Below are positions 1 to 64,000 of a stretch of 64,000 bases of DNA, one piece after another. Made by a program: the position numbers and the translations under genes. Below the pieces are notes generated by a model. It was not told the DNA's origin and did no database searches. It was given only the letters and a program-made list of their open reading frames with translations. Each line of letters begins with the position of its first letter. Positions within the stretch are counted from its first letter, which is position 1. This DNA comes from Corallococcus macrosporus (GTDB lineage Bacteria; Myxococcota; Myxococcia; Myxococcales; Myxococcaceae): contig NZ_JAFIMU010000002.1 in NCBI RefSeq assembly GCF_017302985.1, forward strand, positions 496,001 to 560,000. The letters run 5' to 3'.

Positions 1-1365
1 CGCGGCACGGAGGAGGCGCCCGCCGAGGAGGCCGCTCCGGCCGCCCCGCAGGAGCCCACCGAGGCCCCCGCCATCACGGAGGTCGAGCGCGACGGCACCC
101 CGATGCAGGTCATCAAGCTCAATGACCTGAAGCGGATGAAGATCGTCGACCTGGCGAAGATGGCCCACGACACGGGCATCGAGGGCTACCAGGGACTGAA
201 GAAGCAGGACCTCATCTTCGCGCTGCTGGGCGGCATCGCCGACAAGCGCTTCGAGGTCCACGCGGAGGGCGTGCTGGAGCTGCTCAGCGACGGCTTCGGC
301 TTCCTGCGCAGCGCGGACAGCGACTACCAGCCGTCCCCGGACGACATCTACGTGTCGCCGTCGCAGGTGCGCCGCTTCAACCTGCGGCCCGGCGACACGG
401 TGACGGGCCCCATCCGCCAGCCCCGCGAGGGCGAGCGCTTCTTCGCGCTGCAGAAGGTGGACAAGGTCAACTTCGCGGACCCCATGTCGGACGCGGCGCG
501 CGAGCGCATCCTGTTCGACAACCTCACGCCGCTCTATCCGACGCGCAAGCTCAAGCTGGAGCACGAGTCGTCGGAGATGACCACGCGCATCATCGACATG
601 TTCTGCCCCATCGGCCTGGGCCAGCGCTGCCTCATCGTGGCGCCCCCGAAGGCCGGCAAGACGGTGCTGCTGCAGAACATCGCGCACGCCATCAGCCGCA
701 ACCACCCGGACGTCTACCTCATCGTGCTGCTCGTGGACGAGCGCCCGGAGGAAGTGACGGACATGGAGCGCAGCGTGCGCGGCGAGGTGGTGTCCTCCAC
801 CTTCGACGAGCCCGCCACGCGCCACGTGCAGGTGGCGGAGATGGTCATCGACAAGGCCAAGCGCCTGGTCGAGCAGAAGTACGACGTCTGCATCCTGCTG
901 GACTCCATCACCCGTCTGGCGCGCGCCTACAACACGGTGGTGCCGGCGTCCGGCAAGATCCTCTCCGGCGGCGTGGACGCCAACGCGCTCCACAAGCCCA
1001 AGCGCTTCTTCGGCGCGGCCCGCAACATCGAGGAGGGCGGCAGCCTCACCATCATCGGCACGGCGCTCATTGACACCGGCAGCCGCATGGATGAAGTGAT
1101 TTTCGAAGAGTTCAAGGGCACGGGTAACTCCGAAATCGTCCTGGACCGGAAGTTGATGGAGAAGCGCATCTTCCCAACGCTCGACATCAACAAATCCGGC
1201 ACCCGCAAGGAGGAGCTCCTCTTGTCTCAGGCGGACCTGGTGCGTATTACGGCGTTGCGCCAGGTGCTCCACCCGTTCACGCCCATCGACGCGATGGAGT
1301 TCGTGCTCAAGCACATGCGTCCGACGGCGGCGAACACGGAGTTCCTGGGCTCGATGAACCGGTAG
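1..1365 (+). CDS. rho: Transcription termination factor Rho (5' end outside window)
   Basis: Hexameric RNA-dependent ATPase that ends transcription. The frame is open from base 1, so the start lies upstream. The first ~34 codons are an Ala/Pro/Glu-rich tail before the Rho N-terminal helical domain ([15 protein letters not shown], from ATG 103). A cold-shock-like RNA-binding domain follows (GFGFLRS at ~298-318). Walker A is APPKAGKT near base 640. Walker B is [15 protein letters not shown] near 889-933, and the conserved [21 protein letters not shown] stretch follows. An N-terminal acidic/Pro extension is usual in high-GC bacteria and myxobacteria (family knowledge). ATG 103 is a possible start but would drop the in-frame extension, so I treat the gene as 5'-partial. 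No hairpin terminator is visible after the stop; a small lipoprotein gene begins 26 bases on. Confidence 0.97.
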
Positions 1366-1390
1366 TCCCCTCCGGCCCAAGGAGCCCCGT

Positions 1391-1711
1391 ATGCGTCGTG
1401 CCCGCCTCCTCTGTCATGTCGCCCGCGCTGTCGCGGGCCTCACCCTGGGGTTCCTGGCGGGTTGCGACATCGGGGTGGAGGACCTTCCGCTGGAGGACAC
1501 CCCACCGGTGCTCTCCAGCCAGGTCTGCTACGACGACTCGGACTGCGTGGCGAACAAGTGCTGCGGTAACGGCACCGCCATCACCCACCGCGACGTGGGG
1601 CCCGACTGCTCCGCCGTGCTGTGCGACGGCACGTGTCCTGCCAACAGCGTGGACTGCGGCCGCTGCATCCCGACGTGCCGCGAGGCGCGCTGCGCCGCCG
1701 CCTGCCAGTAG
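1391..1711 (+). CDS. Small Cys-rich lipoprotein, function unknown
   Basis: Encodes 106 residues. The start is well supported by AAGGAG eight bases upstream. Residues 1-25 form a lipoprotein signal peptide: Arg-rich start, hydrophobic core, lipobox LAGC with Cys25. The mature part has 12 further cysteines in CxxDSDC-, KCC- and CxxxC-like spacings, which suggests a disulphide-knotted domain that folds outside the cytoplasm. No family is recognised. The gene lies 26 bases after rho and could be read through from it. It is convergent with the histidine kinase gene, with 19 bases between the stops. Lipidation is inferred from the lipobox only. Confidence 0.75.
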   Translation: MRRARLLCHVARAVAGLTLGFLAGCDIGVEDLPLEDTPPVLSSQVCYDDSDCVANKCCGNGTAITHRDVGPDCSAVLCDGTCPANSVDCGRCIPTCREARCAAACQ

Positions 1712-1730
1712 GCGCGCGGCCACAGCCGGT

Positions 1731-4292
1731 TCAGCCGGGCAGGCCGGTCATGTCCACCGGCGGCTCCCTCAAGGGCAGCGTCACGCGGAAGGTGGTGCCG
1801 CCGCCCGGCGTGTCCTCCACGTCGATGCGGCCCTGGTGCGCCTCCACCACCTGGCGCGACACCCAGAGCCCCAGGCCCAGGCCGCCGTAGTGGTGCGTGG
1901 ACACGGCGCGCTCGAAGCGCTCGAAGATGCGCTCGCGGTCCTCCGGCTTGATGCCGATGCCGTGGTCCACCACGGTCAGGCGCACCACGTCCCCGTCCGG
2001 CTGGAGCGTCACGGTTACCGGCCGGCCCCGGCCGAACTTCAGCGCGTTGGCGACCAGGTTGTGCACCACCTGCGAGATGCGTGACGGGTCGAAGGGGCCC
2101 ACCACCGGGCCCTTCACGTCCACGGTGAGCGGCGTGCCGTCGCGGCGCGCCTCCTCCTCCGCGAAGCGCGTCACCTCCACCAGCAGGTCGCCCAGGTCCA
2201 CCTCCGAGCGGGTGAGCTTCAGCCGGCCGCTGGTGATCTGCGACACGTCCATCAGCACGTCCACCAGCATCGCCAGCCGGCGGATGAAGGACCGGGCCTG
2301 CTTCAGGCGCTCCAGCGCCTTGGGCGGCGCGTCCCGGCCCAGGCCGCGCTCCACCAGCTCCAGGTGCAGCTGGAAGGCCGCCAGCGGCGTGCGCAGCTCG
2401 TGGGCCGCCACGGAGAGGAAGTCGTCCCGGGCGCGCAGCGCTTCGGCCAGCCCCTCCGCGCGGGCGCGCTCGTTGGCCATCTCTCCGCGCATCCGCGCGA
2501 GCTTCAGGTTGGACGCGATGCGCGCGAGCAGCTCCCCGGCGGAGAAGGGCTTCACCAGGTAGTCATCCGCGCCGGACGTCAGGCCCTGCACCGTGGCCTC
2601 TTCGCCGGCCTTCGCGGACAGCAGCAGGATGGGCAGCTCGCGCGTGGTGGGCGCGGCGCGCAGGGCCTTGAGCAGGCCCATGCCGTCCAGCTTCGGCATC
2701 ATCACGTCCGACAGCACCAGGTCCGGCGGCCGGGCCAGCGCGGACTCCAGGCCCTTCAGGCCGTCCGTCACGGCCTCCACGTCGTACTCGGGGGAGAGCA
2801 CGCGCTGGATGTAGTCGCGCATGTCCCGGTTGTCGTCCACCAGGAGGATGCGCGCGCGCTGCGCCGGGCCCGGGTCATGGCCGTCCGCCGAGGCCGGGTG
2901 CTGGTGCGAGGACTGCGTGCGGTCCTTGGGCCTGGTGACGTTCCACAGCAGCGCTTCCTCGACGTAGGCCGACGTGGCCTCGCGCGCCGCGGAGCGCGGC
3001 CGGGCGGCGTTGCGGATGCGCTCCGGCGGCAGGTGCGCATGGCCCAGCGGCAGCTCCACGGTGAAGACGCTGCCTTCGCCCTCCGTGCTGCGCGCGGACA
3101 CGGCGCCGCCGTGCAGCCGCGCGAACTCCTGCACCAGCGCGAGCCCGATGCCGCTGCCCTCCACGGTGCGCGACGGCGAGCCCTGCACGCGGTGGAAGCG
3201 CTCGAAGAGGCGGGGCAGCTCGTTCGCGGGGATGCCGGAGCCGGTGTCCTCCACCTCCAGCGTCACCCGCTGCCCGGACTCGCGCAGCCGCAGCGTGACG
3301 CCGCCCTGGAGCGTGAACTTGAACGCGTTGGACACCAGGTTGAGGACGATCTGCTCCCACAGGTCCGGGGCCACGTAGACGGGCTGGGACAGGGGCGGGC
3401 AGTCCACCGTGAGCTTCAGGCCCGCGCGCTCCATGGCGGAGCGGAAGCTGGCGGCCGCGTCCTTCGTGAGCGCGGCCAGGTCCGCGGGCACGAAGCGCTC
3501 CTCCTTGGGGCCCGCCTCCAGCTTCGACAGGTCCAGCAGCGCGTTCACCAGCTTGAGCAGGCGCCCGGCGTTGCGGTGCACCCGCTCCATCTCCTTGCGG
3601 ACCTCGTCCGACAGCGGGCCCGCGCGGCCGGCGAGCAGGTCCTCCGTGGGGCCCAGCATCAGCGTCAGCGGCGTGCGGAACTCGTGGCTGACGTTGGCGA
3701 AGAACTCCGACTTGAGCCGGTCCAGCTCGCCCAGTTGCTCGTTGGCCACGCGCAGCTGCTGGTTGGCCTCTTGAATCTGCTGGGCGCGCCGGAAGATTTC
3801 GCCCTCCATTTCATCCGCGCGGGCCCGGAGCGCGGCGTGCTGGCGGCTCTGCTCGTCGTCCGGCTGCCGCTGGTGGATGAAGTCGGTGACGTCCTCCACG
3901 CGGTGGATGATGTGGCGCAGCGTGCCGTCCTCGCCGAACACCGGGCTGTTCAGCGGGCTCCAGTAGCGCAGCTCGAAGCCGCCGCCGGCCTCCGGGGGCC
4001 GGGGGATGTCGTACTTCTGGACCGCCATCGCGTCCGGGGCGCCCGTCTTCACCACGCGCTCCAGCGATGCGCGCAGGTTGGTCACCCCGGTGGCCCCCGA
4101 TTCCTGGGGGTTGTCCGGGAAGACCTCGAAGATGTGTCGGCCCAGGATGTCCTCGCGCCGCGTCCGCGTGGCGCGCAGGTACGAGTCCGTCACCGCGACG
4201 ATGACGAACCCCGGCGTCAGCACCAGGTACGGGTTGGGTGAGGCTTCGAACAGGCTCCGGAAGTCCGGGGCCGGCGAGGGGCTGGGGGGCAT
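1731..4292 (-). CDS. Hybrid sensor histidine kinase with two kinase cores
   Basis: Cytosolic signalling kinase of 853 residues with no signal peptide or membrane segment. Domains in order: PAS (~10-140), coiled coil (~140-195), HisKA with SHEFRTPL (His203), HATPase with N-box NAFKF, DTGSGIP and GSGIGLAL (~310-415), receiver with phospho-acceptor Asp529 in LVLSDVMMP and Lys581, then a second HisKA with AAHELRTPL (His631) and a second HATPase with NALKF, DHGIGI and GLGLGL (~740-845). A GTG at 4295 directly precedes the ATG at 4292; GAGGA is better spaced for the ATG. Kinase-receiver-kinase order suggests an internal phosphorelay (inference). The ligand is unknown and no cognate response regulator is adjacent. 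The N-terminal PAS may sense a small molecule or redox state. Confidence 0.9.
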   Translation of the reverse strand: MPPSPSPAPDFRSLFEASPNPYLVLTPGFVIVAVTDSYLRATRTRREDILGRHIFEVFPDNPQESGATGVTNLRASLERVVKTGAPDAMAVQKYDIPRPPEAGGGFELRYWSPLNSPVFGEDGTLRHIIHRVEDVTDFIHQRQPDDEQSRQHAALRARADEMEGEIFRRAQQIQEANQQLRVANEQLGELDRLKSEFFANVSHEFRTPLTLMLGPTEDLLAGRAGPLSDEVRKEMERVHRNAGRLLKLVNALLDLSKLEAGPKEERFVPADLAALTKDAAASFRSAMERAGLKLTVDCPPLSQPVYVAPDLWEQIVLNLVSNAFKFTLQGGVTLRLRESGQRVTLEVEDTGSGIPANELPRLFERFHRVQGSPSRTVEGSGIGLALVQEFARLHGGAVSARSTEGEGSVFTVELPLGHAHLPPERIRNAARPRSAAREATSAYVEEALLWNVTRPKDRTQSSHQHPASADGHDPGPAQRARILLVDDNRDMRDYIQRVLSPEYDVEAVTDGLKGLESALARPPDLVLSDVMMPKLDGMGLLKALRAAPTTRELPILLLSAKAGEEATVQGLTSGADDYLVKPFSAGELLARIASNLKLARMRGEMANERARAEGLAEALRARDDFLSVAAHELRTPLAAFQLHLELVERGLGRDAPPKALERLKQARSFIRRLAMLVDVLMDVSQITSGRLKLTRSEVDLGDLLVEVTRFAEEEARRDGTPLTVDVKGPVVGPFDPSRISQVVHNLVANALKFGRGRPVTVTLQPDGDVVRLTVVDHGIGIKPEDRERIFERFERAVSTHHYGGLGLGLWVSRQVVEAHQGRIDVEDTPGGGTTFRVTLPLREPPVDMTGLPG

Positions 4293-4354
4293 CACGCGTC
4301 CTCAGATGCGGAGGAGTGCGTGGAATTAGTCACTCGCCCCCGGGATGGCCAGGG

Positions 4355-4376
4355 GAGAAAGGGGGCCCCGGCCCCC
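4355..4376 (-). terminator. Putative intrinsic terminator of the AI-2E permease gene
   Basis: On the minus strand GGGGGC-CGGG-GCCCCC (4361-4376) is followed by TTTCTCC. It lies 27 bases after the stop of the permease gene and before the upstream end of the kinase gene. The T tract is short, so efficiency is uncertain. Confidence 0.5.
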
Positions 4377-4402
4377 GGTTTTCAACCGGTGGACGCTTCG
4401 GC

Positions 4403-5620
4403 TCAGGCGGCGGGGGCCGCGTCCGTGGAGGCGACCGCCTGCTGCGAGGGCGCGGCCACCAGTGGGGGCGGCTGGGCCTTGAGGCGCGCGTAGTCGAAGC
4501 AGGCCACCGCGATGGAGGCCACCGGCACCGCGAACAGCGCGCCCCAGAGGCCGAAGAGCTTCTCGCCCGCGATGAGGGAGAAGGCCACCACCACGGGGTG
4601 GATGCGCGCGGCCTCGCCCATGATCTTCGGGTTGAGGAAGTACGCCTCCAGCGCGTGGATGCCGATGATCCACAAGAGGAGCGCCACGGCCTTCTGGAAG
4701 CCGTCCGCCAGCGCGATGAGCACGATGGGCACCGAGCTGATGATGGTGCCGAAGATGGGGATGAGGCTGAAGAGCGTGGCGATGGTTGCCAGGAGGAACG
4801 CGAACTTCACGCCGAACAGCAGCAGGCCCAGCAGCGTGAGGCCTCCGTTCACCAGGCAGATGGTCACCTGGCCGCGCACCACGCCGGACAGCGACTTGTC
4901 GATGCGCGCCACCAGCGTCTTCGCGTCCGGGAGCAGCTCCGCGGGGATGAGCGTGCCGAAGTAGCGGCGGATGGCCTGCGCGTCGATGGAGAAGAACGCG
5001 GCCACCATCAGGATGAAGAACAGCATGAAGACGCCGGCCAGCACCTCCGTGACGATGCGCCTGGACACGTTGACGATGTCTCCCAGGTTCTCCCTGGCGA
5101 ACGACGTCGTGCGGGCCACCGCGTCGGTGAGCATCTGCTCCAGGTCCAGCGCCAGGCTGAAGCTGCCCTGGGCCCCCGCCGCGCCCTCCATGGCCCGGTC
5201 CGACAGCGCCACGGGGATGCCGTACACGTTGAGCCACTCCTCCGCGCGCTGCGCGAGCGTCTGCACGTGCTCCGGCGTGAGCGCGCTGGCGAAGCCCGCC
5301 ATCTCGCGGCTGATGCGCGCCACCTCGCGGTAGAGCTGCGGCACCAGCGCGACGAAGAAGAGGTACACGGCGAGGAAGAACCCCGCGTAGATGGCGAGGA
5401 TGGCCACCCAGCGCGGCACGTAGCGGCCCGCCACCTTCAGCCGCGTGATGCGCGCCACCAGCGGCTGCACCAGGTACGCGATGAGCGCGGCGCCCGCGAA
5501 GGGCATCACCACCGAGCGCAGGGCGAAGAGCGTCACCGCGAGGGCCACCCACAACCCGGCGAGGAGGAGCAGGCGCTTGCGGCGTTCGTCGGGGGCGGTG
5601 GCTTCCACGGGCTGCGACAT
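4403..5620 (-). CDS. AI-2E family transporter (PerM/YdiK-like permease)
   Basis: Polytopic inner-membrane protein of 405 residues. Hydrophobic helices lie at ~17-35, ~37-56 and ~68-90, followed by a periplasmic-looking amphipathic region (~110-190) and four or five further helices. The C-terminal part holds LFGVKFAFLLATIATLFSLIPIFG and the family-typical HALEAYFLNPKIMG. This is the AI-2E exporter-like family (Pfam PF01594), named for E. coli TqsA, but most members transport something else or are uncharacterised (for example Na+/H+ antiport), so autoinducer-2 should not be assumed. I chose the ATG at 5620: the frame extends upstream to 5704, but the extra 28 residues are Gly/Cys-rich and unlike protein of this family. 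The gene stands alone, with a hairpin terminator downstream. Confidence 0.88.
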   Translation of the reverse strand: MSQPVEATAPDERRKRLLLLAGLWVALAVTLFALRSVVMPFAGAALIAYLVQPLVARITRLKVAGRYVPRWVAILAIYAGFFLAVYLFFVALVPQLYREVARISREMAGFASALTPEHVQTLAQRAEEWLNVYGIPVALSDRAMEGAAGAQGSFSLALDLEQMLTDAVARTTSFARENLGDIVNVSRRIVTEVLAGVFMLFFILMVAAFFSIDAQAIRRYFGTLIPAELLPDAKTLVARIDKSLSGVVRGQVTICLVNGGLTLLGLLLFGVKFAFLLATIATLFSLIPIFGTIISSVPIVLIALADGFQKAVALLLWIIGIHALEAYFLNPKIMGEAARIHPVVVAFSLIAGEKLFGLWGALFAVPVASIAVACFDYARLKAQPPPLVAAPSQQAVASTDAAPAA

Positions 5621-5746
5621 GCACCCGGGCTTAGGGCACCAGCCTCCCTCCTGACAAGCACCCACGGGAAAGCTTCGCCCGGCCCGGGCTCCTCTGTCCC
5701 CCAAGGGTCAGGAAATGCCTCGGGTGAGGGGGCAGGCAGGCGGGCT

Positions 5747-6208
5747 TCAGGCCTGGGGCAGCCCGGTCCGGTCGCCCAGGCGGGCCTCCAGCCGCTCCAG
5801 GCAGTCGCGCATGAGGCGGCGCTTGATGCGGCCCTGGGTGGCCTCGCCCAGGCCCAGCATCTGTTCGGTGAGCCAGCGGGTGAGGAAGAGCAGGGGGACG
5901 CGGTCCCCGGCGTTCAGCCCGTGCTCCAGGTAGCGCTTGTTGCGCACGTAGTCGTCGAAGGCGTCGAACTCGCGGGCCAGGTCCCACTTCGCCAGGCGCA
6001 GGGCCTCCGTGTAGACGGCCGGCTCCGGGCGCCGGGTGGCCTCCTGGAACAGCGGGGCGAACTCGCCCAGGGTGGCGGGATCCAGGTCCTGCACCGGCGG
6101 AGGCCAGGACGCCAGGTCCTTGGCGAGCAGGCGGGCCACCTCGTCCAGCAGGTGGTCCACGAGGGCGACGGGCTTGAGGTCGAAGAGGTGGTCCCAGCGC
6201 GAGGGCAT
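5747..6208 (-). CDS. Conserved hypothetical protein, 153 residues
   Basis: Not recognised. The product is soluble and mostly helical by eye, rich in Leu, Arg and Glu, with no signal peptide or membrane segment. Two aromatic/acidic patches stand out: FDAFDDYVRNKRYLEH and LTRWLTEQMLGLGEA. Its start lies three bases after the stop of the alpha/beta hydrolase gene, so the two are very probably one operon. A role tied to that hydrolase (an accessory or regulator) is a guess from position only. Confidence 0.7.
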   Translation of the reverse strand: MPSRWDHLFDLKPVALVDHLLDEVARLLAKDLASWPPPVQDLDPATLGEFAPLFQEATRRPEPAVYTEALRLAKWDLAREFDAFDDYVRNKRYLEHGLNAGDRVPLLFLTRWLTEQMLGLGEATQGRIKRRLMRDCLERLEARLGDRTGLPQA

Positions 6209-6211
6209 GTG

Positions 6212-7045
6212 TCAGGGGCTGGCGGCGGCGGTCAGGGCCACCGGAAGGGGAGGGGACGGAAGCTCCGGCGCGTGGACGACGGGCGTCGGGGTGTCAGCAT
6301 AACCCAGCGCCAGCTCGCGCTGGATGACCTCCCACACGGCCCGGCGCGTGAGCAACTCGCCGTGGGGCACCACGCCGGACAGCTCCACGTTGGAGACGTT
6401 GGGCTGTCCGTCCACGTCCAGCACGGAGGACGGGTAGCGCGCGATGACGTCGTCGCGCGAGTAGATGGACGTGAGCCGCACGTGGCGCGGGAAGGCGCCC
6501 ATGCCCAGGTCCTTGATGAAGCGCGAGGTCGGCGTGAGCTGCCACATGCTGCGGCTGAACCAGCCCAGCGTCGCGCAGCCCAGGTAGGCCATGCGCGTGC
6601 CCCGGTGCGGCGTGCCCAGCGTGATGAGGTTCTTCACGCGCGCGTCCCCGCCCAGCCGCTTCACGTAGTACGTGCCGATGAGGCCGCCCTTGGAGTGGCC
6701 GATGATGGTGAGCGGCCCCATGCCCGGGTGGCGCTCGTAGAGCCGGTCCACCTTGCCGCGCACCTTCTGGGCCAGCTCGTCGATGCGGTGCGTGTTGAAG
6801 CGGTCCATGGTGCCGCCCAGGTGGATGGACCAGACGCAGTAGCCCTCGCGGCGCAGGCGGTGCTCCAGCACCTCCAGGACGCGGCGCGTGCTGAAGAAGC
6901 CGTGCAGCAGGAGCACCGGCTTCTGGCAGTGCTTGAAGTCCGTGCGGCGCACGACCTGGTTGCCACGCGGATCCAGGTCCACGTAGCTGGCCAGGTACTT
7001 CAGGTGGCACTTCAGCTTCCGGTACTGCATCACGAACGGATTCAT
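6212..7045 (-). CDS. Alpha/beta hydrolase, lipase-like
   Basis: Predicted serine esterase or lipase of 277 residues. VLLLHGFFS (~33-41) is the HG oxyanion-hole strand. GHSKGG carries the nucleophile Ser in the classic GxSxG elbow, and LITLGTPHRGT follows, as in triacylglycerol lipases and PGAP1-like esterases. A catalytic Asp is plausible in IYSRDDVIARYPS, and the His in VPHGELL near residue ~235. There is no convincing signal peptide, so a cytosolic or membrane-face location is likely. The frame begins with TTG at 7075, but I prefer the ATG at 7045. It appears co-transcribed with the 153-residue gene downstream (three-base gap). The substrate is unknown. Confidence 0.85.
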   Translation of the reverse strand: MNPFVMQYRKLKCHLKYLASYVDLDPRGNQVVRRTDFKHCQKPVLLLHGFFSTRRVLEVLEHRLRREGYCVWSIHLGGTMDRFNTHRIDELAQKVRGKVDRLYERHPGMGPLTIIGHSKGGLIGTYYVKRLGGDARVKNLITLGTPHRGTRMAYLGCATLGWFSRSMWQLTPTSRFIKDLGMGAFPRHVRLTSIYSRDDVIARYPSSVLDVDGQPNVSNVELSGVVPHGELLTRRAVWEVIQRELALGYADTPTPVVHAPELPSPPLPVALTAAASP

Positions 7046-7120
7046 CCCCAGCCCCCGTCCTGCAACACGGTGCAAGCTAGGGACCGTGGGGGCTCGCGGC
7101 CTGGATCAGCGCCCGTCCGT

Positions 7121-7858
7121 TCAGGTGAAGTGTTCGAGGAAGTTCATCAGCACCCGGTGCGCGAGCGGCGTCGGGGTGATGCCGGACAACAATCGGGGGA
7201 CGTACTCGCCCTGGGGGATGCCCTTCTCTTGCGCGAGCGCGTCCAGCTTGTCCTCGCGGGCGAGGATGACCGCGCGCATGGCGTCCGTGGGCATCTCCGG
7301 GTGGAACTGCACGCCCCGCACGTTGGGACGGAAGGCGAGCGCCTGGTGCGCGGTGTTGGCGTTGCCCGCGAGCACCGTGGCGCCCTCTGGCAGTCGCGAG
7401 ACGATGTCCTCGTGGGTGGCCTGCACGGCGAAGCGCTCCGGCAGGCCGGTGAACAGCGGATCCGCGCGGCCCTCGGGTGAGAGCGTCACCTCCACGGTGC
7501 CGGTCTCGCGGCCGTTGGGGTTGCGCGTCACCTTGCCGCCGTAGGCTTCCGCGAGGAGTTGTTGGCCAAAGCACACGCCGAGCACGGGGATGCCCTGCTC
7601 GCCCGCCTCCGCCATGAAGGCGCCCGCGCGCTCCATCCACGGCTCGCGCTGCGTCACCGACAGCGGAGAGCCCGTCATCATCACCGCGTCGTAGCCCTTC
7701 GCATCCTTCGGCAGGGGCGCGCCTTTGTGCACCGGGAGGATGTCGAAGCGCTGGCCGGACAGTCCGATGGTTTGCAGAAACCACCGCTCGTAGTCGCCCA
7801 CGGAGAGCTGGACGGAGGTCGCCGCGTCGCCGGCTTTCAGCAGGAGGACGTTCTTCAT
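7121..7858 (-). CDS. Class I glutamine amidotransferase-like protein
   Basis: 245 residues with a GATase-1 fold. The nucleophile elbow is GVCFGQQ (Cys96), and His186 and Glu188 lie in VQFHPE, giving a complete Cys-His-Glu triad. It has no synthetase domain, so it is a stand-alone GMP-synthase-glutaminase-like or gamma-glutamyl hydrolase-like enzyme. The start ATG at 7858 gives MKNVLLLKAG; an in-frame ATG at 7879 has GGAATGAGG just upstream and may be used instead. It is divergent from an aldehyde dehydrogenase/glutamine-synthetase-like operon, with 109 bases between starts. That context suggests it could hydrolyse a gamma-glutamyl amide made and oxidised by those enzymes, as PuuD does in putrescine catabolism (inference). 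Confidence 0.85.
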   Translation of the reverse strand: MKNVLLLKAGDAATSVQLSVGDYERWFLQTIGLSGQRFDILPVHKGAPLPKDAKGYDAVMMTGSPLSVTQREPWMERAGAFMAEAGEQGIPVLGVCFGQQLLAEAYGGKVTRNPNGRETGTVEVTLSPEGRADPLFTGLPERFAVQATHEDIVSRLPEGATVLAGNANTAHQALAFRPNVRGVQFHPEMPTDAMRAVILAREDKLDALAQEKGIPQGEYVPRLLSGITPTPLAHRVLMNFLEHFT

Positions 7859-7967
7859 GGGGGCAGCTTGCCGCGTCATGCCCTCATTCCTACCGTGTCC
7901 TGCCGTCCGTGTCCGGTGCCCGCCACTTCCAGGTCGCTCGTGCGCCGTGCTCACCCGAGGCTTCGCC

Positions 7968-9455
7968 ATGACCGACGCTCGCTCGCTCACTCCCAAGCTC
8001 CCTGTGCTCAAGCTGCTCATCGACGGGCAGCAGGTGGATCCGATTGAAGGGGGCACCTTCGCGGTGACGAACCCCGCCACCGGTCAGAAGATCGCGGACG
8101 TGCCCGCCGGCACCGCTGCGGACGTGGACCGTGCGGTGAAGGCCGCGCGCCGCGCCTTCGAGTCCGGCCCGTGGGGGAAGATGACCGGCCGCGAGCGCGG
8201 CAAGCTCATCCGCAAGCTGGCGGACCTGCTCTTCGCGCGCCGCGAGGAGTTCGCGCTCGTCGAGTCGATGAACAACGGCAAGACGTTCCGGGACGCCATC
8301 CGGGGCGACGTGGCGCCGGGCGCCGCGACGCTCGCGAACTTCGCGGACCTGGCCAGCACCATCATGGGCGAGGTGCTGCCCGTGGACGGCCCCTTCCACA
8401 CCTACGCGCTCAAGGAGCCGGTGGGCGTGGTGGGCATCATCGTGCCGTGGAACTACCCCACGTGCATGCTGGGCTGGAAGCTGGGGCCCGCGCTGGCCTC
8501 CGGCTGCACGGTGGTGGTGAAGCCGTCCGAGTACACTCCGCTCACCGCGCTGAAGCTGAGCGCGCTGGCGCTGGAGGCGGGCTTCCCGCCCGGCGTCATC
8601 AACGTGGTGACGGGCCTGGGCGACCCCGCGGGCGAGGCGATCGCCCGGCACCCGGACGTGGACAAGATTTCGTTCACCGGCTCCGGCCGCACCGCGCGCC
8701 GGCTGCTCCAGGCGTCCGCCGCGAGCAACCTGAAGAAGCTGACGCTGGAGCTGGGCGGCAAGAGCCCGCAGATCATCTTCCCGGACGCGGACTTCGACCG
8801 CGCGGTGGAGGCGTGCTTCTGGGGCATCTTCGGCAACAAGGGTGAGACGTGCAACGCGGGCAGCCGCGTGCTGGTGCACGAGCAGGCCTACGAGGCGTTC
8901 GTCGCGAAGCTGGCGCAGAAGGCCGGCACCATGAAGGTGGGCGACCCGCTGGACGCGACCACGGAGATGGGCGCGCTGGTGAGCCAGAAGCAGATGGACG
9001 TGGTGCTGGGCTACATCGAGAGCGGCAAGCAGCAGGGAGCGAAGCTGCTGGCGGGCGGCGGCCGCGACACGGACGGCTTCAAGGCGAAGGGCTGCTTCGT
9101 GAAGCCCACCATCTTCGGCGACGTGAAGCCGGACATGAAGATCGCCCAGGAGGAGATCTTCGGTCCGGTGCTCAGTTGCCTGCGCTTCCGCGACGACGCG
9201 GAGGCCATCTCGATGGCCAACAGCACGCAGTACGGCCTGGCCGCGTCCATCTGGACGGGCGACGTGGCCAAGGCGCACGCGCTGGCGAAGCAGGTGAAGA
9301 GCGGCGTGGTGTGGATCAACTGCTTCAACGAGTTCGACGACGCGGCGCCCTTCGGTGGCTACAAGGAATCCGGCTGGGGCAAGGACCTGGGCCACCACGC
9401 GCTGGACGGCTACCTCCAGACGAAGGCCGTGTGGACGAAGCTGCCGTCCCCCTGA
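7968..9455 (+). CDS. NAD(P)-dependent aldehyde dehydrogenase
   Basis: 495 residues, the usual aldehyde dehydrogenase length, oxidising an aldehyde to a carboxylate. Seen: VPWNYP (Rossmann entry), KPSEYTPLTAL, FTGSGRTAR, general-base Glu261 in LELGGKSPQ, and nucleophile Cys295 in GETCNAGSR. The more usual residues before the Cys are GQ.C; here Glu-Thr precede it. The C-terminus has the family's PFGGYKESGWGKDLG. Start ATG at 7968 follows GAGG by seven bases; the frame extends further upstream without protein-like content. It is the first gene of an operon with a glutamine-synthetase-like ligase and an iron-type alcohol dehydrogenase. A role on gamma-glutamyl-aminoaldehydes (PuuC-like) is likely from this context. 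Confidence 0.93.
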   Translation: MTDARSLTPKLPVLKLLIDGQQVDPIEGGTFAVTNPATGQKIADVPAGTAADVDRAVKAARRAFESGPWGKMTGRERGKLIRKLADLLFARREEFALVESMNNGKTFRDAIRGDVAPGAATLANFADLASTIMGEVLPVDGPFHTYALKEPVGVVGIIVPWNYPTCMLGWKLGPALASGCTVVVKPSEYTPLTALKLSALALEAGFPPGVINVVTGLGDPAGEAIARHPDVDKISFTGSGRTARRLLQASAASNLKKLTLELGGKSPQIIFPDADFDRAVEACFWGIFGNKGETCNAGSRVLVHEQAYEAFVAKLAQKAGTMKVGDPLDATTEMGALVSQKQMDVVLGYIESGKQQGAKLLAGGGRDTDGFKAKGCFVKPTIFGDVKPDMKIAQEEIFGPVLSCLRFRDDAEAISMANSTQYGLAASIWTGDVAKAHALAKQVKSGVVWINCFNEFDDAAPFGGYKESGWGKDLGHHALDGYLQTKAVWTKLPSP

Positions 9456-9527
9456 CGCGAAGCCGCGCGCGCTCCGCTTTCCATTCCACTGCTCCACCGC
9501 CGCATGACGAAGAAAAGGAAGGTCCCG

Positions 9528-10991
9528 ATGGCATCGCGTCCCAAGGCCAAGGTGCTCACTCATCCGGCGATGGCCCGCCGGGCCCGCGCGAAGGAGCGCA
9601 CCGAGGGTGGGCCGCGCGCGGTGCCCGGACAGCAGGGGGACCTGGACTCCCTGCGCCGGTGGATGGACGAGAAGGGCGTCCGCAAGGTGAAGCTGGGCGC
9701 CATCGACGTGGATGGCGTCTTCCGCGGCAAGTACGTGTCGCTGGAGAAGTTCTGGAGCGCCGCGAAGAGCAACATGGGCTTCTGCGACGTCGTCTTCGGC
9801 TGGGACCTGGGCGACGAGCTGCTGGACAACACCAAGGTCACGGGCTGGCACACGGGCTACCCGGACACGCCCGCGAAGGTGGACCTGTCCACCGCGCGCA
9901 TCATCCCGTGGGAGCCGGACACCGCGGCGTTCCTGCTGGACTTCGTGAACCCGGACGGCACGCCCTTCGAGGCGAGCCCCCGCCAGCTGCTCCAGAAGAT
10001 GGGCCAGCGCGCGCGCAAGCTGGGCTTCCTGCCCAAGTTCGGCGCGGAGTACGAGTTCTTCCTCTTCAAGGAGGGCCCCCAGAGCCTGCATGAGAAGGGC
10101 TTCCAGAACCTCACGCCGCTGACGCCGGGCATGTTCGGCTACTCGTGGCTGCGCACGTCCATGAACGCGCCGCTGGTGCACGCGCTCATCGACGGCTGCA
10201 ACGCGTACGGGCTCAACATCGAGGGCTTCCACACGGAGACGGGCCCCGGCGTCTTCGAGGCCGCCATCCGCTACGACACGCTGGAGCTGGCGGCGGACCG
10301 CGCGGCGCTCTTCAAGACGGTGGTGAAGGAGATCTGCGCGAAGCACGGCGTGTCCGCGTGCTTCATGGCGAAGGTGGACCCCAAGCTGCCCGGCTGTTCC
10401 GGCCACGTGCACCAGTCGCTGTGGAACCTGAAGGACGAGGAGAACCTCTTCCACGACCCGTCCCAGAAGCACGGGATGAGCAAGCTGATGCGGCACTACA
10501 TCGGCGGGCAGGTGGCGCTGATGCCGGAGCTGACGGCGCTCTACTGGCCCACCATCAACAGCTACAAGCGCAGCGTGGAGAACACCTGGGCGCCCACCAC
10601 CGCGACGTGGGGCCTGGAGAACCGCACCTGCGCCATCCGCGTCATCGGCGACAGCCCCAAGTCCATGCGCATCGAGTACCGCCAGCTGGGCGCGGACATG
10701 AACGCGTACATCGGCATGGCGGTCAGCCTGGCCGCGGGCCTGTGGGGCATCGAGAACGAGGTCGAGCCGCCCGCGCCCGTGCTGTCCAACGCCTACGAGG
10801 CGAAGCACACCAAGCCGCTGCCCCGCAACCTGAAGGACGCGGTGGCGCTGCTCAAGAACAGCGAGCGCGCCCGCGAAATCCTGGGCGAGGGCTTCGTCGA
10901 CCATTTCGTGCGCACCCGCGAGTGGGAGGTGCGCCAGTACGAGCGGGCGGTCACCTCCTGGGAGCTGGAGCGCTACCTGGAACTCATCTGA
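9528..10991 (+). CDS. Glutamine synthetase family gamma-glutamyl-amine ligase
   Basis: 487 residues of the glutamine synthetase fold: beta-grasp N-terminus (GAIDVDGVFRGKYVS) and a catalytic barrel with metal ligands in GAEYEFFLF and ETGPGVFEAAI. SGHVHQSLW matches the family's GxxHxHxS signature, NRTCAIRV carries the ATP/substrate Arg, and RIEYRQ is the C-terminal Glu site. The set resembles gamma-glutamylpolyamine or ethanolamide synthetases (PuuA, GlnA3/GlnA4 types) more than the main GlnA, and the Tyr adenylylation site is not evident. The ATG at 9528 has AAGGAAGG at good spacing; an ATG at 9504 is less well placed. It sits between an aldehyde dehydrogenase and an alcohol dehydrogenase gene. 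The substrate amine is unknown. Confidence 0.87.
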   Translation: MASRPKAKVLTHPAMARRARAKERTEGGPRAVPGQQGDLDSLRRWMDEKGVRKVKLGAIDVDGVFRGKYVSLEKFWSAAKSNMGFCDVVFGWDLGDELLDNTKVTGWHTGYPDTPAKVDLSTARIIPWEPDTAAFLLDFVNPDGTPFEASPRQLLQKMGQRARKLGFLPKFGAEYEFFLFKEGPQSLHEKGFQNLTPLTPGMFGYSWLRTSMNAPLVHALIDGCNAYGLNIEGFHTETGPGVFEAAIRYDTLELAADRAALFKTVVKEICAKHGVSACFMAKVDPKLPGCSGHVHQSLWNLKDEENLFHDPSQKHGMSKLMRHYIGGQVALMPELTALYWPTINSYKRSVENTWAPTTATWGLENRTCAIRVIGDSPKSMRIEYRQLGADMNAYIGMAVSLAAGLWGIENEVEPPAPVLSNAYEAKHTKPLPRNLKDAVALLKNSERAREILGEGFVDHFVRTREWEVRQYERAVTSWELERYLELI

Positions 10992-11010
10992 TTCGGAGGA
11001 GCACGCTTCC

Positions 11011-12195
11011 ATGAAGCATTTCGACATTCCCTCGGAGCCGCGCGTCACGGAGATGTCCTGGCCCACGCGCATCGTGTTCGGCGCGGGCGCGCTCCAGCGG
11101 CTGCCCGCGCACGCGACGCGGTTGAACATGAAGCGCCCGCTGCTGGTGACGGACGCGGGCGTGGTGAAGGCGGGCCTCGCCACGCGCGTCACGGATGTGC
11201 TCAAGGCGGCGGGCATGGACTGCGCGGTGTTCGACCGCGTGGAGCCCAACCCCACGGAGAAGGACGTGTTCGCGGGCCTGGAGGCGTACCGCGCGCACAA
11301 GGCGGACGGCATCGTCGCCCTGGGCGGTGGCAGCGCGCTGGACGCGGGCAAGCTGGTGCAGTTGCTCACCACGCACGAGCCGCCGCTCAGCCGCTACGAC
11401 GACGCGAAGGGCGGCGACCAGTACGTGCGCGACGACCTGCCGCCGCTCATCGCCATCCCGACGACGGCGGGCACGGGTTCGGAAGTGGGGCGCTCCGGCG
11501 TGGTGACGCTGGCGGACACGGGCCGCAAGACGGTCATCTTCAGCCCGTACCTGCTGCCCAAGGCGGCGGTCATCGACCCTGAATTGACGCTGGGCCTGCC
11601 CCCGTCCGTCACGGCGGCCACGGGCATGGACGCGCTCACCCACTGCATCGAGGCGTACGTCGCCAACGGCTTCCATCCGCTCGCGGACGCGGTGGCCATC
11701 GACGGCGTGATGCGCGTGGGGCGCTCGCTGGTGACGGCGGTGAAGGAGGGCAAGGACCTGGCGGCGCGCACCGACATGATGGTGGCCGCGATGGAGGGCG
11801 CCATGGCCTTCCAGAAGGGCCTGGGCGCGAGCCACGCGCTGGCGCACGCGCTCACGCCCATCTCCAACGTGCCGCACGGCCTGGCGAACGCCATCGTGTT
11901 GCCCGCGGTGATGGAGTTCAACCGCGCGTCGAGCACGGCGCGGCTGGCGCGCATCGCCATCGCGCTGGGGGACACGTCCAACGCGCGCGAGGAGGTGCTC
12001 GCCGCGAATGCCATCGACCGCGTGCGCAAGCTGGCGGCGGCCGTCGGGATTCCCACGCGGCTGCGCGAGGCGGGCGTGCAGGAGAAAGACCTGGAGCACA
12101 TCGCGGAGAAGGCCTTCCAGGACGCGTCCCACCAGGGCAACCCGCGCACCGTCACGCAGGCGGACCTGCTGGCCATGGCGCGCGAGGCGTACTGA
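11011..12195 (+). CDS. Iron-containing alcohol dehydrogenase
   Basis: 394 residues of the Fe-ADH (group III) family, interconverting an alcohol and an aldehyde with NAD(P). GGGSALDAGK (~105-114) binds the dinucleotide, TTAGTGSEVG follows, and the metal ligands lie in GMDALTHCIEAYV (Asp, His), GASHALAHAL (His) and NVPHGLANAIVLP (His). The start is preceded by GGAGG. It follows the ligase gene by 19 bases, so all three are one transcription unit. With the ligase and aldehyde dehydrogenase it fits stepwise oxidation of a gamma-glutamylated amino alcohol; alternatively it acts on a free alcohol. A hairpin lies 42 bases after the stop. Confidence 0.92.
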   Translation: MKHFDIPSEPRVTEMSWPTRIVFGAGALQRLPAHATRLNMKRPLLVTDAGVVKAGLATRVTDVLKAAGMDCAVFDRVEPNPTEKDVFAGLEAYRAHKADGIVALGGGSALDAGKLVQLLTTHEPPLSRYDDAKGGDQYVRDDLPPLIAIPTTAGTGSEVGRSGVVTLADTGRKTVIFSPYLLPKAAVIDPELTLGLPPSVTAATGMDALTHCIEAYVANGFHPLADAVAIDGVMRVGRSLVTAVKEGKDLAARTDMMVAAMEGAMAFQKGLGASHALAHALTPISNVPHGLANAIVLPAVMEFNRASSTARLARIAIALGDTSNAREEVLAANAIDRVRKLAAAVGIPTRLREAGVQEKDLEHIAEKAFQDASHQGNPRTVTQADLLAMAREAY

Positions 12196-12236
12196 GGCCG
12201 CGGCTTCATCCCGACTTGATTTCAGAGTGTTTCAGC

Positions 12237-12269
12237 GGGGCCTCTTCCGAGGGAAACGGGAGGGGCCCC
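12237..12269 (+). terminator. Strong hairpin after the alcohol dehydrogenase operon
   Basis: GGGGCCTCTTCC pairs with GGGAGGGGCCCC through 12 pairs, two of them G-T, around a nine-base loop. There is no clean T tract (GTGCCTTT follows), so it is either a weak intrinsic terminator or a 3'-end stabiliser. Confidence 0.45.
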
Positions 12270-12354
12270 GTGCCTTTGGCGCGCGTGAATCCAGCGGGGC
12301 CTCCTCCGTCAGAAGGTTCAGAACGCAGCACAACGCGGCTCACGGAGGCAGGTC

Positions 12355-12762
12355 ATGAAGGCAATGCTCAAGAAGATGGTGGTGGCTGTGGCGCTCGTCG
12401 CGAGCACCCCGGTGATGGCGGCGGACTTCCACGCCGCCAGCCCTCTCGTGAGCCGCCAGGACCAGCGCCGCATGGAGCGCGAGCGTCAGGAGCGCGAGCG
12501 GCAGGCCCGGCTGGAGCGCGAGCGGCAGGAGCGGATGCGCCAGGAGCGCGAGCGTCAGGCCCGGCTGGAGCGCGAGCGTCAGGAGCGGGAGCGCCGGGAA
12601 CGCGAGCGGCTGGCGAAGCTGGAGCGTGAGCGCCAGGAGCGTGAGCGTCTGGCCCGCATGGAGCGCGAGCGACAGGAACGGGCACGCCTGGCGCGGCTGG
12701 AGCGCGAGCGGCTGGCGCGGCGGGACCGGGGCTCGACGTACAACGGTGGCTGGCTGAACTAG
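12355..12762 (+). CDS. Secreted Glu/Arg-rich helical repeat protein
   Basis: 135 residues. Residues 1-22 are a Sec signal peptide ending VMA-A. From ~37 to ~125 the chain is almost only Glu, Arg, Gln and Leu in the periodic pattern RLERERQERER, which predicts one long charged helix: a single alpha-helix or coiled coil with alternating i/i+4 Glu-Arg pairs. The tail is STYNGGWLN. It is preceded by GGAGG at normal spacing. No enzyme motif is present. A spacer, nucleic-acid-binding or envelope-structural role is possible, but none can be assigned. The repetitive DNA may vary in copy number between strains. Confidence 0.75.
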   Translation: MKAMLKKMVVAVALVASTPVMAADFHAASPLVSRQDQRRMERERQERERQARLERERQERMRQERERQARLERERQERERRERERLAKLERERQERERLARMERERQERARLARLERERLARRDRGSTYNGGWLN

Positions 12763-12839
12763 GCAGCGTCACAGCCTGAATGCAGCACGGAGGCCCGGGG
12801 GCGGAAGCATCCACCCTCGGGCTTCTGCGCGTCTGGAGG

Positions 12840-13355
12840 TCAGTGGGGTGTGGACTCCGCGGACAGCATGCGGGTGCCGGCATCGCCTGTTGCTTCCGGT
12901 CTGGCTTTCTCCGGTGTGAACTCCAGCGTCTCCACGAAGATGCTCCCCGGCAGCCGCAGGTCCATGGCGGTGATGCGCTCGCGGTCGCGCAGTTCATAGA
13001 GCTGCTGCGCCACCCAGCCCGAGGGCACGGGCTCATCCGAGAAGAAGACGTAGACGCGCACCTTCCCCTCCTGCAGGGGGACGCGGAAGCTGGTGTTTGC
13101 GATGGGCTGGTTCGCGTCGCAGCGGATGGAGCGCTTCTCCCGCGTGAGCGTGAGCTGCCGGATGACGCCCTTCTCGGACGTCGTGAAGAGCAGGCAGTAG
13201 GGCAGCTGTCCCTCCATGGGGATGATCTCCATGGTCGCGGGGCCCGTCCGCTTCACCAGCGCTCGCTTCGCCTTCACGGGCGGCGGCGCGGTGTCGCAGC
13301 CCACGCCGCCCGCACCCAGCGCCATCATCATCAGCAAGCCCGTCCAGCGCGTCAT
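12840..13355 (-). CDS. Putative lipoprotein, copy A of a tandem pair
   Basis: 171 residues. Residues 1-20 look like a lipoprotein signal (hydrophobic core, GVGC with Cys20; a weak lipobox). The mature domain begins KRTGPATMEIIPMEGQ and contains ITAMDLRLPGSIFVETLEF, probably a beta-rich periplasmic domain of unknown family. It is about 70 percent identical by eye to the next gene (13476-14042). The pair probably arose by tandem duplication. AAGGAA lies a few bases upstream of the ATG. The end of the protein differs from its paralogue, which has an extra Gly/Ser/Asp-rich tail. The function is unknown. Confidence 0.78.
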   Translation of the reverse strand: MTRWTGLLMMMALGAGGVGCDTAPPPVKAKRALVKRTGPATMEIIPMEGQLPYCLLFTTSEKGVIRQLTLTREKRSIRCDANQPIANTSFRVPLQEGKVRVYVFFSDEPVPSGWVAQQLYELRDRERITAMDLRLPGSIFVETLEFTPEKARPEATGDAGTRMLSAESTPH

Positions 13356-13475
13356 GTGTTCCTTCCCGGGCAGGTGGACTGGCCGGCATCGCGAGTCTAC
13401 CCCGACGCAACCCGGCTCGATTTCAGAGTGCTTCCGCGGGAAGCATCCACCCTCGGGCTTCTTCGCGTCGGGCGG

Positions 13476-14042
13476 TCAGTTCGCCAGGGGCTGCACGGAC
13501 AGCGTGTTGGTGCCCGCGTCCGAAGCCGTGCCGCCATCGGACGTCACCACGCCGCCCGCGCCCACGACGACGCCCGTCGCTTCCGGCTCGCCCGTCTCCG
13601 GCGTGAACTCCAGCGTCTCCACGAAGATGCGCCCTGGCAGCCGCAGGTCCATGGCGGTGACGCGCTCGCGGTCGCGCAGGTCGTAGAGCTGCTGCGCCAC
13701 GGAGCCCGCCGGCACGCGCTCGTCGGAGAAGAAGATGTAGACGCGCACCTTCCCCTCCTGCACCGGCACGCGGAAGCTCGTGTTGGCGACGGGGCGGCCC
13801 GGGTCGCAGCGGATGGAGCGGTTCTCCCGCGTGAGCGTGAGCTGCCGGATGACGCCCTTCTCCGACATCGTGAAGAGCATGCAGTAGGGGAGCTGTCCCT
13901 CCACCGGGATGATCTCCATCGTCGCGGGGCCCGTCCGCTTCACCTGGGCGCGCGTCACCTTCGCGGGCGGCTTCTGGTCGTCGCAGCCCATGAACCCCGC
14001 ACCCAGCGCCATCACCGTCAGCAAGCCCGTCCAGCGCGTCAT
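13476..14042 (-). CDS. Putative lipoprotein, copy B of a tandem pair
   Basis: 188 residues. Signal sequence and FMGC lipobox (Cys20), then the same domain as copy A: KRTGPATMEIIPVEGQLPYC, VRVYIFFSDE, LRDRERVTAMDLRLPG and IFVETLEFTPETG. The C-terminus carries a low-complexity tail (GVVVGAGGVVTSDGGTASDAG) absent from copy A. A GGAGGA ribosome site lies upstream. As copy A lies downstream on the same strand, both may be on one transcript, although 120 bases separate them. No family is recognised. Both copies retain the two Cys of the mature domain (LPYC and SIRCD). Confidence 0.8.
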   Translation of the reverse strand: MTRWTGLLTVMALGAGFMGCDDQKPPAKVTRAQVKRTGPATMEIIPVEGQLPYCMLFTMSEKGVIRQLTLTRENRSIRCDPGRPVANTSFRVPVQEGKVRVYIFFSDERVPAGSVAQQLYDLRDRERVTAMDLRLPGRIFVETLEFTPETGEPEATGVVVGAGGVVTSDGGTASDAGTNTLSVQPLAN

Positions 14043-14191
14043 GTGTGTCCTCCCCCGGCAGGTGGATTGGCCGACACCGTAAGCCTACCCCGGCGCCATG
14101 CCTTTCAGTCCTGTCCGGTCTTCAAGCATGCCTCCGCGCCCGCCGAGTGCTCGGTCGTGCACATGGCCTGTTGCGTCATCCTGGACCGGGA

Positions 14192-16045
14192 CTACTCCGG
14201 GCGCTGGTAGACGATGACCTGCGGCGTTTCGTCCAGGTACAGCCCGGTGACGGGCGTGCGCGTGCCGAAGGCCTGCCACGTGAGGAACTCGTGCTCGCGG
14301 AACTCCTGGTGGTACTGGTACGCGACGATGTCCGCGTCGAACGGGCTGTTCACCGCCCGCACGTCCTCGCGCAGCATCCCGTTGCGCTGGTAGTCGCGGA
14401 ACGAGAAGCCGTTCACCTCGTGCAGGTAGATGCGCGCACCCGGCTTCGCGTGTTCGTTGATCCACGGGAGCACGCCGGTGACGTGGCTGGACCAGAACTG
14501 GCGCTGCATGCCCAGCGTCGCCGCGCCCGGCAGCCCCCCCGCCAGCTCCGAGTACGCGGCCGTGCCGTAGGGGAACACGCGCACCAGCCCCAGCAGCGCG
14601 GGCACCAGCAGCAGCGCGAACACCGGCACTGTCACCTCGAGCGGTGACACCGACGGCCGCCGCGCCTTCAGCAGCTCCCACAGCGCGAAGCACCCGCGCG
14701 CCACCGCCGCACCCGCGAGGATGCCCAGGAAGGGCATGGACGGGAACCAGTGCTTCACGCCGCCGAAGTGCGGCACCTGCGGGTGGCTGATGATGAGGAT
14801 GGACGTCACCGCGTTGACGCCCACCAGCGCCTCCGAAGCGGTGGGCATCCGCACCCATTCGCGCGTGCGAGCGTTGAGGCTCAGCAGCGCCCGGCCCACG
14901 AGCGCGACGAAGCCCGTCACCATGGGCGCGAAGAGGCTGGTGGGCACGGTGAGCGCCGTCTTCACCACCACGTACGTGAGCGGGAAGGGCGGCCCGCGCA
15001 TCAGCGTGCCCAGGTAGAACCAGGCGTAGTGGTTGTGCGTCGCGTGGAAGGCCAGGTACCACGCGGTGCGGTCCACCGGCGCGTGCCACAGGTAGGGCCA
15101 GTGCAGGTAGAAGAGCACGGGGCCCAGCACCGCCATCGCCGCCAGCGGCACCAGCGCGCGCGTCACCGGCAGGCTCACGGGCTTCAAGTCGCGCAGCAGC
15201 ACCACGCTGCCCACCGCGAGCCCCACGAAGAACAGCGTGTGCGGGCTCAGCAGCAGGAACTTCTTCTGGAACGCGTCGGGCCCGCCCAGGAACACGACGA
15301 GCAGGCCGTACAGCACCGCCACCGCCGCGTAGAGCCCCACGAAGCGGCCCAGCCGCACGCGGGCCTCGGGCACGCCTTCGCTCGCCTGCCACGCGCGCCA
15401 CAGCGCGAACGGTGACAGCACGAAGGGCATGAAGAGGGCGTTGTGCTTCGTGGCGATGGCCAGGCCGAACGCCACGCCGCACGCGATGCCCCAGCGGGTG
15501 CTCTCCAGCGCGCGCCAGAAGCAGTACACGACCAGCAGCCACATCGCGGCCACCGGCATGTCGAAGCACGCCAGCTCCGCGTTGAAGTACTGGCGGGGCA
15601 CCAGCAGGAAGGAGAGGGCGGCGAACCACCCCGCGGTGCGGCCGTACAGCGCGCTGCCCAGCAGGAAGCACAGCGCGGGCACCAGCGCCGACATCGCGAA
15701 CGCGGGCAGCCGGAAGGCCGTCGCGTCGCGCATGACGCCCAGCGTGTCGTGGAAGAGCAGGTGGCTCAACCCGAACAGCGTCTTCATCAGCACCGGGTGC
15801 TCGTGGTTGTAGTCCCACGCGCGCACGATGGCGCTGTCCGTGAACGCCTGCGCGGGCGAGTGCAGGAGCAGCCGGAACCACTGCGAGTAGCCCTCCGCCG
15901 CCGCGAAGTAGACGCTCTCGTCGCGCGTGAAGCCCACGGCCGCTTCCGTGGTCCACAGCGCCGCGAACCCCAGCACCCACAGCGCCAGCGCCGTGAGCTT
16001 CTCCTCGCGCGTCGCGGGGCGTCCCGTCAGCAAGGGAACCGTCAT
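14192..16045 (-). CDS. GT39/ArnT-like membrane glycosyltransferase
   Basis: 617 residues, polytopic GT-C fold glycosyltransferase of the PMT/ArnT type that uses a polyprenyl-phosphate sugar. Asp42-Glu43 (TRDESVYF) in the first periplasmic loop is the expected catalytic acidic pair. HEHPVLMKTLFG and YFNAELACFDMP are the usual downstream motifs, and about ten to twelve hydrophobic helices follow, with a soluble C-terminal end. The ATG at 16045 overlaps the stop of the upstream gene in ATGA, which fixes the start and indicates translational coupling. The acceptor (lipid A, protein or glycan) is unknown. A second GT39-type gene lies at 59969-62281, not closely similar. Confidence 0.9.
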   Translation of the reverse strand: MTVPLLTGRPATREEKLTALALWVLGFAALWTTEAAVGFTRDESVYFAAAEGYSQWFRLLLHSPAQAFTDSAIVRAWDYNHEHPVLMKTLFGLSHLLFHDTLGVMRDATAFRLPAFAMSALVPALCFLLGSALYGRTAGWFAALSFLLVPRQYFNAELACFDMPVAAMWLLVVYCFWRALESTRWGIACGVAFGLAIATKHNALFMPFVLSPFALWRAWQASEGVPEARVRLGRFVGLYAAVAVLYGLLVVFLGGPDAFQKKFLLLSPHTLFFVGLAVGSVVLLRDLKPVSLPVTRALVPLAAMAVLGPVLFYLHWPYLWHAPVDRTAWYLAFHATHNHYAWFYLGTLMRGPPFPLTYVVVKTALTVPTSLFAPMVTGFVALVGRALLSLNARTREWVRMPTASEALVGVNAVTSILIISHPQVPHFGGVKHWFPSMPFLGILAGAAVARGCFALWELLKARRPSVSPLEVTVPVFALLLVPALLGLVRVFPYGTAAYSELAGGLPGAATLGMQRQFWSSHVTGVLPWINEHAKPGARIYLHEVNGFSFRDYQRNGMLREDVRAVNSPFDADIVAYQYHQEFREHEFLTWQAFGTRTPVTGLYLDETPQVIVYQRPE

Positions 16046-16992
16046 GGCTTCACCCCCGCCGCGGGCTCCAGCGCCATCACGTCCAGGCACACCTGCCGCG
16101 ACTCCGCGTTGTCCGCCTGCACCCAGACCTTCACCGTGCGCGGCGGTCCGGGCGGCAGCACCACCTCCGCCTTCTGCACGCCCTCGCGGCCCGGCGGGAT
16201 GGGCACGTCCAGCAGGCGCTCACCCGTGGCCGCGTCATCCACGCCCAGGGACGTGGTGGACAGGCGCGGGTCCTTCGGGTGCGCGAACTCGAAGATGATG
16301 CCGCCCTCCAGCCGCAGGCCCATGCCCGAAGGCACGTTGGCGAACTCCGCCACCAGCCGCTGCGGCCCTCCCGGCGCGTGCATCCACAGGCAATGCCGGG
16401 GCTCGTAGAAGATCTCGTGCCACTCCGGCGCCACGTACAGGTGCGGCGGGCCGGGGCAGCGGTGCGCGCGCCCGTCGAAGGGACAGTCGCGGCGCGAGCC
16501 ATCCGGCTGCTCCAGGTACACGCGCGCCGCGCTCGCGGACTCGCTCGCCACCCAGTGACGGGGGCGGTAGCGGCCGTTCTCATAGAGGCGCAGCGACAGC
16601 GGGCCCATGCGCGCTTCGGGGCCCAGCGCCTTGCGTCCGGGCAGGAAGGCCGCGTCGAACGCGCCCACGTCGGAGCGGGGCAGGTCCGGCTGGCCCAGCA
16701 CCCAGATGCGCGGGTGCGCGCCCAGGTCCGCGCGGTCCGACTCCAGCCACCCGTACACGGGGATGGAGGAGGGCACGAAGAGGCGGGCCCGCTCCGTCCA
16801 CCAGGGGAACAGCAGCACCGCGTCCCCGGGCCGCGCGTCGCGGGCCAGCACGTCCGCCATGGCGCGCTCGTCCGCGTCCGTGGGCAGCCGGCCCGGAAGC
16901 CTCAGCTGGAAGACGAGGCACAGGAGCGCGACGAGGAGCAGCGCCCCCAGTTCCACCAGGGGCAGGGCGCGCAGGGCCTTAGGACTTGGCAA
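16042..16992 (-). CDS. Membrane-anchored protein coupled to the GT39 transferase
   Basis: Up to 316 residues. One N-terminal membrane segment (VELGALLLVALLCLVFQL), then a soluble extracytoplasmic domain with no recognised family. HEIFYEPRHCLWMHAPGG and a beta-rich C-terminus (MGLRLEGGIIFEFAHP, VKVWVQADNAESRQ) stand out, the latter suggesting a carbohydrate-binding-like sandwich (weak). The frame starts at a TTG (16992) inside the 3' end of carG; a GTG at 16956 is an alternative and would place the start just before the membrane segment. The last bases overlap the glycosyltransferase start. A partner role in the same glycosylation step is inferred from coupling. Confidence 0.75.
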   Translation of the reverse strand: MPSPKALRALPLVELGALLLVALLCLVFQLRLPGRLPTDADERAMADVLARDARPGDAVLLFPWWTERARLFVPSSIPVYGWLESDRADLGAHPRIWVLGQPDLPRSDVGAFDAAFLPGRKALGPEARMGPLSLRLYENGRYRPRHWVASESASAARVYLEQPDGSRRDCPFDGRAHRCPGPPHLYVAPEWHEIFYEPRHCLWMHAPGGPQRLVAEFANVPSGMGLRLEGGIIFEFAHPKDPRLSTTSLGVDDAATGERLLDVPIPPGREGVQKAEVVLPPGPPRTVKVWVQADNAESRQVCLDVMALEPAAGVKP

Positions 16993-17491
16993 GACGGATC
17001 TTCTGCTCGCTCTTTTCGCGGCAGAAGGTGCAGAAGATGTGGTCGCCCTGGTTGAAGGACGGCGTCCAGGGTGGATACATCGAGCAGCGCGGATCCAGGC
17101 AGTGGTGCAGCTCCCAGAGCGTGCCCAGCTGGTGCAGCGCGTGGCGCGCGATGGGCTTGAAGTCCTTCTCCAGGTCCTTGAACGGCGCGATGGAGAGGAT
17201 TGCCCGGTCCTTGCCGTACCGCGCGAAGCCGGACGTGGGCGCCTTGCCGCTGGGCAGGTCGCGGTCCTTGAGCTTGCGCGAGGTGAGCAGCAGCACCTTG
17301 TCGTCCTTGTAGGCCCGGATGCCCTTCACCTCGTCGAGCAGCTTCTCCGCGTCCAGGGGCTCGGACATGCCCGCGGGGATTTCCGCGGAGCCGCTGTGCT
17401 CGCTGCCCACGCCGAAGGCCGTGTAGAGCGTGCGGTTGAACTTGGCCAGTTGCTTGTCGTCGAAGGGGTCCAGCGTCACGACGCGAATCAC
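16979..17491 (-). CDS. carG: CarG, zinc-bound co-regulator with inactive archaemetzincin motif
   Basis: 170 residues, start GTG 17491 with GAGGTGA upstream. The C-terminal half has HQLGTLWELHHC (120-131) followed by LDPRCSM and a CTFC pair (154-157). This is the archaemetzincin zinc motif HExxHxxGxxHC-x4-CxM-...-CxxC, but the catalytic Glu is Gln121, the second His is Thr124 and the Gly is Glu127. The Cys ligands of the structural zinc are kept. That matches Myxococcus CarG, a non-peptidase zinc protein that binds CarD and acts with it at sigma-factor-dependent promoters for light response, carotenogenesis and development (established for M. xanthus). It lies 94 bases downstream of carD, as expected. 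Confidence 0.9.
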   Translation of the reverse strand: MIRVVTLDPFDDKQLAKFNRTLYTAFGVGSEHSGSAEIPAGMSEPLDAEKLLDEVKGIRAYKDDKVLLLTSRKLKDRDLPSGKAPTSGFARYGKDRAILSIAPFKDLEKDFKPIARHALHQLGTLWELHHCLDPRCSMYPPWTPSFNQGDHIFCTFCREKSEQKIRLAKS

Positions 17492-17585
17492 GGGGCGTCA
17501 CCTCGGCGGGAGGGCCCTCGCGCGGTGCCGGGCGCGCGCTTGCGGCGCGACGCGGGCAGCCGGGAGGGCCGTGGAGTCCTGCGGT

Positions 17586-18545
17586 TCACTCGTCCTCGGC
17601 GGGCTTCGCCTTGGGCGGACGGCCACGCTTCTTCGGCGCGGCGGGCTCCGCGGGCGCGGCGCCCTCGGGCGGCTTGGCCTTGGGCGGACGGCCGCGCTTC
17701 TTCGGCGCGGCGGGCTCGGCGCTCTCCGCCGTCACCTCGGGCTTCGGCTTGGGCGGACGGCCGCGCTTCTTGGGAGCGGCGGGCTCGGCGCCTTCGGCCG
17801 GCTTGGCCTTGGGCGGACGGCCGCGCTTCTTGGGTGCGTCCTCGGCCGCCTCCTCGCCGCCTTCCTCCTCGGCACCTTCCTCGGAGGACTCCTCCTCGGA
17901 CTCGGACTGCGGCTCCTCGTCCGAGGGCAGGTCCAGCTCTCCGCCCTCCAGACCCATGAGGTCGCCGTCCAGGTCCATGTCGTCCTCGTCGCCACCGGGC
18001 CGCGCGAACTCCGCGGCGGTGCGCTTGGGACGCTCCTTCCCGGGCGGGAAGAGGACGATGTCGATGGAGTCCTCGGCGTTGGCCTCGGCGGTGCCCAGCG
18101 CGGCGGCGACCTCCGACACCAGCAGGTGCCGCGCGTTGTCGTAGAGCTCGCGCTCCTTGGTGGGCAGCGGCCGCAGCTCACTGAGGACCTGGAGGCCCTT
18201 GACGACCTCCGCCAGCCCCAGGATGCCGCCCTGGGTCATGCGGTCCAGGTTGGTGCGCGCGCGCTGCTTCCAGTCCAGGTCCGCCTTGTCGCTGTCCGAG
18301 CGGAGGAACGCGTAGATCTCCTCCACGTCCGCCGGGCTGGCGACCTTGCGCACGCCGATGGAGATGATTTTTCCCTGCGGCACCATTACGACCGCGCCGT
18401 CTTCCTCGCGGCGCATGGTGACGAAGGTGAGGCTCTGTCCGGCCACCTCTTTCACATCGATGGCGGCGACGCGACAGACCCCCTGGTTGGGGTAGACGAC
18501 CCGGTCTCCAACCTGGAGCTGGAGTGCAGCGGACCCTTCTGGCAT
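17586..18545 (-). CDS. carD: CarD, HMGA-like global transcription regulator
   Basis: 319 residues, close to M. xanthus CarD. Residues 1-165 are the CarD/CdnL RNA-polymerase-interacting module (VGDRVVYPNQGVCRV at 11-25). Residues ~184-236 are an acidic stretch. The tail carries four AT-hooks, each KKRGRPPK (239-246, 259-266, 282-289, 305-312), separated by Ala/Glu/Pro linkers. This is the HMGA-like architecture typical of Myxococcus-group CarD. It recruits CarG and serves as an architectural factor at several promoters, mostly with ECF sigma factors. ATG 18545 follows GAGGGGG; the upstream extension of the frame to 18599 is not protein-like. The AT-hook repeats are a recombination-prone region. 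Confidence 0.96.
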   Translation of the reverse strand: MPEGSAALQLQVGDRVVYPNQGVCRVAAIDVKEVAGQSLTFVTMRREEDGAVVMVPQGKIISIGVRKVASPADVEEIYAFLRSDSDKADLDWKQRARTNLDRMTQGGILGLAEVVKGLQVLSELRPLPTKERELYDNARHLLVSEVAAALGTAEANAEDSIDIVLFPPGKERPKRTAAEFARPGGDEDDMDLDGDLMGLEGGELDLPSDEEPQSESEEESSEEGAEEEGGEEAAEDAPKKRGRPPKAKPAEGAEPAAPKKRGRPPKPKPEVTAESAEPAAPKKRGRPPKAKPPEGAAPAEPAAPKKRGRPPKAKPAEDE

Positions 18546-18623
18546 GGCCCCCTCGTGAGCGGGTGGATGAGCACTGAAGCGAGCGCCCGGTCGTAGCACC
18601 GTGCCCCGCCGGATGCCACGAGA

Positions 18624-18839
18624 TTACCGGGGAAGCATTGTCATCCGGTTGGCATTGCGCTGCGCTTCCAGCAGCCGGGCCATGACCTCGTGAGCCTGCG
18701 CGTCCAGGACAGCGTCGATCTGGGCATCGGTCGGTCCCTCGTCCGCCGTGCTTCCGGGCCGCGCGTCCACGCGAGTGGAAAGTCCCACCGTGGCCGTCAC
18801 CGCGATCCCCAGGCCCAGCACCGCCAGCAGCTTCTTCAT
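18624..18839 (-). CDS. Small secreted protein, 71 residues
   Basis: N-terminal signal peptide (MKKLLAVLGLGIAVTATVGLS, cleavage probably after VDA), then a short helical mature domain (DAQIDAVLDAQAHEVMARLLEAQ). GGAGG precedes the ATG at ideal spacing. No family is recognised. It lies between carD and the PEGA kinase gene on the same strand. The upstream 98-base gap holds a perfect inverted repeat with an A tract that recurs before ftsQ and, in partial form, before ftsZ. Confidence 0.7.
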   Translation of the reverse strand: MKKLLAVLGLGIAVTATVGLSTRVDARPGSTADEGPTDAQIDAVLDAQAHEVMARLLEAQRNANRMTMLPR

Positions 18840-18896
18840 TGAGCGTCCTCCGTGGCGGCCCAGGGTAGGGGCGCGTCCCGGATGATCAATTTTTCG

Positions 18897-18922
18897 GCTA
18901 CAGGCTGGCGGCGTCCTGTAGC
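18897..18922 (-). promoter_or_regulatory. Inverted repeat GCTACAGG-N10-CCTGTAGC upstream of small secreted gene
   Basis: Perfect 8-base arms. On the minus strand it is followed by CGAAAAATTG, 57 bases before the ATG at 18839. Nearly the same arrangement (GCTACAG-N8-CTGTAGC then CAAAAACTG) precedes ftsQ. Confidence 0.5.
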
Positions 18923-18937
18923 GGCCCGTCGCGCGCG

Positions 18938-21208
18938 CTACTGGTGCAGCGGCGCCACCGGGGTCACCTCCAGCGTGAGGCCCCCGGCGTTGTCGTTCAC
19001 GTCGTCGTCCGGGAACGCGAGCCGCAGCCAGCTCGCGCCGCGCATCACCGTGGGCTGGTTGACCTCCAGCACCTCCAGCGTGCCCGGCGCCATGGCCGGA
19101 GAAGCGCCCGCGCCGTGCAGCGCGAGCACGCCGCCCACCTCTCCGCCGCCAAAGCCCCGCGTGCGCGCCGGCTCCTGCGCCGCGCGCACGACGACGCGGT
19201 AGGTGGTGGACGGATCCAGCTCCCGGAGCGTGAAGCCGTCATGGGGCGACAGCGAGACCGCGTGCCGGCGCGCGTCCAGGAGCAGGGTGGTGATGGCGCC
19301 GCTCGCCTGTTCGCGCACGTGGACCTGGAGCGCGCCGCGGTTGTCGTCGGGGCGGTCGTCCCAGAGGAACACGTAGAGGACGGAGGCGTCGCGCACCAGC
19401 ACCTCGTCCGCGCCCACCAGGCCGAAGCTGTCGCGCGCGGCCAGGGCCGTGCCGCCCTCCAGGAAGTAGACCGCCTGGGCCACCGGCAGCGGGCCGCCCA
19501 CCGACACGCGGCCCTCCACGCGCAGGCCGTAGGCGCGGGACGGATCCAACCGCATGCGCGCCGCCTGGGTCGGGGGCACGCGCAGGGCATGCGCGACGGC
19601 GCTGAGCGCGAACGGGCCTCCCGCGGAGTAGCGCGCGCCAGAGACGGGCGCGTCGTCCGGGCCCGCGCGGGGCAGGGCGCGCGCGGAGGCCGGGTGCTTG
19701 GGCGCGAGCCGCGCGTGGACCGCCAGCGTGGTGCCGCGCTCGGCGTGCACGCGCTGGCTGAAGGGCACCATGCCCGGCATCAGCACCTCCAGCACGTGCT
19801 CGCGGTCGGACGGAAGCTGGGTGATGAGCGTGGGCGTCGTCTCCCGCTGGATGCGGCCGTCCACGCGGATGGTGGCGCCCGCGGGCGAGGAGCTGAGCTC
19901 CACCGCGAACGTATTGGAGCCGCCCATGACCAGGCCCAGCCAGGTGGCCACGAGCGCGGCCACCACCACCGGCGCGCCGCGCACCGCCCAGCCGCGCAGG
20001 GAGCGGTGCCACGCGGGCGGCGGCGCGGGCGGCAGCGCCTGCGGGGGCAGGGGCTGCGTCGTCAAATCCCCCCGGGGCTCGCCGTGAGGCTCGGGCACGT
20101 GGCGGGGCAGCTCCGGCGGCGTCTGCACGGGCGGCGGCTCCGCGATGCCGCTCCAGCGGCCCACCCGCGCGATGAACTCGCGCGGCAGCTGCACCGGGCG
20201 GCCGGCCTCCACGAGCTCCGGCTCGAAGAGGTAGCCCATGAAGTGGCCCAGGTCGCTGGCGGACACGTCCGGCGCGGTGATGTGGAGCTGCCGCGCCAGC
20301 GCCTCCGCGAAGGCCTGCGCGGTGGGGTAGCGCTGCTCCGGGCTGGTGGCCATCGCGGTGAGCAGGATGCGCTCCAGCGCGGCGGGGATGCCCGGCACCC
20401 ACTCGCGCGGCCGGGGGAAGTCGCCCTGCGAAATCTTGCGCAGCACGTCCTGGAGCGAGCCCTCGAAGGGGCGCCGCCCGCAGAGCATCTCGTAGAGCAC
20501 CGTGCCCGCGGCGAACACGTCCGTGCGCGCGTCCAGCGCCTCGCCGCGCGCCTGCTCCGGCGCGAAGTAGACGTACTTGCCCTTCGCCACGTCCGTGTTC
20601 GTGTCGCTGCGTCCGGCAAGCCGCGCCCGCGCGATGCCGAAGTCCACCAGCTTCACCTGCCCCTCGAAGGAGAGCAGCACGTTCTGCGGGCTCACGTCCC
20701 GGTGGACGATGTGCAGCGGCCGGCCGTTGTCGTCCAGCCGCGTGTGCGCGTACGCCAGGCCGCGCAGCATGTCGATGGCCACCAGCACCGCCAGGGGCGG
20801 CGGCAGCGCGGGCAGCCCCTTCTCCCGCGCGCGGCGCAGCACGTGCGAGAGCGGATGGCCGTCCACCCACTCCATCGCGAGGAAGTACTCGCCCTCCACC
20901 TCGCCGAAGTCGAAGATCTGCGCGATGTTGCCGTGCGACAGTCCCAGCGCGATGCGCGCCTCGTTGATGAACATGGACACGAACGCGCTGTCGTCCGCGT
21001 AGCCAGGAAGGATCTTCTTGATGACCACCGGCTTCGTGACGCCCGCCACCGCCGTCATCCGCGCGCGGTAGATCTCCGCCATGCCGCCCGTCGCGATGCG
21101 CTCGAGCAGCTTGTACTTGCCGAATTGGAAGCCGGCGGAAGGCTGCGGCACGTTCGAATCGGCTCCTGTCGAGGGGAGGCCTTCGGAAAAACCGCGAGAA
21201 GCTATCAT
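18938..21208 (-). CDS. Membrane Ser/Thr protein kinase with PEGA domain
   Basis: 756 residues. Kinase domain ~31-300: Gly loop IATGGMAEIYRA, Lys64/65 in VVIKKIL, HRDVSPQN (Asp171), DFG (Asp189), FAPEQARGE. All active-site residues are present. A Pro-rich linker (~358-400), one membrane helix (~413-429) and an extracytoplasmic PEGA-like domain (~434-500, SSPAGATIRVDG) follow. The rest (500-756) is an unassigned, probably beta-rich region. The ATG at 21208 overlaps the ATG of the divergent lipoprotein gene. A GTG at 21151, preceded by AGGAG, is an alternative that would leave room for promoters and lose only ~19 residues before the kinase. The ligand and substrate are unknown. Confidence 0.92.
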   Translation of the reverse strand: MIASRGFSEGLPSTGADSNVPQPSAGFQFGKYKLLERIATGGMAEIYRARMTAVAGVTKPVVIKKILPGYADDSAFVSMFINEARIALGLSHGNIAQIFDFGEVEGEYFLAMEWVDGHPLSHVLRRAREKGLPALPPPLAVLVAIDMLRGLAYAHTRLDDNGRPLHIVHRDVSPQNVLLSFEGQVKLVDFGIARARLAGRSDTNTDVAKGKYVYFAPEQARGEALDARTDVFAAGTVLYEMLCGRRPFEGSLQDVLRKISQGDFPRPREWVPGIPAALERILLTAMATSPEQRYPTAQAFAEALARQLHITAPDVSASDLGHFMGYLFEPELVEAGRPVQLPREFIARVGRWSGIAEPPPVQTPPELPRHVPEPHGEPRGDLTTQPLPPQALPPAPPPAWHRSLRGWAVRGAPVVVAALVATWLGLVMGGSNTFAVELSSSPAGATIRVDGRIQRETTPTLITQLPSDREHVLEVLMPGMVPFSQRVHAERGTTLAVHARLAPKHPASARALPRAGPDDAPVSGARYSAGGPFALSAVAHALRVPPTQAARMRLDPSRAYGLRVEGRVSVGGPLPVAQAVYFLEGGTALAARDSFGLVGADEVLVRDASVLYVFLWDDRPDDNRGALQVHVREQASGAITTLLLDARRHAVSLSPHDGFTLRELDPSTTYRVVVRAAQEPARTRGFGGGEVGGVLALHGAGASPAMAPGTLEVLEVNQPTVMRGASWLRLAFPDDDVNDNAGGLTLEVTPVAPLHQ

Positions 21209-22097
21209 GAGGCCATTCAGACGCTCCGGGTGGAAAATTCCGCTACGCTCGCCAGCCTGTTTGCGTAACCCTGCATTCTTCCTCCTGTTCTTGAGCAGCC
21301 TGGCATCAGTTGGCTGCCGCGAATCCACGCCCGCCGGGCCGGCGCCAGCGGCGTCCTCCGCGACCCCCCTCGGCGCGGACGCGGGAGCCCCTCCGCTGGC
21401 TCCCGTCGACGCGGGCACCTGGGCGGACGCCACCGTCACGCCCGCGTCCGCGCCCGTCTATGGCGAGCCGCTCCCGGACGACGTCCTGCGGCTGGTGCTG
21501 TCAGGGGAGCAGGCGCGGCTGGGCGCGGAGGCCTTCGTGCCCGCGCGGGGACAGGACGCGGACCGGCTCGCGGAGCGGGTGCGGGGCAGGGACGTGCTCG
21601 TCACGGTCGAGGACGCGGACACGTTTCTCGCACAGACGTCTGACACGCTGGCGGTGCTGCGCACGCAGGCGCGGGCCGTGTGGCTCCAGCACCCGGACGC
21701 ACCGGTGGCCTACCCGCTGGTGCTGCGCGACGAGCAGGGCTTCCGGGCGTGGCTGGAGGAGGTGGCGCCCGGCAAGCTGCGCATCATCCAGCGCGCGGAC
21801 GGCTTCGAGCTGACCACCAGCGTGGGCAAGCTGCCGGGACCGGACCGCAATGGCCCGTCCGTGCCGGTGCGAGGCGGGCGCCAGGACATCGCGACGCTGC
21901 GGCGGGAGCTGGCCCGGCTCAAGGGGCGCTTCACCACGTCGGAGGACCTGTGCCTCGTGCCGTCGTTCGGCACGGAGGTGGTGCAGGTGGCGCGGGCGCT
22001 CGGCGGCACGTATGCCGCTCCGGAGGAGGGGCTCTTCGACACGCTCTGCCTCGTGTACCCCACGCCCCGGCCCGCGCTGGACGCGGGTTCCCCGTAA
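21207..22097 (+). CDS. Putative lipoprotein divergent from the PEGA kinase
   Basis: 296 residues. N-terminal hydrophobic stretch (PAFFLLFLSSLASVGC, Cys37) is a weak-lipobox lipoprotein signal, then an Ala/Pro-rich linker and a soluble domain with no recognised family (LPDDVLRLVLSGEQARLGAEAF; VRGRDVLVTVEDADTFL). The ATG lies one base away from the kinase ATG on the other strand, so promoters must sit inside coding DNA or the true starts are further in. TTG 21261 is an alternative start that gives a shorter signal. Extracytoplasmic placement next to a kinase with an extracytoplasmic domain makes a sensory partnership possible (inference). Confidence 0.75.
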   Translation: MRPFRRSGWKIPLRSPACLRNPAFFLLFLSSLASVGCRESTPAGPAPAASSATPLGADAGAPPLAPVDAGTWADATVTPASAPVYGEPLPDDVLRLVLSGEQARLGAEAFVPARGQDADRLAERVRGRDVLVTVEDADTFLAQTSDTLAVLRTQARAVWLQHPDAPVAYPLVLRDEQGFRAWLEEVAPGKLRIIQRADGFELTTSVGKLPGPDRNGPSVPVRGGRQDIATLRRELARLKGRFTTSEDLCLVPSFGTEVVQVARALGGTYAAPEEGLFDTLCLVYPTPRPALDAGSP

Positions 22098-22188
22098 CAT
22101 GGGCCGGCCTGGCAGGCGGACACGCACCCGGGGTGGACTCTCATCCCATTGAGGTGGTGGGGCCACGCCGCTACTACCCCTGTCGGTC

Positions 22189-22219
22189 CGCGCGCCCTAA
22201 TGTGCCGCGCGCCTTTTTT
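22189..22219 (+). terminator. Weak intrinsic terminator candidate
   Basis: CGCGCG-N11-CGCGCG followed by CC and TTTTTT, 92 bases after the lipoprotein stop and 45 before the acyl-CoA dehydrogenase start. The T run supports termination; the stem is short. Confidence 0.4.
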
Positions 22220-22263
22220 CCTGAAGGCTTCGGAGGGCACTGCTCCCTCCCCGGAGGTCGTTG

Positions 22264-24072
22264 ATGGTCGCCGCAACCGAGCCCGCTTCGCGTCCCCAGG
22301 ATGTCCTCGCTGGGGCGACGTTCCTCTTCCAGGAGGTGGGCGCCACCCGCATCCTCACGCCGGAGACGTTCTCCGAGGAGCAGCGGCTCTTCTTCAAGAC
22401 GGCGCTCCAGTTCTGCCGGGAGCAGGTGCTGCCCCAGGCCGCGCGCATCGAGGCCAAGGACAATGCGCTGCTGCGCGACCTCCTGCGCCGCGCGGGTGAG
22501 CTGGGCCTCTTGAGCGTGGACATCGCGGAGACCTACGGCGGCACGGGCCTGGACAAGACGACGTCGCTGCTGCTCGCGGAGGCCATGAGCCTGCTGGGCT
22601 CCTGGTCGGTGACGTCCAGCGCGCACACCGGCATCGGGTCGCTGCCCATCGTGTGGTTCGGCAACGAGGCGCAGAAGGCGAAGTACCTGCCCAAGCTCGC
22701 CACGGGCGAGTGGGTGGCGGCGTACGCGCTGACGGAGCAGGGCAGCGGCAGCGACGCGCGCGGCGCGAAGACGAAGGCCGTGAAGTCCGCCGACGGCAAG
22801 CACTACGTGCTCAACGGCTCCAAGCTCTACATCACCAACGCGGCCTTCGCGGACGTGTTCGTCGTCTTCGCGCAGGTGGACGGTGACAAGTTCACCGGCT
22901 TCATCGTGGAGAAGGACACCCCGGGCCTCACCGTGGGCCCGGAGGAGCACAAGATGGGCATCCGCGGCTCGTCCACGTGTCCGCTCTACTTCGAGGACGC
23001 GCAGGTGCCCGTGGAGAACCTGCTGGGCGAGCTGGGCAAGGGCCACCGCATCGCCTTCAACATCCTCAACTACGGCCGGCTGAAGCTGGGCGCGGGCGTC
23101 ATCGGCGGCATGAAGCTGCAGCTGCAGAGCGCGCTCAAGTTCGCGCAGGAGCGCAAGCAGTTCAAGGCGCCCATCGCCACGTTCCCGCTCATCCGCGAGA
23201 AGCTCGCGCGCATGGCCACGCTCGTCTACGCGGTGGAGAGCATGACCTACCGCACGGCGGGCCTGGTGGACGGGCGGCTGTCGTCGAAGGAGCGCTCGGA
23301 CGCGGACTACGACGCGCACGTCATCGCCGCCATGGAGGAGTTCGCCTGCGAGGCCTCCATCATGAAGGTCTTCGGCTCGGAGGCCCTGGGCCACCTGGTG
23401 GATGACGCGGTGCAGGTGCACGGCGGCGCCGGCTACATCGAGGAGTACCCGGTGGAGCGCGCCTACCGCGACGCGCGCATCAACCGCATCTTCGAGGGCA
23501 CCAACGAGATCAACCGCATGCTGATCACCGGCATGCTGCTCAAGCGCGCCGTGAAGGGCGACCTGCCGCTGTTCGCGCAGGCGCGCTCCGTGGCGGAGGA
23601 GCTGAGCCGCGGCGAGCGTCCCCGCGCGGGCCGCCAGGACGCGCTGGCCAATGAAGAGATCGCCGCCGAGTGCGCCAAGCACCTGGCCATCCACGGCATG
23701 CGCCTGGCCGCGGAGACCTTCGGCACGGAGCTGGACAAGCACCAGGAGGTCATGGCCGCGCTGGCGGACGTGGTGATGGACGCGTACGCCCTGGACTCCA
23801 TGGTGACGCGCACCCGTCAGGCCGCCACCGGCGGTGTGCAGGACCCCGTGCGCGTGGCGCTGGTGCGGCTGTACGCGATGGAGTCCACCACGCGCGCCTT
23901 CGAGCGCACCCGCCGCGCGCTCTGCGCCACGCTCAAGGGCGACGCGCTCTCGCTGGAGCTGAAGCGTCTCACCGCCCTGGACGCCTTCACGGCGTACGAC
24001 CCGGCGGAGCTGCGCGAGACGATTGTCGCGGGCCTGGAAGAGGCCGGCGGCTACCCGTACAACCCGCTGTAG
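22264..24072 (+). CDS. Acyl-CoA dehydrogenase, very-long-chain-like
   Basis: 602 residues, FAD-dependent alpha,beta-dehydrogenation of an acyl-CoA in beta-oxidation. N-terminal helical domain, FAD/substrate motif ALTEQGSGSDA (~157-167), ITNAAFADVFVVFA, MGIRGSSTCPLYFEDAQVP, and VQVHGGAGYIEEYPVERAYRDARINRIFEGTNEINRM with the catalytic Glu411 (FEGTNE). The length and long C-terminal helical extension (~430-602) match VLCAD/FadE-like enzymes rather than the 380-residue short-chain type. Start ATG 22264 has GGAGG six bases upstream; a TTG precedes it at 22261. The gene stands alone and is convergent with the PilZ gene. Confidence 0.93.
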   Translation: MVAATEPASRPQDVLAGATFLFQEVGATRILTPETFSEEQRLFFKTALQFCREQVLPQAARIEAKDNALLRDLLRRAGELGLLSVDIAETYGGTGLDKTTSLLLAEAMSLLGSWSVTSSAHTGIGSLPIVWFGNEAQKAKYLPKLATGEWVAAYALTEQGSGSDARGAKTKAVKSADGKHYVLNGSKLYITNAAFADVFVVFAQVDGDKFTGFIVEKDTPGLTVGPEEHKMGIRGSSTCPLYFEDAQVPVENLLGELGKGHRIAFNILNYGRLKLGAGVIGGMKLQLQSALKFAQERKQFKAPIATFPLIREKLARMATLVYAVESMTYRTAGLVDGRLSSKERSDADYDAHVIAAMEEFACEASIMKVFGSEALGHLVDDAVQVHGGAGYIEEYPVERAYRDARINRIFEGTNEINRMLITGMLLKRAVKGDLPLFAQARSVAEELSRGERPRAGRQDALANEEIAAECAKHLAIHGMRLAAETFGTELDKHQEVMAALADVVMDAYALDSMVTRTRQAATGGVQDPVRVALVRLYAMESTTRAFERTRRALCATLKGDALSLELKRLTALDAFTAYDPAELRETIVAGLEEAGGYPYNPL

Positions 24073-24105
24073 CCTGTCGCGCCGCGCGGGTGCCCTGGCC
24101 GAGCG

Positions 24106-24816
24106 TCAGGGCATCCGCGACACGGCATCCAGGCCGAAGCTGACCCGGGCCCGCCAGGGCGCGGGCGGCAGATGCTCCAGCACCATCAGGGCCTCCAGCC
24201 GCTGGAGCATGTCCGGCCGCAGCCGGCCGAACGTCGCGCCGAAGCCCGGCGTCATCGCCTGCGTCGCGCCCTTGCGCGGCACCGACGACGTCCAGGCCAC
24301 CTCGCCGTGCAGCAGGAGCGGGCCCTCCTTCATGTCCATCTCCATGAGGAAGGGCGTGCCCACCTGGACCTCGCGGGGCAGGGCGGGGGCCTCCACCTCC
24401 AGGCCCACGCCGCCGCGGGAGATGTCGCGCACGTAGAAGAACGGCGCCCGGGGGTCTGCCTCCCGCGCGCGCAGGTGCAGCGGCATGCGCGGGAAGCGGC
24501 GCAGGCCGTTCTGCTCCTCCTGGGCGAAGATGAACTGGAGCACCGCGTCCAGCGCGCTGCGATCCTCCGCGCCGTCGTAGCGCACGGTGAGCATGAAGCG
24601 CTCGCCGGGGCGCGGCTCCACCTTGACGACCTCGCCCAGCACCTCCACCGGACGCGGCATGCCGCCCGCGTGCAATTCGAAGGTGAAGCGGGTGCCCAGG
24701 GGCAGGGCCTTGCGCGTCTCCAGGGTGACGCCGCCCTGACCCACGCTGCGGGTGTACTCACCGACCAGCGACTGCGGGGTCTTGTAGGCCACCTTCAGTC
24801 GAACGTTCGTGCTCAC
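24106..24816 (-). CDS. PilZ domain protein, two PilZ-like modules
   Basis: 236 residues, start GTG. The C-terminal PilZ domain (~105-205) has RRFPRMPLHLRA (RxxxR) and DISRGGVGLE (DxSxxG, 131-136), the residues that bind cyclic-di-GMP. The N-terminal half (~5-95) is a second, degenerate PilZ-like unit with SVGQGGVTLE and no Arg motif. This architecture resembles the gliding/pilus PilZ proteins of myxobacteria. No effector domain is present, so it presumably acts through a protein partner. It is convergent with the acyl-CoA dehydrogenase gene, with a TGCCCTG-N9-CAGGGCA hairpin spanning 24091-24113. Confidence 0.88.
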   Translation of the reverse strand: MSTNVRLKVAYKTPQSLVGEYTRSVGQGGVTLETRKALPLGTRFTFELHAGGMPRPVEVLGEVVKVEPRPGERFMLTVRYDGAEDRSALDAVLQFIFAQEEQNGLRRFPRMPLHLRAREADPRAPFFYVRDISRGGVGLEVEAPALPREVQVGTPFLMEMDMKEGPLLLHGEVAWTSSVPRKGATQAMTPGFGATFGRLRPDMLQRLEALMVLEHLPPAPWRARVSFGLDAVSRMP

Positions 24817-24946
24817 GCGCCCAGACTCTCAGGCTGTGAGCGGAAAAACTCAAGTTTGCCCCACCCTCGAAGGTAGGCCCTCCGGCACGCGCCCTGAGTG
24901 ATGTCCGGCGCCGGGCGCGGCGTGTTCCAGCCTGTTGCGCGCTTTC

Positions 24947-24975
24947 TTGACCCCCCTGGGGGGGGCGCGTATGTA
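24947..24975 (+). promoter_or_regulatory. Candidate promoter of the dcw cluster with embedded palindrome
   Basis: TTGACC (24947-24952), 17-base spacer, TATGTA (24970-24975), 79 bases before the mraZ start. The spacer holds CCCCCC-T-GGGGGGGG (24951-24965), a near-palindrome that could be an operator or a DNA-bend site. Spacing and -35 are good, the -10 only matches the consensus at its first three bases. Confidence 0.45.
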
Positions 24976-25053
24976 TGCCGGCCGCAGAGGGGTAAGAAGT
25001 GGGAAGGAGTGGTGGTCCGTCCCGTGCTGGGCTGAAAAGGTGGATCGTCCCGC

Positions 25054-25506
25054 GTGTTCCGAGGCGTCTATGAGCACCAGATCGACGCGAAGGGGCGCAC
25101 CAGCCTCCCGGCCAAGCTGCGGGAGACGCTGGTGGGCGCCTACGACGAGCGGCTCATCGTCACCACGGCCCTGGACCCCTGCCTCCACGCCTATCCGGTG
25201 CGGGAGTGGGAGGCGTTGGAGACCGCGCTCGCCCGGCGCAACCCCATGGAGCCGGGGGTCAAGACGTTGATGCGGCTGTACGTGGCCAGCGCGCAGGAGT
25301 GCCCGCTGGACAAGCTGGGCCGGTTGCTCATCCCGCCGTCGCTCAGGGCGTACGCGAAGCTGGAGAAGGAAGTGGTGTGGGCGGGGATGGTGAAGGTGAT
25401 TGAGCTTTGGAGCCAGGAAGGTTGGGCGAAGGCGCAGGAGGACGCGCGCCAGGAAGCCACCTCCCAGGACGTGTTGAGGGTGCTGGGCGAGCTGCGCCAG
25501 CCGTAG
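25054..25506 (+). CDS. mraZ: MraZ, transcriptional regulator of the dcw cluster
   Basis: 150 residues, start GTG 25054 with AGGTGG upstream. Two SpoVT/AbrB-like MraZ half-domains, each with a conserved Asp-x-x-x-Arg: DAKGR (~12-16) and DKLGR (~86-90). MraZ forms rings that bind repeated boxes upstream of its own gene and in E. coli represses the dcw operon; it also limits RsmH activity. It is the first gene here, as in most bacteria. One TGGGA box at 25000 and a TGGTG ten bases later could be part of a MraZ site, but the third repeat is absent. Confidence 0.95.
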
Positions 25507-25555
25507 CCAGGAAGTCGACAGCCTCGAGTTCGCAGGAGAAGGGTGGGTCAAGCGC

Positions 25556-25939
25556 ATGGACCAGGTGCAGGAGGTTCGTCGGAACAGGGCGGTGGTGGCG
25601 GCGTCCGAGCGCGTGGAGACGCTGATGCTCGAGGGCGAGCTGGAGGAGGCGGACCTGCTCAAGCTGTGCGAGGACCTGATGCACCGGCTGCACCGGGGCA
25701 CCCGTCAGGTCGTCCTCGACTTCGCGGACGTGTCGCACCTGAACTACCGGGGCGTGCGCCCGCTGATGGCCCGCACGGAGCAGTTCCGCCGCGCCGGCGG
25801 TGACGTGAAGCTGTCCGGGCTGTCGCCGTACCTGGCCGCCATCTTCCGCGCGGCCGGCGCCCACGACACCTTCGAGCTGTACCCGCACATGAACGATGCC
25901 CGGGCCGCCTTCCAGCTCGCGCGCGCTCCCTTCGTCTGA
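25556..25939 (+). CDS. STAS-domain protein inserted in the dcw cluster
   Basis: 127 residues, anti-sigma-antagonist-like STAS fold. The loop that carries the phospho-Ser in SpoIIAA (IDSSG) is here HLNYRG: the Asp is Asn63 and the Ser is Tyr64, so regulation by a SpoIIAB-type kinase on Ser is not possible at that spot. It lies between mraZ and rsmH, 49 bases after mraZ and 22 before rsmH. That place is normally empty. The rest of the fold looks intact ([18 protein letters not shown]). A division-linked scaffold or switch is plausible, but unproven. Confidence 0.85.
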
Positions 25940-25961
25940 CCCGTACCCAAGGCCCCCTCCC

Positions 25962-26867
25962 GTGGACTTCCAGCACCAGACCGTCCTGCTCCACGAGACG
26001 GTGGAGCTGCTGAACCCGGCGGAGGGCAAGGTCATCCTCGACGGCACGCTCGGCGGCGGCGGCCACACCCAGGCGCTGCTCGCCCGGGGCGCCACCGTGG
26101 TGGGCGTGGACCGGGACCCCGTGGCCCTTGCCGCCGCGACCGCCCGCATGGGCGGCAACGCGCGCTTCCAGGCCCGGCAGGGAAACTTCGCGGACCTGCC
26201 CCGCGTGGCGCACGACCTGCTGCCTGTGGACGGCGTGCTCGTGGACCTGGGCGTGTCCTCGCCCCAACTGGACGTGGCCGAGCGCGGCTTCTCCTTCATG
26301 AAGGACGGCCCGCTGGACATGCGCATGGGCGACAGCGGCATCACCGCCGCGGAGCTCATCGCCGAGACGGACGAGCGCGACCTGGCGCGGCTGCTCAAGG
26401 ACTATGGGGAAGAGCCCTTCGCCCGGCCCATCGCCCGGGAGCTGAAGAAGGCGCTGCCCCAGCGCACGCTGGAGGCCGTGGAGGTGGTGAAGCGCGCCGT
26501 GCCGCGCAAGGCGTGGCCGGACCGCATCAACGTCGCCACCCGCACCTTCCAGGCGCTGCGCATGGCGGTGAACGGGGAGCTGGAGGCGCTGGACGCGCTG
26601 CTCGCCGCGCTGCCCTCGCTGCTCAAGGTGGGCGGCCGCGCCGCGGTCATCTCCTTCCACTCCCTGGAGGACCGGAAGGTGAAGGAAGCCTTCCGCGCCC
26701 TGGTGGGCGGGTGCACCTGTCCGCCGGGCTTCCCGGTGTGCGTGTGCAACAGCCAGGGTGATTTCGCCCTCGTGTCCAAGAAGGCCGTCGCGGCTTCCGA
26801 AGCGGAAGTCGAGGCCAACCCCCGGTCTCGCAGCGCGCACCTGCGCGCGGTGGAGAAAATCCGATGA
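25962..26867 (+). CDS. rsmH: 16S rRNA C1402 N4-methyltransferase RsmH (MraW)
   Basis: 301 residues, SAM-dependent methylation of 16S rRNA C1402. SAM motif GTLGGGGHT (~29-37), [31 protein letters not shown] and [13 protein letters not shown] are all family signatures. I chose the GTG at 25962 ([12 protein letters not shown]), which gives the usual length; an ATG at 25896 would lie inside the STAS gene. Its stop overlaps the ftsL start in ATGA. A Cys cluster near the C-terminus ([15 protein letters not shown]) is typical of the family. Confidence 0.96.
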
Positions 26868-27256
26868 GCAAGGCCCTCTCGCGTCCCTCCGTGTCCGTGG
26901 CCGGCGTGCTGATGCACCTGCTGCCCGCCGTCATGCTCTTCACCCTCTTCGCCGGCGTGGGCATCCTCCACGTGACGAGCCGCGTGCTGGTGGTGGACAT
27001 GGGCTACCGCCTGTCCAACGCGGAGGGCGAGAGCCGCTCGCTCACCCGGGAGAACGACCGGCTGAAGCTGGAGCTGGCCACGCTCAAGGCCCCCGCGCGG
27101 CTGGAGCGCGTGGCGCGTGAGCAGCTGGGCATGGCCATGCCCAAGGGCGGCGCGGTGGTGTCCATCGCGGATGACCGCGTGAAGACGTCCGGCACCGCGC
27201 AGGCCCGCTCGGCGGCCCCGGCCGTCCGCGTGGCGGAGCGGGGGACCGGGCGGTGA
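26864..27256 (+). CDS. ftsL: Cell division protein FtsL
   Basis: 130 residues, bitopic: short cytosolic start, membrane helix ~13-36, then a periplasmic leucine-zipper-like coiled coil ([20 protein letters not shown]) and a Ser/Ala-rich tail. FtsL with FtsB and FtsQ activates the FtsWI septal synthase. FtsL sequences diverge strongly, so the call rests on topology and location between rsmH and ftsI, with four-base overlaps on both sides (ATGA with rsmH, GTGA with ftsI). Confidence 0.9.
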
Positions 27257-29274
27257 GGGACCTCAAGAGCGCGCGGGTTCCGGAGTCGAACACGAAGGGG
27301 CTCCGGCTGCGGGTCCAGCTCTTGTTCGGGCTGTTCCTCGCGCTTTTGGGCACCGCGTTCGGCCGCGCGGTCTACCTCCAGGTCTTCCAGCAGGAGAAGC
27401 TGCGCGGCCTGGCTCAGGACCAGTACGTCCGGCAGATCGACATCCCGGCCCGGCGCGGCGACATCTTCGACCGGCGCGGCACGCCGCTCGCGCAGAGCGT
27501 GGAGGTGGACTCCATCTGGGTGGACCCGTCCATGCTCCCCAACGTGCAGCAGGCGGCCCGGCAGCTCGCCCGCGCGGTGCACCTGGACGGCAACGACGTG
27601 GCCGCGCGCCTGTCCCGCGCCAAGCGCTTCGCGTGGGTGAAGCGCCAGGCGAAGCCCCAGGAGGTGGAGGCGGTGAAGGCGCTGGGCCTGCCCGGCCTGG
27701 GCTTCACCAAGGAGCCCAAGCGCTTCTATCCCCAGCGCGAGCTGGGCGCGCACATCGTCGGCATGGTGGGCACGGACGGCCACGGCCTGGAGGGCCTGGA
27801 GCTGGCCTTCGAGGACGAGCTGTCCGGGCAGAACTCGCGCACCTCCGGCTTCCGGGACGCCAAGGGCCGCAAGCTGATGGTCCAGGGCGCCATGGATCCG
27901 CTGGAGCGCCAGGGCGCCGCGGTGACGCTCACGCTGGACCGCCACCTCCAGTACGTCGCGGAGAAGGCGCTGGCCAAGGCCGTGGAGGACGCGAAGGCCG
28001 TGGCGGGCATGGCGGTGGTGCTGGACCCGCGCACGGGGGAGCTGCTGGCGCTGGCCAACAACCCGCGCTTCAACCCGAACACGCCCGAGGACGGCGTGAA
28101 GAACGCCATCCGCAACCGCGCCGCGCTGGACGCCTTCGAGCCCGGCTCCACGATGAAGGCCTTCGTGGTGGCCGCCGCGCTGGAGCAGAAGGCCATCACC
28201 CCGGACCAGCTGTTCTTCTGTGAGAACGGCGCCTTCCGCATCGGCCGCCACACCGTCAACGACACCCACCCGCACGGCTGGCTCAATGCCCAGGGCGTCC
28301 TCCAGGTGTCCTCCAACATCTGCGCCGCCAAGATTGCTGAAGCCCTGGGGCGGGAGAAGATGGTCGCCGCCTACCACGCCTTCGGCTTCGCGGAGCGCAC
28401 CGGTCTGGCGCTCACCGGCGAGTCCCGCGGCGTCATCCCGTTTCCGAAATCGGACATCTCCCTGGCCACCCAGTCCTTCGGCCAGGGCATGACCTCCACC
28501 GCCGTCCAGCTGACGGCGGCCTACGGCGCGCTGGCCAACGACGGCGTGCTGATGCGCCCGTACCTCGTCTCCAAGGTCGTGGACCCGGACGGCGTGGTGC
28601 TGCTGGAGAACCAGCCCACGGAGCTGCGGCGGGTGGTTTCCCAGAGGGTGGCGCGGCAGGTCGTGGGCATGCTCGAGAGCGTGGTGGTCAAGGGAGGGAC
28701 CGCGCCCAAGGCCGCCATGGACGACTACCGGGTGGCCGGCAAGACGGGCACGGCCCAGAAGGCGGACCCCGTCGCCCGGGGGTATTCCGACAAACGCATC
28801 GCGTCGTTCGCGGGCATGGTGCCAGCCGAGGCACCACGCGCCGTGATTCTCGTGGTGGTGGACGAACCCAAGACAGACGTATACGGGGGGAACGTGGCTG
28901 CCCCTGCCTTCAAGGAAATCGCTACCGCTGCCATGGCCCACCTGGCCGTGCCCCCGTCCCGCACGGTGGCACCCGCCGAGGTGGCCGCGGCCGCCGCGCC
29001 CGTGGTGCCCCCTCCGGCACCAAAGGCGCTGGCGAAGGCCGTGCCCGTCCGGGCCGGTCTGGAGGATGCGGTGACCGAGACCCCGGAGCCCGGCACGGTG
29101 CGTGTGCCGGACGTCCAGGGACAGGCAGGACGCGAGGCCGTGGTGAAGTTGCTCGCCGCGGCGCTGGAGCCACAGCTGCAAGGCAGTGGACGAGTCGTAT
29201 CTCAGACCCCCCCCGCCGGTGCGCTGGTGGAGAAGGGGGCCCGGGTGACGCTGGAACTGGCGACGCGGCAATGA
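27253..29274 (+). CDS. ftsI: FtsI/PBP3-type septal transpeptidase with PASTA tail
   Basis: 673 residues, start GTG overlapping ftsL. Membrane anchor ~18-38, PBP dimerisation domain, transpeptidase domain with Ser299-x-x-Lys302 (PGSTMK), Ser353-Ser-Asn355 and Lys497-Thr-Gly. The active site is complete. After an Ala/Pro-rich linker (~575-605) comes one PASTA domain (~615-672: VRVPDVQGQAG... VVSQTPPAG). PASTA on the septal PBP is common in Gram-positives (PBP2x) and spore-forming species, and is known in some deltaproteobacteria (family knowledge). It cross-links septal peptidoglycan with FtsW. Confidence 0.95.
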   Translation: MRDLKSARVPESNTKGLRLRVQLLFGLFLALLGTAFGRAVYLQVFQQEKLRGLAQDQYVRQIDIPARRGDIFDRRGTPLAQSVEVDSIWVDPSMLPNVQQAARQLARAVHLDGNDVAARLSRAKRFAWVKRQAKPQEVEAVKALGLPGLGFTKEPKRFYPQRELGAHIVGMVGTDGHGLEGLELAFEDELSGQNSRTSGFRDAKGRKLMVQGAMDPLERQGAAVTLTLDRHLQYVAEKALAKAVEDAKAVAGMAVVLDPRTGELLALANNPRFNPNTPEDGVKNAIRNRAALDAFEPGSTMKAFVVAAALEQKAITPDQLFFCENGAFRIGRHTVNDTHPHGWLNAQGVLQVSSNICAAKIAEALGREKMVAAYHAFGFAERTGLALTGESRGVIPFPKSDISLATQSFGQGMTSTAVQLTAAYGALANDGVLMRPYLVSKVVDPDGVVLLENQPTELRRVVSQRVARQVVGMLESVVVKGGTAPKAAMDDYRVAGKTGTAQKADPVARGYSDKRIASFAGMVPAEAPRAVILVVVDEPKTDVYGGNVAAPAFKEIATAAMAHLAVPPSRTVAPAEVAAAAAPVVPPPAPKALAKAVPVRAGLEDAVTETPEPGTVRVPDVQGQAGREAVVKLLAAALEPQLQGSGRVVSQTPPAGALVEKGARVTLELATRQ

Positions 29275-29325
29275 GGCCGTGTCCTTTCCAGGCCCCGCAT
29301 CAGCAATGCGTGTGAAGGGGAAGAG

Positions 29326-30864
29326 ATGAAGCTGACGGATGTCCTCGCAGGGTGTGGAGCCGAGCAGACCTCGGGCGGCCGTTCCGCGGTCGACGTCACG
29401 GGCGTGACGCAGGATTCGCGGCGCGTGAAGCCGGGGGATCTCTTCATCGCCGTGCCGGGCCTGAAGGAAGATGGGGCCCAGTTCATCGGCGAAGCCGTGT
29501 CGCGCGGTGCCGTGGCCGTGGTGTCGGAGAAGCAGGGGCAGTCCTCGCAGGTGCCGTTCTTCAAGGTGAGCAGCGCGCGCAAGGCGCTGGCCCTCATCGC
29601 GGCCAACTTCCACGGCCGCCCCGCCGACAAGCTGACGCTCCTGGGCGTCACCGGCACCAACGGCAAGACGACGACGACGTACCTCCTGGAGGCCATCCTC
29701 GCGACGGCCGCCATGTACACCGGCTCCGCCGCGCCGGGCGTCATCGGGACGCTGGGCTACAAGTTCGGCGGCAAGACGACGGAGCTGGCCAACACCACCC
29801 CGGACCCGCTGGAGCTGCACCGCATCTTCCGCGAGATGGTGGACGCGGGCGTGGAGACGGTCGTGATGGAGGTCTCCAGCCACGCGCTCGCGCAGGAGCG
29901 CGTGCACGGGCTCACCTTCAAGGCCGCGGGCTTCAGCAACCTGTCGCGCGACCACCTGGACTACCACAAGGACCTGGAGGAGTACTTCCAGGTGAAGCGC
30001 AAGCTCTTCGTGGAGAACCTGGGCGCCACCGGCACCGCCGTGGTGAACGGCGACGACACCTTCGCCAGCCGCATCTACAACGAGCTGCGCGGCCAGAAGC
30101 GCATGGCGTGGAAGTTCAGCCGCACGGGCGCGGGGGAGATCTCCGCCGCGGACGCCACGTACTCGCTCAAGGGCATCGAGGCCACCCTGAAGACGCCCGC
30201 GGGCGACATCAAGGTGAAGAGCAAGCTGCTGGGGCCCCACAACCTGGAGAACATCATGCTCGCCGCCGGCATCGCGCTGGGCGCGGGCATCTCCCGCTCG
30301 GACGTGAAGAGCGGCATCGAGCTGGTCTCCCAGGTCGCGGGCCGCATGGACCGCGCGGAGAACCACCGCGGCGGTCCCGCGCCGGCGGTGCTGGTGGACT
30401 ACGCGCACACGGATGACGCGCTCAAGCGCTCCATCGAAGCGGCGCGCACGCTGGCCAAGGGCCGCGTCATCGTCGTCTTCGGCTGCGGCGGCGACCGCGA
30501 CAAGGGCAAGCGCCCGCTGATGGGCACCGTGGCCGCGGAGGGCGCCGACCTGGTGATGGTGACCAGCGACAACCCGCGCACGGAGGACCCGGAGGCCATC
30601 ATCGCCGAGGTCACGCCGGGCCTGGAGAAAGGCGGCCTGCGCCGCATCTCCGCGGGCAAGGCGAAGGTCGGGGAGAAGGGCTACCTCGTGGACGCGGACC
30701 GCCGCGCCGCCATCGAGCAGGTCATCAACCTGGCCAAGGACGACGACGTCGTCCTCATCGCCGGCAAGGGCCACGAGACCTACCAGACGGTGGGCACGGA
30801 GAAGCTCGCGTTCGACGACCGCGAGGTCGCCGCGCGCGCGCTGGCCAACCGCATCCCGGGCTGA
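29326..30864 (+). CDS. murE: UDP-MurNAc-tripeptide synthetase MurE (meso-DAP type)
   Basis: 512 residues. ATP-dependent addition of the third stem-peptide residue. ATP loop GTNGKTTT (110-117), substrate loops NTTPDPLELH and SSHALAQERV, conserved FSNLSRDHLDYH. DNPR (415-418, DNPRTEDP) is the signature for meso-diaminopimelate rather than lysine. So the wall is the meso-DAP type. A purine-rich AGGGGAAGAG precedes the ATG. It follows ftsI by 51 bases. Confidence 0.97.
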   Translation: MKLTDVLAGCGAEQTSGGRSAVDVTGVTQDSRRVKPGDLFIAVPGLKEDGAQFIGEAVSRGAVAVVSEKQGQSSQVPFFKVSSARKALALIAANFHGRPADKLTLLGVTGTNGKTTTTYLLEAILATAAMYTGSAAPGVIGTLGYKFGGKTTELANTTPDPLELHRIFREMVDAGVETVVMEVSSHALAQERVHGLTFKAAGFSNLSRDHLDYHKDLEEYFQVKRKLFVENLGATGTAVVNGDDTFASRIYNELRGQKRMAWKFSRTGAGEISAADATYSLKGIEATLKTPAGDIKVKSKLLGPHNLENIMLAAGIALGAGISRSDVKSGIELVSQVAGRMDRAENHRGGPAPAVLVDYAHTDDALKRSIEAARTLAKGRVIVVFGCGGDRDKGKRPLMGTVAAEGADLVMVTSDNPRTEDPEAIIAEVTPGLEKGGLRRISAGKAKVGEKGYLVDADRRAAIEQVINLAKDDDVVLIAGKGHETYQTVGTEKLAFDDREVAARALANRIPG

Positions 30865-30894
30865 AACCCCCTTCAAGGCCAACACCCCCCCTCC

Positions 30895-32295
30895 ATGGCC
30901 GCTCGATTCTCCGATGACGAGGTGGTGCAGGCGACGGGGGCGACCCGGCGCGGGGAGCCCGTTGCCGCGGGCTTTCCCGCCGTCTGCACCGACACCCGGT
31001 CGCTCACCCCCGGGTGTCTCTTCGTGGCGCTGCAGGGCGAGCGCTTCGACGCCCACGACTTCGTGGGCGGCGCCCAGCGACAGGGCGCGGCCGGGGCGGT
31101 GGTGAAGCGGGGGAGGGCGCTGCCGGCCCTGCCCCCGGGCTTCGCCCTCTACGAGGTGGACGACACCCTGGCCGCGCTGGGCGGGCTGGGGGCGCTGCAC
31201 CGCCGCCGCTTCAGCATCCCCGTGGCGGCGGTGGGGGGCTCCAACGGGAAGACGACCACCAAGGAGATGGTGGGCGCCATCCTGGCCACGCGCGGCCCCG
31301 CGCTGAAGACGGAGGGCAACTTCAACAACGAGGTGGGCGTCCCGCTCACGCTCTTCCGGCTGGAGCCGTCCCACGTGGCGGCCGTCATCGAAGTGGGGAT
31401 GAACCAGCCGGGAGAAATCGAACGCCTCACCCGCAAGGTGCGGCCGGACGCCGGGGTCATCACCGTCGTCCAGCCGGAGCACCTGGAGGGGCTGGGCAGC
31501 CTGGAGGGCGTGGCGGAGGCGGAAGGAGAGATGTTCCGCGAACTGCTGCCCCAGGCCACCGCCGTGGTGAACCTGGACGACGCGCTCATCGTGCGCCAGG
31601 CCGCGCGCAGCGGCGCGAAGCACCTGACGTTCGGCCGGGCGGAAGCGGCGGACGTGCGCCTCACCGCGGTCCACACGCTGGGCCGCGACGGCATGGTGGC
31701 CACCGTGCGCTACCAGGGGAAGGACTGGCCGGTGCGCCTGCACTTCGTGGGGCCGCACAACGCGCAGAACGCGACGGCGGCGTTCGCGACGGCGCTGGCC
31801 CTGGGCTACTCGCCGGAGGAGTGCGTGAAGGGGCTGGAGTCCGCGCGGCCCTACGCGCGCCGGCTCAACATCGTGGACGGCCGCAACGGCGTCACGGTGG
31901 TGGACGACTGCTACAACGCCAACCCGGCCTCCATGGAGGCCGCGCTCGTCACGCTGGGCACGCTGGTGCCCGAGGGCGGTCGCGCGGTGGCGGTGCTGGG
32001 CGACATGCTGGAGCTGGGCGCCGGTGAAGCGCAGGAGCACGCCCGGCTGGGTGAGCTCGTCGCGCGGCACGCGGCGCTGGTCGCGTTCTTCGGCCCCCGC
32101 TCCGCGGGCGGCCATGGGAGCGCGGACATGGGAGATTCCGCCGCCCACTTCACGGAAGTGGAGCCATTGGTGGCGTGGTTGACGCCCCGGCTCTCCCCCG
32201 GTGACGTGGTGCTGGTGAAGGCCAGTCGCGGCATGCGATTGGAGCGCGTGGTGGCGGCCCTCACGGGCGCGGCACCCCCCGGAGGTGGTCACTAG
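30895..32295 (+). CDS. murF: UDP-MurNAc-pentapeptide synthetase MurF
   Basis: 466 residues. Adds D-Ala-D-Ala to UDP-MurNAc-tripeptide. ATP loop GSNGKTTTKEM (115-125), EGNFNNEVGVPLTL, EVGMNQPGEI, GPHNAQNATAA and DDCYNANPASM (which positions the peptide) are all present. Its stop TAG shares one base with the GTG start of mraY. The N-terminal region (FSDDEVVQATGA... CTDTRSLTPGCLFVAL) is the usual Mur ligase UDP-binding domain. Confidence 0.97.
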   Translation: MAARFSDDEVVQATGATRRGEPVAAGFPAVCTDTRSLTPGCLFVALQGERFDAHDFVGGAQRQGAAGAVVKRGRALPALPPGFALYEVDDTLAALGGLGALHRRRFSIPVAAVGGSNGKTTTKEMVGAILATRGPALKTEGNFNNEVGVPLTLFRLEPSHVAAVIEVGMNQPGEIERLTRKVRPDAGVITVVQPEHLEGLGSLEGVAEAEGEMFRELLPQATAVVNLDDALIVRQAARSGAKHLTFGRAEAADVRLTAVHTLGRDGMVATVRYQGKDWPVRLHFVGPHNAQNATAAFATALALGYSPEECVKGLESARPYARRLNIVDGRNGVTVVDDCYNANPASMEAALVTLGTLVPEGGRAVAVLGDMLELGAGEAQEHARLGELVARHAALVAFFGPRSAGGHGSADMGDSAAHFTEVEPLVAWLTPRLSPGDVVLVKASRGMRLERVVAALTGAAPPGGGH

Positions 32296-33473
32296 TGCTG
32301 TACCTTCTGTACGAGCTCATCCAGAACACCGAGGCCGGGCGCGTCCTCAACTTCCTGCGCTACCCGACCTTCCGCATCATCGCCGCGGGCGTCTTCGCCC
32401 TGCTCCTGGGGATGCTGATTGGCCCGCGCCTCATCGCGCGGCTGCGCCTGAAGCAGCACGGGCAGAGCAACGTGCGCGAGGACACCCCGGACTCGCACCA
32501 GAAGAAGAAGGGCACGCCCACCATGGGTGGCGCGCTCATCCTCATCTGCATCGCGGCGGGCACGCTCTTGTTCGCGGACCTGAAGTCCCGCGGCGTCTGG
32601 GTGATGATCCTCCTCACCTTCGGCTACGGCTTCATCGGCTTCCTGGATGACTGGCTCAAGCTGTCCAAGCGCAACTCCAAGGGCCTGGCCGGGCGCAAGA
32701 AGATGGCGCTGCAGACGCTCTTCTACCTCATCGCCATCTTCGGCCTGATGTGCACGTGGACGAAGGCGGACGGCTCCTTCGGGCCCACGCTGCTCATCGA
32801 CACGCGGCTGACGCTGCCGTTCGTGCCGTCGCACTGGTTCAACCCGGACCTGGGCTGGTTCTACGTCGTGTTCGCGTGGATCGTGATTGTCGGCACGTCC
32901 AACGCGGTGAACCTCACGGACGGCCTGGACGGCCTGGCCATCGTCCCCACCATCGTGTCGGCGGTGACCTTCTGCGTGCTCTGCTACGTGGCGGGCACCA
33001 CGCTGCACATCGCGGACACGGAGACGGTGAACGGCGTCGCGAAGCTCACGGCCACGCCGCTGTACCGCTACCTGGGCATCCTCCAGGTGCCGGGCGGCGC
33101 GGAGCTGGCCGTCTTCTGCGCCAGCATCGTGGGCGCGGGCATCTCCTTCCTCTGGTTCAACACCTACCCGGCGTCCGTGTTCATGGGCGACATCGGCTCG
33201 CTGGCCCTGGGCGGCGCGCTGGGCGCGCTGGCGGTGTTCTCCAAGAACGAGGTCGTCTCCGCCATCATCCACGGCATCTTCTTCGCGGAGGCGCTCTCCG
33301 TGATGATCCAGGTGGCGTCCTTCAAGATGACGGGCAAGCGCGTCTTCAAGATGGCGCCCGTGCACCACCACTTCGAGCTCAAGGGACTGGCCGAGCCGAA
33401 GATCATCGTGCGTTTCTGGATTGTCGCCATCCTCTGTGGTGGCGTGGCCCTGCTGTCCCTGAAACTGCGCTAG
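32295..33473 (+). CDS. mraY: Phospho-MurNAc-pentapeptide translocase MraY
   Basis: 392 residues with about ten membrane helices; makes lipid I on the inner membrane. Catalytic motifs: FLDDWLK with the Asp pair, NLTDGLDGLA, VFMGDIGSLALG and PVHHHFE. The start is GTG, with GGAGGTGG eight to fifteen bases upstream inside murF. An N-terminal KKGTPTMGG loop is typical. Confidence 0.97.
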   Translation: MLYLLYELIQNTEAGRVLNFLRYPTFRIIAAGVFALLLGMLIGPRLIARLRLKQHGQSNVREDTPDSHQKKKGTPTMGGALILICIAAGTLLFADLKSRGVWVMILLTFGYGFIGFLDDWLKLSKRNSKGLAGRKKMALQTLFYLIAIFGLMCTWTKADGSFGPTLLIDTRLTLPFVPSHWFNPDLGWFYVVFAWIVIVGTSNAVNLTDGLDGLAIVPTIVSAVTFCVLCYVAGTTLHIADTETVNGVAKLTATPLYRYLGILQVPGGAELAVFCASIVGAGISFLWFNTYPASVFMGDIGSLALGGALGALAVFSKNEVVSAIIHGIFFAEALSVMIQVASFKMTGKRVFKMAPVHHHFELKGLAEPKIIVRFWIVAILCGGVALLSLKLR

Positions 33474-33504
33474 TCGCTTTGCCCCATCGAGGTCGGCCCG
33501 CCCC

Positions 33505-34875
33505 ATGAATCCCTCGCTGTCCGGTCGGAAGGTCGCGGTGTTCGGGCTGGCCAAGAGCGGCGTCGCGGCGCTCCGGCTGCTCGTCCAGCAGGGCGCGAAG
33601 GTGACGGCGCTGGACGCGCGCTCGGAGGACGCGCTCGGCGACGTGGCGAAGGAGCTGCGCGCCAAGGGCGTCGAACTCGTCACCGGCGCCACGCCCGAGG
33701 GGCTCCTCACCCGCCAGGACCTGGTGGTGGTGAGCCCGGGCGTGCCGCTGTCCCTGCCGGAATTGGAGGCCGCGCGCACGTCGGGCGTCCCCGTCTGGGG
33801 CGAGATTGAACTCGCGGGCCGCTTCCTCACGGGCACGCGCTTCCTGGGCATCACCGGCACCAACGGCAAGAGCACCACCACGGCGCTCACCGGCGAGCTG
33901 TACGCGAAGTCCGGGCTGCGCACCTTCGTGGGCGGCAACCTGGGCCGTCCGCTGGCGGAGGCCGCCATGGCCCCCGGGGACTGGGACGCGCTGGTGGTGG
34001 AGCTGTCCAGCTTCCAGTTGGAGGGCATCCACCAGCTCAAGCCCACGGGCGCGGCCATCCTCAACCTCACGCCGGACCACCTGGACCGCTACGCCAACCA
34101 CGCCGAGTACGGCGCGGCCAAGGCGCGCATCTTCATGAACCAGGACGCGGGCAGCGACTTCGCCGTGGTGAACGCGGACGACGCGGCGGTGATGGGGCTG
34201 GCCGCCTCCGCGCGCGCGCCCGTGTACGGCTTCTCCATGACGGGCCGCCCGGTGGTGGACGCGCCGAAGCTGGCGGGGCTGGCCATCGCGCGGCCCGGCG
34301 GCTTCGAGCTGGAGTTCGCGGGCGAGTCCTACACGCTGACCAACCGCTCGCTCCGGGGCGCGCACAACGCGCAGAACGCGATGGCGGCGGCGCTGCTGGC
34401 GCGGCTGGGCGGCGTGGCGAAGGACGCGATCCAGGCCGGGCTGGACAGCTACCCGGGACTGGCGCACCGGCTGGAGAGCGTGCGCGTGCTGGACGGCGTG
34501 GAGTGGGTGAACGACTCCAAGGCCACCAACGTGGACTCCGTGCTGGTGGCGCTCAAGGCGTTCGCGGGCGACGTGTGGCTCATCGCGGGTGGCAAGGGCA
34601 AGGGCGCGCCGTACGCGCCCATGGTGGAGGCGGGGCAGGGGAAGGTGAAGGGCGTGCTGACCATTGGCCAGGACGCGGACGCGCTGGCGCGGGCGTACGC
34701 GAACGACGCGCCGGTGCACGCGTGCGGCACGCTGGCCCAGGCGGTGGCGAAGGCGCGTGAGGTCGCGCGGGCGGGGGACACGGTGCTCCTGTCCCCGGCG
34801 TGCGCGTCGTACGACCAGTTCAAGAACTTCGAGGACCGGGGCGACACGTTCAAGCGCCTCGTCGGGGCGCTCTGA
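33505..34875 (+). CDS. murD: UDP-MurNAc-L-Ala:D-Glu ligase MurD
   Basis: 456 residues. Adds D-Glu. GKSTTT loop is GTNGKSTT (118-125), N-terminal Rossmann VAVFGLAKSGVAAL, SSFQLEGI, LNLTPDHLDRY, GAHNAQNAMAA and WVNDSKATN. A GAGGT lies upstream of the ATG. It ends five bases before ftsW. Confidence 0.97.
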   Translation: MNPSLSGRKVAVFGLAKSGVAALRLLVQQGAKVTALDARSEDALGDVAKELRAKGVELVTGATPEGLLTRQDLVVVSPGVPLSLPELEAARTSGVPVWGEIELAGRFLTGTRFLGITGTNGKSTTTALTGELYAKSGLRTFVGGNLGRPLAEAAMAPGDWDALVVELSSFQLEGIHQLKPTGAAILNLTPDHLDRYANHAEYGAAKARIFMNQDAGSDFAVVNADDAAVMGLAASARAPVYGFSMTGRPVVDAPKLAGLAIARPGGFELEFAGESYTLTNRSLRGAHNAQNAMAAALLARLGGVAKDAIQAGLDSYPGLAHRLESVRVLDGVEWVNDSKATNVDSVLVALKAFAGDVWLIAGGKGKGAPYAPMVEAGQGKVKGVLTIGQDADALARAYANDAPVHACGTLAQAVAKAREVARAGDTVLLSPACASYDQFKNFEDRGDTFKRLVGAL

Positions 34876-34880
34876 CCGTG

Positions 34881-36044
34881 ATGAAGACCTCTCCTCCGGC
34901 CGCCCCCGTGCGGTTCGATCCGATTCTCCTGTGCGCGGTGCTGGCGCTCGTGGCGCTGGGCCTCGTGATGACGTACTCGGCCAGCGCGGTGCTCGCGCAG
35001 GACAAGCTGGGCGACAGCCTCTACTTCCTCAAGCGCCAGCTGTCCGCCGCGGGCCTGGGCCTGGTGGCCATGGCGGTGGCCATGAAGCTGGGCTGGCGGA
35101 AGCTGGCGCGGCTGGCGTATCCGCTCTTGCTCATCGCCATCGTGCTGCTCATCGCCGTGGCCATCCCCGGCATCGGCACCACGGCGGGCGGCGCGCGGCG
35201 GTGGATCCGCCTGCCGGGCTTCAGCCTCCAGCCGGCCGAAATCGCCAAGTTCGCGTGGCTCGTCTACCTGTCCTATTCGCTGGCGAAGAAGCGGGAGAAG
35301 GTGGCCACGTTCTCCATCGGCTTCCTGCCGCACCTGGCCCTGTGCGGCATCCTGGTGCTCTTGTGCATGCTCCAGCCGGACTTCGGCAGCAGCGTGCTCC
35401 TGGTGTTCATGCTCTTCGTTCTGCTGTTCGCGGCGGGCACGAAGCTCTCCTACCTCGTGGGCTCCGTGCTGCTCGCGCTGCCGCTGGCCTTCGTCGCCAT
35501 CGCGACCAGCCCGTACCGCATGAAGCGCATCCTCGCGTTCCTGGACCCGTGGGCGCACCGGCACGACGTGGGCTACCAGGTCGCGGAGTCGCTCATGTCC
35601 ATTGGCTCCGGCGGCATCACCGGCCTGGGGCTGGGCGACGGCCGGCAGAAGCTGTTCTTCCTGCCGGAGGCGCACACGGACTTCATCTTCTCCATCCTTG
35701 GTGAGGAGCTGGGGCTCATCGGCGTGGGGCTGCTCGTGGTGCTGTACGCCATCGTCCTGTGGCGCGGCATCCGCGCGGCCCTGGCGGCGGGGGAGACCTT
35801 CGGCACGTACCTGGGCCTGGGCATCAGCTCCATCATCGCGTTCCAGGCCACGGTGAACATGTGCGTGGCCATGGGCCTGCTGCCCACGAAGGGCCTGACG
35901 CTGCCGTTCGTGTCCTACGGCGGCACGTCGCTGGTGGTGCTGATGGGCTCCGCGGGCGTGCTGCTGTCGCTGAGCGCGAACACGCAGGGCGCGACGCGGC
36001 CGGTGCGCACGGGCACGACGGACCTGCGGGAGGTGACGGCGTGA
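34881..36044 (+). CDS. ftsW: Septal peptidoglycan polymerase FtsW (SEDS family)
   Basis: 387 residues, about ten membrane helices. SEDS glycosyltransferase that polymerises lipid II with FtsI. Signatures: [10 protein letters not shown] at the first helix, [29 protein letters not shown]-like [28 protein letters not shown] and [11 protein letters not shown]. Some frames extend further upstream to 34800 within murD, but [14 protein letters not shown] at 34881 is the natural start. Its stop overlaps the murG start in GTGA. Confidence 0.96.
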
Positions 36045-37188
36045 AGGTGCTCATCGCGGGCGGCGGCACCGGTGGCCATCTGTTCCCGGGCATCGCGCTG
36101 GCGGAAGAGGTCGTCACGCGCCACCCGGCCAACGAAGTCGTTTTCGTGGGCACGGAGAAGGGCCTGGAGGCGCGCGTGGTGCCCAAGGAGGGCTACCCGC
36201 TGGAGCTCGTGAAGGTGCAGGGGCTCAAGGGCAAGGGGCTGCTCGGCCTCATCAAGGGCCTCATCGCGCTGCCCATGGCGTTCCTCGCGTCGTTCCGCAT
36301 CCTGTCGCGCCAGAAGCCGGACGTGGTGGTGGGCGTGGGCGGCTACGCGAGCGGCCCGGTGGTCCTGGCCGCGTGGCTGATGGGCATTCCCACCGCCATC
36401 CAGGAGCAGAACGCGCTGCCGGGCCTCACCAACAAGGTGCTGGGCCGCATCGTGAAGGTCGTCTTCACCGCCTTCGAGGAAGCGCGCGCGTTCTTCCCCG
36501 AAGCCAAGGTGCAGATGATTGGCAACCCCATCCGCAAGAAGCTGATGGACAACTACCTGCGCAGCAGCGCCGCGCACGAGAAGTTCTCCGTCCTCATCTT
36601 CGGCGGCAGCCTGGGCGCGCGCGGCCTCAACAACCGCGTGCTGGACGCGCTGGACTCGCTGGGCGACGTGAAGGACCAGATTTCCATCGTCCACCAGACG
36701 GGGAAGCTGGACCTGGAGACGGTGCGCAAGGGCTACGCGGACAAGGGCTTCGCGGACGTGGCCCAGGTGGTGGAGTTCATCGACGACATGTCCTCCGCCT
36801 ACGCGAAGGCGGACCTGGTCATCTGCCGCGCGGGCGCCACGTCGCTGGCGGAGCTGACGGTGTGCAAGAAGGCCAGCATCCTGGTGCCCTTCCCGCACGC
36901 GACGGACAACCACCAGGAGGTGAACGCCCGCGCGCTGGTGGACGCGGGCGCGGCCCTGATGTTCCGCGAGTCGGAGCTCACCGGGCAGAAGCTGGCGCAC
37001 GAGCTGCGCACCCTGATGACGGACCCGGCGAAGCTCAAGCAGATGGCGAAGAAGGCGGGCATCCTGGGCCGCCCGGCCGCCGCGAAGGAGCTGGCGGACG
37101 TGTGCGTGGACCTGACCACCCAGGCCTGGGGCCCGGGTGGGCGGGACCGCGGACCCAAGGACGTGAAGAAGGCACCCGGGAGCAAGGC

Positions 37189-37192
<4 letters not shown>
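36041..37192 (+). CDS. murG: UDP-GlcNAc:lipid I transferase MurG
   Basis: 383 residues, start GTG overlapping ftsW. Converts lipid I to lipid II at the inner face of the membrane. N-terminal Gly-rich loop [11 protein letters not shown] (7-17), [34 protein letters not shown] and [26 protein letters not shown] completes the donor site. The C-terminal tail ([19 protein letters not shown]) is longer and more basic than usual. Overlaps murC by four bases. Confidence 0.97.
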
Positions 37193-38610
<1,418 letters not shown>

Positions 38611-38613
38611 GGG

Positions 38614-39542
38614 ATGCAGCCGGGTGAGGTGACACCGCTGGCGGCGCGCGTGGCGCGTCTGCCGGGCCTGGACGTCAAGCCGGGTGAGCCCCTGGCGCCG
38701 CTCATCAGCGTGCGCGTGGGCGGACCGGCCGAAGCGCTGGTGCGTCCCCGCTCGCCGGACGCGCTGGTGGACCTGCTGCGCCTGGCCCGCGACGAGGGCA
38801 TCCCCGTCACGGTGCTGGGCGGCGGCGCCAACACGCTGGTGGGCGACGGCGGCGTGCCGGGCTTCACCGTGAAGCTGCCTCCGGATTTGTTCCCGGAGAC
38901 GCTGGACGTGGGCCCGGACGACGGGCGGGTGACGCTGGGCACGGGCGCGGCCATCGCCCGGCTGGTCAACGTGATGCGCGCGCAGGGCCTGGTGGGCGCG
39001 GAGTTCCTCGCGGGCATTCCCGGCACCTTGGGCGGCGCCGTGACGATGAACGCGGGCACCAAGAACGGCGAGTGCTTCCGCGTGGTGGAGGCCATTGAAG
39101 TGGCCACCGCGGACGGGGTGGGGTGGCTGACGAAAGCGCAGGTGCCGCACACCTACCGTCACGCCACGCTGCCCGCTGGAGGTATCGTCACGCGCGTGCG
39201 CTTCCATCTTCCCAAGGGCGATGTCGTGGCCAGCAAGGCGGCCATGGACGCGGACCTGGGCTACCGGAAGCGCACGCAGCCCTTGAGTCAGCCCAACTTC
39301 GGCAGCGTGTTCACCAACCCGCCGGGCGACCATGCCGGGCGGCTGATTGAACTTGTCGGCCTGAAGGGGCACACCCTGGGGCGCGCGCAGGTATCCACCC
39401 TGCACGCCAACTGGATCGTCAACCTGGGCGGCGCAACCGCTCGCGACGTGCGGGGCCTCATGACCCTGATGCAAGACCGGGTACATGAGGCCACCGGCAC
39501 CGTCATGCACCCCGAAGTCAAATTCGTCGGAGTCTTCCTGCC

Positions 39543-39546
<4 letters not shown>
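38614..39546 (+). CDS. murB: UDP-N-acetylenolpyruvoylglucosamine reductase MurB
   Basis: 310 residues. FAD-dependent reduction to UDP-MurNAc. FAD-binding VLGGGANTLVGDGG and GAEFLAGIPGTLGGAVTMNAG. The proton donor is Ser231 in NFGSVFTNP, and Glu301 in HPEVKFVG. Lacks the Tyr loop of the E. coli type, so it is the shorter type II MurB. Three bases after murC; overlaps ddl in ATGA. Confidence 0.96.
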
Positions 39547-40499
<953 letters not shown>

Positions 40500-40535
40500 G
40501 CCGCTCCGCGTTCTTTCCTGGAGTTCCAGACCCTT

Positions 40536-40560
40536 GCACGGGAGGGGTGTCCCCTCGTGC
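40536..40560 (+). terminator. Hairpin between ddl and ftsQ
   Basis: GCAC-GG-GAGGGG-TGT-CCCCTC-GTGC: a 10-pair stem with a two-base bulge. No T tract follows, so it may attenuate or protect the ddl end of the transcript rather than terminate. Confidence 0.4.
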
Positions 40561-40561
40561 C

Positions 40562-40583
40562 GCTACAGCGACGTGCCTGTAGC
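40562..40583 (+). promoter_or_regulatory. Inverted repeat GCTACAG-N8-CTGTAGC upstream of ftsQ
   Basis: Perfect 7-base arms followed by CAAAAACTGG, 50 bases before ftsQ. Matches the element at 18897-18922 in arms, in the A tract and in its orientation relative to the gene. Suggests a separate control point for ftsQ-ftsA. Confidence 0.5.
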
Positions 40584-40633
40584 CAAAAACTGGCGTGGTT
40601 CGACGTCCGCACGCAGCATGCGCCTCCCTAGTC

Positions 40634-41491
40634 ATGGCCTTCGGAAAATCCAAGAACCGCCGCCGCCTGGACGCCGCACCGCGCAACGACGCGGTGAAGG
40701 GCGCGGTCCGTTCGCACGGGCCGACGGTGGCGAAGGCGCTGGGGCTGGCCGTCGCGACGGCGGGGCTCATCTGGGGCGGCATCGAGCTGCGTGCGTGGGC
40801 GCTGGTGTCGCCGCGCTTCGCGCTGGAGTCGGTGAACTTCTCCGGGCTGGAGCGGGCCTCGCGCCCGGAGCTCTTGAAGCTGTCGGGGCTGACGGCGGGG
40901 CAGAACCTGTGGACGCTGGACCCGGCCGCGCTGGCGAAGGCCATGGGTCAGCACCCCTGGGTGCGCACGGTGGAGGTGACGCGGCGGTTTCCGCGCGGCG
41001 TGTCCGTGGAGGTGACGGAGCACGCACCCGCGGCGCTGGCGGTGCTGGGCGACCTGTACGTGCTGGACGAGGAGGGCGAGCCCTTCAAGCGCGTCACCCC
41101 GGGGGACGGGCTGGACCTGCCGCTCGTCACCGGCATGGAGCGCGACGCGTACGTGGCGGACCCGGACGGGGTGCGCGCGAAGTTCCGTGAGGCGCTGGAT
41201 GTAACCCGTGCTTATGCGCGGCTGTTGCCCGGACGATCGGAGCGGCTTTCTGAAGTGCGCCTGGAGAACACCGGGCTTGCGCTGGTGACGGCGACGGGGC
41301 AGGAGGTGCGCCTCGGCGCGGGCGATACGGAAGTCAAGCTCCAGCGGCTGGCGCGCGTTCGACGCGAGCTCAGCACAAGGGGGCTTGCAGCCGCGATCAT
41401 TCGCCTGGATAACCGTGCCCGACCGGGTTGGGTGGCGGTGAGGCTTTCGAGTGGGTCCGACTCCGTGCGGAGCGGGGACTCGACGCAGTGA
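40634..41491 (+). CDS. ftsQ: Cell division protein FtsQ
   Basis: 285 residues. Basic cytosolic start (FGKSKNRRRLD), membrane helix ~32-50, POTRA domain (VNFSGLERASRPELLKLSGL... HPWVRTVEVTRRFPRGVSVEVTE) and the beta-domain (~140-260). Recruits FtsBL and couples to FtsWI. The start is the ATG at 40634; an upstream ATG at 40595 lies in an unlikely Cys/His stretch. 43 bases to ftsA. Confidence 0.93.
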   Translation: MAFGKSKNRRRLDAAPRNDAVKGAVRSHGPTVAKALGLAVATAGLIWGGIELRAWALVSPRFALESVNFSGLERASRPELLKLSGLTAGQNLWTLDPAALAKAMGQHPWVRTVEVTRRFPRGVSVEVTEHAPAALAVLGDLYVLDEEGEPFKRVTPGDGLDLPLVTGMERDAYVADPDGVRAKFREALDVTRAYARLLPGRSERLSEVRLENTGLALVTATGQEVRLGAGDTEVKLQRLARVRRELSTRGLAAAIIRLDNRARPGWVAVRLSSGSDSVRSGDSTQ

Positions 41492-41534
41492 GGATGCTTC
41501 CTTCACGAAAGTGAGGGAGCCTGGGAGGAGTCAC

Positions 41535-42770
41535 ATGGCGAAGCAGAAGTCGGGGGAGATCATCGTCGGCCTCGACATCGGCACGACGAAGATCTGCGCC
41601 ATCGTCGGCGAGCTGACCGATAGCGGTATCGACATCATCGGTATCGGTACGCATCCGTCGAAGGGATTGCGCAAGGGCGTCGTGGTCAACATCGAGGCCA
41701 CGGTGTCGTCCATCCGGCGCGCCGTGGAGGAAGCCGAGCTGATGGCCGGGGCGGAGATCTCCCACGTCTACACGGGGATCGCCGGCGGCCACATCAAGGG
41801 CTTCAACTCCCAGGGCATCGTCGCGGTGAAGGACAAGGAGGTCCGCGACGCGGACATCGCGCGCGTCATCGACGCCGCGAAGGCGGTGGCCATCCCGCTG
41901 GACCGGGAGGTCATCCACGTCCTGCCGCAGGAGTTCATCATCGACGACCAGGGCGGCATCAAGGAGCCCCTGGGCATGGCCGGCGTGCGCCTGGAGGCCA
42001 AGGTGCACATCGTCACGGGCGCCGTCTCCAGCGCGCAGAACATCGTCAAGTGCGCCAACCGCACGGGCCTGAACGTCTCCGACATCGTGCTCCAGCCGCT
42101 CGCCTCCGCTGAAGCCGTGCTGAGCGAGGACGAGAAGGAGCTGGGCGTGTGCCTCGTCGACATCGGCGGCGGCACGACGGACATCGCCATCTTCTCCGGC
42201 GGCTCCATCGTCCACACGGCGGTGATTGCCCTGGGCGGCAACAACCTGACGAGCGACATCGCCATCGGCCTGCGCACCCCCGCGCACGAGGCCGAGCGCA
42301 TCAAGCAGAAGTACGGCTGCGCGCTCGCGTCCATGATCAACAAGGACGAGACGATCGAAGTGCCGAGCGTGGGCGGCCGTCAGCCGCGCGTCCTGGGCCG
42401 GCAGATCCTCTCGGAGATTCTCGAGCCGCGCGTGGAGGAGATCTTCCAGCTCGTGCACCGGGAGATCCAGAAGTGCGGCTACGAGGACCTGCTCGCGTCG
42501 GGCATCGTCATCACGGGCGGCAGCACGCTGCTCGCGGGCATGCCGGAGCTGGCGGAAGAGGTGCTGGGCCTGCCGGTGCGCCGGGGCATGCCGCGCGGCA
42601 TCGGTGGCCTGGTGGACGTGGTGAAGAGCCCCATGTACGCCACGGGTGTGGGTCTGGTCGTCTACGGCGCCAAGCACATGGACCGCCGCATGTTCCGCAT
42701 CCGCGAGGACGGCAACGTCTACAAGAAGGTGAAGGGCCGGATGCGCGAGTGGCTGGAAGAGATTTTCTAA
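41535..42770 (+). CDS. ftsA: Cell division protein FtsA
   Basis: 411 residues, actin-like ATPase that ties FtsZ filaments to the membrane. VGLDIGTTKICAIVGE phosphate loop, the 1C subdomain (~85-165), LVDIGGGTTDIAIF and ITGGSTLLAGMPEL. The last residues (GRMREWLEEIF) form the amphipathic membrane-targeting helix. GGGAGGAG four bases before the ATG is a very strong ribosome site. A terminator follows at once, which separates ftsA from ftsZ. Confidence 0.97.
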   Translation: MAKQKSGEIIVGLDIGTTKICAIVGELTDSGIDIIGIGTHPSKGLRKGVVVNIEATVSSIRRAVEEAELMAGAEISHVYTGIAGGHIKGFNSQGIVAVKDKEVRDADIARVIDAAKAVAIPLDREVIHVLPQEFIIDDQGGIKEPLGMAGVRLEAKVHIVTGAVSSAQNIVKCANRTGLNVSDIVLQPLASAEAVLSEDEKELGVCLVDIGGGTTDIAIFSGGSIVHTAVIALGGNNLTSDIAIGLRTPAHEAERIKQKYGCALASMINKDETIEVPSVGGRQPRVLGRQILSEILEPRVEEIFQLVHREIQKCGYEDLLASGIVITGGSTLLAGMPELAEEVLGLPVRRGMPRGIGGLVDVVKSPMYATGVGLVVYGAKHMDRRMFRIREDGNVYKKVKGRMREWLEEIF

Positions 42771-42800
42771 GCGGTCCCGGTGCGGCAACGCGCTGAGTCA

Positions 42801-42830
42801 GGGCTCCCTTCGGGGGGCCCTTTCGCGTTT
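42801..42830 (+). terminator. Intrinsic terminator of the dcw transcript
   Basis: GGGCTCCC-TTCG-GGGGGCCC (8 pairs, one G-T) then TTTCGCGTTT. Stable UUCG loop, moderate T tract. 31 bases after ftsA. Confidence 0.7.
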
Positions 42831-42856
42831 CGGGGGCTCGTGTCCGAGGGCTCGTT

Positions 42857-42887
42857 TGACGCGTCAGGGGGCGACGCTGACGCGTCA
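42857..42887. promoter_or_regulatory. Twin palindromes TGACGCGTCA, 21 bases apart
   Basis: Identical perfect 10-base palindromes at 42857-42866 and 42878-42887; the second extends to CTGACGCGTCAG. The 21-base centre distance is two helical turns, so both face the same side of DNA. This looks like a cooperative operator 200 bases before the giant envelope-protein gene. Confidence 0.55.
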
Positions 42888-42940
42888 GTCCGGGAAGCAG
42901 CGAGTTTCCAGATTCCAGAATCCGGATCCGGCTTTCGGAC

Positions 42941-42963
42941 GGCCGCCTTAGGCACGGGCGGCC
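42941..42963 (+). promoter_or_regulatory. Hairpin GGCCGCC-N9-GGCGGCC in the leader of the giant gene
   Basis: Perfect 7-base arms 124 bases before the ATG at 43087. Just upstream is CCGGATCCGG, a palindrome. The 42771-43086 gap also holds the ftsA terminator and the TGACGCGTCA pair; no gene is seen in it. Confidence 0.35.
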
Positions 42964-43086
42964 AGCCGTGCAAGTTCCAGGATTTGGACGGATCGGGAAT
43001 TCGACAGAGGATGGCGCCCGGCTTGCTAGGGGGGCCTGTGGCTCCCGGAGCGGATTCCTCCGTGTTCCCGGTGAGCCTCTGAACCT

Positions 43087-46000
43087 ATGACACCACACAA
43101 GACTTCGCGGTTGCTGACGCCCCTACTGGGAGTACGCGGCTCTGCCGCGGCGCTGTTGGCCCTGCTGTGCGCCGTATTCGCGGCGCCCCCGGCCTTCGCT
43201 GAGCCGGACTCGTTCGGCCTGGGCAATGGCCACGATGGCCCGGAGGTCATTACCGCTCCCGGCACGGTCGTGAACATCTACACGCGGTTGACGCAGCCCG
43301 CGGGCGTGAATGCGACGACCGTGACCGTCACGGACACCACGGGCTTCAACGTGGGCGACCTGGTGATGCTCTACCAGTCCACGGGCTTCACAGGGGCAGT
43401 GACCTCCGGCGCCCCGGGCCCGTTCAACTTCTCGGCGACCCCGGTAGGCAACTGGCAGTTCGTTCGGCTCACGGATGTGACGGATGAGGAGCTGACCTTC
43501 ACGGGCATGCCGCTCACGACGGCGTTTACGGGCGGCAATGGTGACGTGGAGGCCATCCGGGCTTCGGCTCAGGCCATCCGGGTGCCCGAGTACACGACCG
43601 TGACCATCAACCCGGGCGCGAGCATCGTTGCCAAGCCGTGGTCCAACGACGGTGACTTCACGGACAGCCTGGGCGGCATCGTCGTCTTCCTGGCGAACGG
43701 GACGGTGACGAACAACGGCACCATTTCCGCCAGCGGCGCCGGCTTCCGAGGTGGCGAGGAGTTCAACGGGAGTGGCGACAATTGTCCGGAGACGGATCTG
43801 GACGTCGAGCATCCGCGCGGTGCCATCAAGGGCGAGAGCCTGGTTCCCACCCGCTACAAGCAGGACTTGGCATTCCCGGCCCCTGCCGGGACCTCGGGCC
43901 GGGGCAATGTTCTTCACGGCGGTGGTGGCGGTGTCTGCCACAACTCCGGCGGTGGTGGTGGTGGCAACGGCGGCGAGGGCGGTATCGGCGGCAGGACCTG
44001 GAGCGGTGATGACGAAGGAAACGCGCCCTCACGGCCCGTCGGAGGGTTGGGCGGCGGTCGGCTGACGTTCTCACCCGCGACCCGACTCCTGTTTGGTGGC
44101 GGTGGTGGCGCAGGTCACAGCAATGATGATGAGGGCGGCGGTGGCGGAAACGCCGGCGGCATCGTCTTCATTCGCGGTCAGGCCCTGGCTGGTAACGGAA
44201 GCATCACGTCGGATGGCGACCCGGGTGAGGACTCGCTGAATGATGCCGCGGGTGGCGGTGGCGCTGGCGGCACCCTCTCGCTGAACTTCACCGAAGCCCT
44301 CTCCTGTGGTGCGGGCACGCTGTCCGCCAATGGCGGCAAGGGCGGCGACAGCCATTTCGAGGAGCCGCACGGCACGGGCGGTGGCGGCGGTGGCGGCAAC
44401 ATCTTCCTGCAGGGCACGAGCCTCTCGTGCGGCACGTCGGTCGCGGGCGGCGTGGCGGGCCTCCAGGACACGACTGAGGCCGTGGATGGTCGGCCTTACG
44501 GCTCTGCTCCGGGCAACCCGGGTGTCATCACCCAGAACCTGCCGCCGACGGTGGCCATCACGACGCCGGCCAATGGCTCGACGGTGACGAACCCGAACGT
44601 GACGGTGACGGGCACGGCCACGAACGCCACCAGCGTCGTGGTGAGCTTCAACAATACGAACTACCCGGCGACGCTGACAGGCAACACCTGGAGCGTGGCG
44701 CTGCCCGGTCCGCTGCCCAACGGCCAGTACACGGTGACGGCGGTGTCCTCGAATGGGACGACCACGAGCACGCAGGCTTCTTCCACCTTCACGGTGCAGG
44801 CTGCCACGACGCCGACGGTGGCCATCACGACGCCGGCCAATGGCTCGACGGTGACGAACCCGAACGTGACGGTGACGGGCACGGCCACGAACGCCACCAG
44901 CGTCGTGGTGAGCTTCAACAATACGAACTACCCGGCGACGCTGACGGGCAACACCTGGAGCGTGGCGCTGCCCGGTCCGCTGCCCAATGGCCAGTACACG
45001 GTGACGGCAGTGTCCTCGGACGGGACGACCACGAGCACGCAGGCTTCTTCCACCTTCACGGTGGCGGTGCCGGCGCCGACGCCGACGGTGGCCATCACCA
45101 CGCCGGCCAACGGTTCGACGGTGACGAACCCGAACGTGACGGTGACGGGCACGGCCACGAACGCGACCAGCGTGACGGTGACGTTCCAGGGCACGGACTA
45201 CCCGGCGACGCTGACGGGCAACACCTGGACGGTGGACCTGCCCAGTTCGTTGCCCAACGGTCAGTACACGGTGACGGCGGTGTCCTCGAATGGGACGACC
45301 ACGAGCACGCAGGCTTCTTCCACCTTCACGGTGGCGGTGCCGGCGCCGACACCGACGGTGGCCATCACGACGCCGGCCAACGGTTCGACGGTGACGAACC
45401 CGAACGTGACGGTGACGGGCACGGCCACGAATGCCACCAGCGTGACGGTGACCTTCCAGGGCACGAACTACCCGGCGACGCTGACGGGCAATACCTGGAG
45501 CGTGGCGCTGCCCGGCCCGCTGTCCAATGGCCAGTACACGGTGACGGCGGTGTCCTCGAACGGGACGACCACGAGCACGCAGGCTTCTTCCACCTTCACG
45601 GTGGCGGTGCCGACGCCGACGCCGACGGTGGCCATCACCACGCCGGCCAATGGCTCGACGGTGACGAACCCGAACGTGACGGTGACGGGCACGGCCACGA
45701 ACGCGACCAGCGTGACGGTGACGTTCCAGGACACGGACTACCCGGCGACGCTGACGGGCAACACCTGGAGCGTGGCGCTGCCCGGCCCGCTGGCCAACGG
45801 CACGTACACCGTCACGGCGGTGTCCACCAACGGCACCACCAACAGCACGACCGCGACCTCTACCTTCACCGTCGACCCGGCGGGCACGGTGGACTCGGAC
45901 AACGACGGCCTGACGGACGAGGAGGAGGTCGACCTGGGCACCAACCCGAACGACCCGGACTCCGACGACGACGGCATCCCCGACGGCATCGAGGTCAAGG

Positions 46001-48855
46001 TGGGCGGCACGGATCCGCTCGACGACGACTCGGATGACGACGGCATCCTCGACGGCAACGAGGACAAGGACCACGACGGCATCGTCGATGCCGACGAGAC
46101 CGACCCGAAGAACATCGACACGGACGGCGACGGCCTGACCGACGGCGTCGAGACGGGCCTCACCGAGCCCCAGGGCGACGACACCGACCCGTCCAAGTTC
46201 GTGGCGGACAAGGACCCGTCGACCAAGACGAACCCGCTGGACGGCGACACGGATGACGACGGTCTGCTCGACGGCAACGAGGACGCCAACCACGACGGCA
46301 AGGTGGATCCGACGGAGACCGATCCGAACAACATCGACACGGACGGCGACGGCCTGACGGACGGCCTGGAGCTGGGCCTCACCCAGCCCCAGGGCGAGGA
46401 CACCGACCCGACGAAGTTCGTCGCGGATCAGGACCCCGACACCAAGACGAACCCGCTCAACAAGGACACCGACGGCGGCAGCGTGCTCGACGGCATCGAG
46501 GACGCGAACCACAACGGCCGCGTGGACGTGCTGGAGACGGACCCGAACAACGCCGCGGACGACAAGGACGCGGACGGCGACGGCATCGACAACGCCACGG
46601 AGCTGGAGAAGGGGACGGATCCGTTCGACCCCGACACCGACGACGACGGCGTGCCGGACGGCATCGACGGGCTGACCGACACGGACGGGGACGGCACCAT
46701 CGACGCGCTCGACCCCGACAGCGACAACGACGGCATCCTCGATGGCACCGAGCTGGGTGTCACCCTGGAGACCGCGCCCCCGGGCACGGACACGTCGTCC
46801 CCGAACTTCAAGCCGGACGCGGACCCGTCGACAAAGACGGATCCGAAGAAGGCGGACACGGACGGTGACGGCCTGAAGGACGGCGAAGAGGACGCCAACC
46901 ACGACGGCCGCCGTGACGCGACGGAGACGGATCCGACGATGAAGGACACCGACCAGGGCGGCATCGATGACGGCACGGAGGTGAACGGCGGCTCCAACCC
47001 GCTCGACGCCAACGATGACTACCTGGTGGTGGGCCACGGCTGCAGCACGGGCGGCTCCGGTTCGCTGGCGCCCTTCGCGCTCATGCTGATGGCGCTGCCC
47101 CTGGTGGGCCGCCGCTTCCGCCGCGCCGGGAACCTCCTGGCGCGCGCGGGTGGGGCGCTGACCGTGTTCATCACGGCCCTGTTCGCGGGCTCCACTGCCC
47201 ACGCGCAGGCCACGGCCGTGTCGCAGGCCATCGACGTGCAGCAGTACAAGCCGGGCCCGGGCATCGCGGACGTGCTCGCGGTGCACGGCGCGAAGGTGCA
47301 GCGGCACCTGGGGTGGAACGTGGGGCTGTCGGTCAACTACGCCGACAAGCCGCTCAACTTCTTCGACCCCCGCTCGGACACGTACATCACCTCCGTGGTG
47401 AAGAGTCAGGTCGGCGTGGACCTGATGGGCGCCATCGGTCTCTACGACCGGTTCGAGATCGGCGTCGTGCTGCCCATCACCATCCAGAGCTCGGAGGCTT
47501 CGCCGGGCGTGGACGCGTCCTTCTCCAACGGGGTGAGCGGGGGCGGCATCGGCGACCTGCGCCTCATCCCGAAGGCGCGCCTGCTGGACGGTGACAACTA
47601 CGGCCTGTCCGTGGTGGTGCCCGTGTCGCTGCCCACCGGCGGCGCCTCGGACTTCCTCGGCGGGTCGGGCGTGTCCGTCAACCCGCGCGTGGTGGCGGAG
47701 TACGGCCGGCGCTTCCGCGTACTGGCCAACGTGGGTGTGGACATCCGCAAGGCGGAGCAGCTGCGCAACCTGAACGTCGGCAGCGCGCTGGCGTACGGGG
47801 TGGGCGCGGAGGCGCCGCTGGGTGACCTGCCGCTGGCCGTCCAGGCCTCGCTGGTGGGCGCGGTGGGCTTCAAGCAGCAGAACGAGGAGGAGCGTCCGCT
47901 GGAGCTGCTCGCGGCCCTGAAGTACCGCGGCCTCACCGGTCTGTCCGCGCAGGTGGGCGCGGGCCCGGGCCTCACCCACGGCTACGGCACGCCGACGTTC
48001 CGCGTGCTCGCGTCCGTGGGCTACAGCACCCCGGAGCGCGCCCCGGCGCAGCCCCGGCCGGTGTGCCCGGAGGGCCCGGAGGACTTCGACGGCTTCCAGG
48101 ACCAGGACGGCTGCGCGGACCCGGACAACGACGGCGACGGCATCGTGGACACGCAGGACAAGTGCCCCAACGAGCCGGAGACCGTGAACGAGTTCGAGGA
48201 CGCCGACGGCTGCCCCGACACGAAGCCCGCGCCGCCTCCGCCCGCACCGGTGGACTCCGACGGCGACGGCCTGATGGACCCGGACGACAAGTGCCCCAAC
48301 GCGCCCGAGGACAAGGACGGCTTCCAGGACGAGGACGGCTGCCCGGACCCGGACAACGACAAGGACGGCATCCTGGACACGGCGGACAAGTGCCCGCTGG
48401 AGCCGGAGACCATCAACGGCGTGGCTGACGAGGACGGCTGCCCCGACAAGGGCAAGGTCAAGGTGCTCGTCGAGGGCGAGCGCATCCTCATCCTGGAGAA
48501 GGTCTACTTCGCCACGAACAAGGACGTCATCCTGCCGCGCTCGTTCCCCATCCTGAAGCAGGTGGCGGCCGTGCTGCGCGCCAACCCGCAGGTGGAGCTG
48601 CTGCGCGTCGAGGGACACACGGACAGCCAGGGCAGCGACGTCGCCAACCTGGACCTGTCCAAGCGCCGCGCCGCCAGCGTGAAGACGTTCCTCGTCAACG
48701 AGGGCATCGCCGCGGAGCGCCTGGAGTCCGAGGGCTACGGCGAGACGAAGCCCGTGGACACCAACAAGACGTCCGCTGGCCGTGAGAACAACCGCCGCGT
48801 GGAGTTCAACATCACGCGGATGGGCAAGGTGGAAGTGGAGAAGCCCGCCCCGTAG
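43087..48855 (+). CDS. Giant exported repeat protein fused to an OmpA-like outer-membrane protein
   Basis: 1922 residues. Signal peptide ends at AFA (~38). Gly-rich, parallel-beta-like region (~60-480) with clusters such as GGGGGGN. Five 89-90-residue Ig-like repeats (~487-935, each [20 protein letters not shown]...). Ca2+-binding DxDxDG repeats (~937-1310). Then [11 protein letters not shown] with Cys1319, a hydrophobic stretch ([15 protein letters not shown]) and RRFRR: a MYXO-CTERM-like sorting signal. It is not at the C-terminus; an Arg-rich loop and a second signal-like helix ([17 protein letters not shown], cleavage site after Ala1373) follow, then a beta-barrel-like domain (~1374-1655), type-3 thrombospondin repeats (~1660-1790) and an OmpA peptidoglycan-binding domain (~1800-1910, [11 protein letters not shown]). 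So two whole envelope proteins sit in one frame. A single terminator follows. Confidence 0.88.
44547..45890 (+). repeat. Five near-identical Ig-like domain repeats
   Basis: Five units of ~268-270 bases starting near 44547, 44815, 45085, 45355 and 45625. DNA identity is very high between neighbours (shared ACGGTGGCCATCAC and ACGGTGACGAACCCGAACGT), which implies recent duplication or gene conversion. Units 1-2 share [10 protein letters not shown], units 3-5 VTVTFQGT/D. Confidence 0.92.
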
Positions 48856-48881
48856 CACCCGCTCCAGGGAATGAAACACGG

Positions 48882-48916
48882 AAGGCCCGGTTCCCCCGAG
48901 GGAGCCGGGCCTTTTC
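48882..48916 (+). terminator. Intrinsic terminator after the giant envelope-protein gene
   Basis: AAGGCCCGGTTCCC-CCGA-GGGAGCCGGGCCTTTT: a long GC stem with an A/T-matched base and a T tract, 27 bases after the stop. It isolates ftsZ from upstream transcription. Confidence 0.85.
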
Positions 48917-49010
48917 GTCATCCGCGTCCCGTCCTGTCACGTCGCGCGTGCGTGGAGCGCGTGGACGACTGACCACGGCGAGTCACCGGACGCGAGTCAA
49001 GAGGGTGTTT

Positions 49011-49033
49011 GCATGCGCGCGATGTCCGCATGC
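49011..49033 (+). promoter_or_regulatory. Inverted repeat GCATGCG-N9-CGCATGC upstream of ftsZ
   Basis: Perfect 7-base arms, 162 bases before the ftsZ ATG. The GCATGCG half-site recurs once before ftsQ (near 40618). Operator candidate. The 48856-49194 gap holds this, the upstream terminator, and the next inverted repeat; no gene is seen. Confidence 0.45.
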
Positions 49034-49085
49034 CCACCGCCGCCACACGCGTAAGTGGGCGTCAGGACTCGGGCGCGCAGCAGGG

Positions 49086-49103
49086 CGCTACAGGCTGGTA
49101 GCG
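49086..49103 (+). promoter_or_regulatory. Inverted repeat CGCTAC-AGGCTG-GTAGCG upstream of ftsZ
   Basis: Perfect 6-base arms followed by GAATACTTG, 92 bases before the ftsZ start. It resembles the ftsQ element in the GCTACAG half and in the A-rich bases just after the palindrome, but the A tract is weaker. Confidence 0.4.
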
Positions 49104-49194
49104 GAATACTTGCCAAAGCGCCCGACTTCCTGATGATTGTCGACGGTGGGTGTTTCCGCGGACGGCGCCGCGGTGCTTCCGCCACGAGGACGAC

Positions 49195-50430
49195 ATGGAC
49201 CAGTTCGAGCAGAACAAGCAGGCCGCGAAGATTCGTGTCGTGGGCGCGGGCGGGGCGGGCTGCAACGCGGTCAACACGATGATTCTGTCGAAGCTCGACC
49301 GCGTCGACTTCATCGCCGCCAACACCGATGTCCAGGCGCTCGCCGCGAGCAAGGCGCCCACCCGGCTGCAGCTGGGTCAGGCCCTCACCAAGGGCCTGGG
49401 CGCGGGCGCCAACCCGGAGATGGGCCGCGAGGCCGCCCTGGAGTCGCGCGATCAGATCGCCGCGGTGCTGGAAGGCGCCGACATGGTCTTCGTCACCGCA
49501 GGCATGGGCGGTGGCACCGGCACGGGCGCCGCGCCCATCATCGCGGACATCGCCAAGAGCCTGGGCTGCCTCACGGTGGGCGTCGTCACCAAGCCGTTCC
49601 TCTTCGAGGGCAACAAGCGCCGCAAGCAGGCCGAGCAGGGCATCGTGGAGCTCAAGGCCGCGGTGGACACGCTCATCACCATCCCCAACCAGCGCCTGCT
49701 GTCGCTCTCCAACGAGCCCATGCCGCTCTTGGAGACCTTCAAGCGCGCGGACGAGGTCCTGCTCAACGCCGTGCAGGGCATCAGCGACCTCATCCAGTAC
49801 CACGGCTACATCAACGTGGACTTCGCGGATGTGAAGACCATCATGAGCGACAAGGGCCTGGCGCTCATGGGCACGGGCCACGCGTGCGGCGACCGCCGCG
49901 CCATCACCGCCATGCAGCAGGCCATCTCCAGCCCGCTGCTGGAGGACGTCTCCATCGACGGCGCCACGGGCCTGCTCATCAACATCACCGGCGGCCGCGA
50001 CATGACCCTGCAGGAGGTCAACGAGGCGCTGACGCTGGTGCACGACGCGGCGGACGGCGAGGCGGAGATCATCTTCGGGTCGCTCATCGACGAGCAGATC
50101 CAGGACGAGGTGAAGATCACCATCATCGCCACGGGCTTCGTGCACCGGGACGCGCCCAAGGCGCGCCCCATGGCGCAGGTGGTCCAGGTGCCGCTCGTCG
50201 GCCGTCCCTCCTCGCCGCCCATGGCCCTGTCCTCGCCGCGCGAGGAGGTGGCCAGCCTGGTGCCCGCGAAGACCACGCCGCGTCCGACCATGTCCACCGT
50301 GGAGACGCCCAAGTCCTCCATGCAGAGCGCGCGCACGGCCGTGGTGAAGGACGCGGCGCTGCCCCTGGACGAGGATCAGTTCGACATCCCCACGTTCCTG
50401 CGCCGCCAGGGCCAGACGGAGCTGCCGTAG
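49195..50430 (+). CDS. ftsZ: Cell division GTPase FtsZ
   Basis: 411 residues. Tubulin-like GTPase forming the Z ring. GGAGCNAVN (~19-27) and tubulin signature [12 protein letters not shown] (103-114), NTDVQAL, and the T7 loop [11 protein letters not shown]. Linker ~315-385 with Pro/Ser-rich residues and the C-terminal tail peptide [11 protein letters not shown], which FtsA and other partners bind. Start ATG 49195 with GAGGA upstream. It is separated from ftsA by more than 6 kb, with its own upstream regulatory region, an uncommon arrangement. Confidence 0.98.
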
Positions 50431-50449
50431 TCAGGCAGCAGCGGGGTCG

Positions 50450-50833
50450 CTAGCGGGGGAGGCGGGCGACGCTCGCCGTGCCCCTGCCGGTGAGGCGGTC
50501 GCACCTGGTGAACAGTCCGTCCACCTCGTCGTAGAGCGCGTCGATGCGCTCCGACAGGCTGGGGGCGGGAAGCAGTCCGTCACCGGACAGCTCCTCCAGG
50601 CGGGTGCCGGCGCGCTGCAACAGCTGCAGGGCCTTGAGCAGCGAGCGGCCCTGCTGCGTGCCGTCCGGCGTGAAGAGGGTGCCGCCCTCGTAGAGCGTCA
50701 CCAGATTGGCGCGGGTGTCCTGCTGCCGCTGGTTGAGCCGGTTCCGGTACAAGTCCAGACGGCGGGCGCGGCGGGCACCATGCAGGTCCACGACGCTGTG
50801 CGTTCCTGTCGAGGGAGGCTTCACGTCGGGCAA
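50450..50833 (-). CDS. Hypothetical protein, 127 residues
   Basis: No family recognised. Soluble, helical by eye: an Arg-rich start (HGARRARRLDLYRNRLNQRQQD), VTLYEGGTLFTPDGTQQGRSLLKALQLLQRAG and a C-terminal helical part (SERIDALYDEVDGLF). The frame begins with a TTG at 50833; GTG codons at 50824 and 50791 are alternatives, with no good ribosome site for any. The stop lies 19 bases from ftsZ, on the opposite strand. The start is therefore uncertain, and so is expression. Confidence 0.6.
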   Translation of the reverse strand: MPDVKPPSTGTHSVVDLHGARRARRLDLYRNRLNQRQQDTRANLVTLYEGGTLFTPDGTQQGRSLLKALQLLQRAGTRLEELSGDGLLPAPSLSERIDALYDEVDGLFTRCDRLTGRGTASVARLPR

Positions 50834-50964
50834 GGTACGCCAGGGGTTCGCAAGTCCGCAAATTTACGGGACTGTACGGACCTGTTGCGCGCCTGCCCGA
50901 ACGCTTGTCAGTCAAGGGGGTGGGGGTTAGTTTGGCCGCCCTTCGTAAAGCCAGGGTGCCTGCC

Positions 50965-52314
50965 ATGTTCCAGAAGCTGCTCATCGCCAACCGGGGTGAA
51001 ATCGCGCGTCGCATCGGGGCCGTGGCCCGGAGCATGGGCGTGAAGACGGTGGCGGTGTACTCGGACGCGGACGTGAACCTGCCCTTCGTGAAGGAGGCGG
51101 ACGAGGCCGTGCGCATCGGCCCCGCGCCCGCGAAGGACAGCTACCTGAGCATCCCCGCCATCCTGGAGGCCGCGAAGAAGACGGGCGCCCAGGCGGTGCA
51201 CCCCGGCTACGGCTTCCTGTCGGAGAACGGCGAGTTCGCGCAGGCGTGCGCGGACGCGGGGCTCGTCTTCGTGGGTCCGCCGCCGGAGGCCATGGCGCGG
51301 ATGAAGGACAAGAGCCAGGCGCGCAAGCTGGTGTCCGCCGCGGGCGTGCCGGTGGTGCCGGGCAGCGACGGCGTACTGCCGGACGTGCAGAGCGCCCTGG
51401 AGGCCGCGGAGCGCATCGGCTACCCGGTGCTGTGCAAGGCCGCCAGCGGCGGTGGCGGCATCGGCATGGCGGCGGCGAAGGACCCGGCGGAGCTGGAGAA
51501 GGTGTACCGCCAGTGCACGGACCGCGCGAAGGCCGCCTTCGGCCGCGAGGGCGTGTACCTGGAGCGCTACTTCCCGGCGCCCCGCCACATCGAGGTCCAA
51601 ATCCTGGGCGACACCCACGGCCACCTCATCCACGGCCTGGAGCGCGAGTGCTCCATCCAGCGCCGGCACCAGAAGGTGGTGGAGGAGGCCCCGTCGGTGC
51701 TGTTCGCCAACGGACGCAACGCCGCGCTGGCGGACACGCTCTTCACGGCGGCCGTGAAGGCGGCGAAGGCCTTCGGCTACGCGAACGCGGGCACGGTGGA
51801 GTTCCTGTACTCGGACGGGCAGGTGTACTTCATCGAGATGAACGCCCGGCTCCAGGTGGAGCACCCGGTGACGGAGCTGACCACGGGCCTGGACCTCATC
51901 GGCTGGCAGCTGCGCATCGCCTCGGGTGAGAAGCTGACCGTCAAGCAGGAGGACGTGAAGCGCAAGGGCGCGGCGCTGGAGTTCCGCATCTACGCGGAGG
52001 ACCCGGTGAAGTACTTCCCGTCCCCCGGTCCGCTGAAGGTCTTCCAGCCGCCCACGGGCGAGGGCGTGCGCCTGGACTCCGGCTACGCGGAAGGGGACGT
52101 GGTGACGCCGAACTACGACCCGATGATCGCCAAGCTCATCATCAGCGGTGCGACGCGCGACGAGGCCATTGCCCGCGCGGTGAAGGCGCTGGAGTCCTTC
52201 CGCATCGAAGGCATCAAGACGAACATCCCGCTCCACCTGCGCATCCTGAAGGACCCTGCCTTCAGCGCCGGCGAGCTGGACACGCACTTCCTGGATCATC
52301 ACGCGAAGCCTTGA
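50965..52314 (+). CDS. Biotin carboxylase subunit of an acyl-CoA carboxylase
   Basis: 449 residues, AccC/PccA/MccA-type biotin carboxylase: ATP-dependent carboxylation of biotin. N-terminal KLLIANRGEIARR, HPGYGFLSEN, Lys-rich KDKSQAR, Gly-rich loop SGGGGIGMAAAKD, HIEVQILGD, RECSIQRRHQK and FIEMNARLQVEHPVTE. The loop normally reads GGGG-R/K-GM-R; Ile and Ala here replace the two basic residues. Start ATG at 50965. The carboxyltransferase subunit is not in the window, so the substrate cannot be named. Next: a biotin carrier 26 bases on. Confidence 0.9.
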   Translation: MFQKLLIANRGEIARRIGAVARSMGVKTVAVYSDADVNLPFVKEADEAVRIGPAPAKDSYLSIPAILEAAKKTGAQAVHPGYGFLSENGEFAQACADAGLVFVGPPPEAMARMKDKSQARKLVSAAGVPVVPGSDGVLPDVQSALEAAERIGYPVLCKAASGGGGIGMAAAKDPAELEKVYRQCTDRAKAAFGREGVYLERYFPAPRHIEVQILGDTHGHLIHGLERECSIQRRHQKVVEEAPSVLFANGRNAALADTLFTAAVKAAKAFGYANAGTVEFLYSDGQVYFIEMNARLQVEHPVTELTTGLDLIGWQLRIASGEKLTVKQEDVKRKGAALEFRIYAEDPVKYFPSPGPLKVFQPPTGEGVRLDSGYAEGDVVTPNYDPMIAKLIISGATRDEAIARAVKALESFRIEGIKTNIPLHLRILKDPAFSAGELDTHFLDHHAKP

Positions 52315-52340
52315 GTATTCCCACCTGAGGAGGACGGTTC

Positions 52341-52553
52341 ATGGCGGACGTTGCGGCGCACATCACGGGCACGGTGTGGAAGATTGAAGTGAAGGTCGGC
52401 GACACGGTGGATGCCGGCCAGACGCTGGTCATCCTCGAGTCCATGAAGATGGAGATGCCCGTGGAGGCCGAGGAGGGCGGCACGGTGAAGGAGATCCGCT
52501 GCAAGGAAGCGCAGCCGGTCAACGAGGGCGACGTCCTCGTGGTGCTCGGGTAG
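52341..52553 (+). CDS. Biotinyl (lipoyl-like) carrier domain protein
   Basis: 70 residues, a stand-alone biotinyl domain. ESMKMEMP carries the biotinylation site Lys36; Met flanks are canonical for biotin (AMKM/SMKME). It lacks the N-terminal linker of AccB. GAGGAGGA precedes the ATG. It almost certainly carries CO2 from the upstream biotin carboxylase to an unlinked carboxyltransferase. A lipoyl identity is unlikely given MKME. Confidence 0.92.
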   Translation: MADVAAHITGTVWKIEVKVGDTVDAGQTLVILESMKMEMPVEAEEGGTVKEIRCKEAQPVNEGDVLVVLG

Positions 52554-52569
52554 TCACGAGCGTCACCGG

Positions 52570-53334
52570 ATGGAGCCCACGCTGGAGGTGGAGGATCGCG
52601 AGGGCGGGGTCCGGGTGCTCACCGTCTCCAACCCGTCGCGGCGCAACGCGCTGAATGACGCGTTGCTGGCCCGGCTGGACGCGGCGCTGGAGCCGGCCGC
52701 CCACGTGCGCGCGCTGCTGGTGCGCGGCCAGGGCGGGCACTTCTGCGCGGGCTACGATTTGACGCACCTGGGGCCCCCGGGCGCGGACGGGCGGCTGCCG
52801 GATGACCCGCTGGTGGCGTGCCTGCTGAAGCTGGAGCGGCACCCTGCGCCGTCGGTGGCGCTGGTGCAGGGCGGCGCGGTGGGGGCGGGCTTCGACCTGG
52901 CGGCCTCCTGCGACTTCCGCGTGGGGGCCTCCGACGCGTTCTTCCTCATGCCTCCGGCGCGGCTGGGCATCGTGTACTCGCCGGAGGGGCTGGCGCGGGC
53001 GGTGCGGCTGGTGGGGCTGTCACGCGCCAAGCAGCTGTTCCTCACCGCGCGGCGGCTGCCGGCGGCGGAGGCGCTCGCGTGGGGGCTGCTGGATGAATGC
53101 CCCGAGGACGCGGAGGCGCGCGCGCTGGCGCTGTGCGCGACGCTGGCCGCGGGGGCGCCGAAGGCGGTGTCGGGGATGAAGGAGGCGTTCGGGCTGCTGG
53201 CGCGCTCCGGGTTGTCCCCGGAGGACGTCGCGCACCTGCGTCAGGTGCGCGGCGAGGCGTTTGGCAGCGAGGACGCGAAGGAGGGGCGCGCGGCCTTCCT
53301 GGAGAAGCGCGCGCCCCGGTTCAACGGCCGCTAG
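52570..53334 (+). CDS. Crotonase-family protein (enoyl-CoA hydratase/isomerase-like)
   Basis: 254 residues. Crotonase fold: SNPSRRNALNDALL, oxyanion-hole strands GQGGHFCAGYDL and QGGAVGAGFDLAASCDFRVG. The first catalytic Glu of hydratases is Asp here (GFDLAA), and the second (usual PEI/PE-GL) is Ala in PPARLG. Hydration activity is therefore doubtful; an isomerase, thioesterase or dehalogenase-type reaction remains possible. Co-transcribed with biotin carboxylase and carrier (17-base gap). Its stop overlaps the stop of the next gene on the other strand (CTAG). Confidence 0.85.
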   Translation: MEPTLEVEDREGGVRVLTVSNPSRRNALNDALLARLDAALEPAAHVRALLVRGQGGHFCAGYDLTHLGPPGADGRLPDDPLVACLLKLERHPAPSVALVQGGAVGAGFDLAASCDFRVGASDAFFLMPPARLGIVYSPEGLARAVRLVGLSRAKQLFLTARRLPAAEALAWGLLDECPEDAEARALALCATLAAGAPKAVSGMKEAFGLLARSGLSPEDVAHLRQVRGEAFGSEDAKEGRAAFLEKRAPRFNGR

Positions 53335-53924
53335 GTGTCGCCGAACAGCTCGCCCATGCGCAGCTGGAGCGCGGAGGCGATCTTGTAGAGCGACGAGATG
53401 GACGCGGAGGACTCCGCGCGTTCAATCTGGGACAGCAGGGACACGGACAGGCCGGTGCGGCGGGCCAGCTGCTTGAGCGTGAGCTCCTGCGTCTTGCGCG
53501 CGTCGCGGATGGTGCGGCCGATGGCGCGGTGCAGGTCGGCTTCCGGGTCCTGGGACAAGCCCTTCTTCTGCAGCGCGTTGCGCACGGCGGCCGTGAACTG
53601 CTCCGGCTCCATGGGCTTCTTCACGTAGTCGGACGCCTGCGCCTTGAGCGACGCGACGGCCGTGTCCACGGTGGGGTAGGCCGTGGCGACGATGACCGCG
53701 ATGTCCGTGTCGTACTTGCGGATGAGCTCCAGCACTTCGGTGCCGGACATCTGCGGCATCATCATGTCGAGGATGACGAGGTGGAAGTCGGAGCCTCGGA
53801 GGATGTCCACCGTCTGCGTAGGGTCCGTGGTGGTGACGACCTCGTAGCCTTCACGGGTCAGCACCAGCTTGAGGTAGTCGCAGTTGTCCTGCTCGTCATC
53901 AACTACCAGGATGCGAATCTGCAC
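53331..53924 (-). CDS. Response regulator with XRE-type DNA-binding tail
   Basis: 197 residues. Receiver domain 1-120: acidic pocket DDE (9-11), phospho-Asp53 (VILDMMMP), Thr81 and Lys102/103. Then an XRE/Cro helix-turn-helix (~135-195: TLKQLARRTGLSVSLLSQIERAESSAS). REC with an XRE rather than OmpR or LuxR output is rare outside myxobacteria and relatives. Start is GTG with GAGGAGA upstream. No kinase is adjacent; it lies behind the FHA protein gene on the same strand (56-base gap). Confidence 0.9.
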   Translation of the reverse strand: MQIRILVVDDEQDNCDYLKLVLTREGYEVVTTTDPTQTVDILRGSDFHLVILDMMMPQMSGTEVLELIRKYDTDIAVIVATAYPTVDTAVASLKAQASDYVKKPMEPEQFTAAVRNALQKKGLSQDPEADLHRAIGRTIRDARKTQELTLKQLARRTGLSVSLLSQIERAESSASISSLYKIASALQLRMGELFGDT

Positions 53925-53980
53925 AGCGTCTCCTCGCTGCAGGGTTGAGGGAAGTGCTGCGGGGGGGACTACTCGCCGTT

Positions 53981-55846
53981 CTACGGGGCGGGGGGACTCT
54001 GAGCCTGGCGCGCTTTGGTCATCTGGCTCAACGCCTTCATGACCAGGTCTCGCTTGGGATAGCCCTCGGGCGTGAGCGTGAGGAACGTCTCGTAATGCAG
54101 CTCACTCGACTTGAAGTCCTTGAGGGTGGCGTACACCCCGCCGAGCATCAGGTGGCACTCGGGAACCTTGGGTGCGCGCGCCGCGCATTCCTGGGCGATT
54201 GACAGGGCCTCGTTGGGTTCCGTCTTGGCCAGCTTGAGGACCCTGGCCTTGATCTGATCAATGTTCCTGGTGACCTCTCCCGGCTTCAGCGTCTTCAGGC
54301 TGTCGACCGTCACGTCCTCGGCCGTCATGGTGGGAGGGCCGACTGCTTCGGTGGCCGGCGGCGGCGCCTGGGCCTCGAGCCCTTGCTTCACGCTGTCGTA
54401 GCGGGACTTGAAGACCGTCTCCGGGGAGACCTTGGCCAGGGTGCTGCCTGCTTCCTTGAGCTTGCCGGCGTCCAGGGCTTCCTGGGCGGCCGTGAGGTTC
54501 TTGTCGGCCTCGATCTCCTGGGTCAGCAGGCGCTCCCGCGCGGTCTGCGCCTTGAGGGCCGGACCGCCCCGGGCGGACTCGCCCAGGCTCTTCAGGATGG
54601 TGGCCGCGACCTCGAAGTTGGCCGACTTGAGCGCGGTGTCGAAGTCCGCTTCGGTGACCTTCTGTGCCGGAGGGGCCGGCGTCTTCACCGTCTCCGGAGG
54701 CGTCAGCGCTTCAGGAGGCTTCTTCTCCGGCGTCGCGGGCGGATTCGCGGCCACGGTCTCCGCGGGCTTCGTCGTGGGCGGCGTCTCCGGGACCGGCTGC
54801 GGATCCGCGGCGACCACGGGGGGCGGCGCGTCCGGCGGCTTGGGCAGCAGGTCCTGCCCCTTCACCACGAAGAGGGCCGCGCCCGCTCCAATGGAGAGGA
54901 ACACGATGACCGCGGCCACCCACATCTTCTTGGAACCGCTGCGCTCCTGCGCCGCGATGTCCTCCGCCAGCGAGCCCGGCCCCACGAAGCGCAGCTTCAC
55001 GTGGCCCATCTCGATGACGTCTCCGTGCGCGAGCGTCGCCTGGGCGTAGCTCTCACCGTTGACCGTCATCCCGTTGGCGGACTGCATGTCGATGACGCGC
55101 CACTCGCCGGTCTCCTCGCGCACGATCTTCGCGTGCGTGCGGGACAGCGAGCGGTGGTCCAGCGCCACGTCGTTCTCCGACGTGCGGCCAATCCGCAGTT
55201 CCGTGCGGTTGCAGTCGTACTCCTGGCCCTTGAACTCGTTGGGGGCGAGCACCAGCAGCCGGGGCTGCTCGTCCTCCGGCACGCGCTCCACGCGCCGGGG
55301 CCGGTCCGCCTCCATCTGGTCCATGCGGATGATGGACGTGGCGTTGCGGCGCGCCTCCGCGGAGACCGGCGTGTGGCCCGGCTCGTCGCCGTCCTCCTCG
55401 TCGGGGTCCTCCGCCTCGTCCTCGCCGTCCACCATGGTGTCGCGAGGGGCGGGGCCGCCGCGCTCGTCGTCGTCCTCCTCCGGTTCCGGCTCCGGCCGGC
55501 GGGAGGCGGGCACCTTGGCGGTGATGGCGCCAGCGGGGGCGCCAGCGTTGGCCGCGCCCTCGACCTGCAAGGCCAGATCGTAGTCGCCAATCTGGATGAG
55601 GTCGCCCTCCTTGAGAGGGAGCTGGCCTGCGACGCGTTCACCGTTGATCCGGGTGCCGTTGTAGCTCCCCAGGTCTTCGAGCACGACGTGTCCATTGAGG
55701 CGCACCAGGCGGGCGTGTCGACGTGACACGTTCCGCTCGGTCAGGCGGATCGTGTTGCCCTCCTGACGGCCAATGGTGATTTCGTCGCGCACGAAGGGAA
55801 CAACGGTCTTGCGCCCCTCGTCGTCTTCGATGATGAGCTTCAGCAC
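53981..55846 (-). CDS. Membrane protein with two FHA domains and helical C-terminus
   Basis: 621 residues, start GTG. FHA1 (~1-96): ITIGRQEGN, SRRHARL, SYNGTRING. Acidic linker. FHA2 (~196-290): LRIGRTSENDV, SRTHAKI, SANGMTVNG. Both keep the pThr-binding Arg, Ser-His and Asn. One membrane helix (308-328), Pro-rich spacer (~335-400), then an extracytoplasmic helical region (~400-615) with TPR-like ends. FHA cytosolic, tail outside is the likely topology. It probably reads Ser/Thr kinase signals; the kinase at 18938-21208 is only one of many candidates. Confidence 0.9.
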   Translation of the reverse strand: MLKLIIEDDEGRKTVVPFVRDEITIGRQEGNTIRLTERNVSRRHARLVRLNGHVVLEDLGSYNGTRINGERVAGQLPLKEGDLIQIGDYDLALQVEGAANAGAPAGAITAKVPASRRPEPEPEEDDDERGGPAPRDTMVDGEDEAEDPDEEDGDEPGHTPVSAEARRNATSIIRMDQMEADRPRRVERVPEDEQPRLLVLAPNEFKGQEYDCNRTELRIGRTSENDVALDHRSLSRTHAKIVREETGEWRVIDMQSANGMTVNGESYAQATLAHGDVIEMGHVKLRFVGPGSLAEDIAAQERSGSKKMWVAAVIVFLSIGAGAALFVVKGQDLLPKPPDAPPPVVAADPQPVPETPPTTKPAETVAANPPATPEKKPPEALTPPETVKTPAPPAQKVTEADFDTALKSANFEVAATILKSLGESARGGPALKAQTARERLLTQEIEADKNLTAAQEALDAGKLKEAGSTLAKVSPETVFKSRYDSVKQGLEAQAPPPATEAVGPPTMTAEDVTVDSLKTLKPGEVTRNIDQIKARVLKLAKTEPNEALSIAQECAARAPKVPECHLMLGGVYATLKDFKSSELHYETFLTLTPEGYPKRDLVMKALSQMTKARQAQSPPAP

Positions 55847-55897
55847 GGGTCCGGTCCGAGTACAGCTATAGCAGAATGCCCTTCACCGAGACAAGCC

Positions 55898-57508
55898 ATG
55901 TATCCCCCGAGAACAACAGGGTTTTTCGCCCATCCCAGGGTCAGGGAGGCACTGTTGTCCATCGGTCGATTGGCCGGAAAGGGTGGGGAGCGCAGGATAC
56001 CGGGGCTCACGATAGCGCTGATCGCGGCCCAGGCCATTCTGTACGCAGTGGTGGCGTCCGGCGGGTCGCCCGGGGTGGACGCGCTGATCCGCTGGGGAGC
56101 CAAGTCGGGCCCCCTGGTGACGGACGTGGGGCAGGGCTGGCGGCTCCTGTCGGCCAACCTCCTGCACCGGGACGCGCTGCACCTGGGGCTCAACCTCCTG
56201 GTGTTCGCGGGGGTGGGGACGGCGGTGGAGCGCTCGTGCCGGTGGTGGGAGTACGTGGCGCTGCTGGCCGTGTCGGGGCTGGCGACGATGACGGGCTCGC
56301 TCTGGTGGTCTCCGGCGGTGAGCGTGGGCGCGTCAGGGTGGGTGTTTGGCTGTGTGGGTGCGCTGCTGGTGCTGGGGCGGCGCGCCCGGAGCGGCCCGGG
56401 GGCGCGCTTCCGGTGGTTCTCCGGGGAGAACGCGCTGCCCACCGTGCTCGTCTTCCTGTGGCTCGGGTGGACGAGCGTGGGCGTGGACAACGCGGGGCAC
56501 CTGGGCGGGCTGCTGTCCGGGGTGCTCGTGGGTGTCCTCCTGCGCTCGCGGGCGTGGGGGGCCGGGCTTCCGCGAGCGGTGGCGCTGGTGGGGTTCGCGG
56601 GGCTGGGCGCGGCGGTGGTGGTGGCGGAGCGGTCGGCGTGGCGGGTGGAGCGGGATGACGGCTTCGGGGTGGCGGTGTCGCTGCCGGAGGGGTGGCGCCG
56701 CGAGGAGGATGGCCAGGGGCGGCGGGCCTTCTCCAACGGGCTGACGGGCCTGGGGCGGGCCACGCTCACGGCGGAGGCCATCGAGGCGGGTGAGCCGGGG
56801 GACGGCTCCGCGCAGGCCCGGCACTTCCTGGATGAGTCGCTGGTGCCCGGCAGGGCAGGGCCCGAGGGGCGCACGGTGTCGGTGGGCGCCGTGGAGCCCG
56901 CGTCGCTGGGCGGCCGGCCCGCGCAGCGGATCCGCGCGGAGCTGGAAGGGGCGGGCAGGCGGACGCACCTGGTGGCGTGGTTCGTGCCACGCGGAGAGTG
57001 GGTGTACCGGCTCGTCTTCACCTGGCCGCAGGCCTACCCGGCCTATGCGCGCGTGGTGGAGCGGATGACGGCGGACGTCCGCTTCGACGAGCCCGCGAGC
57101 CTGCGGGTCGCCCGCGCCCGGGCGCTGCTGGTGCCGGGCGTCGCGGGGCCGCTGCGGGAGCTGGGGCATTCGCTGCGGCGGTGGGGGCTGCCGGCGGATG
57201 CCGTGGAGCCCCTGGCGTCGGCGGTGCGGCTGGCGCCGACGCAGGTGGACACCCGCGTGGAGCTGGCCCGCGCGTACTTCGAGTCCGGGCAGGTGGAGGA
57301 GGGCTGCCACGCGGCGGCGGAGGCGCGGGTGTACGGGCCGTCCGACACGGGCGCGCTGGAGGCAGGCGTGCGCTGCGCGCTGGCGCGAGGGGACACCGCC
57401 GGGGCCCTGCTGCGCCTGGAGGAGGCCCGCCGCGTGGATCCGCGGGATGCGAGGCTGCGCGCGGCCGAGGGCGCCTTGAAGGCCGCGCTCGAACCGCACG
57501 GGCCTTAG
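55898..57508 (+). CDS. Rhomboid protease fused to a TPR tail
   Basis: 536 residues. Rhomboid domain (~37-250, about six helices): HLGLNL with Asn99, GASG with catalytic Ser146 and NAGHLGG with His201, the serine-histidine dyad. Then a soluble module (~260-410, FGVAVSLPEGWR, probable extracytoplasmic beta-sandwich) and TPR-like repeats to the end (EPLASAVRLAPTQVDTRVELA, EEGCHAAAEARVYGP). Rhomboid with TPR is known; the middle module is not recognised. Divergent from the FHA gene with 51 bases between. Substrates are unknown. Confidence 0.87.
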   Translation: MYPPRTTGFFAHPRVREALLSIGRLAGKGGERRIPGLTIALIAAQAILYAVVASGGSPGVDALIRWGAKSGPLVTDVGQGWRLLSANLLHRDALHLGLNLLVFAGVGTAVERSCRWWEYVALLAVSGLATMTGSLWWSPAVSVGASGWVFGCVGALLVLGRRARSGPGARFRWFSGENALPTVLVFLWLGWTSVGVDNAGHLGGLLSGVLVGVLLRSRAWGAGLPRAVALVGFAGLGAAVVVAERSAWRVERDDGFGVAVSLPEGWRREEDGQGRRAFSNGLTGLGRATLTAEAIEAGEPGDGSAQARHFLDESLVPGRAGPEGRTVSVGAVEPASLGGRPAQRIRAELEGAGRRTHLVAWFVPRGEWVYRLVFTWPQAYPAYARVVERMTADVRFDEPASLRVARARALLVPGVAGPLRELGHSLRRWGLPADAVEPLASAVRLAPTQVDTRVELARAYFESGQVEEGCHAAAEARVYGPSDTGALEAGVRCALARGDTAGALLRLEEARRVDPRDARLRAAEGALKAALEPHGP

Positions 57509-57523
57509 CCGGAGGTCGCCGCT

Positions 57524-58381
57524 TCAGCGCTCTCCGAACGGGCGCACCGCGAGCCCCACGCCCAGCATCGCTTCGTCGCGCCGGAAGAGCCCCGCGTCGT
57601 TCTTCACCCCCGTGGCCGTGAGCCGCGCGAACACCGGCGCGTCGTTGACCGCGAGGAGCACGTGCTCCAGCGCGACCTCTCCGCGCGCCCGGAAGTGCGC
57701 GCCCCCCTCGAACTCGAAGCTCCAGCCCGCCACCCCCGTCGCGCGCAACGCCCACCGCCCGTCCCGCGTCTCCCAGCCCGCGTCGAGCAGCAGGGACGTG
57801 AAGGGGGACACCTCATGCCGGGTCCCGTCCGGCGCGTGGCGCAGGGCATGGCTCGCGGCGGGGCCCACGGCCAGCCAGCCCCACTCGGCATTCGTGCGGA
57901 GCGGATCCAACAGCAGCCCCACGCGGCCCGTCTCCAACGTCCAGCCCGCACCCTCCCAGGTGCGCCGCTCCAGGTGCGCCGCGCGCGCGGCGAGCGCCAC
58001 GTCGAACGGGAAGGGGATGCGCCGGGGCCGCCCGATGGAGACGAGGATGGAGCCCTCCTCCACGTGCCTGCGCAGCAGGCCCTCGTAGGCGGTGAAGGTC
58101 AGCCCCCGCTTCTCGCCGCCCCAGGCCTCCGTCATGAGCAGCCGGTGCGAGTCGAACCACAGCGAGTCCGCCTTGCTGCCGCTCGAGCGGTCCGCGCGCA
58201 CCAGGAACCCCGTCCGCACGGCGAGGCTCTGCGCGTCGTCCTGCACGCGCAGCGCGGTGCCCAGCACCCAGCCGGTGCCGGGGTCGAAGCAGGTGGGGAA
58301 CGTCTCCCCGGCGGCCGTCCGGCCCTCACACGACAGGCCGGGCACGCTGCCCAGGAGCAATGCCAGCGCGAGCGCCACCAT
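57524..58381 (-). CDS. Predicted envelope protein A (exported, beta-rich)
   Basis: 285 residues. Signal peptide (VALALALLLGSVPG, cleavage near SC), two Cys early (CEGR, TCFD) and alternating beta-strand pattern throughout (LRATGVAGWSFEFEGG, ARGEVALEHVLLAVNDAPVFARLTATGV). The C-terminus GVGLAVRPFGER lacks the usual terminal aromatic of a classical porin. Outer-membrane beta-barrel or periplasmic beta-protein is likely. It follows envelope protein B by six bases on one transcript. No family is recognised. The two proteins share the LLAINDQP/LLAVNDAPV motif near the end, so they are distant paralogues. Confidence 0.72.
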   Translation of the reverse strand: MVALALALLLGSVPGLSCEGRTAAGETFPTCFDPGTGWVLGTALRVQDDAQSLAVRTGFLVRADRSSGSKADSLWFDSHRLLMTEAWGGEKRGLTFTAYEGLLRRHVEEGSILVSIGRPRRIPFPFDVALAARAAHLERRTWEGAGWTLETGRVGLLLDPLRTNAEWGWLAVGPAASHALRHAPDGTRHEVSPFTSLLLDAGWETRDGRWALRATGVAGWSFEFEGGAHFRARGEVALEHVLLAVNDAPVFARLTATGVKNDAGLFRRDEAMLGVGLAVRPFGER

Positions 58382-58387
58382 GCCGGC

Positions 58388-59677
58388 CTAGCCCTTCCCG
58401 GGGGACGACGTCGGCGCGGACCTTCTCGCCGGAGCCCACAGCGAGAAGCGCAGCCCCGCCTGCGCGGACCACTCCCAGCCCGCGGGTGCGTTCGCCACGT
58501 CGTCGCGCCACGTCCCGCGTCCGTCCAGCGTCAGGCTCACGGGCTGGTCGTTGATGGCCAGCAGGATGACCTCGTAGCCCGCGCGCAGCCGCAGCCGCTC
58601 CGGGCGCAGGGGCCGGCCCTCCACTTGTTCGCCGAGCAGCACCTTCTGGGCCTCCGCGCCGAAGCGCACGTGGTGGAAGCCGTCCCGGTCCAGCGTGAGG
58701 TCCCCCTCCAGCGCCGCCGAGGGAACGAGCGTGAAGAAGCCGTTCGTCCGGTCGCGCTCCACGGCGGGACCGGCCCGCACGCGCACGTAGGACACCAGGT
58801 CGCTCGAGTGCCACAGGTCCAGCGTCACGTGGGTCGCGGCCAGGGAGAGGAAGTCCGCGTGCACGTCCTCGCGGCGCACCTGCTCTCCGTGGAGCACCTC
58901 CATCCAGAAGCCCAGGTTGGCGTAGACGTCGAAGCGCCGGGGACGGCCGTAGAAGGTCGTCACCCGGAAGAGCGGCGCGTCGTTCTGGCTGCGGAAGTCG
59001 TAGCGCAGGAGCGTGGCCTCGTAGGACGCCGCGTCGCCCAGGTAGAACTCCGTGTCCAGGAGCGTCATCCGGTGCAGCCGGTCGGAGTCGCCGGGCCACT
59101 CCAGGTCCACGCCGAAGTCCACGCGCACGCGCTCGTCCATGCGGTCCGTTTCGCGCAGCCATCGCGGCGCCCACGCTCCACCCAGGTAGACGCGCCGGTG
59201 CAGGTCGAAGTTGTACTGCAGCACCCGTCCGCGCTCGTCGCGGTACCAGCCCGGCGGCGCCTCCGCGATGGCGGGCACCAGGCGGTACTCGCGCGCCTTC
59301 TCCGGGGGCATCACGCCCGACACGCACGGGTTCACCCGGTCCAGGGGCTGGTCGCTCTCATGTCCCTGCGAGTCCAGCACCTGGGCGGGCGACACCAGGC
59401 ACTCCTTCTTCGCCTCGTCGCAGCGGACACGCCACTGCCCGGATGGCACGGCGGGCGTGGGCGGCAGGCGCAGGCACAGCGGATATCCGTTGGGAGATTG
59501 CTGGGGAGACTCCGCGCCAGGCACGGCCATCTGGAAGTCCCACGGCTCGGGTTCCACGGGCGGCTCCGGCTCCGCGGCCTGCGTCGACTCCACAGGAGCT
59601 TCGGGCTCCTTCACCTCCGGCACCTCCACCTGTCCGAGCAGGAGGGCACACCCCAGGGTCACCGCTGAGACCAGCAT
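58388..59677 (-). CDS. Predicted envelope protein B (exported, beta-rich)
   Basis: 429 residues. Signal peptide (MLVSAVTLGCALLLGQ), Glu/Pro-rich linker, four Cys in the N-terminal half, then a long beta-rich region (VDFGVDLEWPGDS, FLSLAATHVTLDLWHSSD) ending in GLRFSLWAPARRS. Start: GTG at 59680 is directly followed by ATG 59677; GAGGAG is best spaced for the ATG. Co-transcribed with protein A. Outer-membrane barrel prediction is only by strand alternation. The upstream region is divergent from a GT39 gene and holds strong inverted repeats. Confidence 0.73.
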   Translation of the reverse strand: MLVSAVTLGCALLLGQVEVPEVKEPEAPVESTQAAEPEPPVEPEPWDFQMAVPGAESPQQSPNGYPLCLRLPPTPAVPSGQWRVRCDEAKKECLVSPAQVLDSQGHESDQPLDRVNPCVSGVMPPEKAREYRLVPAIAEAPPGWYRDERGRVLQYNFDLHRRVYLGGAWAPRWLRETDRMDERVRVDFGVDLEWPGDSDRLHRMTLLDTEFYLGDAASYEATLLRYDFRSQNDAPLFRVTTFYGRPRRFDVYANLGFWMEVLHGEQVRREDVHADFLSLAATHVTLDLWHSSDLVSYVRVRAGPAVERDRTNGFFTLVPSAALEGDLTLDRDGFHHVRFGAEAQKVLLGEQVEGRPLRPERLRLRAGYEVILLAINDQPVSLTLDGRGTWRDDVANAPAGWEWSAQAGLRFSLWAPARRSAPTSSPGKG

Positions 59678-59796
59678 CACTGCTCCTCATGAGCGGCCTT
59701 CCGCGCACCGGCCACGCGGTCAGGCTTCGTGATGGGACGCCCTTACAAGGCCCGTGCCCCTTACGGGAGGACGGGCTTTCGCGGACATGGCCGTGC

Positions 59797-59820
59797 GGCT
59801 GTGCAAGCGTCTGCACAGCC
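59797..59820. promoter_or_regulatory. Inverted repeat GGCTGTGCA-N6-TGCACAGCC
   Basis: Perfect 9-base arms in the 290-base divergent region between the envelope-protein operon and the GT39 gene. Probable operator for one or both directions. Close by is the perfect palindrome CGGTCGACCG (59877-59886), then TATAAG (59903). The 59678-59968 gap holds these and no gene. Confidence 0.5.
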
Positions 59821-59876
59821 CCTGTGCACGCGGAGGCGCACGCGGTGGCGCGAGAACGACGCACCTCCTTCCAGGT

Positions 59877-59886
59877 CGGTCGACCG
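59877..59886. promoter_or_regulatory. Palindrome CGGTCGACCG near a -10-like TATAAG
   Basis: Ten-base perfect palindrome 17 bases upstream of TATAAG (59903-59908), and ~60 bases before the GTG of the GT39 gene. It could be an operator at the GT39 promoter. Confidence 0.3.
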
Positions 59887-59968
59887 GAGGGGAGGGTGGG
59901 GGTATAAGCGCCCCGGCCCCATGTGGTGCACGGTGGGCCCGTCCCGGACGACGAAGGAGCACGCGCGC

Positions 59969-62281
59969 GTGGCAAGCGACGGCGAAAAGAACTCGCAGGG
60001 GGAACCCACCTTCACCCAGGCCATCCTCGGTGAGGACACCCTGACGTCTTCATGGGGCAGGCGGTGGCTGGCCCTGTCCTTCAGCGCGCGTGTGGTCCTG
60101 GCGACCGCGGGCTTCGCGGCGCTGCTCTTCGTGCCCTACCTGGGCGCCGTGGGCCTGTGGGACCCCTGGGAGACGCACTACGGCGAAGTGGGCCGGGAGA
60201 TGATCCAGCGCAGCGACTACGTCTATCCCTTCTGGGAGAACGCGTGGTTCTTCTCCAAGCCGCCGCTCACCATGTGGATGCAGGCGCTGGGGATGAACCT
60301 CGTCGGCGCGCTCAAGGGCGACGGCGCCATGGGCCTCTACACGGAGTGGGGCATGCGCATGCCCTTCGCCATCCTCAGCATCACCGCCGTGGCGCTGCTG
60401 TCGCTGGCGGTGGCGCGGGTGGTGAGCATGCGCGCGGGCCTGGCCACGGGCTTCGTGCTGGCCACCATGCCGCTGTACTTCCTGCTCACCCGGCAGACCG
60501 TCACGGACACGCCCTTCGTCACCACGTTCGTGTGCGCCATGGCGTGCGCGCTCATCGGGCAGTTGGATGACACCACGAAGCACCGCGCGGGCTGGTGGTA
60601 CGCGTTCTACGTCTTCGCGGGCCTGGCCACGCTGGCCAAGGGCCTGCTGGGCGTGGGTCTGCCCGCGGTCATCCTGGTGCTGTACGCGGCCGCCGCCGTC
60701 ATCCCGTGGAGCCGCGAGAGCCTGGAGGCGCACCTGCGCTGGCTCACCAGCGGCGAGGTCCGCGCCCAGGTGCGCGCGGGCACGCGGGCCATGCCGGTGC
60801 TGTGGGCGCAGATGTACCGGATGAAGCTGGGCACGGGCATCCTCGTGTTCGCGGCGGTGGCGGTGCCCTGGTACCTGACGCTGTGCCTCTTCGACGGCGT
60901 GGACGACGAGGGCAAGCTGTTCTGGTACCGCTTCTTCATCCACGACCACCTCAACCGCCTCACCGCGGGCGTGCACACCACCACGCCGGGCGGGTCGTTC
61001 ACCTACTTCATCGAGCAGGGCGGCTTCGCCATCTTCCCGTGGGTGGCGCTCGTGCCCGGCGCGTTCGCGGTCGTGTCGCGCCTGAAGCTGCGCTCGCGGG
61101 ACAAGGCGGACCACCTGGCGCTCATCGCCGTGCTGTGGGTGGCGTTCGCGTTCTACCTGCTGGCCTCCAGCGCGACGAAGTTCCACCACTACGTGTTCCC
61201 GGTGCTGCCGGGCCTGGCCATCCTCTGCGCGCTGTTCGTGGACCGGCTGTGGAAGGACGGCATCTCCGAGCACGCCGTGAGCCTCATCTTCGGCCTGGTG
61301 CTCTTCATCCTGGTGGGCAAGGACCTGGCGGAGAACCCCAAGGACTTCACCGACCTGTTCGTCTACAACTACGACCGGCCCTACCCGCAGGACCTGGTCA
61401 ACCGGCCCATCGCGTTCTTCTCCTCGCGCCCGCTGTGGATGGGCGACCTGGTGACGCTGGTGCTGCTGGCCTTCGGCGTGTACCTGGCCTTCGACGCGTT
61501 CTCCTCCAAGGCGAAGCAGGAGCGTCCGGCCGCCGGGCGCGCCATCGCGCTGGGGCTGCTGCTCACCGGCGGGGCCACGCTGGCCGCGGTGGCCACGCAG
61601 GGGCAGGTGTCCGCGATGGGGCTGTGGGGCGTGGCGCTGCTGGCGCTCGCGGGCTTCCTCGTCTGGCAGGCGTCGCGGCCGGAGGAGGCGCCGGGGCGCA
61701 CGGTGCTCCAGGCCGTGGGCTTCGGCCTGGCGCTGGTGGGCGTGGCGCTGGCGGTGCGCGGCTTCCGGGGCCCTCCCGCGTCGGACGCGATGTTCAAGGC
61801 CCTGTCCGGCACCATCAACGTGAAGGTGGGCATGGGTTTCGCGTTCGGCGTGGCCGGCGTGCTGGCGGTGGTGGCCGCGCTGCAGCGCTCGCGCGTGCTC
61901 CTGTTCAGCACGTTCTGGGGTCTGGCCGCGGCGTTCGCGCTCTGGTTCAACTGGGGCCACTGGGTGGACCTGTCCCACCACTGGACGCAGCGCGACCTGT
62001 TCTGGCGCTACTACAACCAGCGCCAGGCGGGAGAGCCCATCGCCGCGTACATGATGAACTGGCGCGGGGAGACGTTCTACTCGCGCAACACGGTGGAGCA
62101 GTTCCGCGCCAGCGACTCCGCCACGCGCATGCGCCAGTTCGCCGCGCGGCCCGGCCGCGAGTGGGCGCTGGTGGAGCACAACCGCGTGAACCTGCTGAGG
62201 AGCGCGGTGGGCGCCGACAAGACCGTCACCCTCGTGGACCGGGACATCAACAACAAGTTCGTGCTGGTGACCATCGAGTGA
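59969..62281 (+). CDS. GT39/ArnT-like membrane glycosyltransferase (second)
   Basis: 770 residues, GT-C fold with about 14 helices. First loop GLWDPWETHYGEVGREM holds the acidic catalytic pair (Asp65, Glu68) and the family's ARNT/PMT hallmark; then FFSKPPLTMW, LATLAKGLLG and a long C-terminal region with added helices. Substrate is a polyprenyl-phosphate-sugar. The GTG at 59969 has AAGGAG nine bases upstream; an ATG at 59921 has no ribosome site. Its stop overlaps the ABC ATPase start (GTGA). That coupling links sugar transfer to export (inference). Confidence 0.88.
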   Translation: MASDGEKNSQGEPTFTQAILGEDTLTSSWGRRWLALSFSARVVLATAGFAALLFVPYLGAVGLWDPWETHYGEVGREMIQRSDYVYPFWENAWFFSKPPLTMWMQALGMNLVGALKGDGAMGLYTEWGMRMPFAILSITAVALLSLAVARVVSMRAGLATGFVLATMPLYFLLTRQTVTDTPFVTTFVCAMACALIGQLDDTTKHRAGWWYAFYVFAGLATLAKGLLGVGLPAVILVLYAAAAVIPWSRESLEAHLRWLTSGEVRAQVRAGTRAMPVLWAQMYRMKLGTGILVFAAVAVPWYLTLCLFDGVDDEGKLFWYRFFIHDHLNRLTAGVHTTTPGGSFTYFIEQGGFAIFPWVALVPGAFAVVSRLKLRSRDKADHLALIAVLWVAFAFYLLASSATKFHHYVFPVLPGLAILCALFVDRLWKDGISEHAVSLIFGLVLFILVGKDLAENPKDFTDLFVYNYDRPYPQDLVNRPIAFFSSRPLWMGDLVTLVLLAFGVYLAFDAFSSKAKQERPAAGRAIALGLLLTGGATLAAVATQGQVSAMGLWGVALLALAGFLVWQASRPEEAPGRTVLQAVGFGLALVGVALAVRGFRGPPASDAMFKALSGTINVKVGMGFAFGVAGVLAVVAALQRSRVLLFSTFWGLAAAFALWFNWGHWVDLSHHWTQRDLFWRYYNQRQAGEPIAAYMMNWRGETFYSRNTVEQFRASDSATRMRQFAARPGREWALVEHNRVNLLRSAVGADKTVTLVDRDINNKFVLVTIE

Positions 62282-63237
62282 GGCTCCCCCTGTCCGCTGC
62301 TCGCGTGGAGTCCCCCGGCGAGGGAGGCCTGCGCGTGCGCGGGCTGGCGAAGCGCTTCGGTGAGCGCACCGCCGTGGAGGACCTCACCTTCGACGTGCGG
62401 CCCGGGGAGGTGTTCGGCCTGCTGGGGCCCAACGGCGCCGGCAAGACGACGACGGTGCGCATGCTGACGGGGCTGCTCAAGCCCTCCGGCGGCGACGCGG
62501 AGGTGTGGGGCCACTCCGTCACGCGCGACGGTGAGTCGCTGCGCAAGGTGGTGGGGCTGCTCACCGAACAGCCCGGGCTCTACGACCGGCTCACCGCTCG
62601 GGAGAACCTGCGCTTCTTCATGAAGCTGCATGAGCTGGACGAGTCCACCGCGTGGCCCCGGGCGAAGCACTACCTCGACCGCTTCGGGCTGGGCGGCCGC
62701 GAGGACGACCCGTGCGGCGGCTTCAGCAAGGGCATGCGCCAGAAGCTGGCCATCGTGCGCACGCTGGTGCACGACCCGCGCGTCATCTTCCTGGACGAGC
62801 CCACCAGCGGCCTGGACCCGGAGTCCGCGCGCACCGTGCGCGACGCGGTGGCGGAGCTGGCCTCCGAGGGGCGCACCATCGTCCTGTGCTCGCACAACCT
62901 GGCGGAGGTGGAGCGGCTGTGCGAGCGCGTGGCCGTGGTGCGCCGCCGCCTGCTGGCGCTGGGCCCGGTGCGCGAGCTGCGCCGCGCGGGACAGGCGCTG
63001 GACGTGCGCGTGGAGGGTGACGCGGAGGCCTTCCGGCCCGCGCTGGCGGCGCTGCCCTTCACGCCCAACGTGCTGGTGGAGGGCGGCCGCCTGCGGGTGA
63101 TGGTGGCGGACGAGGCGCAGGCGCCGGACGTGGTGGCGTGCCTGGTGGGCGCGGGCGCGCGCGTGCACAGCGTGGTGCCCGCGCAGCGGCCGCTGGAAGA
63201 GGTGTACCTGGACCTGCTGCGGGAAGAGGAGACGTGA
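62278..63237 (+). CDS. ABC transporter ATPase (ABC-2 type exporter)
   Basis: 319 residues. Walker A GPNGAGKTTT (50-59), Q-loop LTEQPGLYDRL, signature FSKGMRQKLAI, Walker B VIFLDEPTSGLDPES, H-loop CSHNL: a complete ABC2-type ATPase (CcmA/DRA/NodI-like). The C-terminal ~80 residues are a regulatory add-on typical of this group. The start is GTG 62278 in GTGA with the glycosyltransferase stop; GTG 62305 is an alternative. The permease follows at once. Confidence 0.94.
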   Translation: MRLPLSAARVESPGEGGLRVRGLAKRFGERTAVEDLTFDVRPGEVFGLLGPNGAGKTTTVRMLTGLLKPSGGDAEVWGHSVTRDGESLRKVVGLLTEQPGLYDRLTARENLRFFMKLHELDESTAWPRAKHYLDRFGLGGREDDPCGGFSKGMRQKLAIVRTLVHDPRVIFLDEPTSGLDPESARTVRDAVAELASEGRTIVLCSHNLAEVERLCERVAVVRRRLLALGPVRELRRAGQALDVRVEGDAEAFRPALAALPFTPNVLVEGGRLRVMVADEAQAPDVVACLVGAGARVHSVVPAQRPLEEVYLDLLREEET

Positions 63238-63239
63238 GC

Positions 63240-64000
63240 ATGGCCTTCCGGCCTCGACGCGCGTTGGCGGTGTTCTGGAAGGACTCGCTGGACCTGCGCA
63301 AGAACGTGGGGCTGCTCCTGTCCATGACGGTGCTGCCGCTGGTGATGGTGACGGTGCCCATTGGCGTGGTGTGGACGTACGTGCGGCAGCCGGACCACTC
63401 CGACCTGCGCACCGTGGCGCTCTTCTACGACCCCACGCTGCCGCTGGGCGCGAGCGCGGCGCGCTTCCTCATCGACAAGTCGCTCACCGACTGGTTCGGC
63501 ATGTTCCTGGTGATGCCCGTCTTCATCCCCATCCTCATCGCGTCCCAGAGCGTGGCGGGGGAGAAGGAGCGGCGCACGCTGGAGCCGCTGCTCGCGTCGC
63601 CCGTGTCCGCGGCGGAGCTGGTGGCCGGCAAGAGCCTGGCGGCGCTGGTGCCCGCGGTGATGATGACCTGGACCGCCTTCATCCTGTTCTGCGTGGGCGT
63701 GGACTGGGTGGCGTGGCCGCTGGTGGGCGCGCCGCTGATGCCCAATGCGCTGTGGGGCTTTGGCGTGTTCGTGCTCGCGCCGCTGTTCGCCTTCTTCGGC
63801 AACGGCGTCGCGGTGCTCATCTCCGCCCGGGTGAGCGAGGCGCGCATGGCGCAGCAGCTCTCCGCGCTGGTGGTGCTGCCGCTGGTGGGGCTGGTGGGCG
63901 GGCAGGTGGCGGGCGTGCTCAAGGCGGGCCTGGGCTACTACGCCATCCAGGGCGCGGTGGTGCTGGTGCTGGACCTCGTCCTGCTGGCGGCCAGCATCCG
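63240..64000 (+). CDS. ABC-2 type permease (3' end outside window)
   Basis: At least 253 residues, open to the last base. N-terminal cytosolic stretch (FRPRRALAVFWKDSLDLRKN), first helix (LLLSMTVLPLVMVTVPIGVVW), then ~100 residues outside, the family's GEKERRTLEPLLASPVS motif and further helices. ABC-2 exporter subunit of the ATPase upstream. ATG 63240 has AGAGGAG at good spacing; GTG 63234 in the stop overlap is in frame too. Cargo is unknown: lipid, polysaccharide, drug or Na+ are all possible for this family. Confidence 0.88.
   Translation, partial: MAFRPRRALAVFWKDSLDLRKNVGLLLSMTVLPLVMVTVPIGVVWTYVRQPDHSDLRTVALFYDPTLPLGASAARFLIDKSLTDWFGMFLVMPVFIPILIASQSVAGEKERRTLEPLLASPVSAAELVAGKSLAALVPAVMMTWTAFILFCVGVDWVAWPLVGAPLMPNALWGFGVFVLAPLFAFFGNGVAVLISARVSEARMAQQLSALVVLPLVGLVGGQVAGVLKAGLGYYAIQGAVVLVLDLVLLAASI

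Follow-up and report, generated by a model that had tools for sequence, protein, structure and literature searches.

A fused gene lying between ftsA and ftsZ in a Corallococcus-like genome carries an internal MYXO-CTERM signal and a predicted second signal peptide and probably encodes an envelope polyprotein

The stretch of DNA analysed here (64,000 nucleotides, referred to as the window) comes from a Corallococcus-like genome. Reading of its open reading frames reveals a single ATG frame at positions 43087–48855 of the forward strand, on which all features described below are located, running through 1922 amino acids without a stop. Re-reading of the sequence confirms this frame, as claimed in the original prediction, together with the positions of Cys1319, of the RRFRR cluster and of the AHA cleavage site. 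The fused gene is flanked upstream by ftsA (41451–42770; TIGR01174, 491.1 bits against a cut-off of 175.85) and downstream by ftsZ (49150–50430; TIGR00065, 428.2 bits against a cut-off of 295.2). In many named relatives, too, ftsA stands next to this gene, and the location between ftsA and ftsZ is that of MXAN_5598 in M. xanthus.

The N-terminal half begins with a signal peptide (43087–43200, recognised in the sequence, with the cleavage site set by eye), which is followed by an AgmC_N domain (43201–44500) that is polymorphic, unlike its flanks. With 359.7 bits this domain exceeds the curated cut-off (275) of the AgmC model NF047640; motility is here a matter of the name only, and a literature search on AgmC motility gave no usable paper. 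The structure model of the domain has a pLDDT of 66, with residues ranging from about 185 to 310 mostly unresolved. Its Foldseek matches are weak, the best being phage tailspikes (E 6.3e-5, TMq 0.20), and comparison with PDB sequences gave no match. Next come Ig-like (Big_7/Big_13) repeats (44543–45849; period 270 nt, 4.9 copies, 92% matches) and an Asp-rich TSP3 stalk (45892–47010; PF18884, six stretches, outer limits set by eye).

The stalk leads to a MYXO-CTERM signal (47032–47124), which consists of a GHGC motif with Cys1319 (47041–47043), a hydrophobic helix and the RRFRR cluster (residues 1342 to 1346). Such a signal is expected at the very C-terminus of a protein, but here 576 residues of the frame are still to come after RRFRR. 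The TIGR03382 model (GC_trans_RRR, MYXO-CTERM) scores the internal segment at 16.3 bits in a 90-residue piece and 15.9 bits in a 107-residue piece against a cut-off of 15.85, and at 16.4 bits in a genome-wide search with neighbouring sequence included, while TIGR03901 gives 16.4 and 15.9 bits, under its cut-off of 20. The genome holds 21 TIGR03382 matches above cut-off, 19 of which end at most 12 residues from the stop. Internal matches above cut-off number two, one in the fused gene and one in its C6 paralogue, in both cases with another helix and a barrel behind them. Both of them thus lie in fusions, and searches limited to the ends of proteins can miss surface proteins of this kind. The myxosortase MrtX is encoded in the same genome (NF040593, 452.5 bits against a cut-off of 180).

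After the Arg cluster there is a short loop (47125–47154), predicted to be cytoplasmic, which contains one more Arg and forms the n-region of a second signal; the stretch between the Arg cluster and residue -16 contains no in-frame start codon. The h- and c-regions of this putative second signal peptide occupy 47155–47205, and the predicted cut falls after Ala1373 (nucleotide 47205), between AHA and Q. As far as sequence can tell, the second helix has the features of a Sec substrate of signal peptidase I, namely a basic n-region, a hydrophobic core and small residues at -3 and -1.

The remainder of the frame encodes a TraB-like outer-membrane beta-barrel (47206–48030; AlphaFold2 model, with Foldseek matches to FapF 5o68 at TMt 0.64–0.71 and to 4rl8 at TMt 0.70). 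It is joined by a second TSP3-like block (48064–48456; Asp/Cys-rich, conserved in the alignment, limits set by eye) to an OmpA peptidoglycan-binding domain (48505–48795, residues 1807 to 1903), which scores 76.6 bits with PF00691, above the gathering score of 27.2, and matches 5wtp in Foldseek at TMt 0.80–0.82. The AlphaFold2 model of this half (mean pLDDT 80) contains a strand-rich barrel and the OmpA domain. On the whole-protein TraB model NF033763, the fused protein reaches 290.4 bits against a cut-off of 700, compared with 981.1 bits for the genome's own TraB.

The in-frame junction is present in 83 of the 118 distinct barrel loci read (three cut-off rows that represent one place are counted once), the others being 34 stand-alone loci and one that is cut off. 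A further 13 fused loci, belonging to 11 other families of the phylum, were found among 40 read from outside the family. At least three Arg or Lys residues within a 6-mer separate the two hydrophobic segments in all 83 fused loci, and two paralogues with different N halves are both fused in the same genome. In six loci (L125, L031, L077, L233, L234 and L220) the frame is broken between the two signals, giving two genes. An automatic flag for C-terminal signals on upstream genes yielded many false matches, and only L125, L031, L077 and TraA (L012), whose tails were read, were accepted. The GxGC-helix-Arg block of the two-gene relatives is a MYXO-CTERM-like C-terminal end followed by a stop, and the helix matching the second signal is the N-terminal signal peptide of both stand-alone and two-gene relatives. 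The genome's own traA and traB overlap by 4 nt at the point that matches the junction between the signals. One syntenic locus occurs in three states: fused (L009, L056), two-gene (L125, L077) and OmpA-alone. When the query excluded the second signal, N-half relics were detected in the OmpA-alone loci L114, L134 and L113 and weakly in L112 (E 0.004), and no such relic was found in L053 and L131. The tree was built without L149, L151, both L153 frames and the short L145. The fusion is therefore conserved in most of the barrel loci read and split between the signals in some relatives, so that homologues are not always divided by a stop after RRFRR, the outcome that would have spoken for a sequencing error.

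An [AVSGT]xAQ motif stands at the expected place of the second signal in 81 of the 83 fused loci, whereas 1000 shuffles gave 17 on average and 28 at most. The site counts from the reading of the junctions are not independent, because Ala was required at -1 and Q/E preferred at +1 when sites were picked. A signal-peptide matrix trained on the 34 stand-alone signal peptides only places the second element of 82 of 83 fused loci above 99% of its own shuffles, like the signal peptides of the stand-alone relatives, and picks the same cleavage site blindly in 74 of 83; since the training peptides are homologous to the fused ones, this indicates that the second element is the same element and not that the cut occurs. 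Another position with an equal or higher matrix score, possibly the frame's own N-terminal signal, exists in 13 of the 83 fused frames. The second signal also aligns with the signal peptides at the N-termini of stand-alone relatives, and the claim that one conserved frame places a second signal peptide behind an internal MYXO-CTERM holds as a sequence feature. Codon alignment of 11 Corallococcus orthologues gives a dN/dS of 0.24 in the MYXO-CTERM part, 0.49 in the loop and second helix and 0.38 in the barrel; the junction therefore looks translated and constrained, most strongly in the GxGC-helix-Arg block and least in the loop and second helix.

Surface and outer-membrane proteins of bacteria are normally separate chains. 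Here the tail signal of one protein and the head signal of another stand back-to-back in one frame, and the most likely reading is therefore that one chain is cut into two envelope proteins. The gene probably encodes an envelope polyprotein that joins a surface adhesin of the TraA type to a TraB-like anchor for outer membrane and peptidoglycan and that would be cut by myxosortase and signal peptidase I. The first signal peptide would begin export via Sec, and the MYXO-CTERM helix would halt translocation and leave its Arg cluster in the cytoplasm. About 10 residues further on, the second helix may re-enter Sec as an internal signal peptide, and a cut by signal peptidase I after AHA1373 would free the barrel-OmpA half for the outer membrane. 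A helical hairpin would hold the N half in the inner membrane. Lipidation at Cys1319 and a cut by MrtX at the same residue would follow, and type II secretion might then bring this half to the surface; the hairpin of about 54 residues (1320 to 1373) would be thrown away. Each translation would yield one adhesin and one anchor, which may pair. If both cuts occur, the arrangement offers a built-in means of keeping the two at a 1:1 ratio, and a myxosortase can act on a signal away from the protein end.

Other explanations were weighed against this polyprotein. It is possible, though unlikely, that signal peptidase I alone acts and frees the barrel-OmpA half, while the N half is not cut by myxosortase and either remains anchored in the inner membrane through its hairpin or gets to the surface in uncut form. 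The TIGR03901 score under cut-off would suit such a single cut, as would the additional helix after the MYXO-CTERM; TraA, a shown substrate of the C-terminal MrtX cut, has no further helix after its Arg cluster. What argues against a single cut is that no part of the junction is more constrained than the GxGC-helix-Arg block, which in the two-gene relatives makes a C-terminus of MYXO-CTERM type with a stop behind it. The polyprotein is also favoured by the report that MrtX still cleaves TraA bearing a FLAG tag past the Arg tail and by the published cut at a central site of the archaeal fusion HVO_0405, taken up below. The continuous frame would also suit one very long, unprocessed envelope-spanning protein whose two helices form a hairpin that stays permanently in the inner membrane. 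We regard this as very improbable, given that a tether to the inner membrane would hardly let a barrel get to the outer membrane, that the cleavage motif recurs far beyond the shuffle maximum and that the matching helix serves as an N-terminal signal peptide in relatives. Loss of a stop by sequencing or assembly error, which the two-gene forms might suggest, has a negligible probability and was rejected because 83 distinct loci carry the junction, including the two same-genome paralogues and others from genomes that consist of a single contig (G023 and G049, for example); the in-frame junction is no artefact.

The original prediction had also allowed for re-initiation near V1340. Such an internal start, with ribosomes also beginning in or after the first helix and making the OmpA half separately, is very improbable, even though, counted from the cleavage site, in-frame ATG codons at -41 and -39 and a GTG at -34 are available and an overlapping start exists at the matching point in traA/traB. 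These three candidates match the Shine-Dalgarno sequence at 1, 2 and 3 of 6 positions, respectively (best in the range scanned, 3/6), and a match of at least 5/6 within -45 to -16 occurs in 1 of 83 fused loci; this is weak evidence against an internal start, given that stand-alone OmpA genes, too, have low scores (at least 5/6 in 1 of 34). There is no start codon within -45 to -16 in 6 of the 83 fused loci and none from the Arg cluster onward in 37 of them, this gene included, and there is no stop from which to re-initiate.

The core of this reading is partly in print, and the polyprotein proposal, supported by the back-to-back signals, the split relatives and the MrtX gene, is to that extent not wholly new. 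According to the main text of Guo, Haft & Wall 2025 (PMC11980579), MXAN_5598 has an internal MYXO-CTERM, a motif called rare in that position; the authors propose processing of its N-terminal part and suggest an origin by fusion of two genes, which they liken to TraA plus TraB. MXAN_5598 resembles the fused gene in its place between ftsA and ftsZ and in its order of adhesin region, internal MYXO-CTERM, barrel and OmpA, and a contig of M. xanthus AM003 (L103, 5' end cut, ftsZ adjoining) has the same junction. Its appearance among outer-membrane-vesicle proteins is a mere listing that does not separate the halves. We found that main text to speak neither of a second signal peptide nor of the OmpA half being released, and the terms 'second signal' and 'polyprotein' are absent from it. 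Relative to this main-text account, the second signal peptide is new, and so are the breadth of the junction across loci and families, the split forms and the polymorphic N-terminal domain of the fused adhesin.

From the sequence and the AlphaFold2 model, the predicted MYXO-CTERM surface part next to a barrel-TSP3-OmpA part is the arrangement of a TraAB-like pair. The TraA/TraB outer-membrane-exchange system, as described in portions of PMC3325183, PMC6372800 and PMC12045341, likewise combines a surface receptor (variable N-domain, repeat stalk, MYXO-CTERM) with a barrel-TSP3-OmpA partner, but as two genes and two chains, and with a PA14-like N-domain instead of AgmC_N. HVO_0405 of Haloferax volcanii is a natural archaeal fusion, cut at a central site by the sorting protease ArtA (PMC7157517); it shares the central sorting signal with the fused gene but depends on an archaeosortase rather than a myxosortase, and the portion of that paper describing it mentions no second signal peptide. 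A literature search for bacterial internal-signal polyproteins gave no usable paper and did not turn up FbcH. FbcH, the cytochrome b/c1 precursor of Bradyrhizobium japonicum, is one chain that gives two envelope proteins by a cut at an internal signal peptide; its products, however, are inner-membrane respiratory proteins, and no sorting signal precedes the internal signal peptide. Type V autotransporters also unite a surface passenger and an outer-membrane barrel in one chain, but they have a single signal, at the N-terminus, their passenger gets across the outer membrane using its own barrel, and no sorting signal lies between the parts.

A wider reading, which we put forward tentatively and hold at somewhat less than even, is that these genes form a phylum-wide class of envelope polyproteins, in which a sorting signal and an internal signal peptide placed back-to-back would let two proteases make adhesin and anchor in equal numbers. 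The ftsA–ftsZ copy, with its polymorphic and, on this reading, allele-exchanging domain, would then be a fused second TraAB-like system of self-recognition or adhesion. For social bacteria, the polymorphic N-domain offers a candidate second recognition locus that can be tested.

The frame at 43087–48855 on the forward strand of the window is a single ORF of 1922 aa without interruption, and its neighbours are ftsA and ftsZ (TIGR01174 and TIGR00065, both above cut-off). The encoded protein starts with a signal peptide, an AgmC_N domain (NF047640, 359.7 bits against a cut-off of 275) and about five Ig-like repeats, and continues through a TSP3 stalk into an internal MYXO-CTERM (Cys1319; RRFRR at 1342–1346), a signal of Cys motif, hydrophobic helix and Arg cluster that is normally found at a protein C-terminus. 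A ten-residue loop leads to a second helix with the end AHA1373/Q, after which the C half is formed by a barrel, further TSP3-like repeats and an OmpA domain. The coordinates given in the original prediction for the frame and its junction proved exact on re-reading, and its observation of a MYXO-CTERM and a second signal inside one frame is borne out by the ORF and the domain matches. By similarity the genome belongs to Corallococcus, the top named match being Corallococcus exercitus (94%).

The core idea of the fused gene is already partly known. Guo, Haft & Wall 2025 (PMC11980579) termed the Myxococcus xanthus gene MXAN_5598, next to ftsA and ftsZ, an 'atypical configuration' with a large adhesin region, internal MYXO-CTERM, barrel and OmpA; they suggested a fusion of two genes, likened it to the outer-membrane-exchange pair TraA and TraB, proposed processing of the N-part and termed internal MYXO-CTERM motifs rare. 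'Second signal' and 'polyprotein' are absent from the main text of that article. Among the papers searched in full text, MXAN_5598 turned up in this article and PMC4158809 alone; the latter lists it among vesicle proteins, evidence for its production and no more. As far as searches show, the second signal, its spread, the split series and the AgmC_N polymorphism are additions to print.

Relatives came from the window's own genome, from 59 family genomes and from 67 loci in a named genome collection. In the family screen, which scored up to 21 candidates per genome, 36 of the 59 had a match at E <= 1e-60, and the loci examined, 30 returned loci and 40 further stretches, are a subset of all matches. 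After removal of exact duplicates and alignments shorter than 100 aa, the 141 frames with a barrel match gave 118 distinct loci, comprising 83 fused (in-frame GxGC upstream), 34 stand-alone and one interrupted by a contig end. The label 'fused' was set by GxGC alone and the remaining junction features were tested afterwards. The reading frame of one stand-alone locus, L085, stays open over 494 upstream aa with no MYXO-CTERM, and by eye this stretch is not coding-like. Two records titled 'Comamonas sp. KCTC 72670' (L100 and L137; BNCN01000001.1 and BNCN01000004.1) have Myxococcus-like contents, namely an ftsA-fusion-ftsZ locus and a barrel gene, and the organism name on this public genome looks wrong.

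In all 83 fused junctions two hydrophobic segments flank a stretch of six residues with at least three Arg/Lys, and motif and cut lie 41–62 residues apart. In this junction survey, site choice required Ala at −1 and favoured Q/E at +1, so the survey's counts at these two positions are not independent. The pattern [AVSGT]xAQ occurs in 81 of the 83 and in 32 of 34 stand-alone relatives; 1000 shuffles yielded 17 on average and never more than 28. With a signal matrix trained on the 34 stand-alone signal peptides alone, 82 of 83 fused junctions outscore 99% of their own shuffles; applied blind, the matrix finds the same cut site in 74 and beats all other examined places of the frame in 70. Because training and fused sequences are homologous, this result indicates the same element and is not proof of cutting. 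Computed over 11 orthologues from Corallococcus, after exclusion of L092 and of L089, whose junction is longer, dN/dS is 0.32 in the upstream TSP3, 0.24 in the MYXO-CTERM, 0.49 in the loop and second helix, 0.38 in the barrel and 0.39 in TSP3 plus OmpA. Constraint is relaxed in the loop and second helix, as is usual for signal peptides.

The original prediction had asked whether the fusion is conserved or split among homologues; it is fused in 83 of 118 loci, and split relatives break between the two signals. Three loci, L125 (Myxococcus vastator), L031 and L077, have the N half as a gene of its own that closes with a MYXO-CTERM and stop codon; the OmpA half comes next and starts with a separate N-terminal signal peptide. 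In L233, L234 and L220 the Arg cluster is followed by a single in-frame stop and then the OmpA gene. TraA of the window's genome ends in ...RRVR, with a four-base overlap between its stop and the TraB ATG that is likewise published for M. xanthus (PMC3325183). All three forms occur at one locus, marked by a response-regulator gene upstream (PF00072, 59.6 bits): fused (L009 and L056, the latter at the same place as L124), two-gene (L125, L077) and OmpA alone. When 22 OmpA-alone loci (L051 and L123 being one place) were queried with the L009 N half, a recognisable piece was kept in L114, L134 and L113, doubtfully in L112 (E 0.004); by eye, L122, L128, L131 and L053 hold a short remnant of the first helix with its Arg cluster. 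In several Corallococcus-type genomes at this locus the N half is lost and short relics precede an intact OmpA half. On a quick maximum-likelihood tree built from 112 barrel halves, nine switches between the fused and the stand-alone form are needed, of which at least six are forced by well supported branches; the deep part of the tree is unsure because several branches are long. The order of partners is reversed on contig C7 of the window's genome (L013:1616-6655), where a stand-alone OmpA-barrel gene is followed 12 nt downstream by a separate gene whose MYXO-CTERM product has Cys-rich and Ig-like repeats.

The fused gene probably encodes a polyprotein with two predicted cuts, and the strongest evidence suggesting this reading comes from the relatives that part the halves exactly between both signals. 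The genome encodes the myxosortase MrtX (NF040593, 452.5 bits against a cut-off of 180). It has been reported that a C-terminal FLAG tag on TraA is lost MrtX-dependently (PMC11980579), so an extension beyond the MYXO-CTERM is tolerated, and that HVO_0405, a natural fusion, is cleaved at a central ArtA site (PMC7157517). Instead of one chain, the OmpA half could be made from a separate internal start. Near the window junction there are in-frame starts at −41 (ATG), −39 (ATG) and −34 (GTG), whose Shine-Dalgarno matches are 1, 2 and 3 of 6, and 50 of the 83 fused loci have an ATG between −45 and −16; in this zone one locus has a Shine-Dalgarno of at least 5 of 6 and six have no start codon. Shine-Dalgarno strength does not discriminate, since 5 of 6 is reached in a wider zone by 4 of the 83 fused loci and by 1 of the 34 stand-alone ones. 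Between the Arg cluster and residue −16 of the window gene no start codon was found. Two stronger points make an internal start unlikely: 37 of 83 fused loci have no start codon at all from the Arg cluster onward, and the fused frame offers no stop for re-initiation.

The fused junction is also seen beyond the family. Across the phylum, 155 of 195 genomes have a barrel match at E <= 1e-20, in a screen that scored up to 10 candidates in each. Among 40 loci outside the family, from 42 more distant genomes, a sample biased to fusions because some loci were picked for long frames, 13 are fused (11 families), three are two-gene forms whose signals are parted by a single in-frame stop and 24 stand alone. 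Five of the 13 fusions (L189, L195, L218, L221, L226) have a Cys motif other than GxGC, and their junctions were judged by eye; the sequence examined for L222 ends inside the second signal, and the L219 frame terminates just past the barrel. The window's genome has at least 21 MYXO-CTERM matches above the TIGR03382 cut-off, a census that is incomplete because the paralogue on contig C10 is absent from it; 19 end within 12 aa of the stop, and the two internal ones, in the fused gene and the paralogue on contig C6, are each followed by a second helix and barrel. Both paralogues have the junction, with N halves quite unlike each other (Ig repeats on C10 versus Kelch repeats on C6). The C6 paralogue (L010:4080-9062) has by eye a lipoprotein-like N-terminal signal (LLSC/GG), then the internal MYXO-CTERM and after it a second signal peptide, and may carry three kinds of export signal on one chain.

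The AgmC_N block (window 43201–44500; same domain in L088, L090, L091 and L093–L097) is sharply bounded and polymorphic. Across nine Corallococcus loci, identity is 99–100% for ftsA, 95–100% for ftsZ and 83–99% for the barrel but just 63–86% for AgmC_N, and the last two are uncorrelated (r = −0.08, 36 pairs). In four pairs with near-identical flanks, pS is 0.41–0.46 in AgmC_N versus 0.08–0.11 in the last 970 aa; the values are 0.30 and 0.22 in a fifth pair, L090/L097, whose flanks have diverged, and 0.14 and 0.07 in a Myxococcus pair (L107/L108). DNA identity in the four plotted pairs dips slightly just upstream, is about 70–85% in mature AgmC_N and recovers across the repeats. The raised synonymous divergence points to swapping among old alleles, more than selection by itself, as the likely source of this diversity. 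No comparable block was found in three loci compared for the C10 paralogue. The TraA N-domain is likewise variable (PMC6372800), and by this analogy a role of AgmC_N in recognition is a reasonable guess.

The predicted model of the mature C half (pLDDT 80, pTM 0.50) contains a strand-rich barrel and an OmpA domain, the latter resembling 5wtp (TMt 0.80–0.82). It fits the description of TraB as barrel-TSP3-OmpA, with TraA predicted on top of the barrel in a 1:1 complex (PMC12045341). The barrel model is nearest to FapF (TMt 0.59–0.71 among the matches listed) and the COG4313 channel 4rl8 (0.70). FapF, the closest to the barrel at window 47206–48030, exports polypeptide, and this likeness raises the possibility that the barrel could help to transport its own N-half partner.
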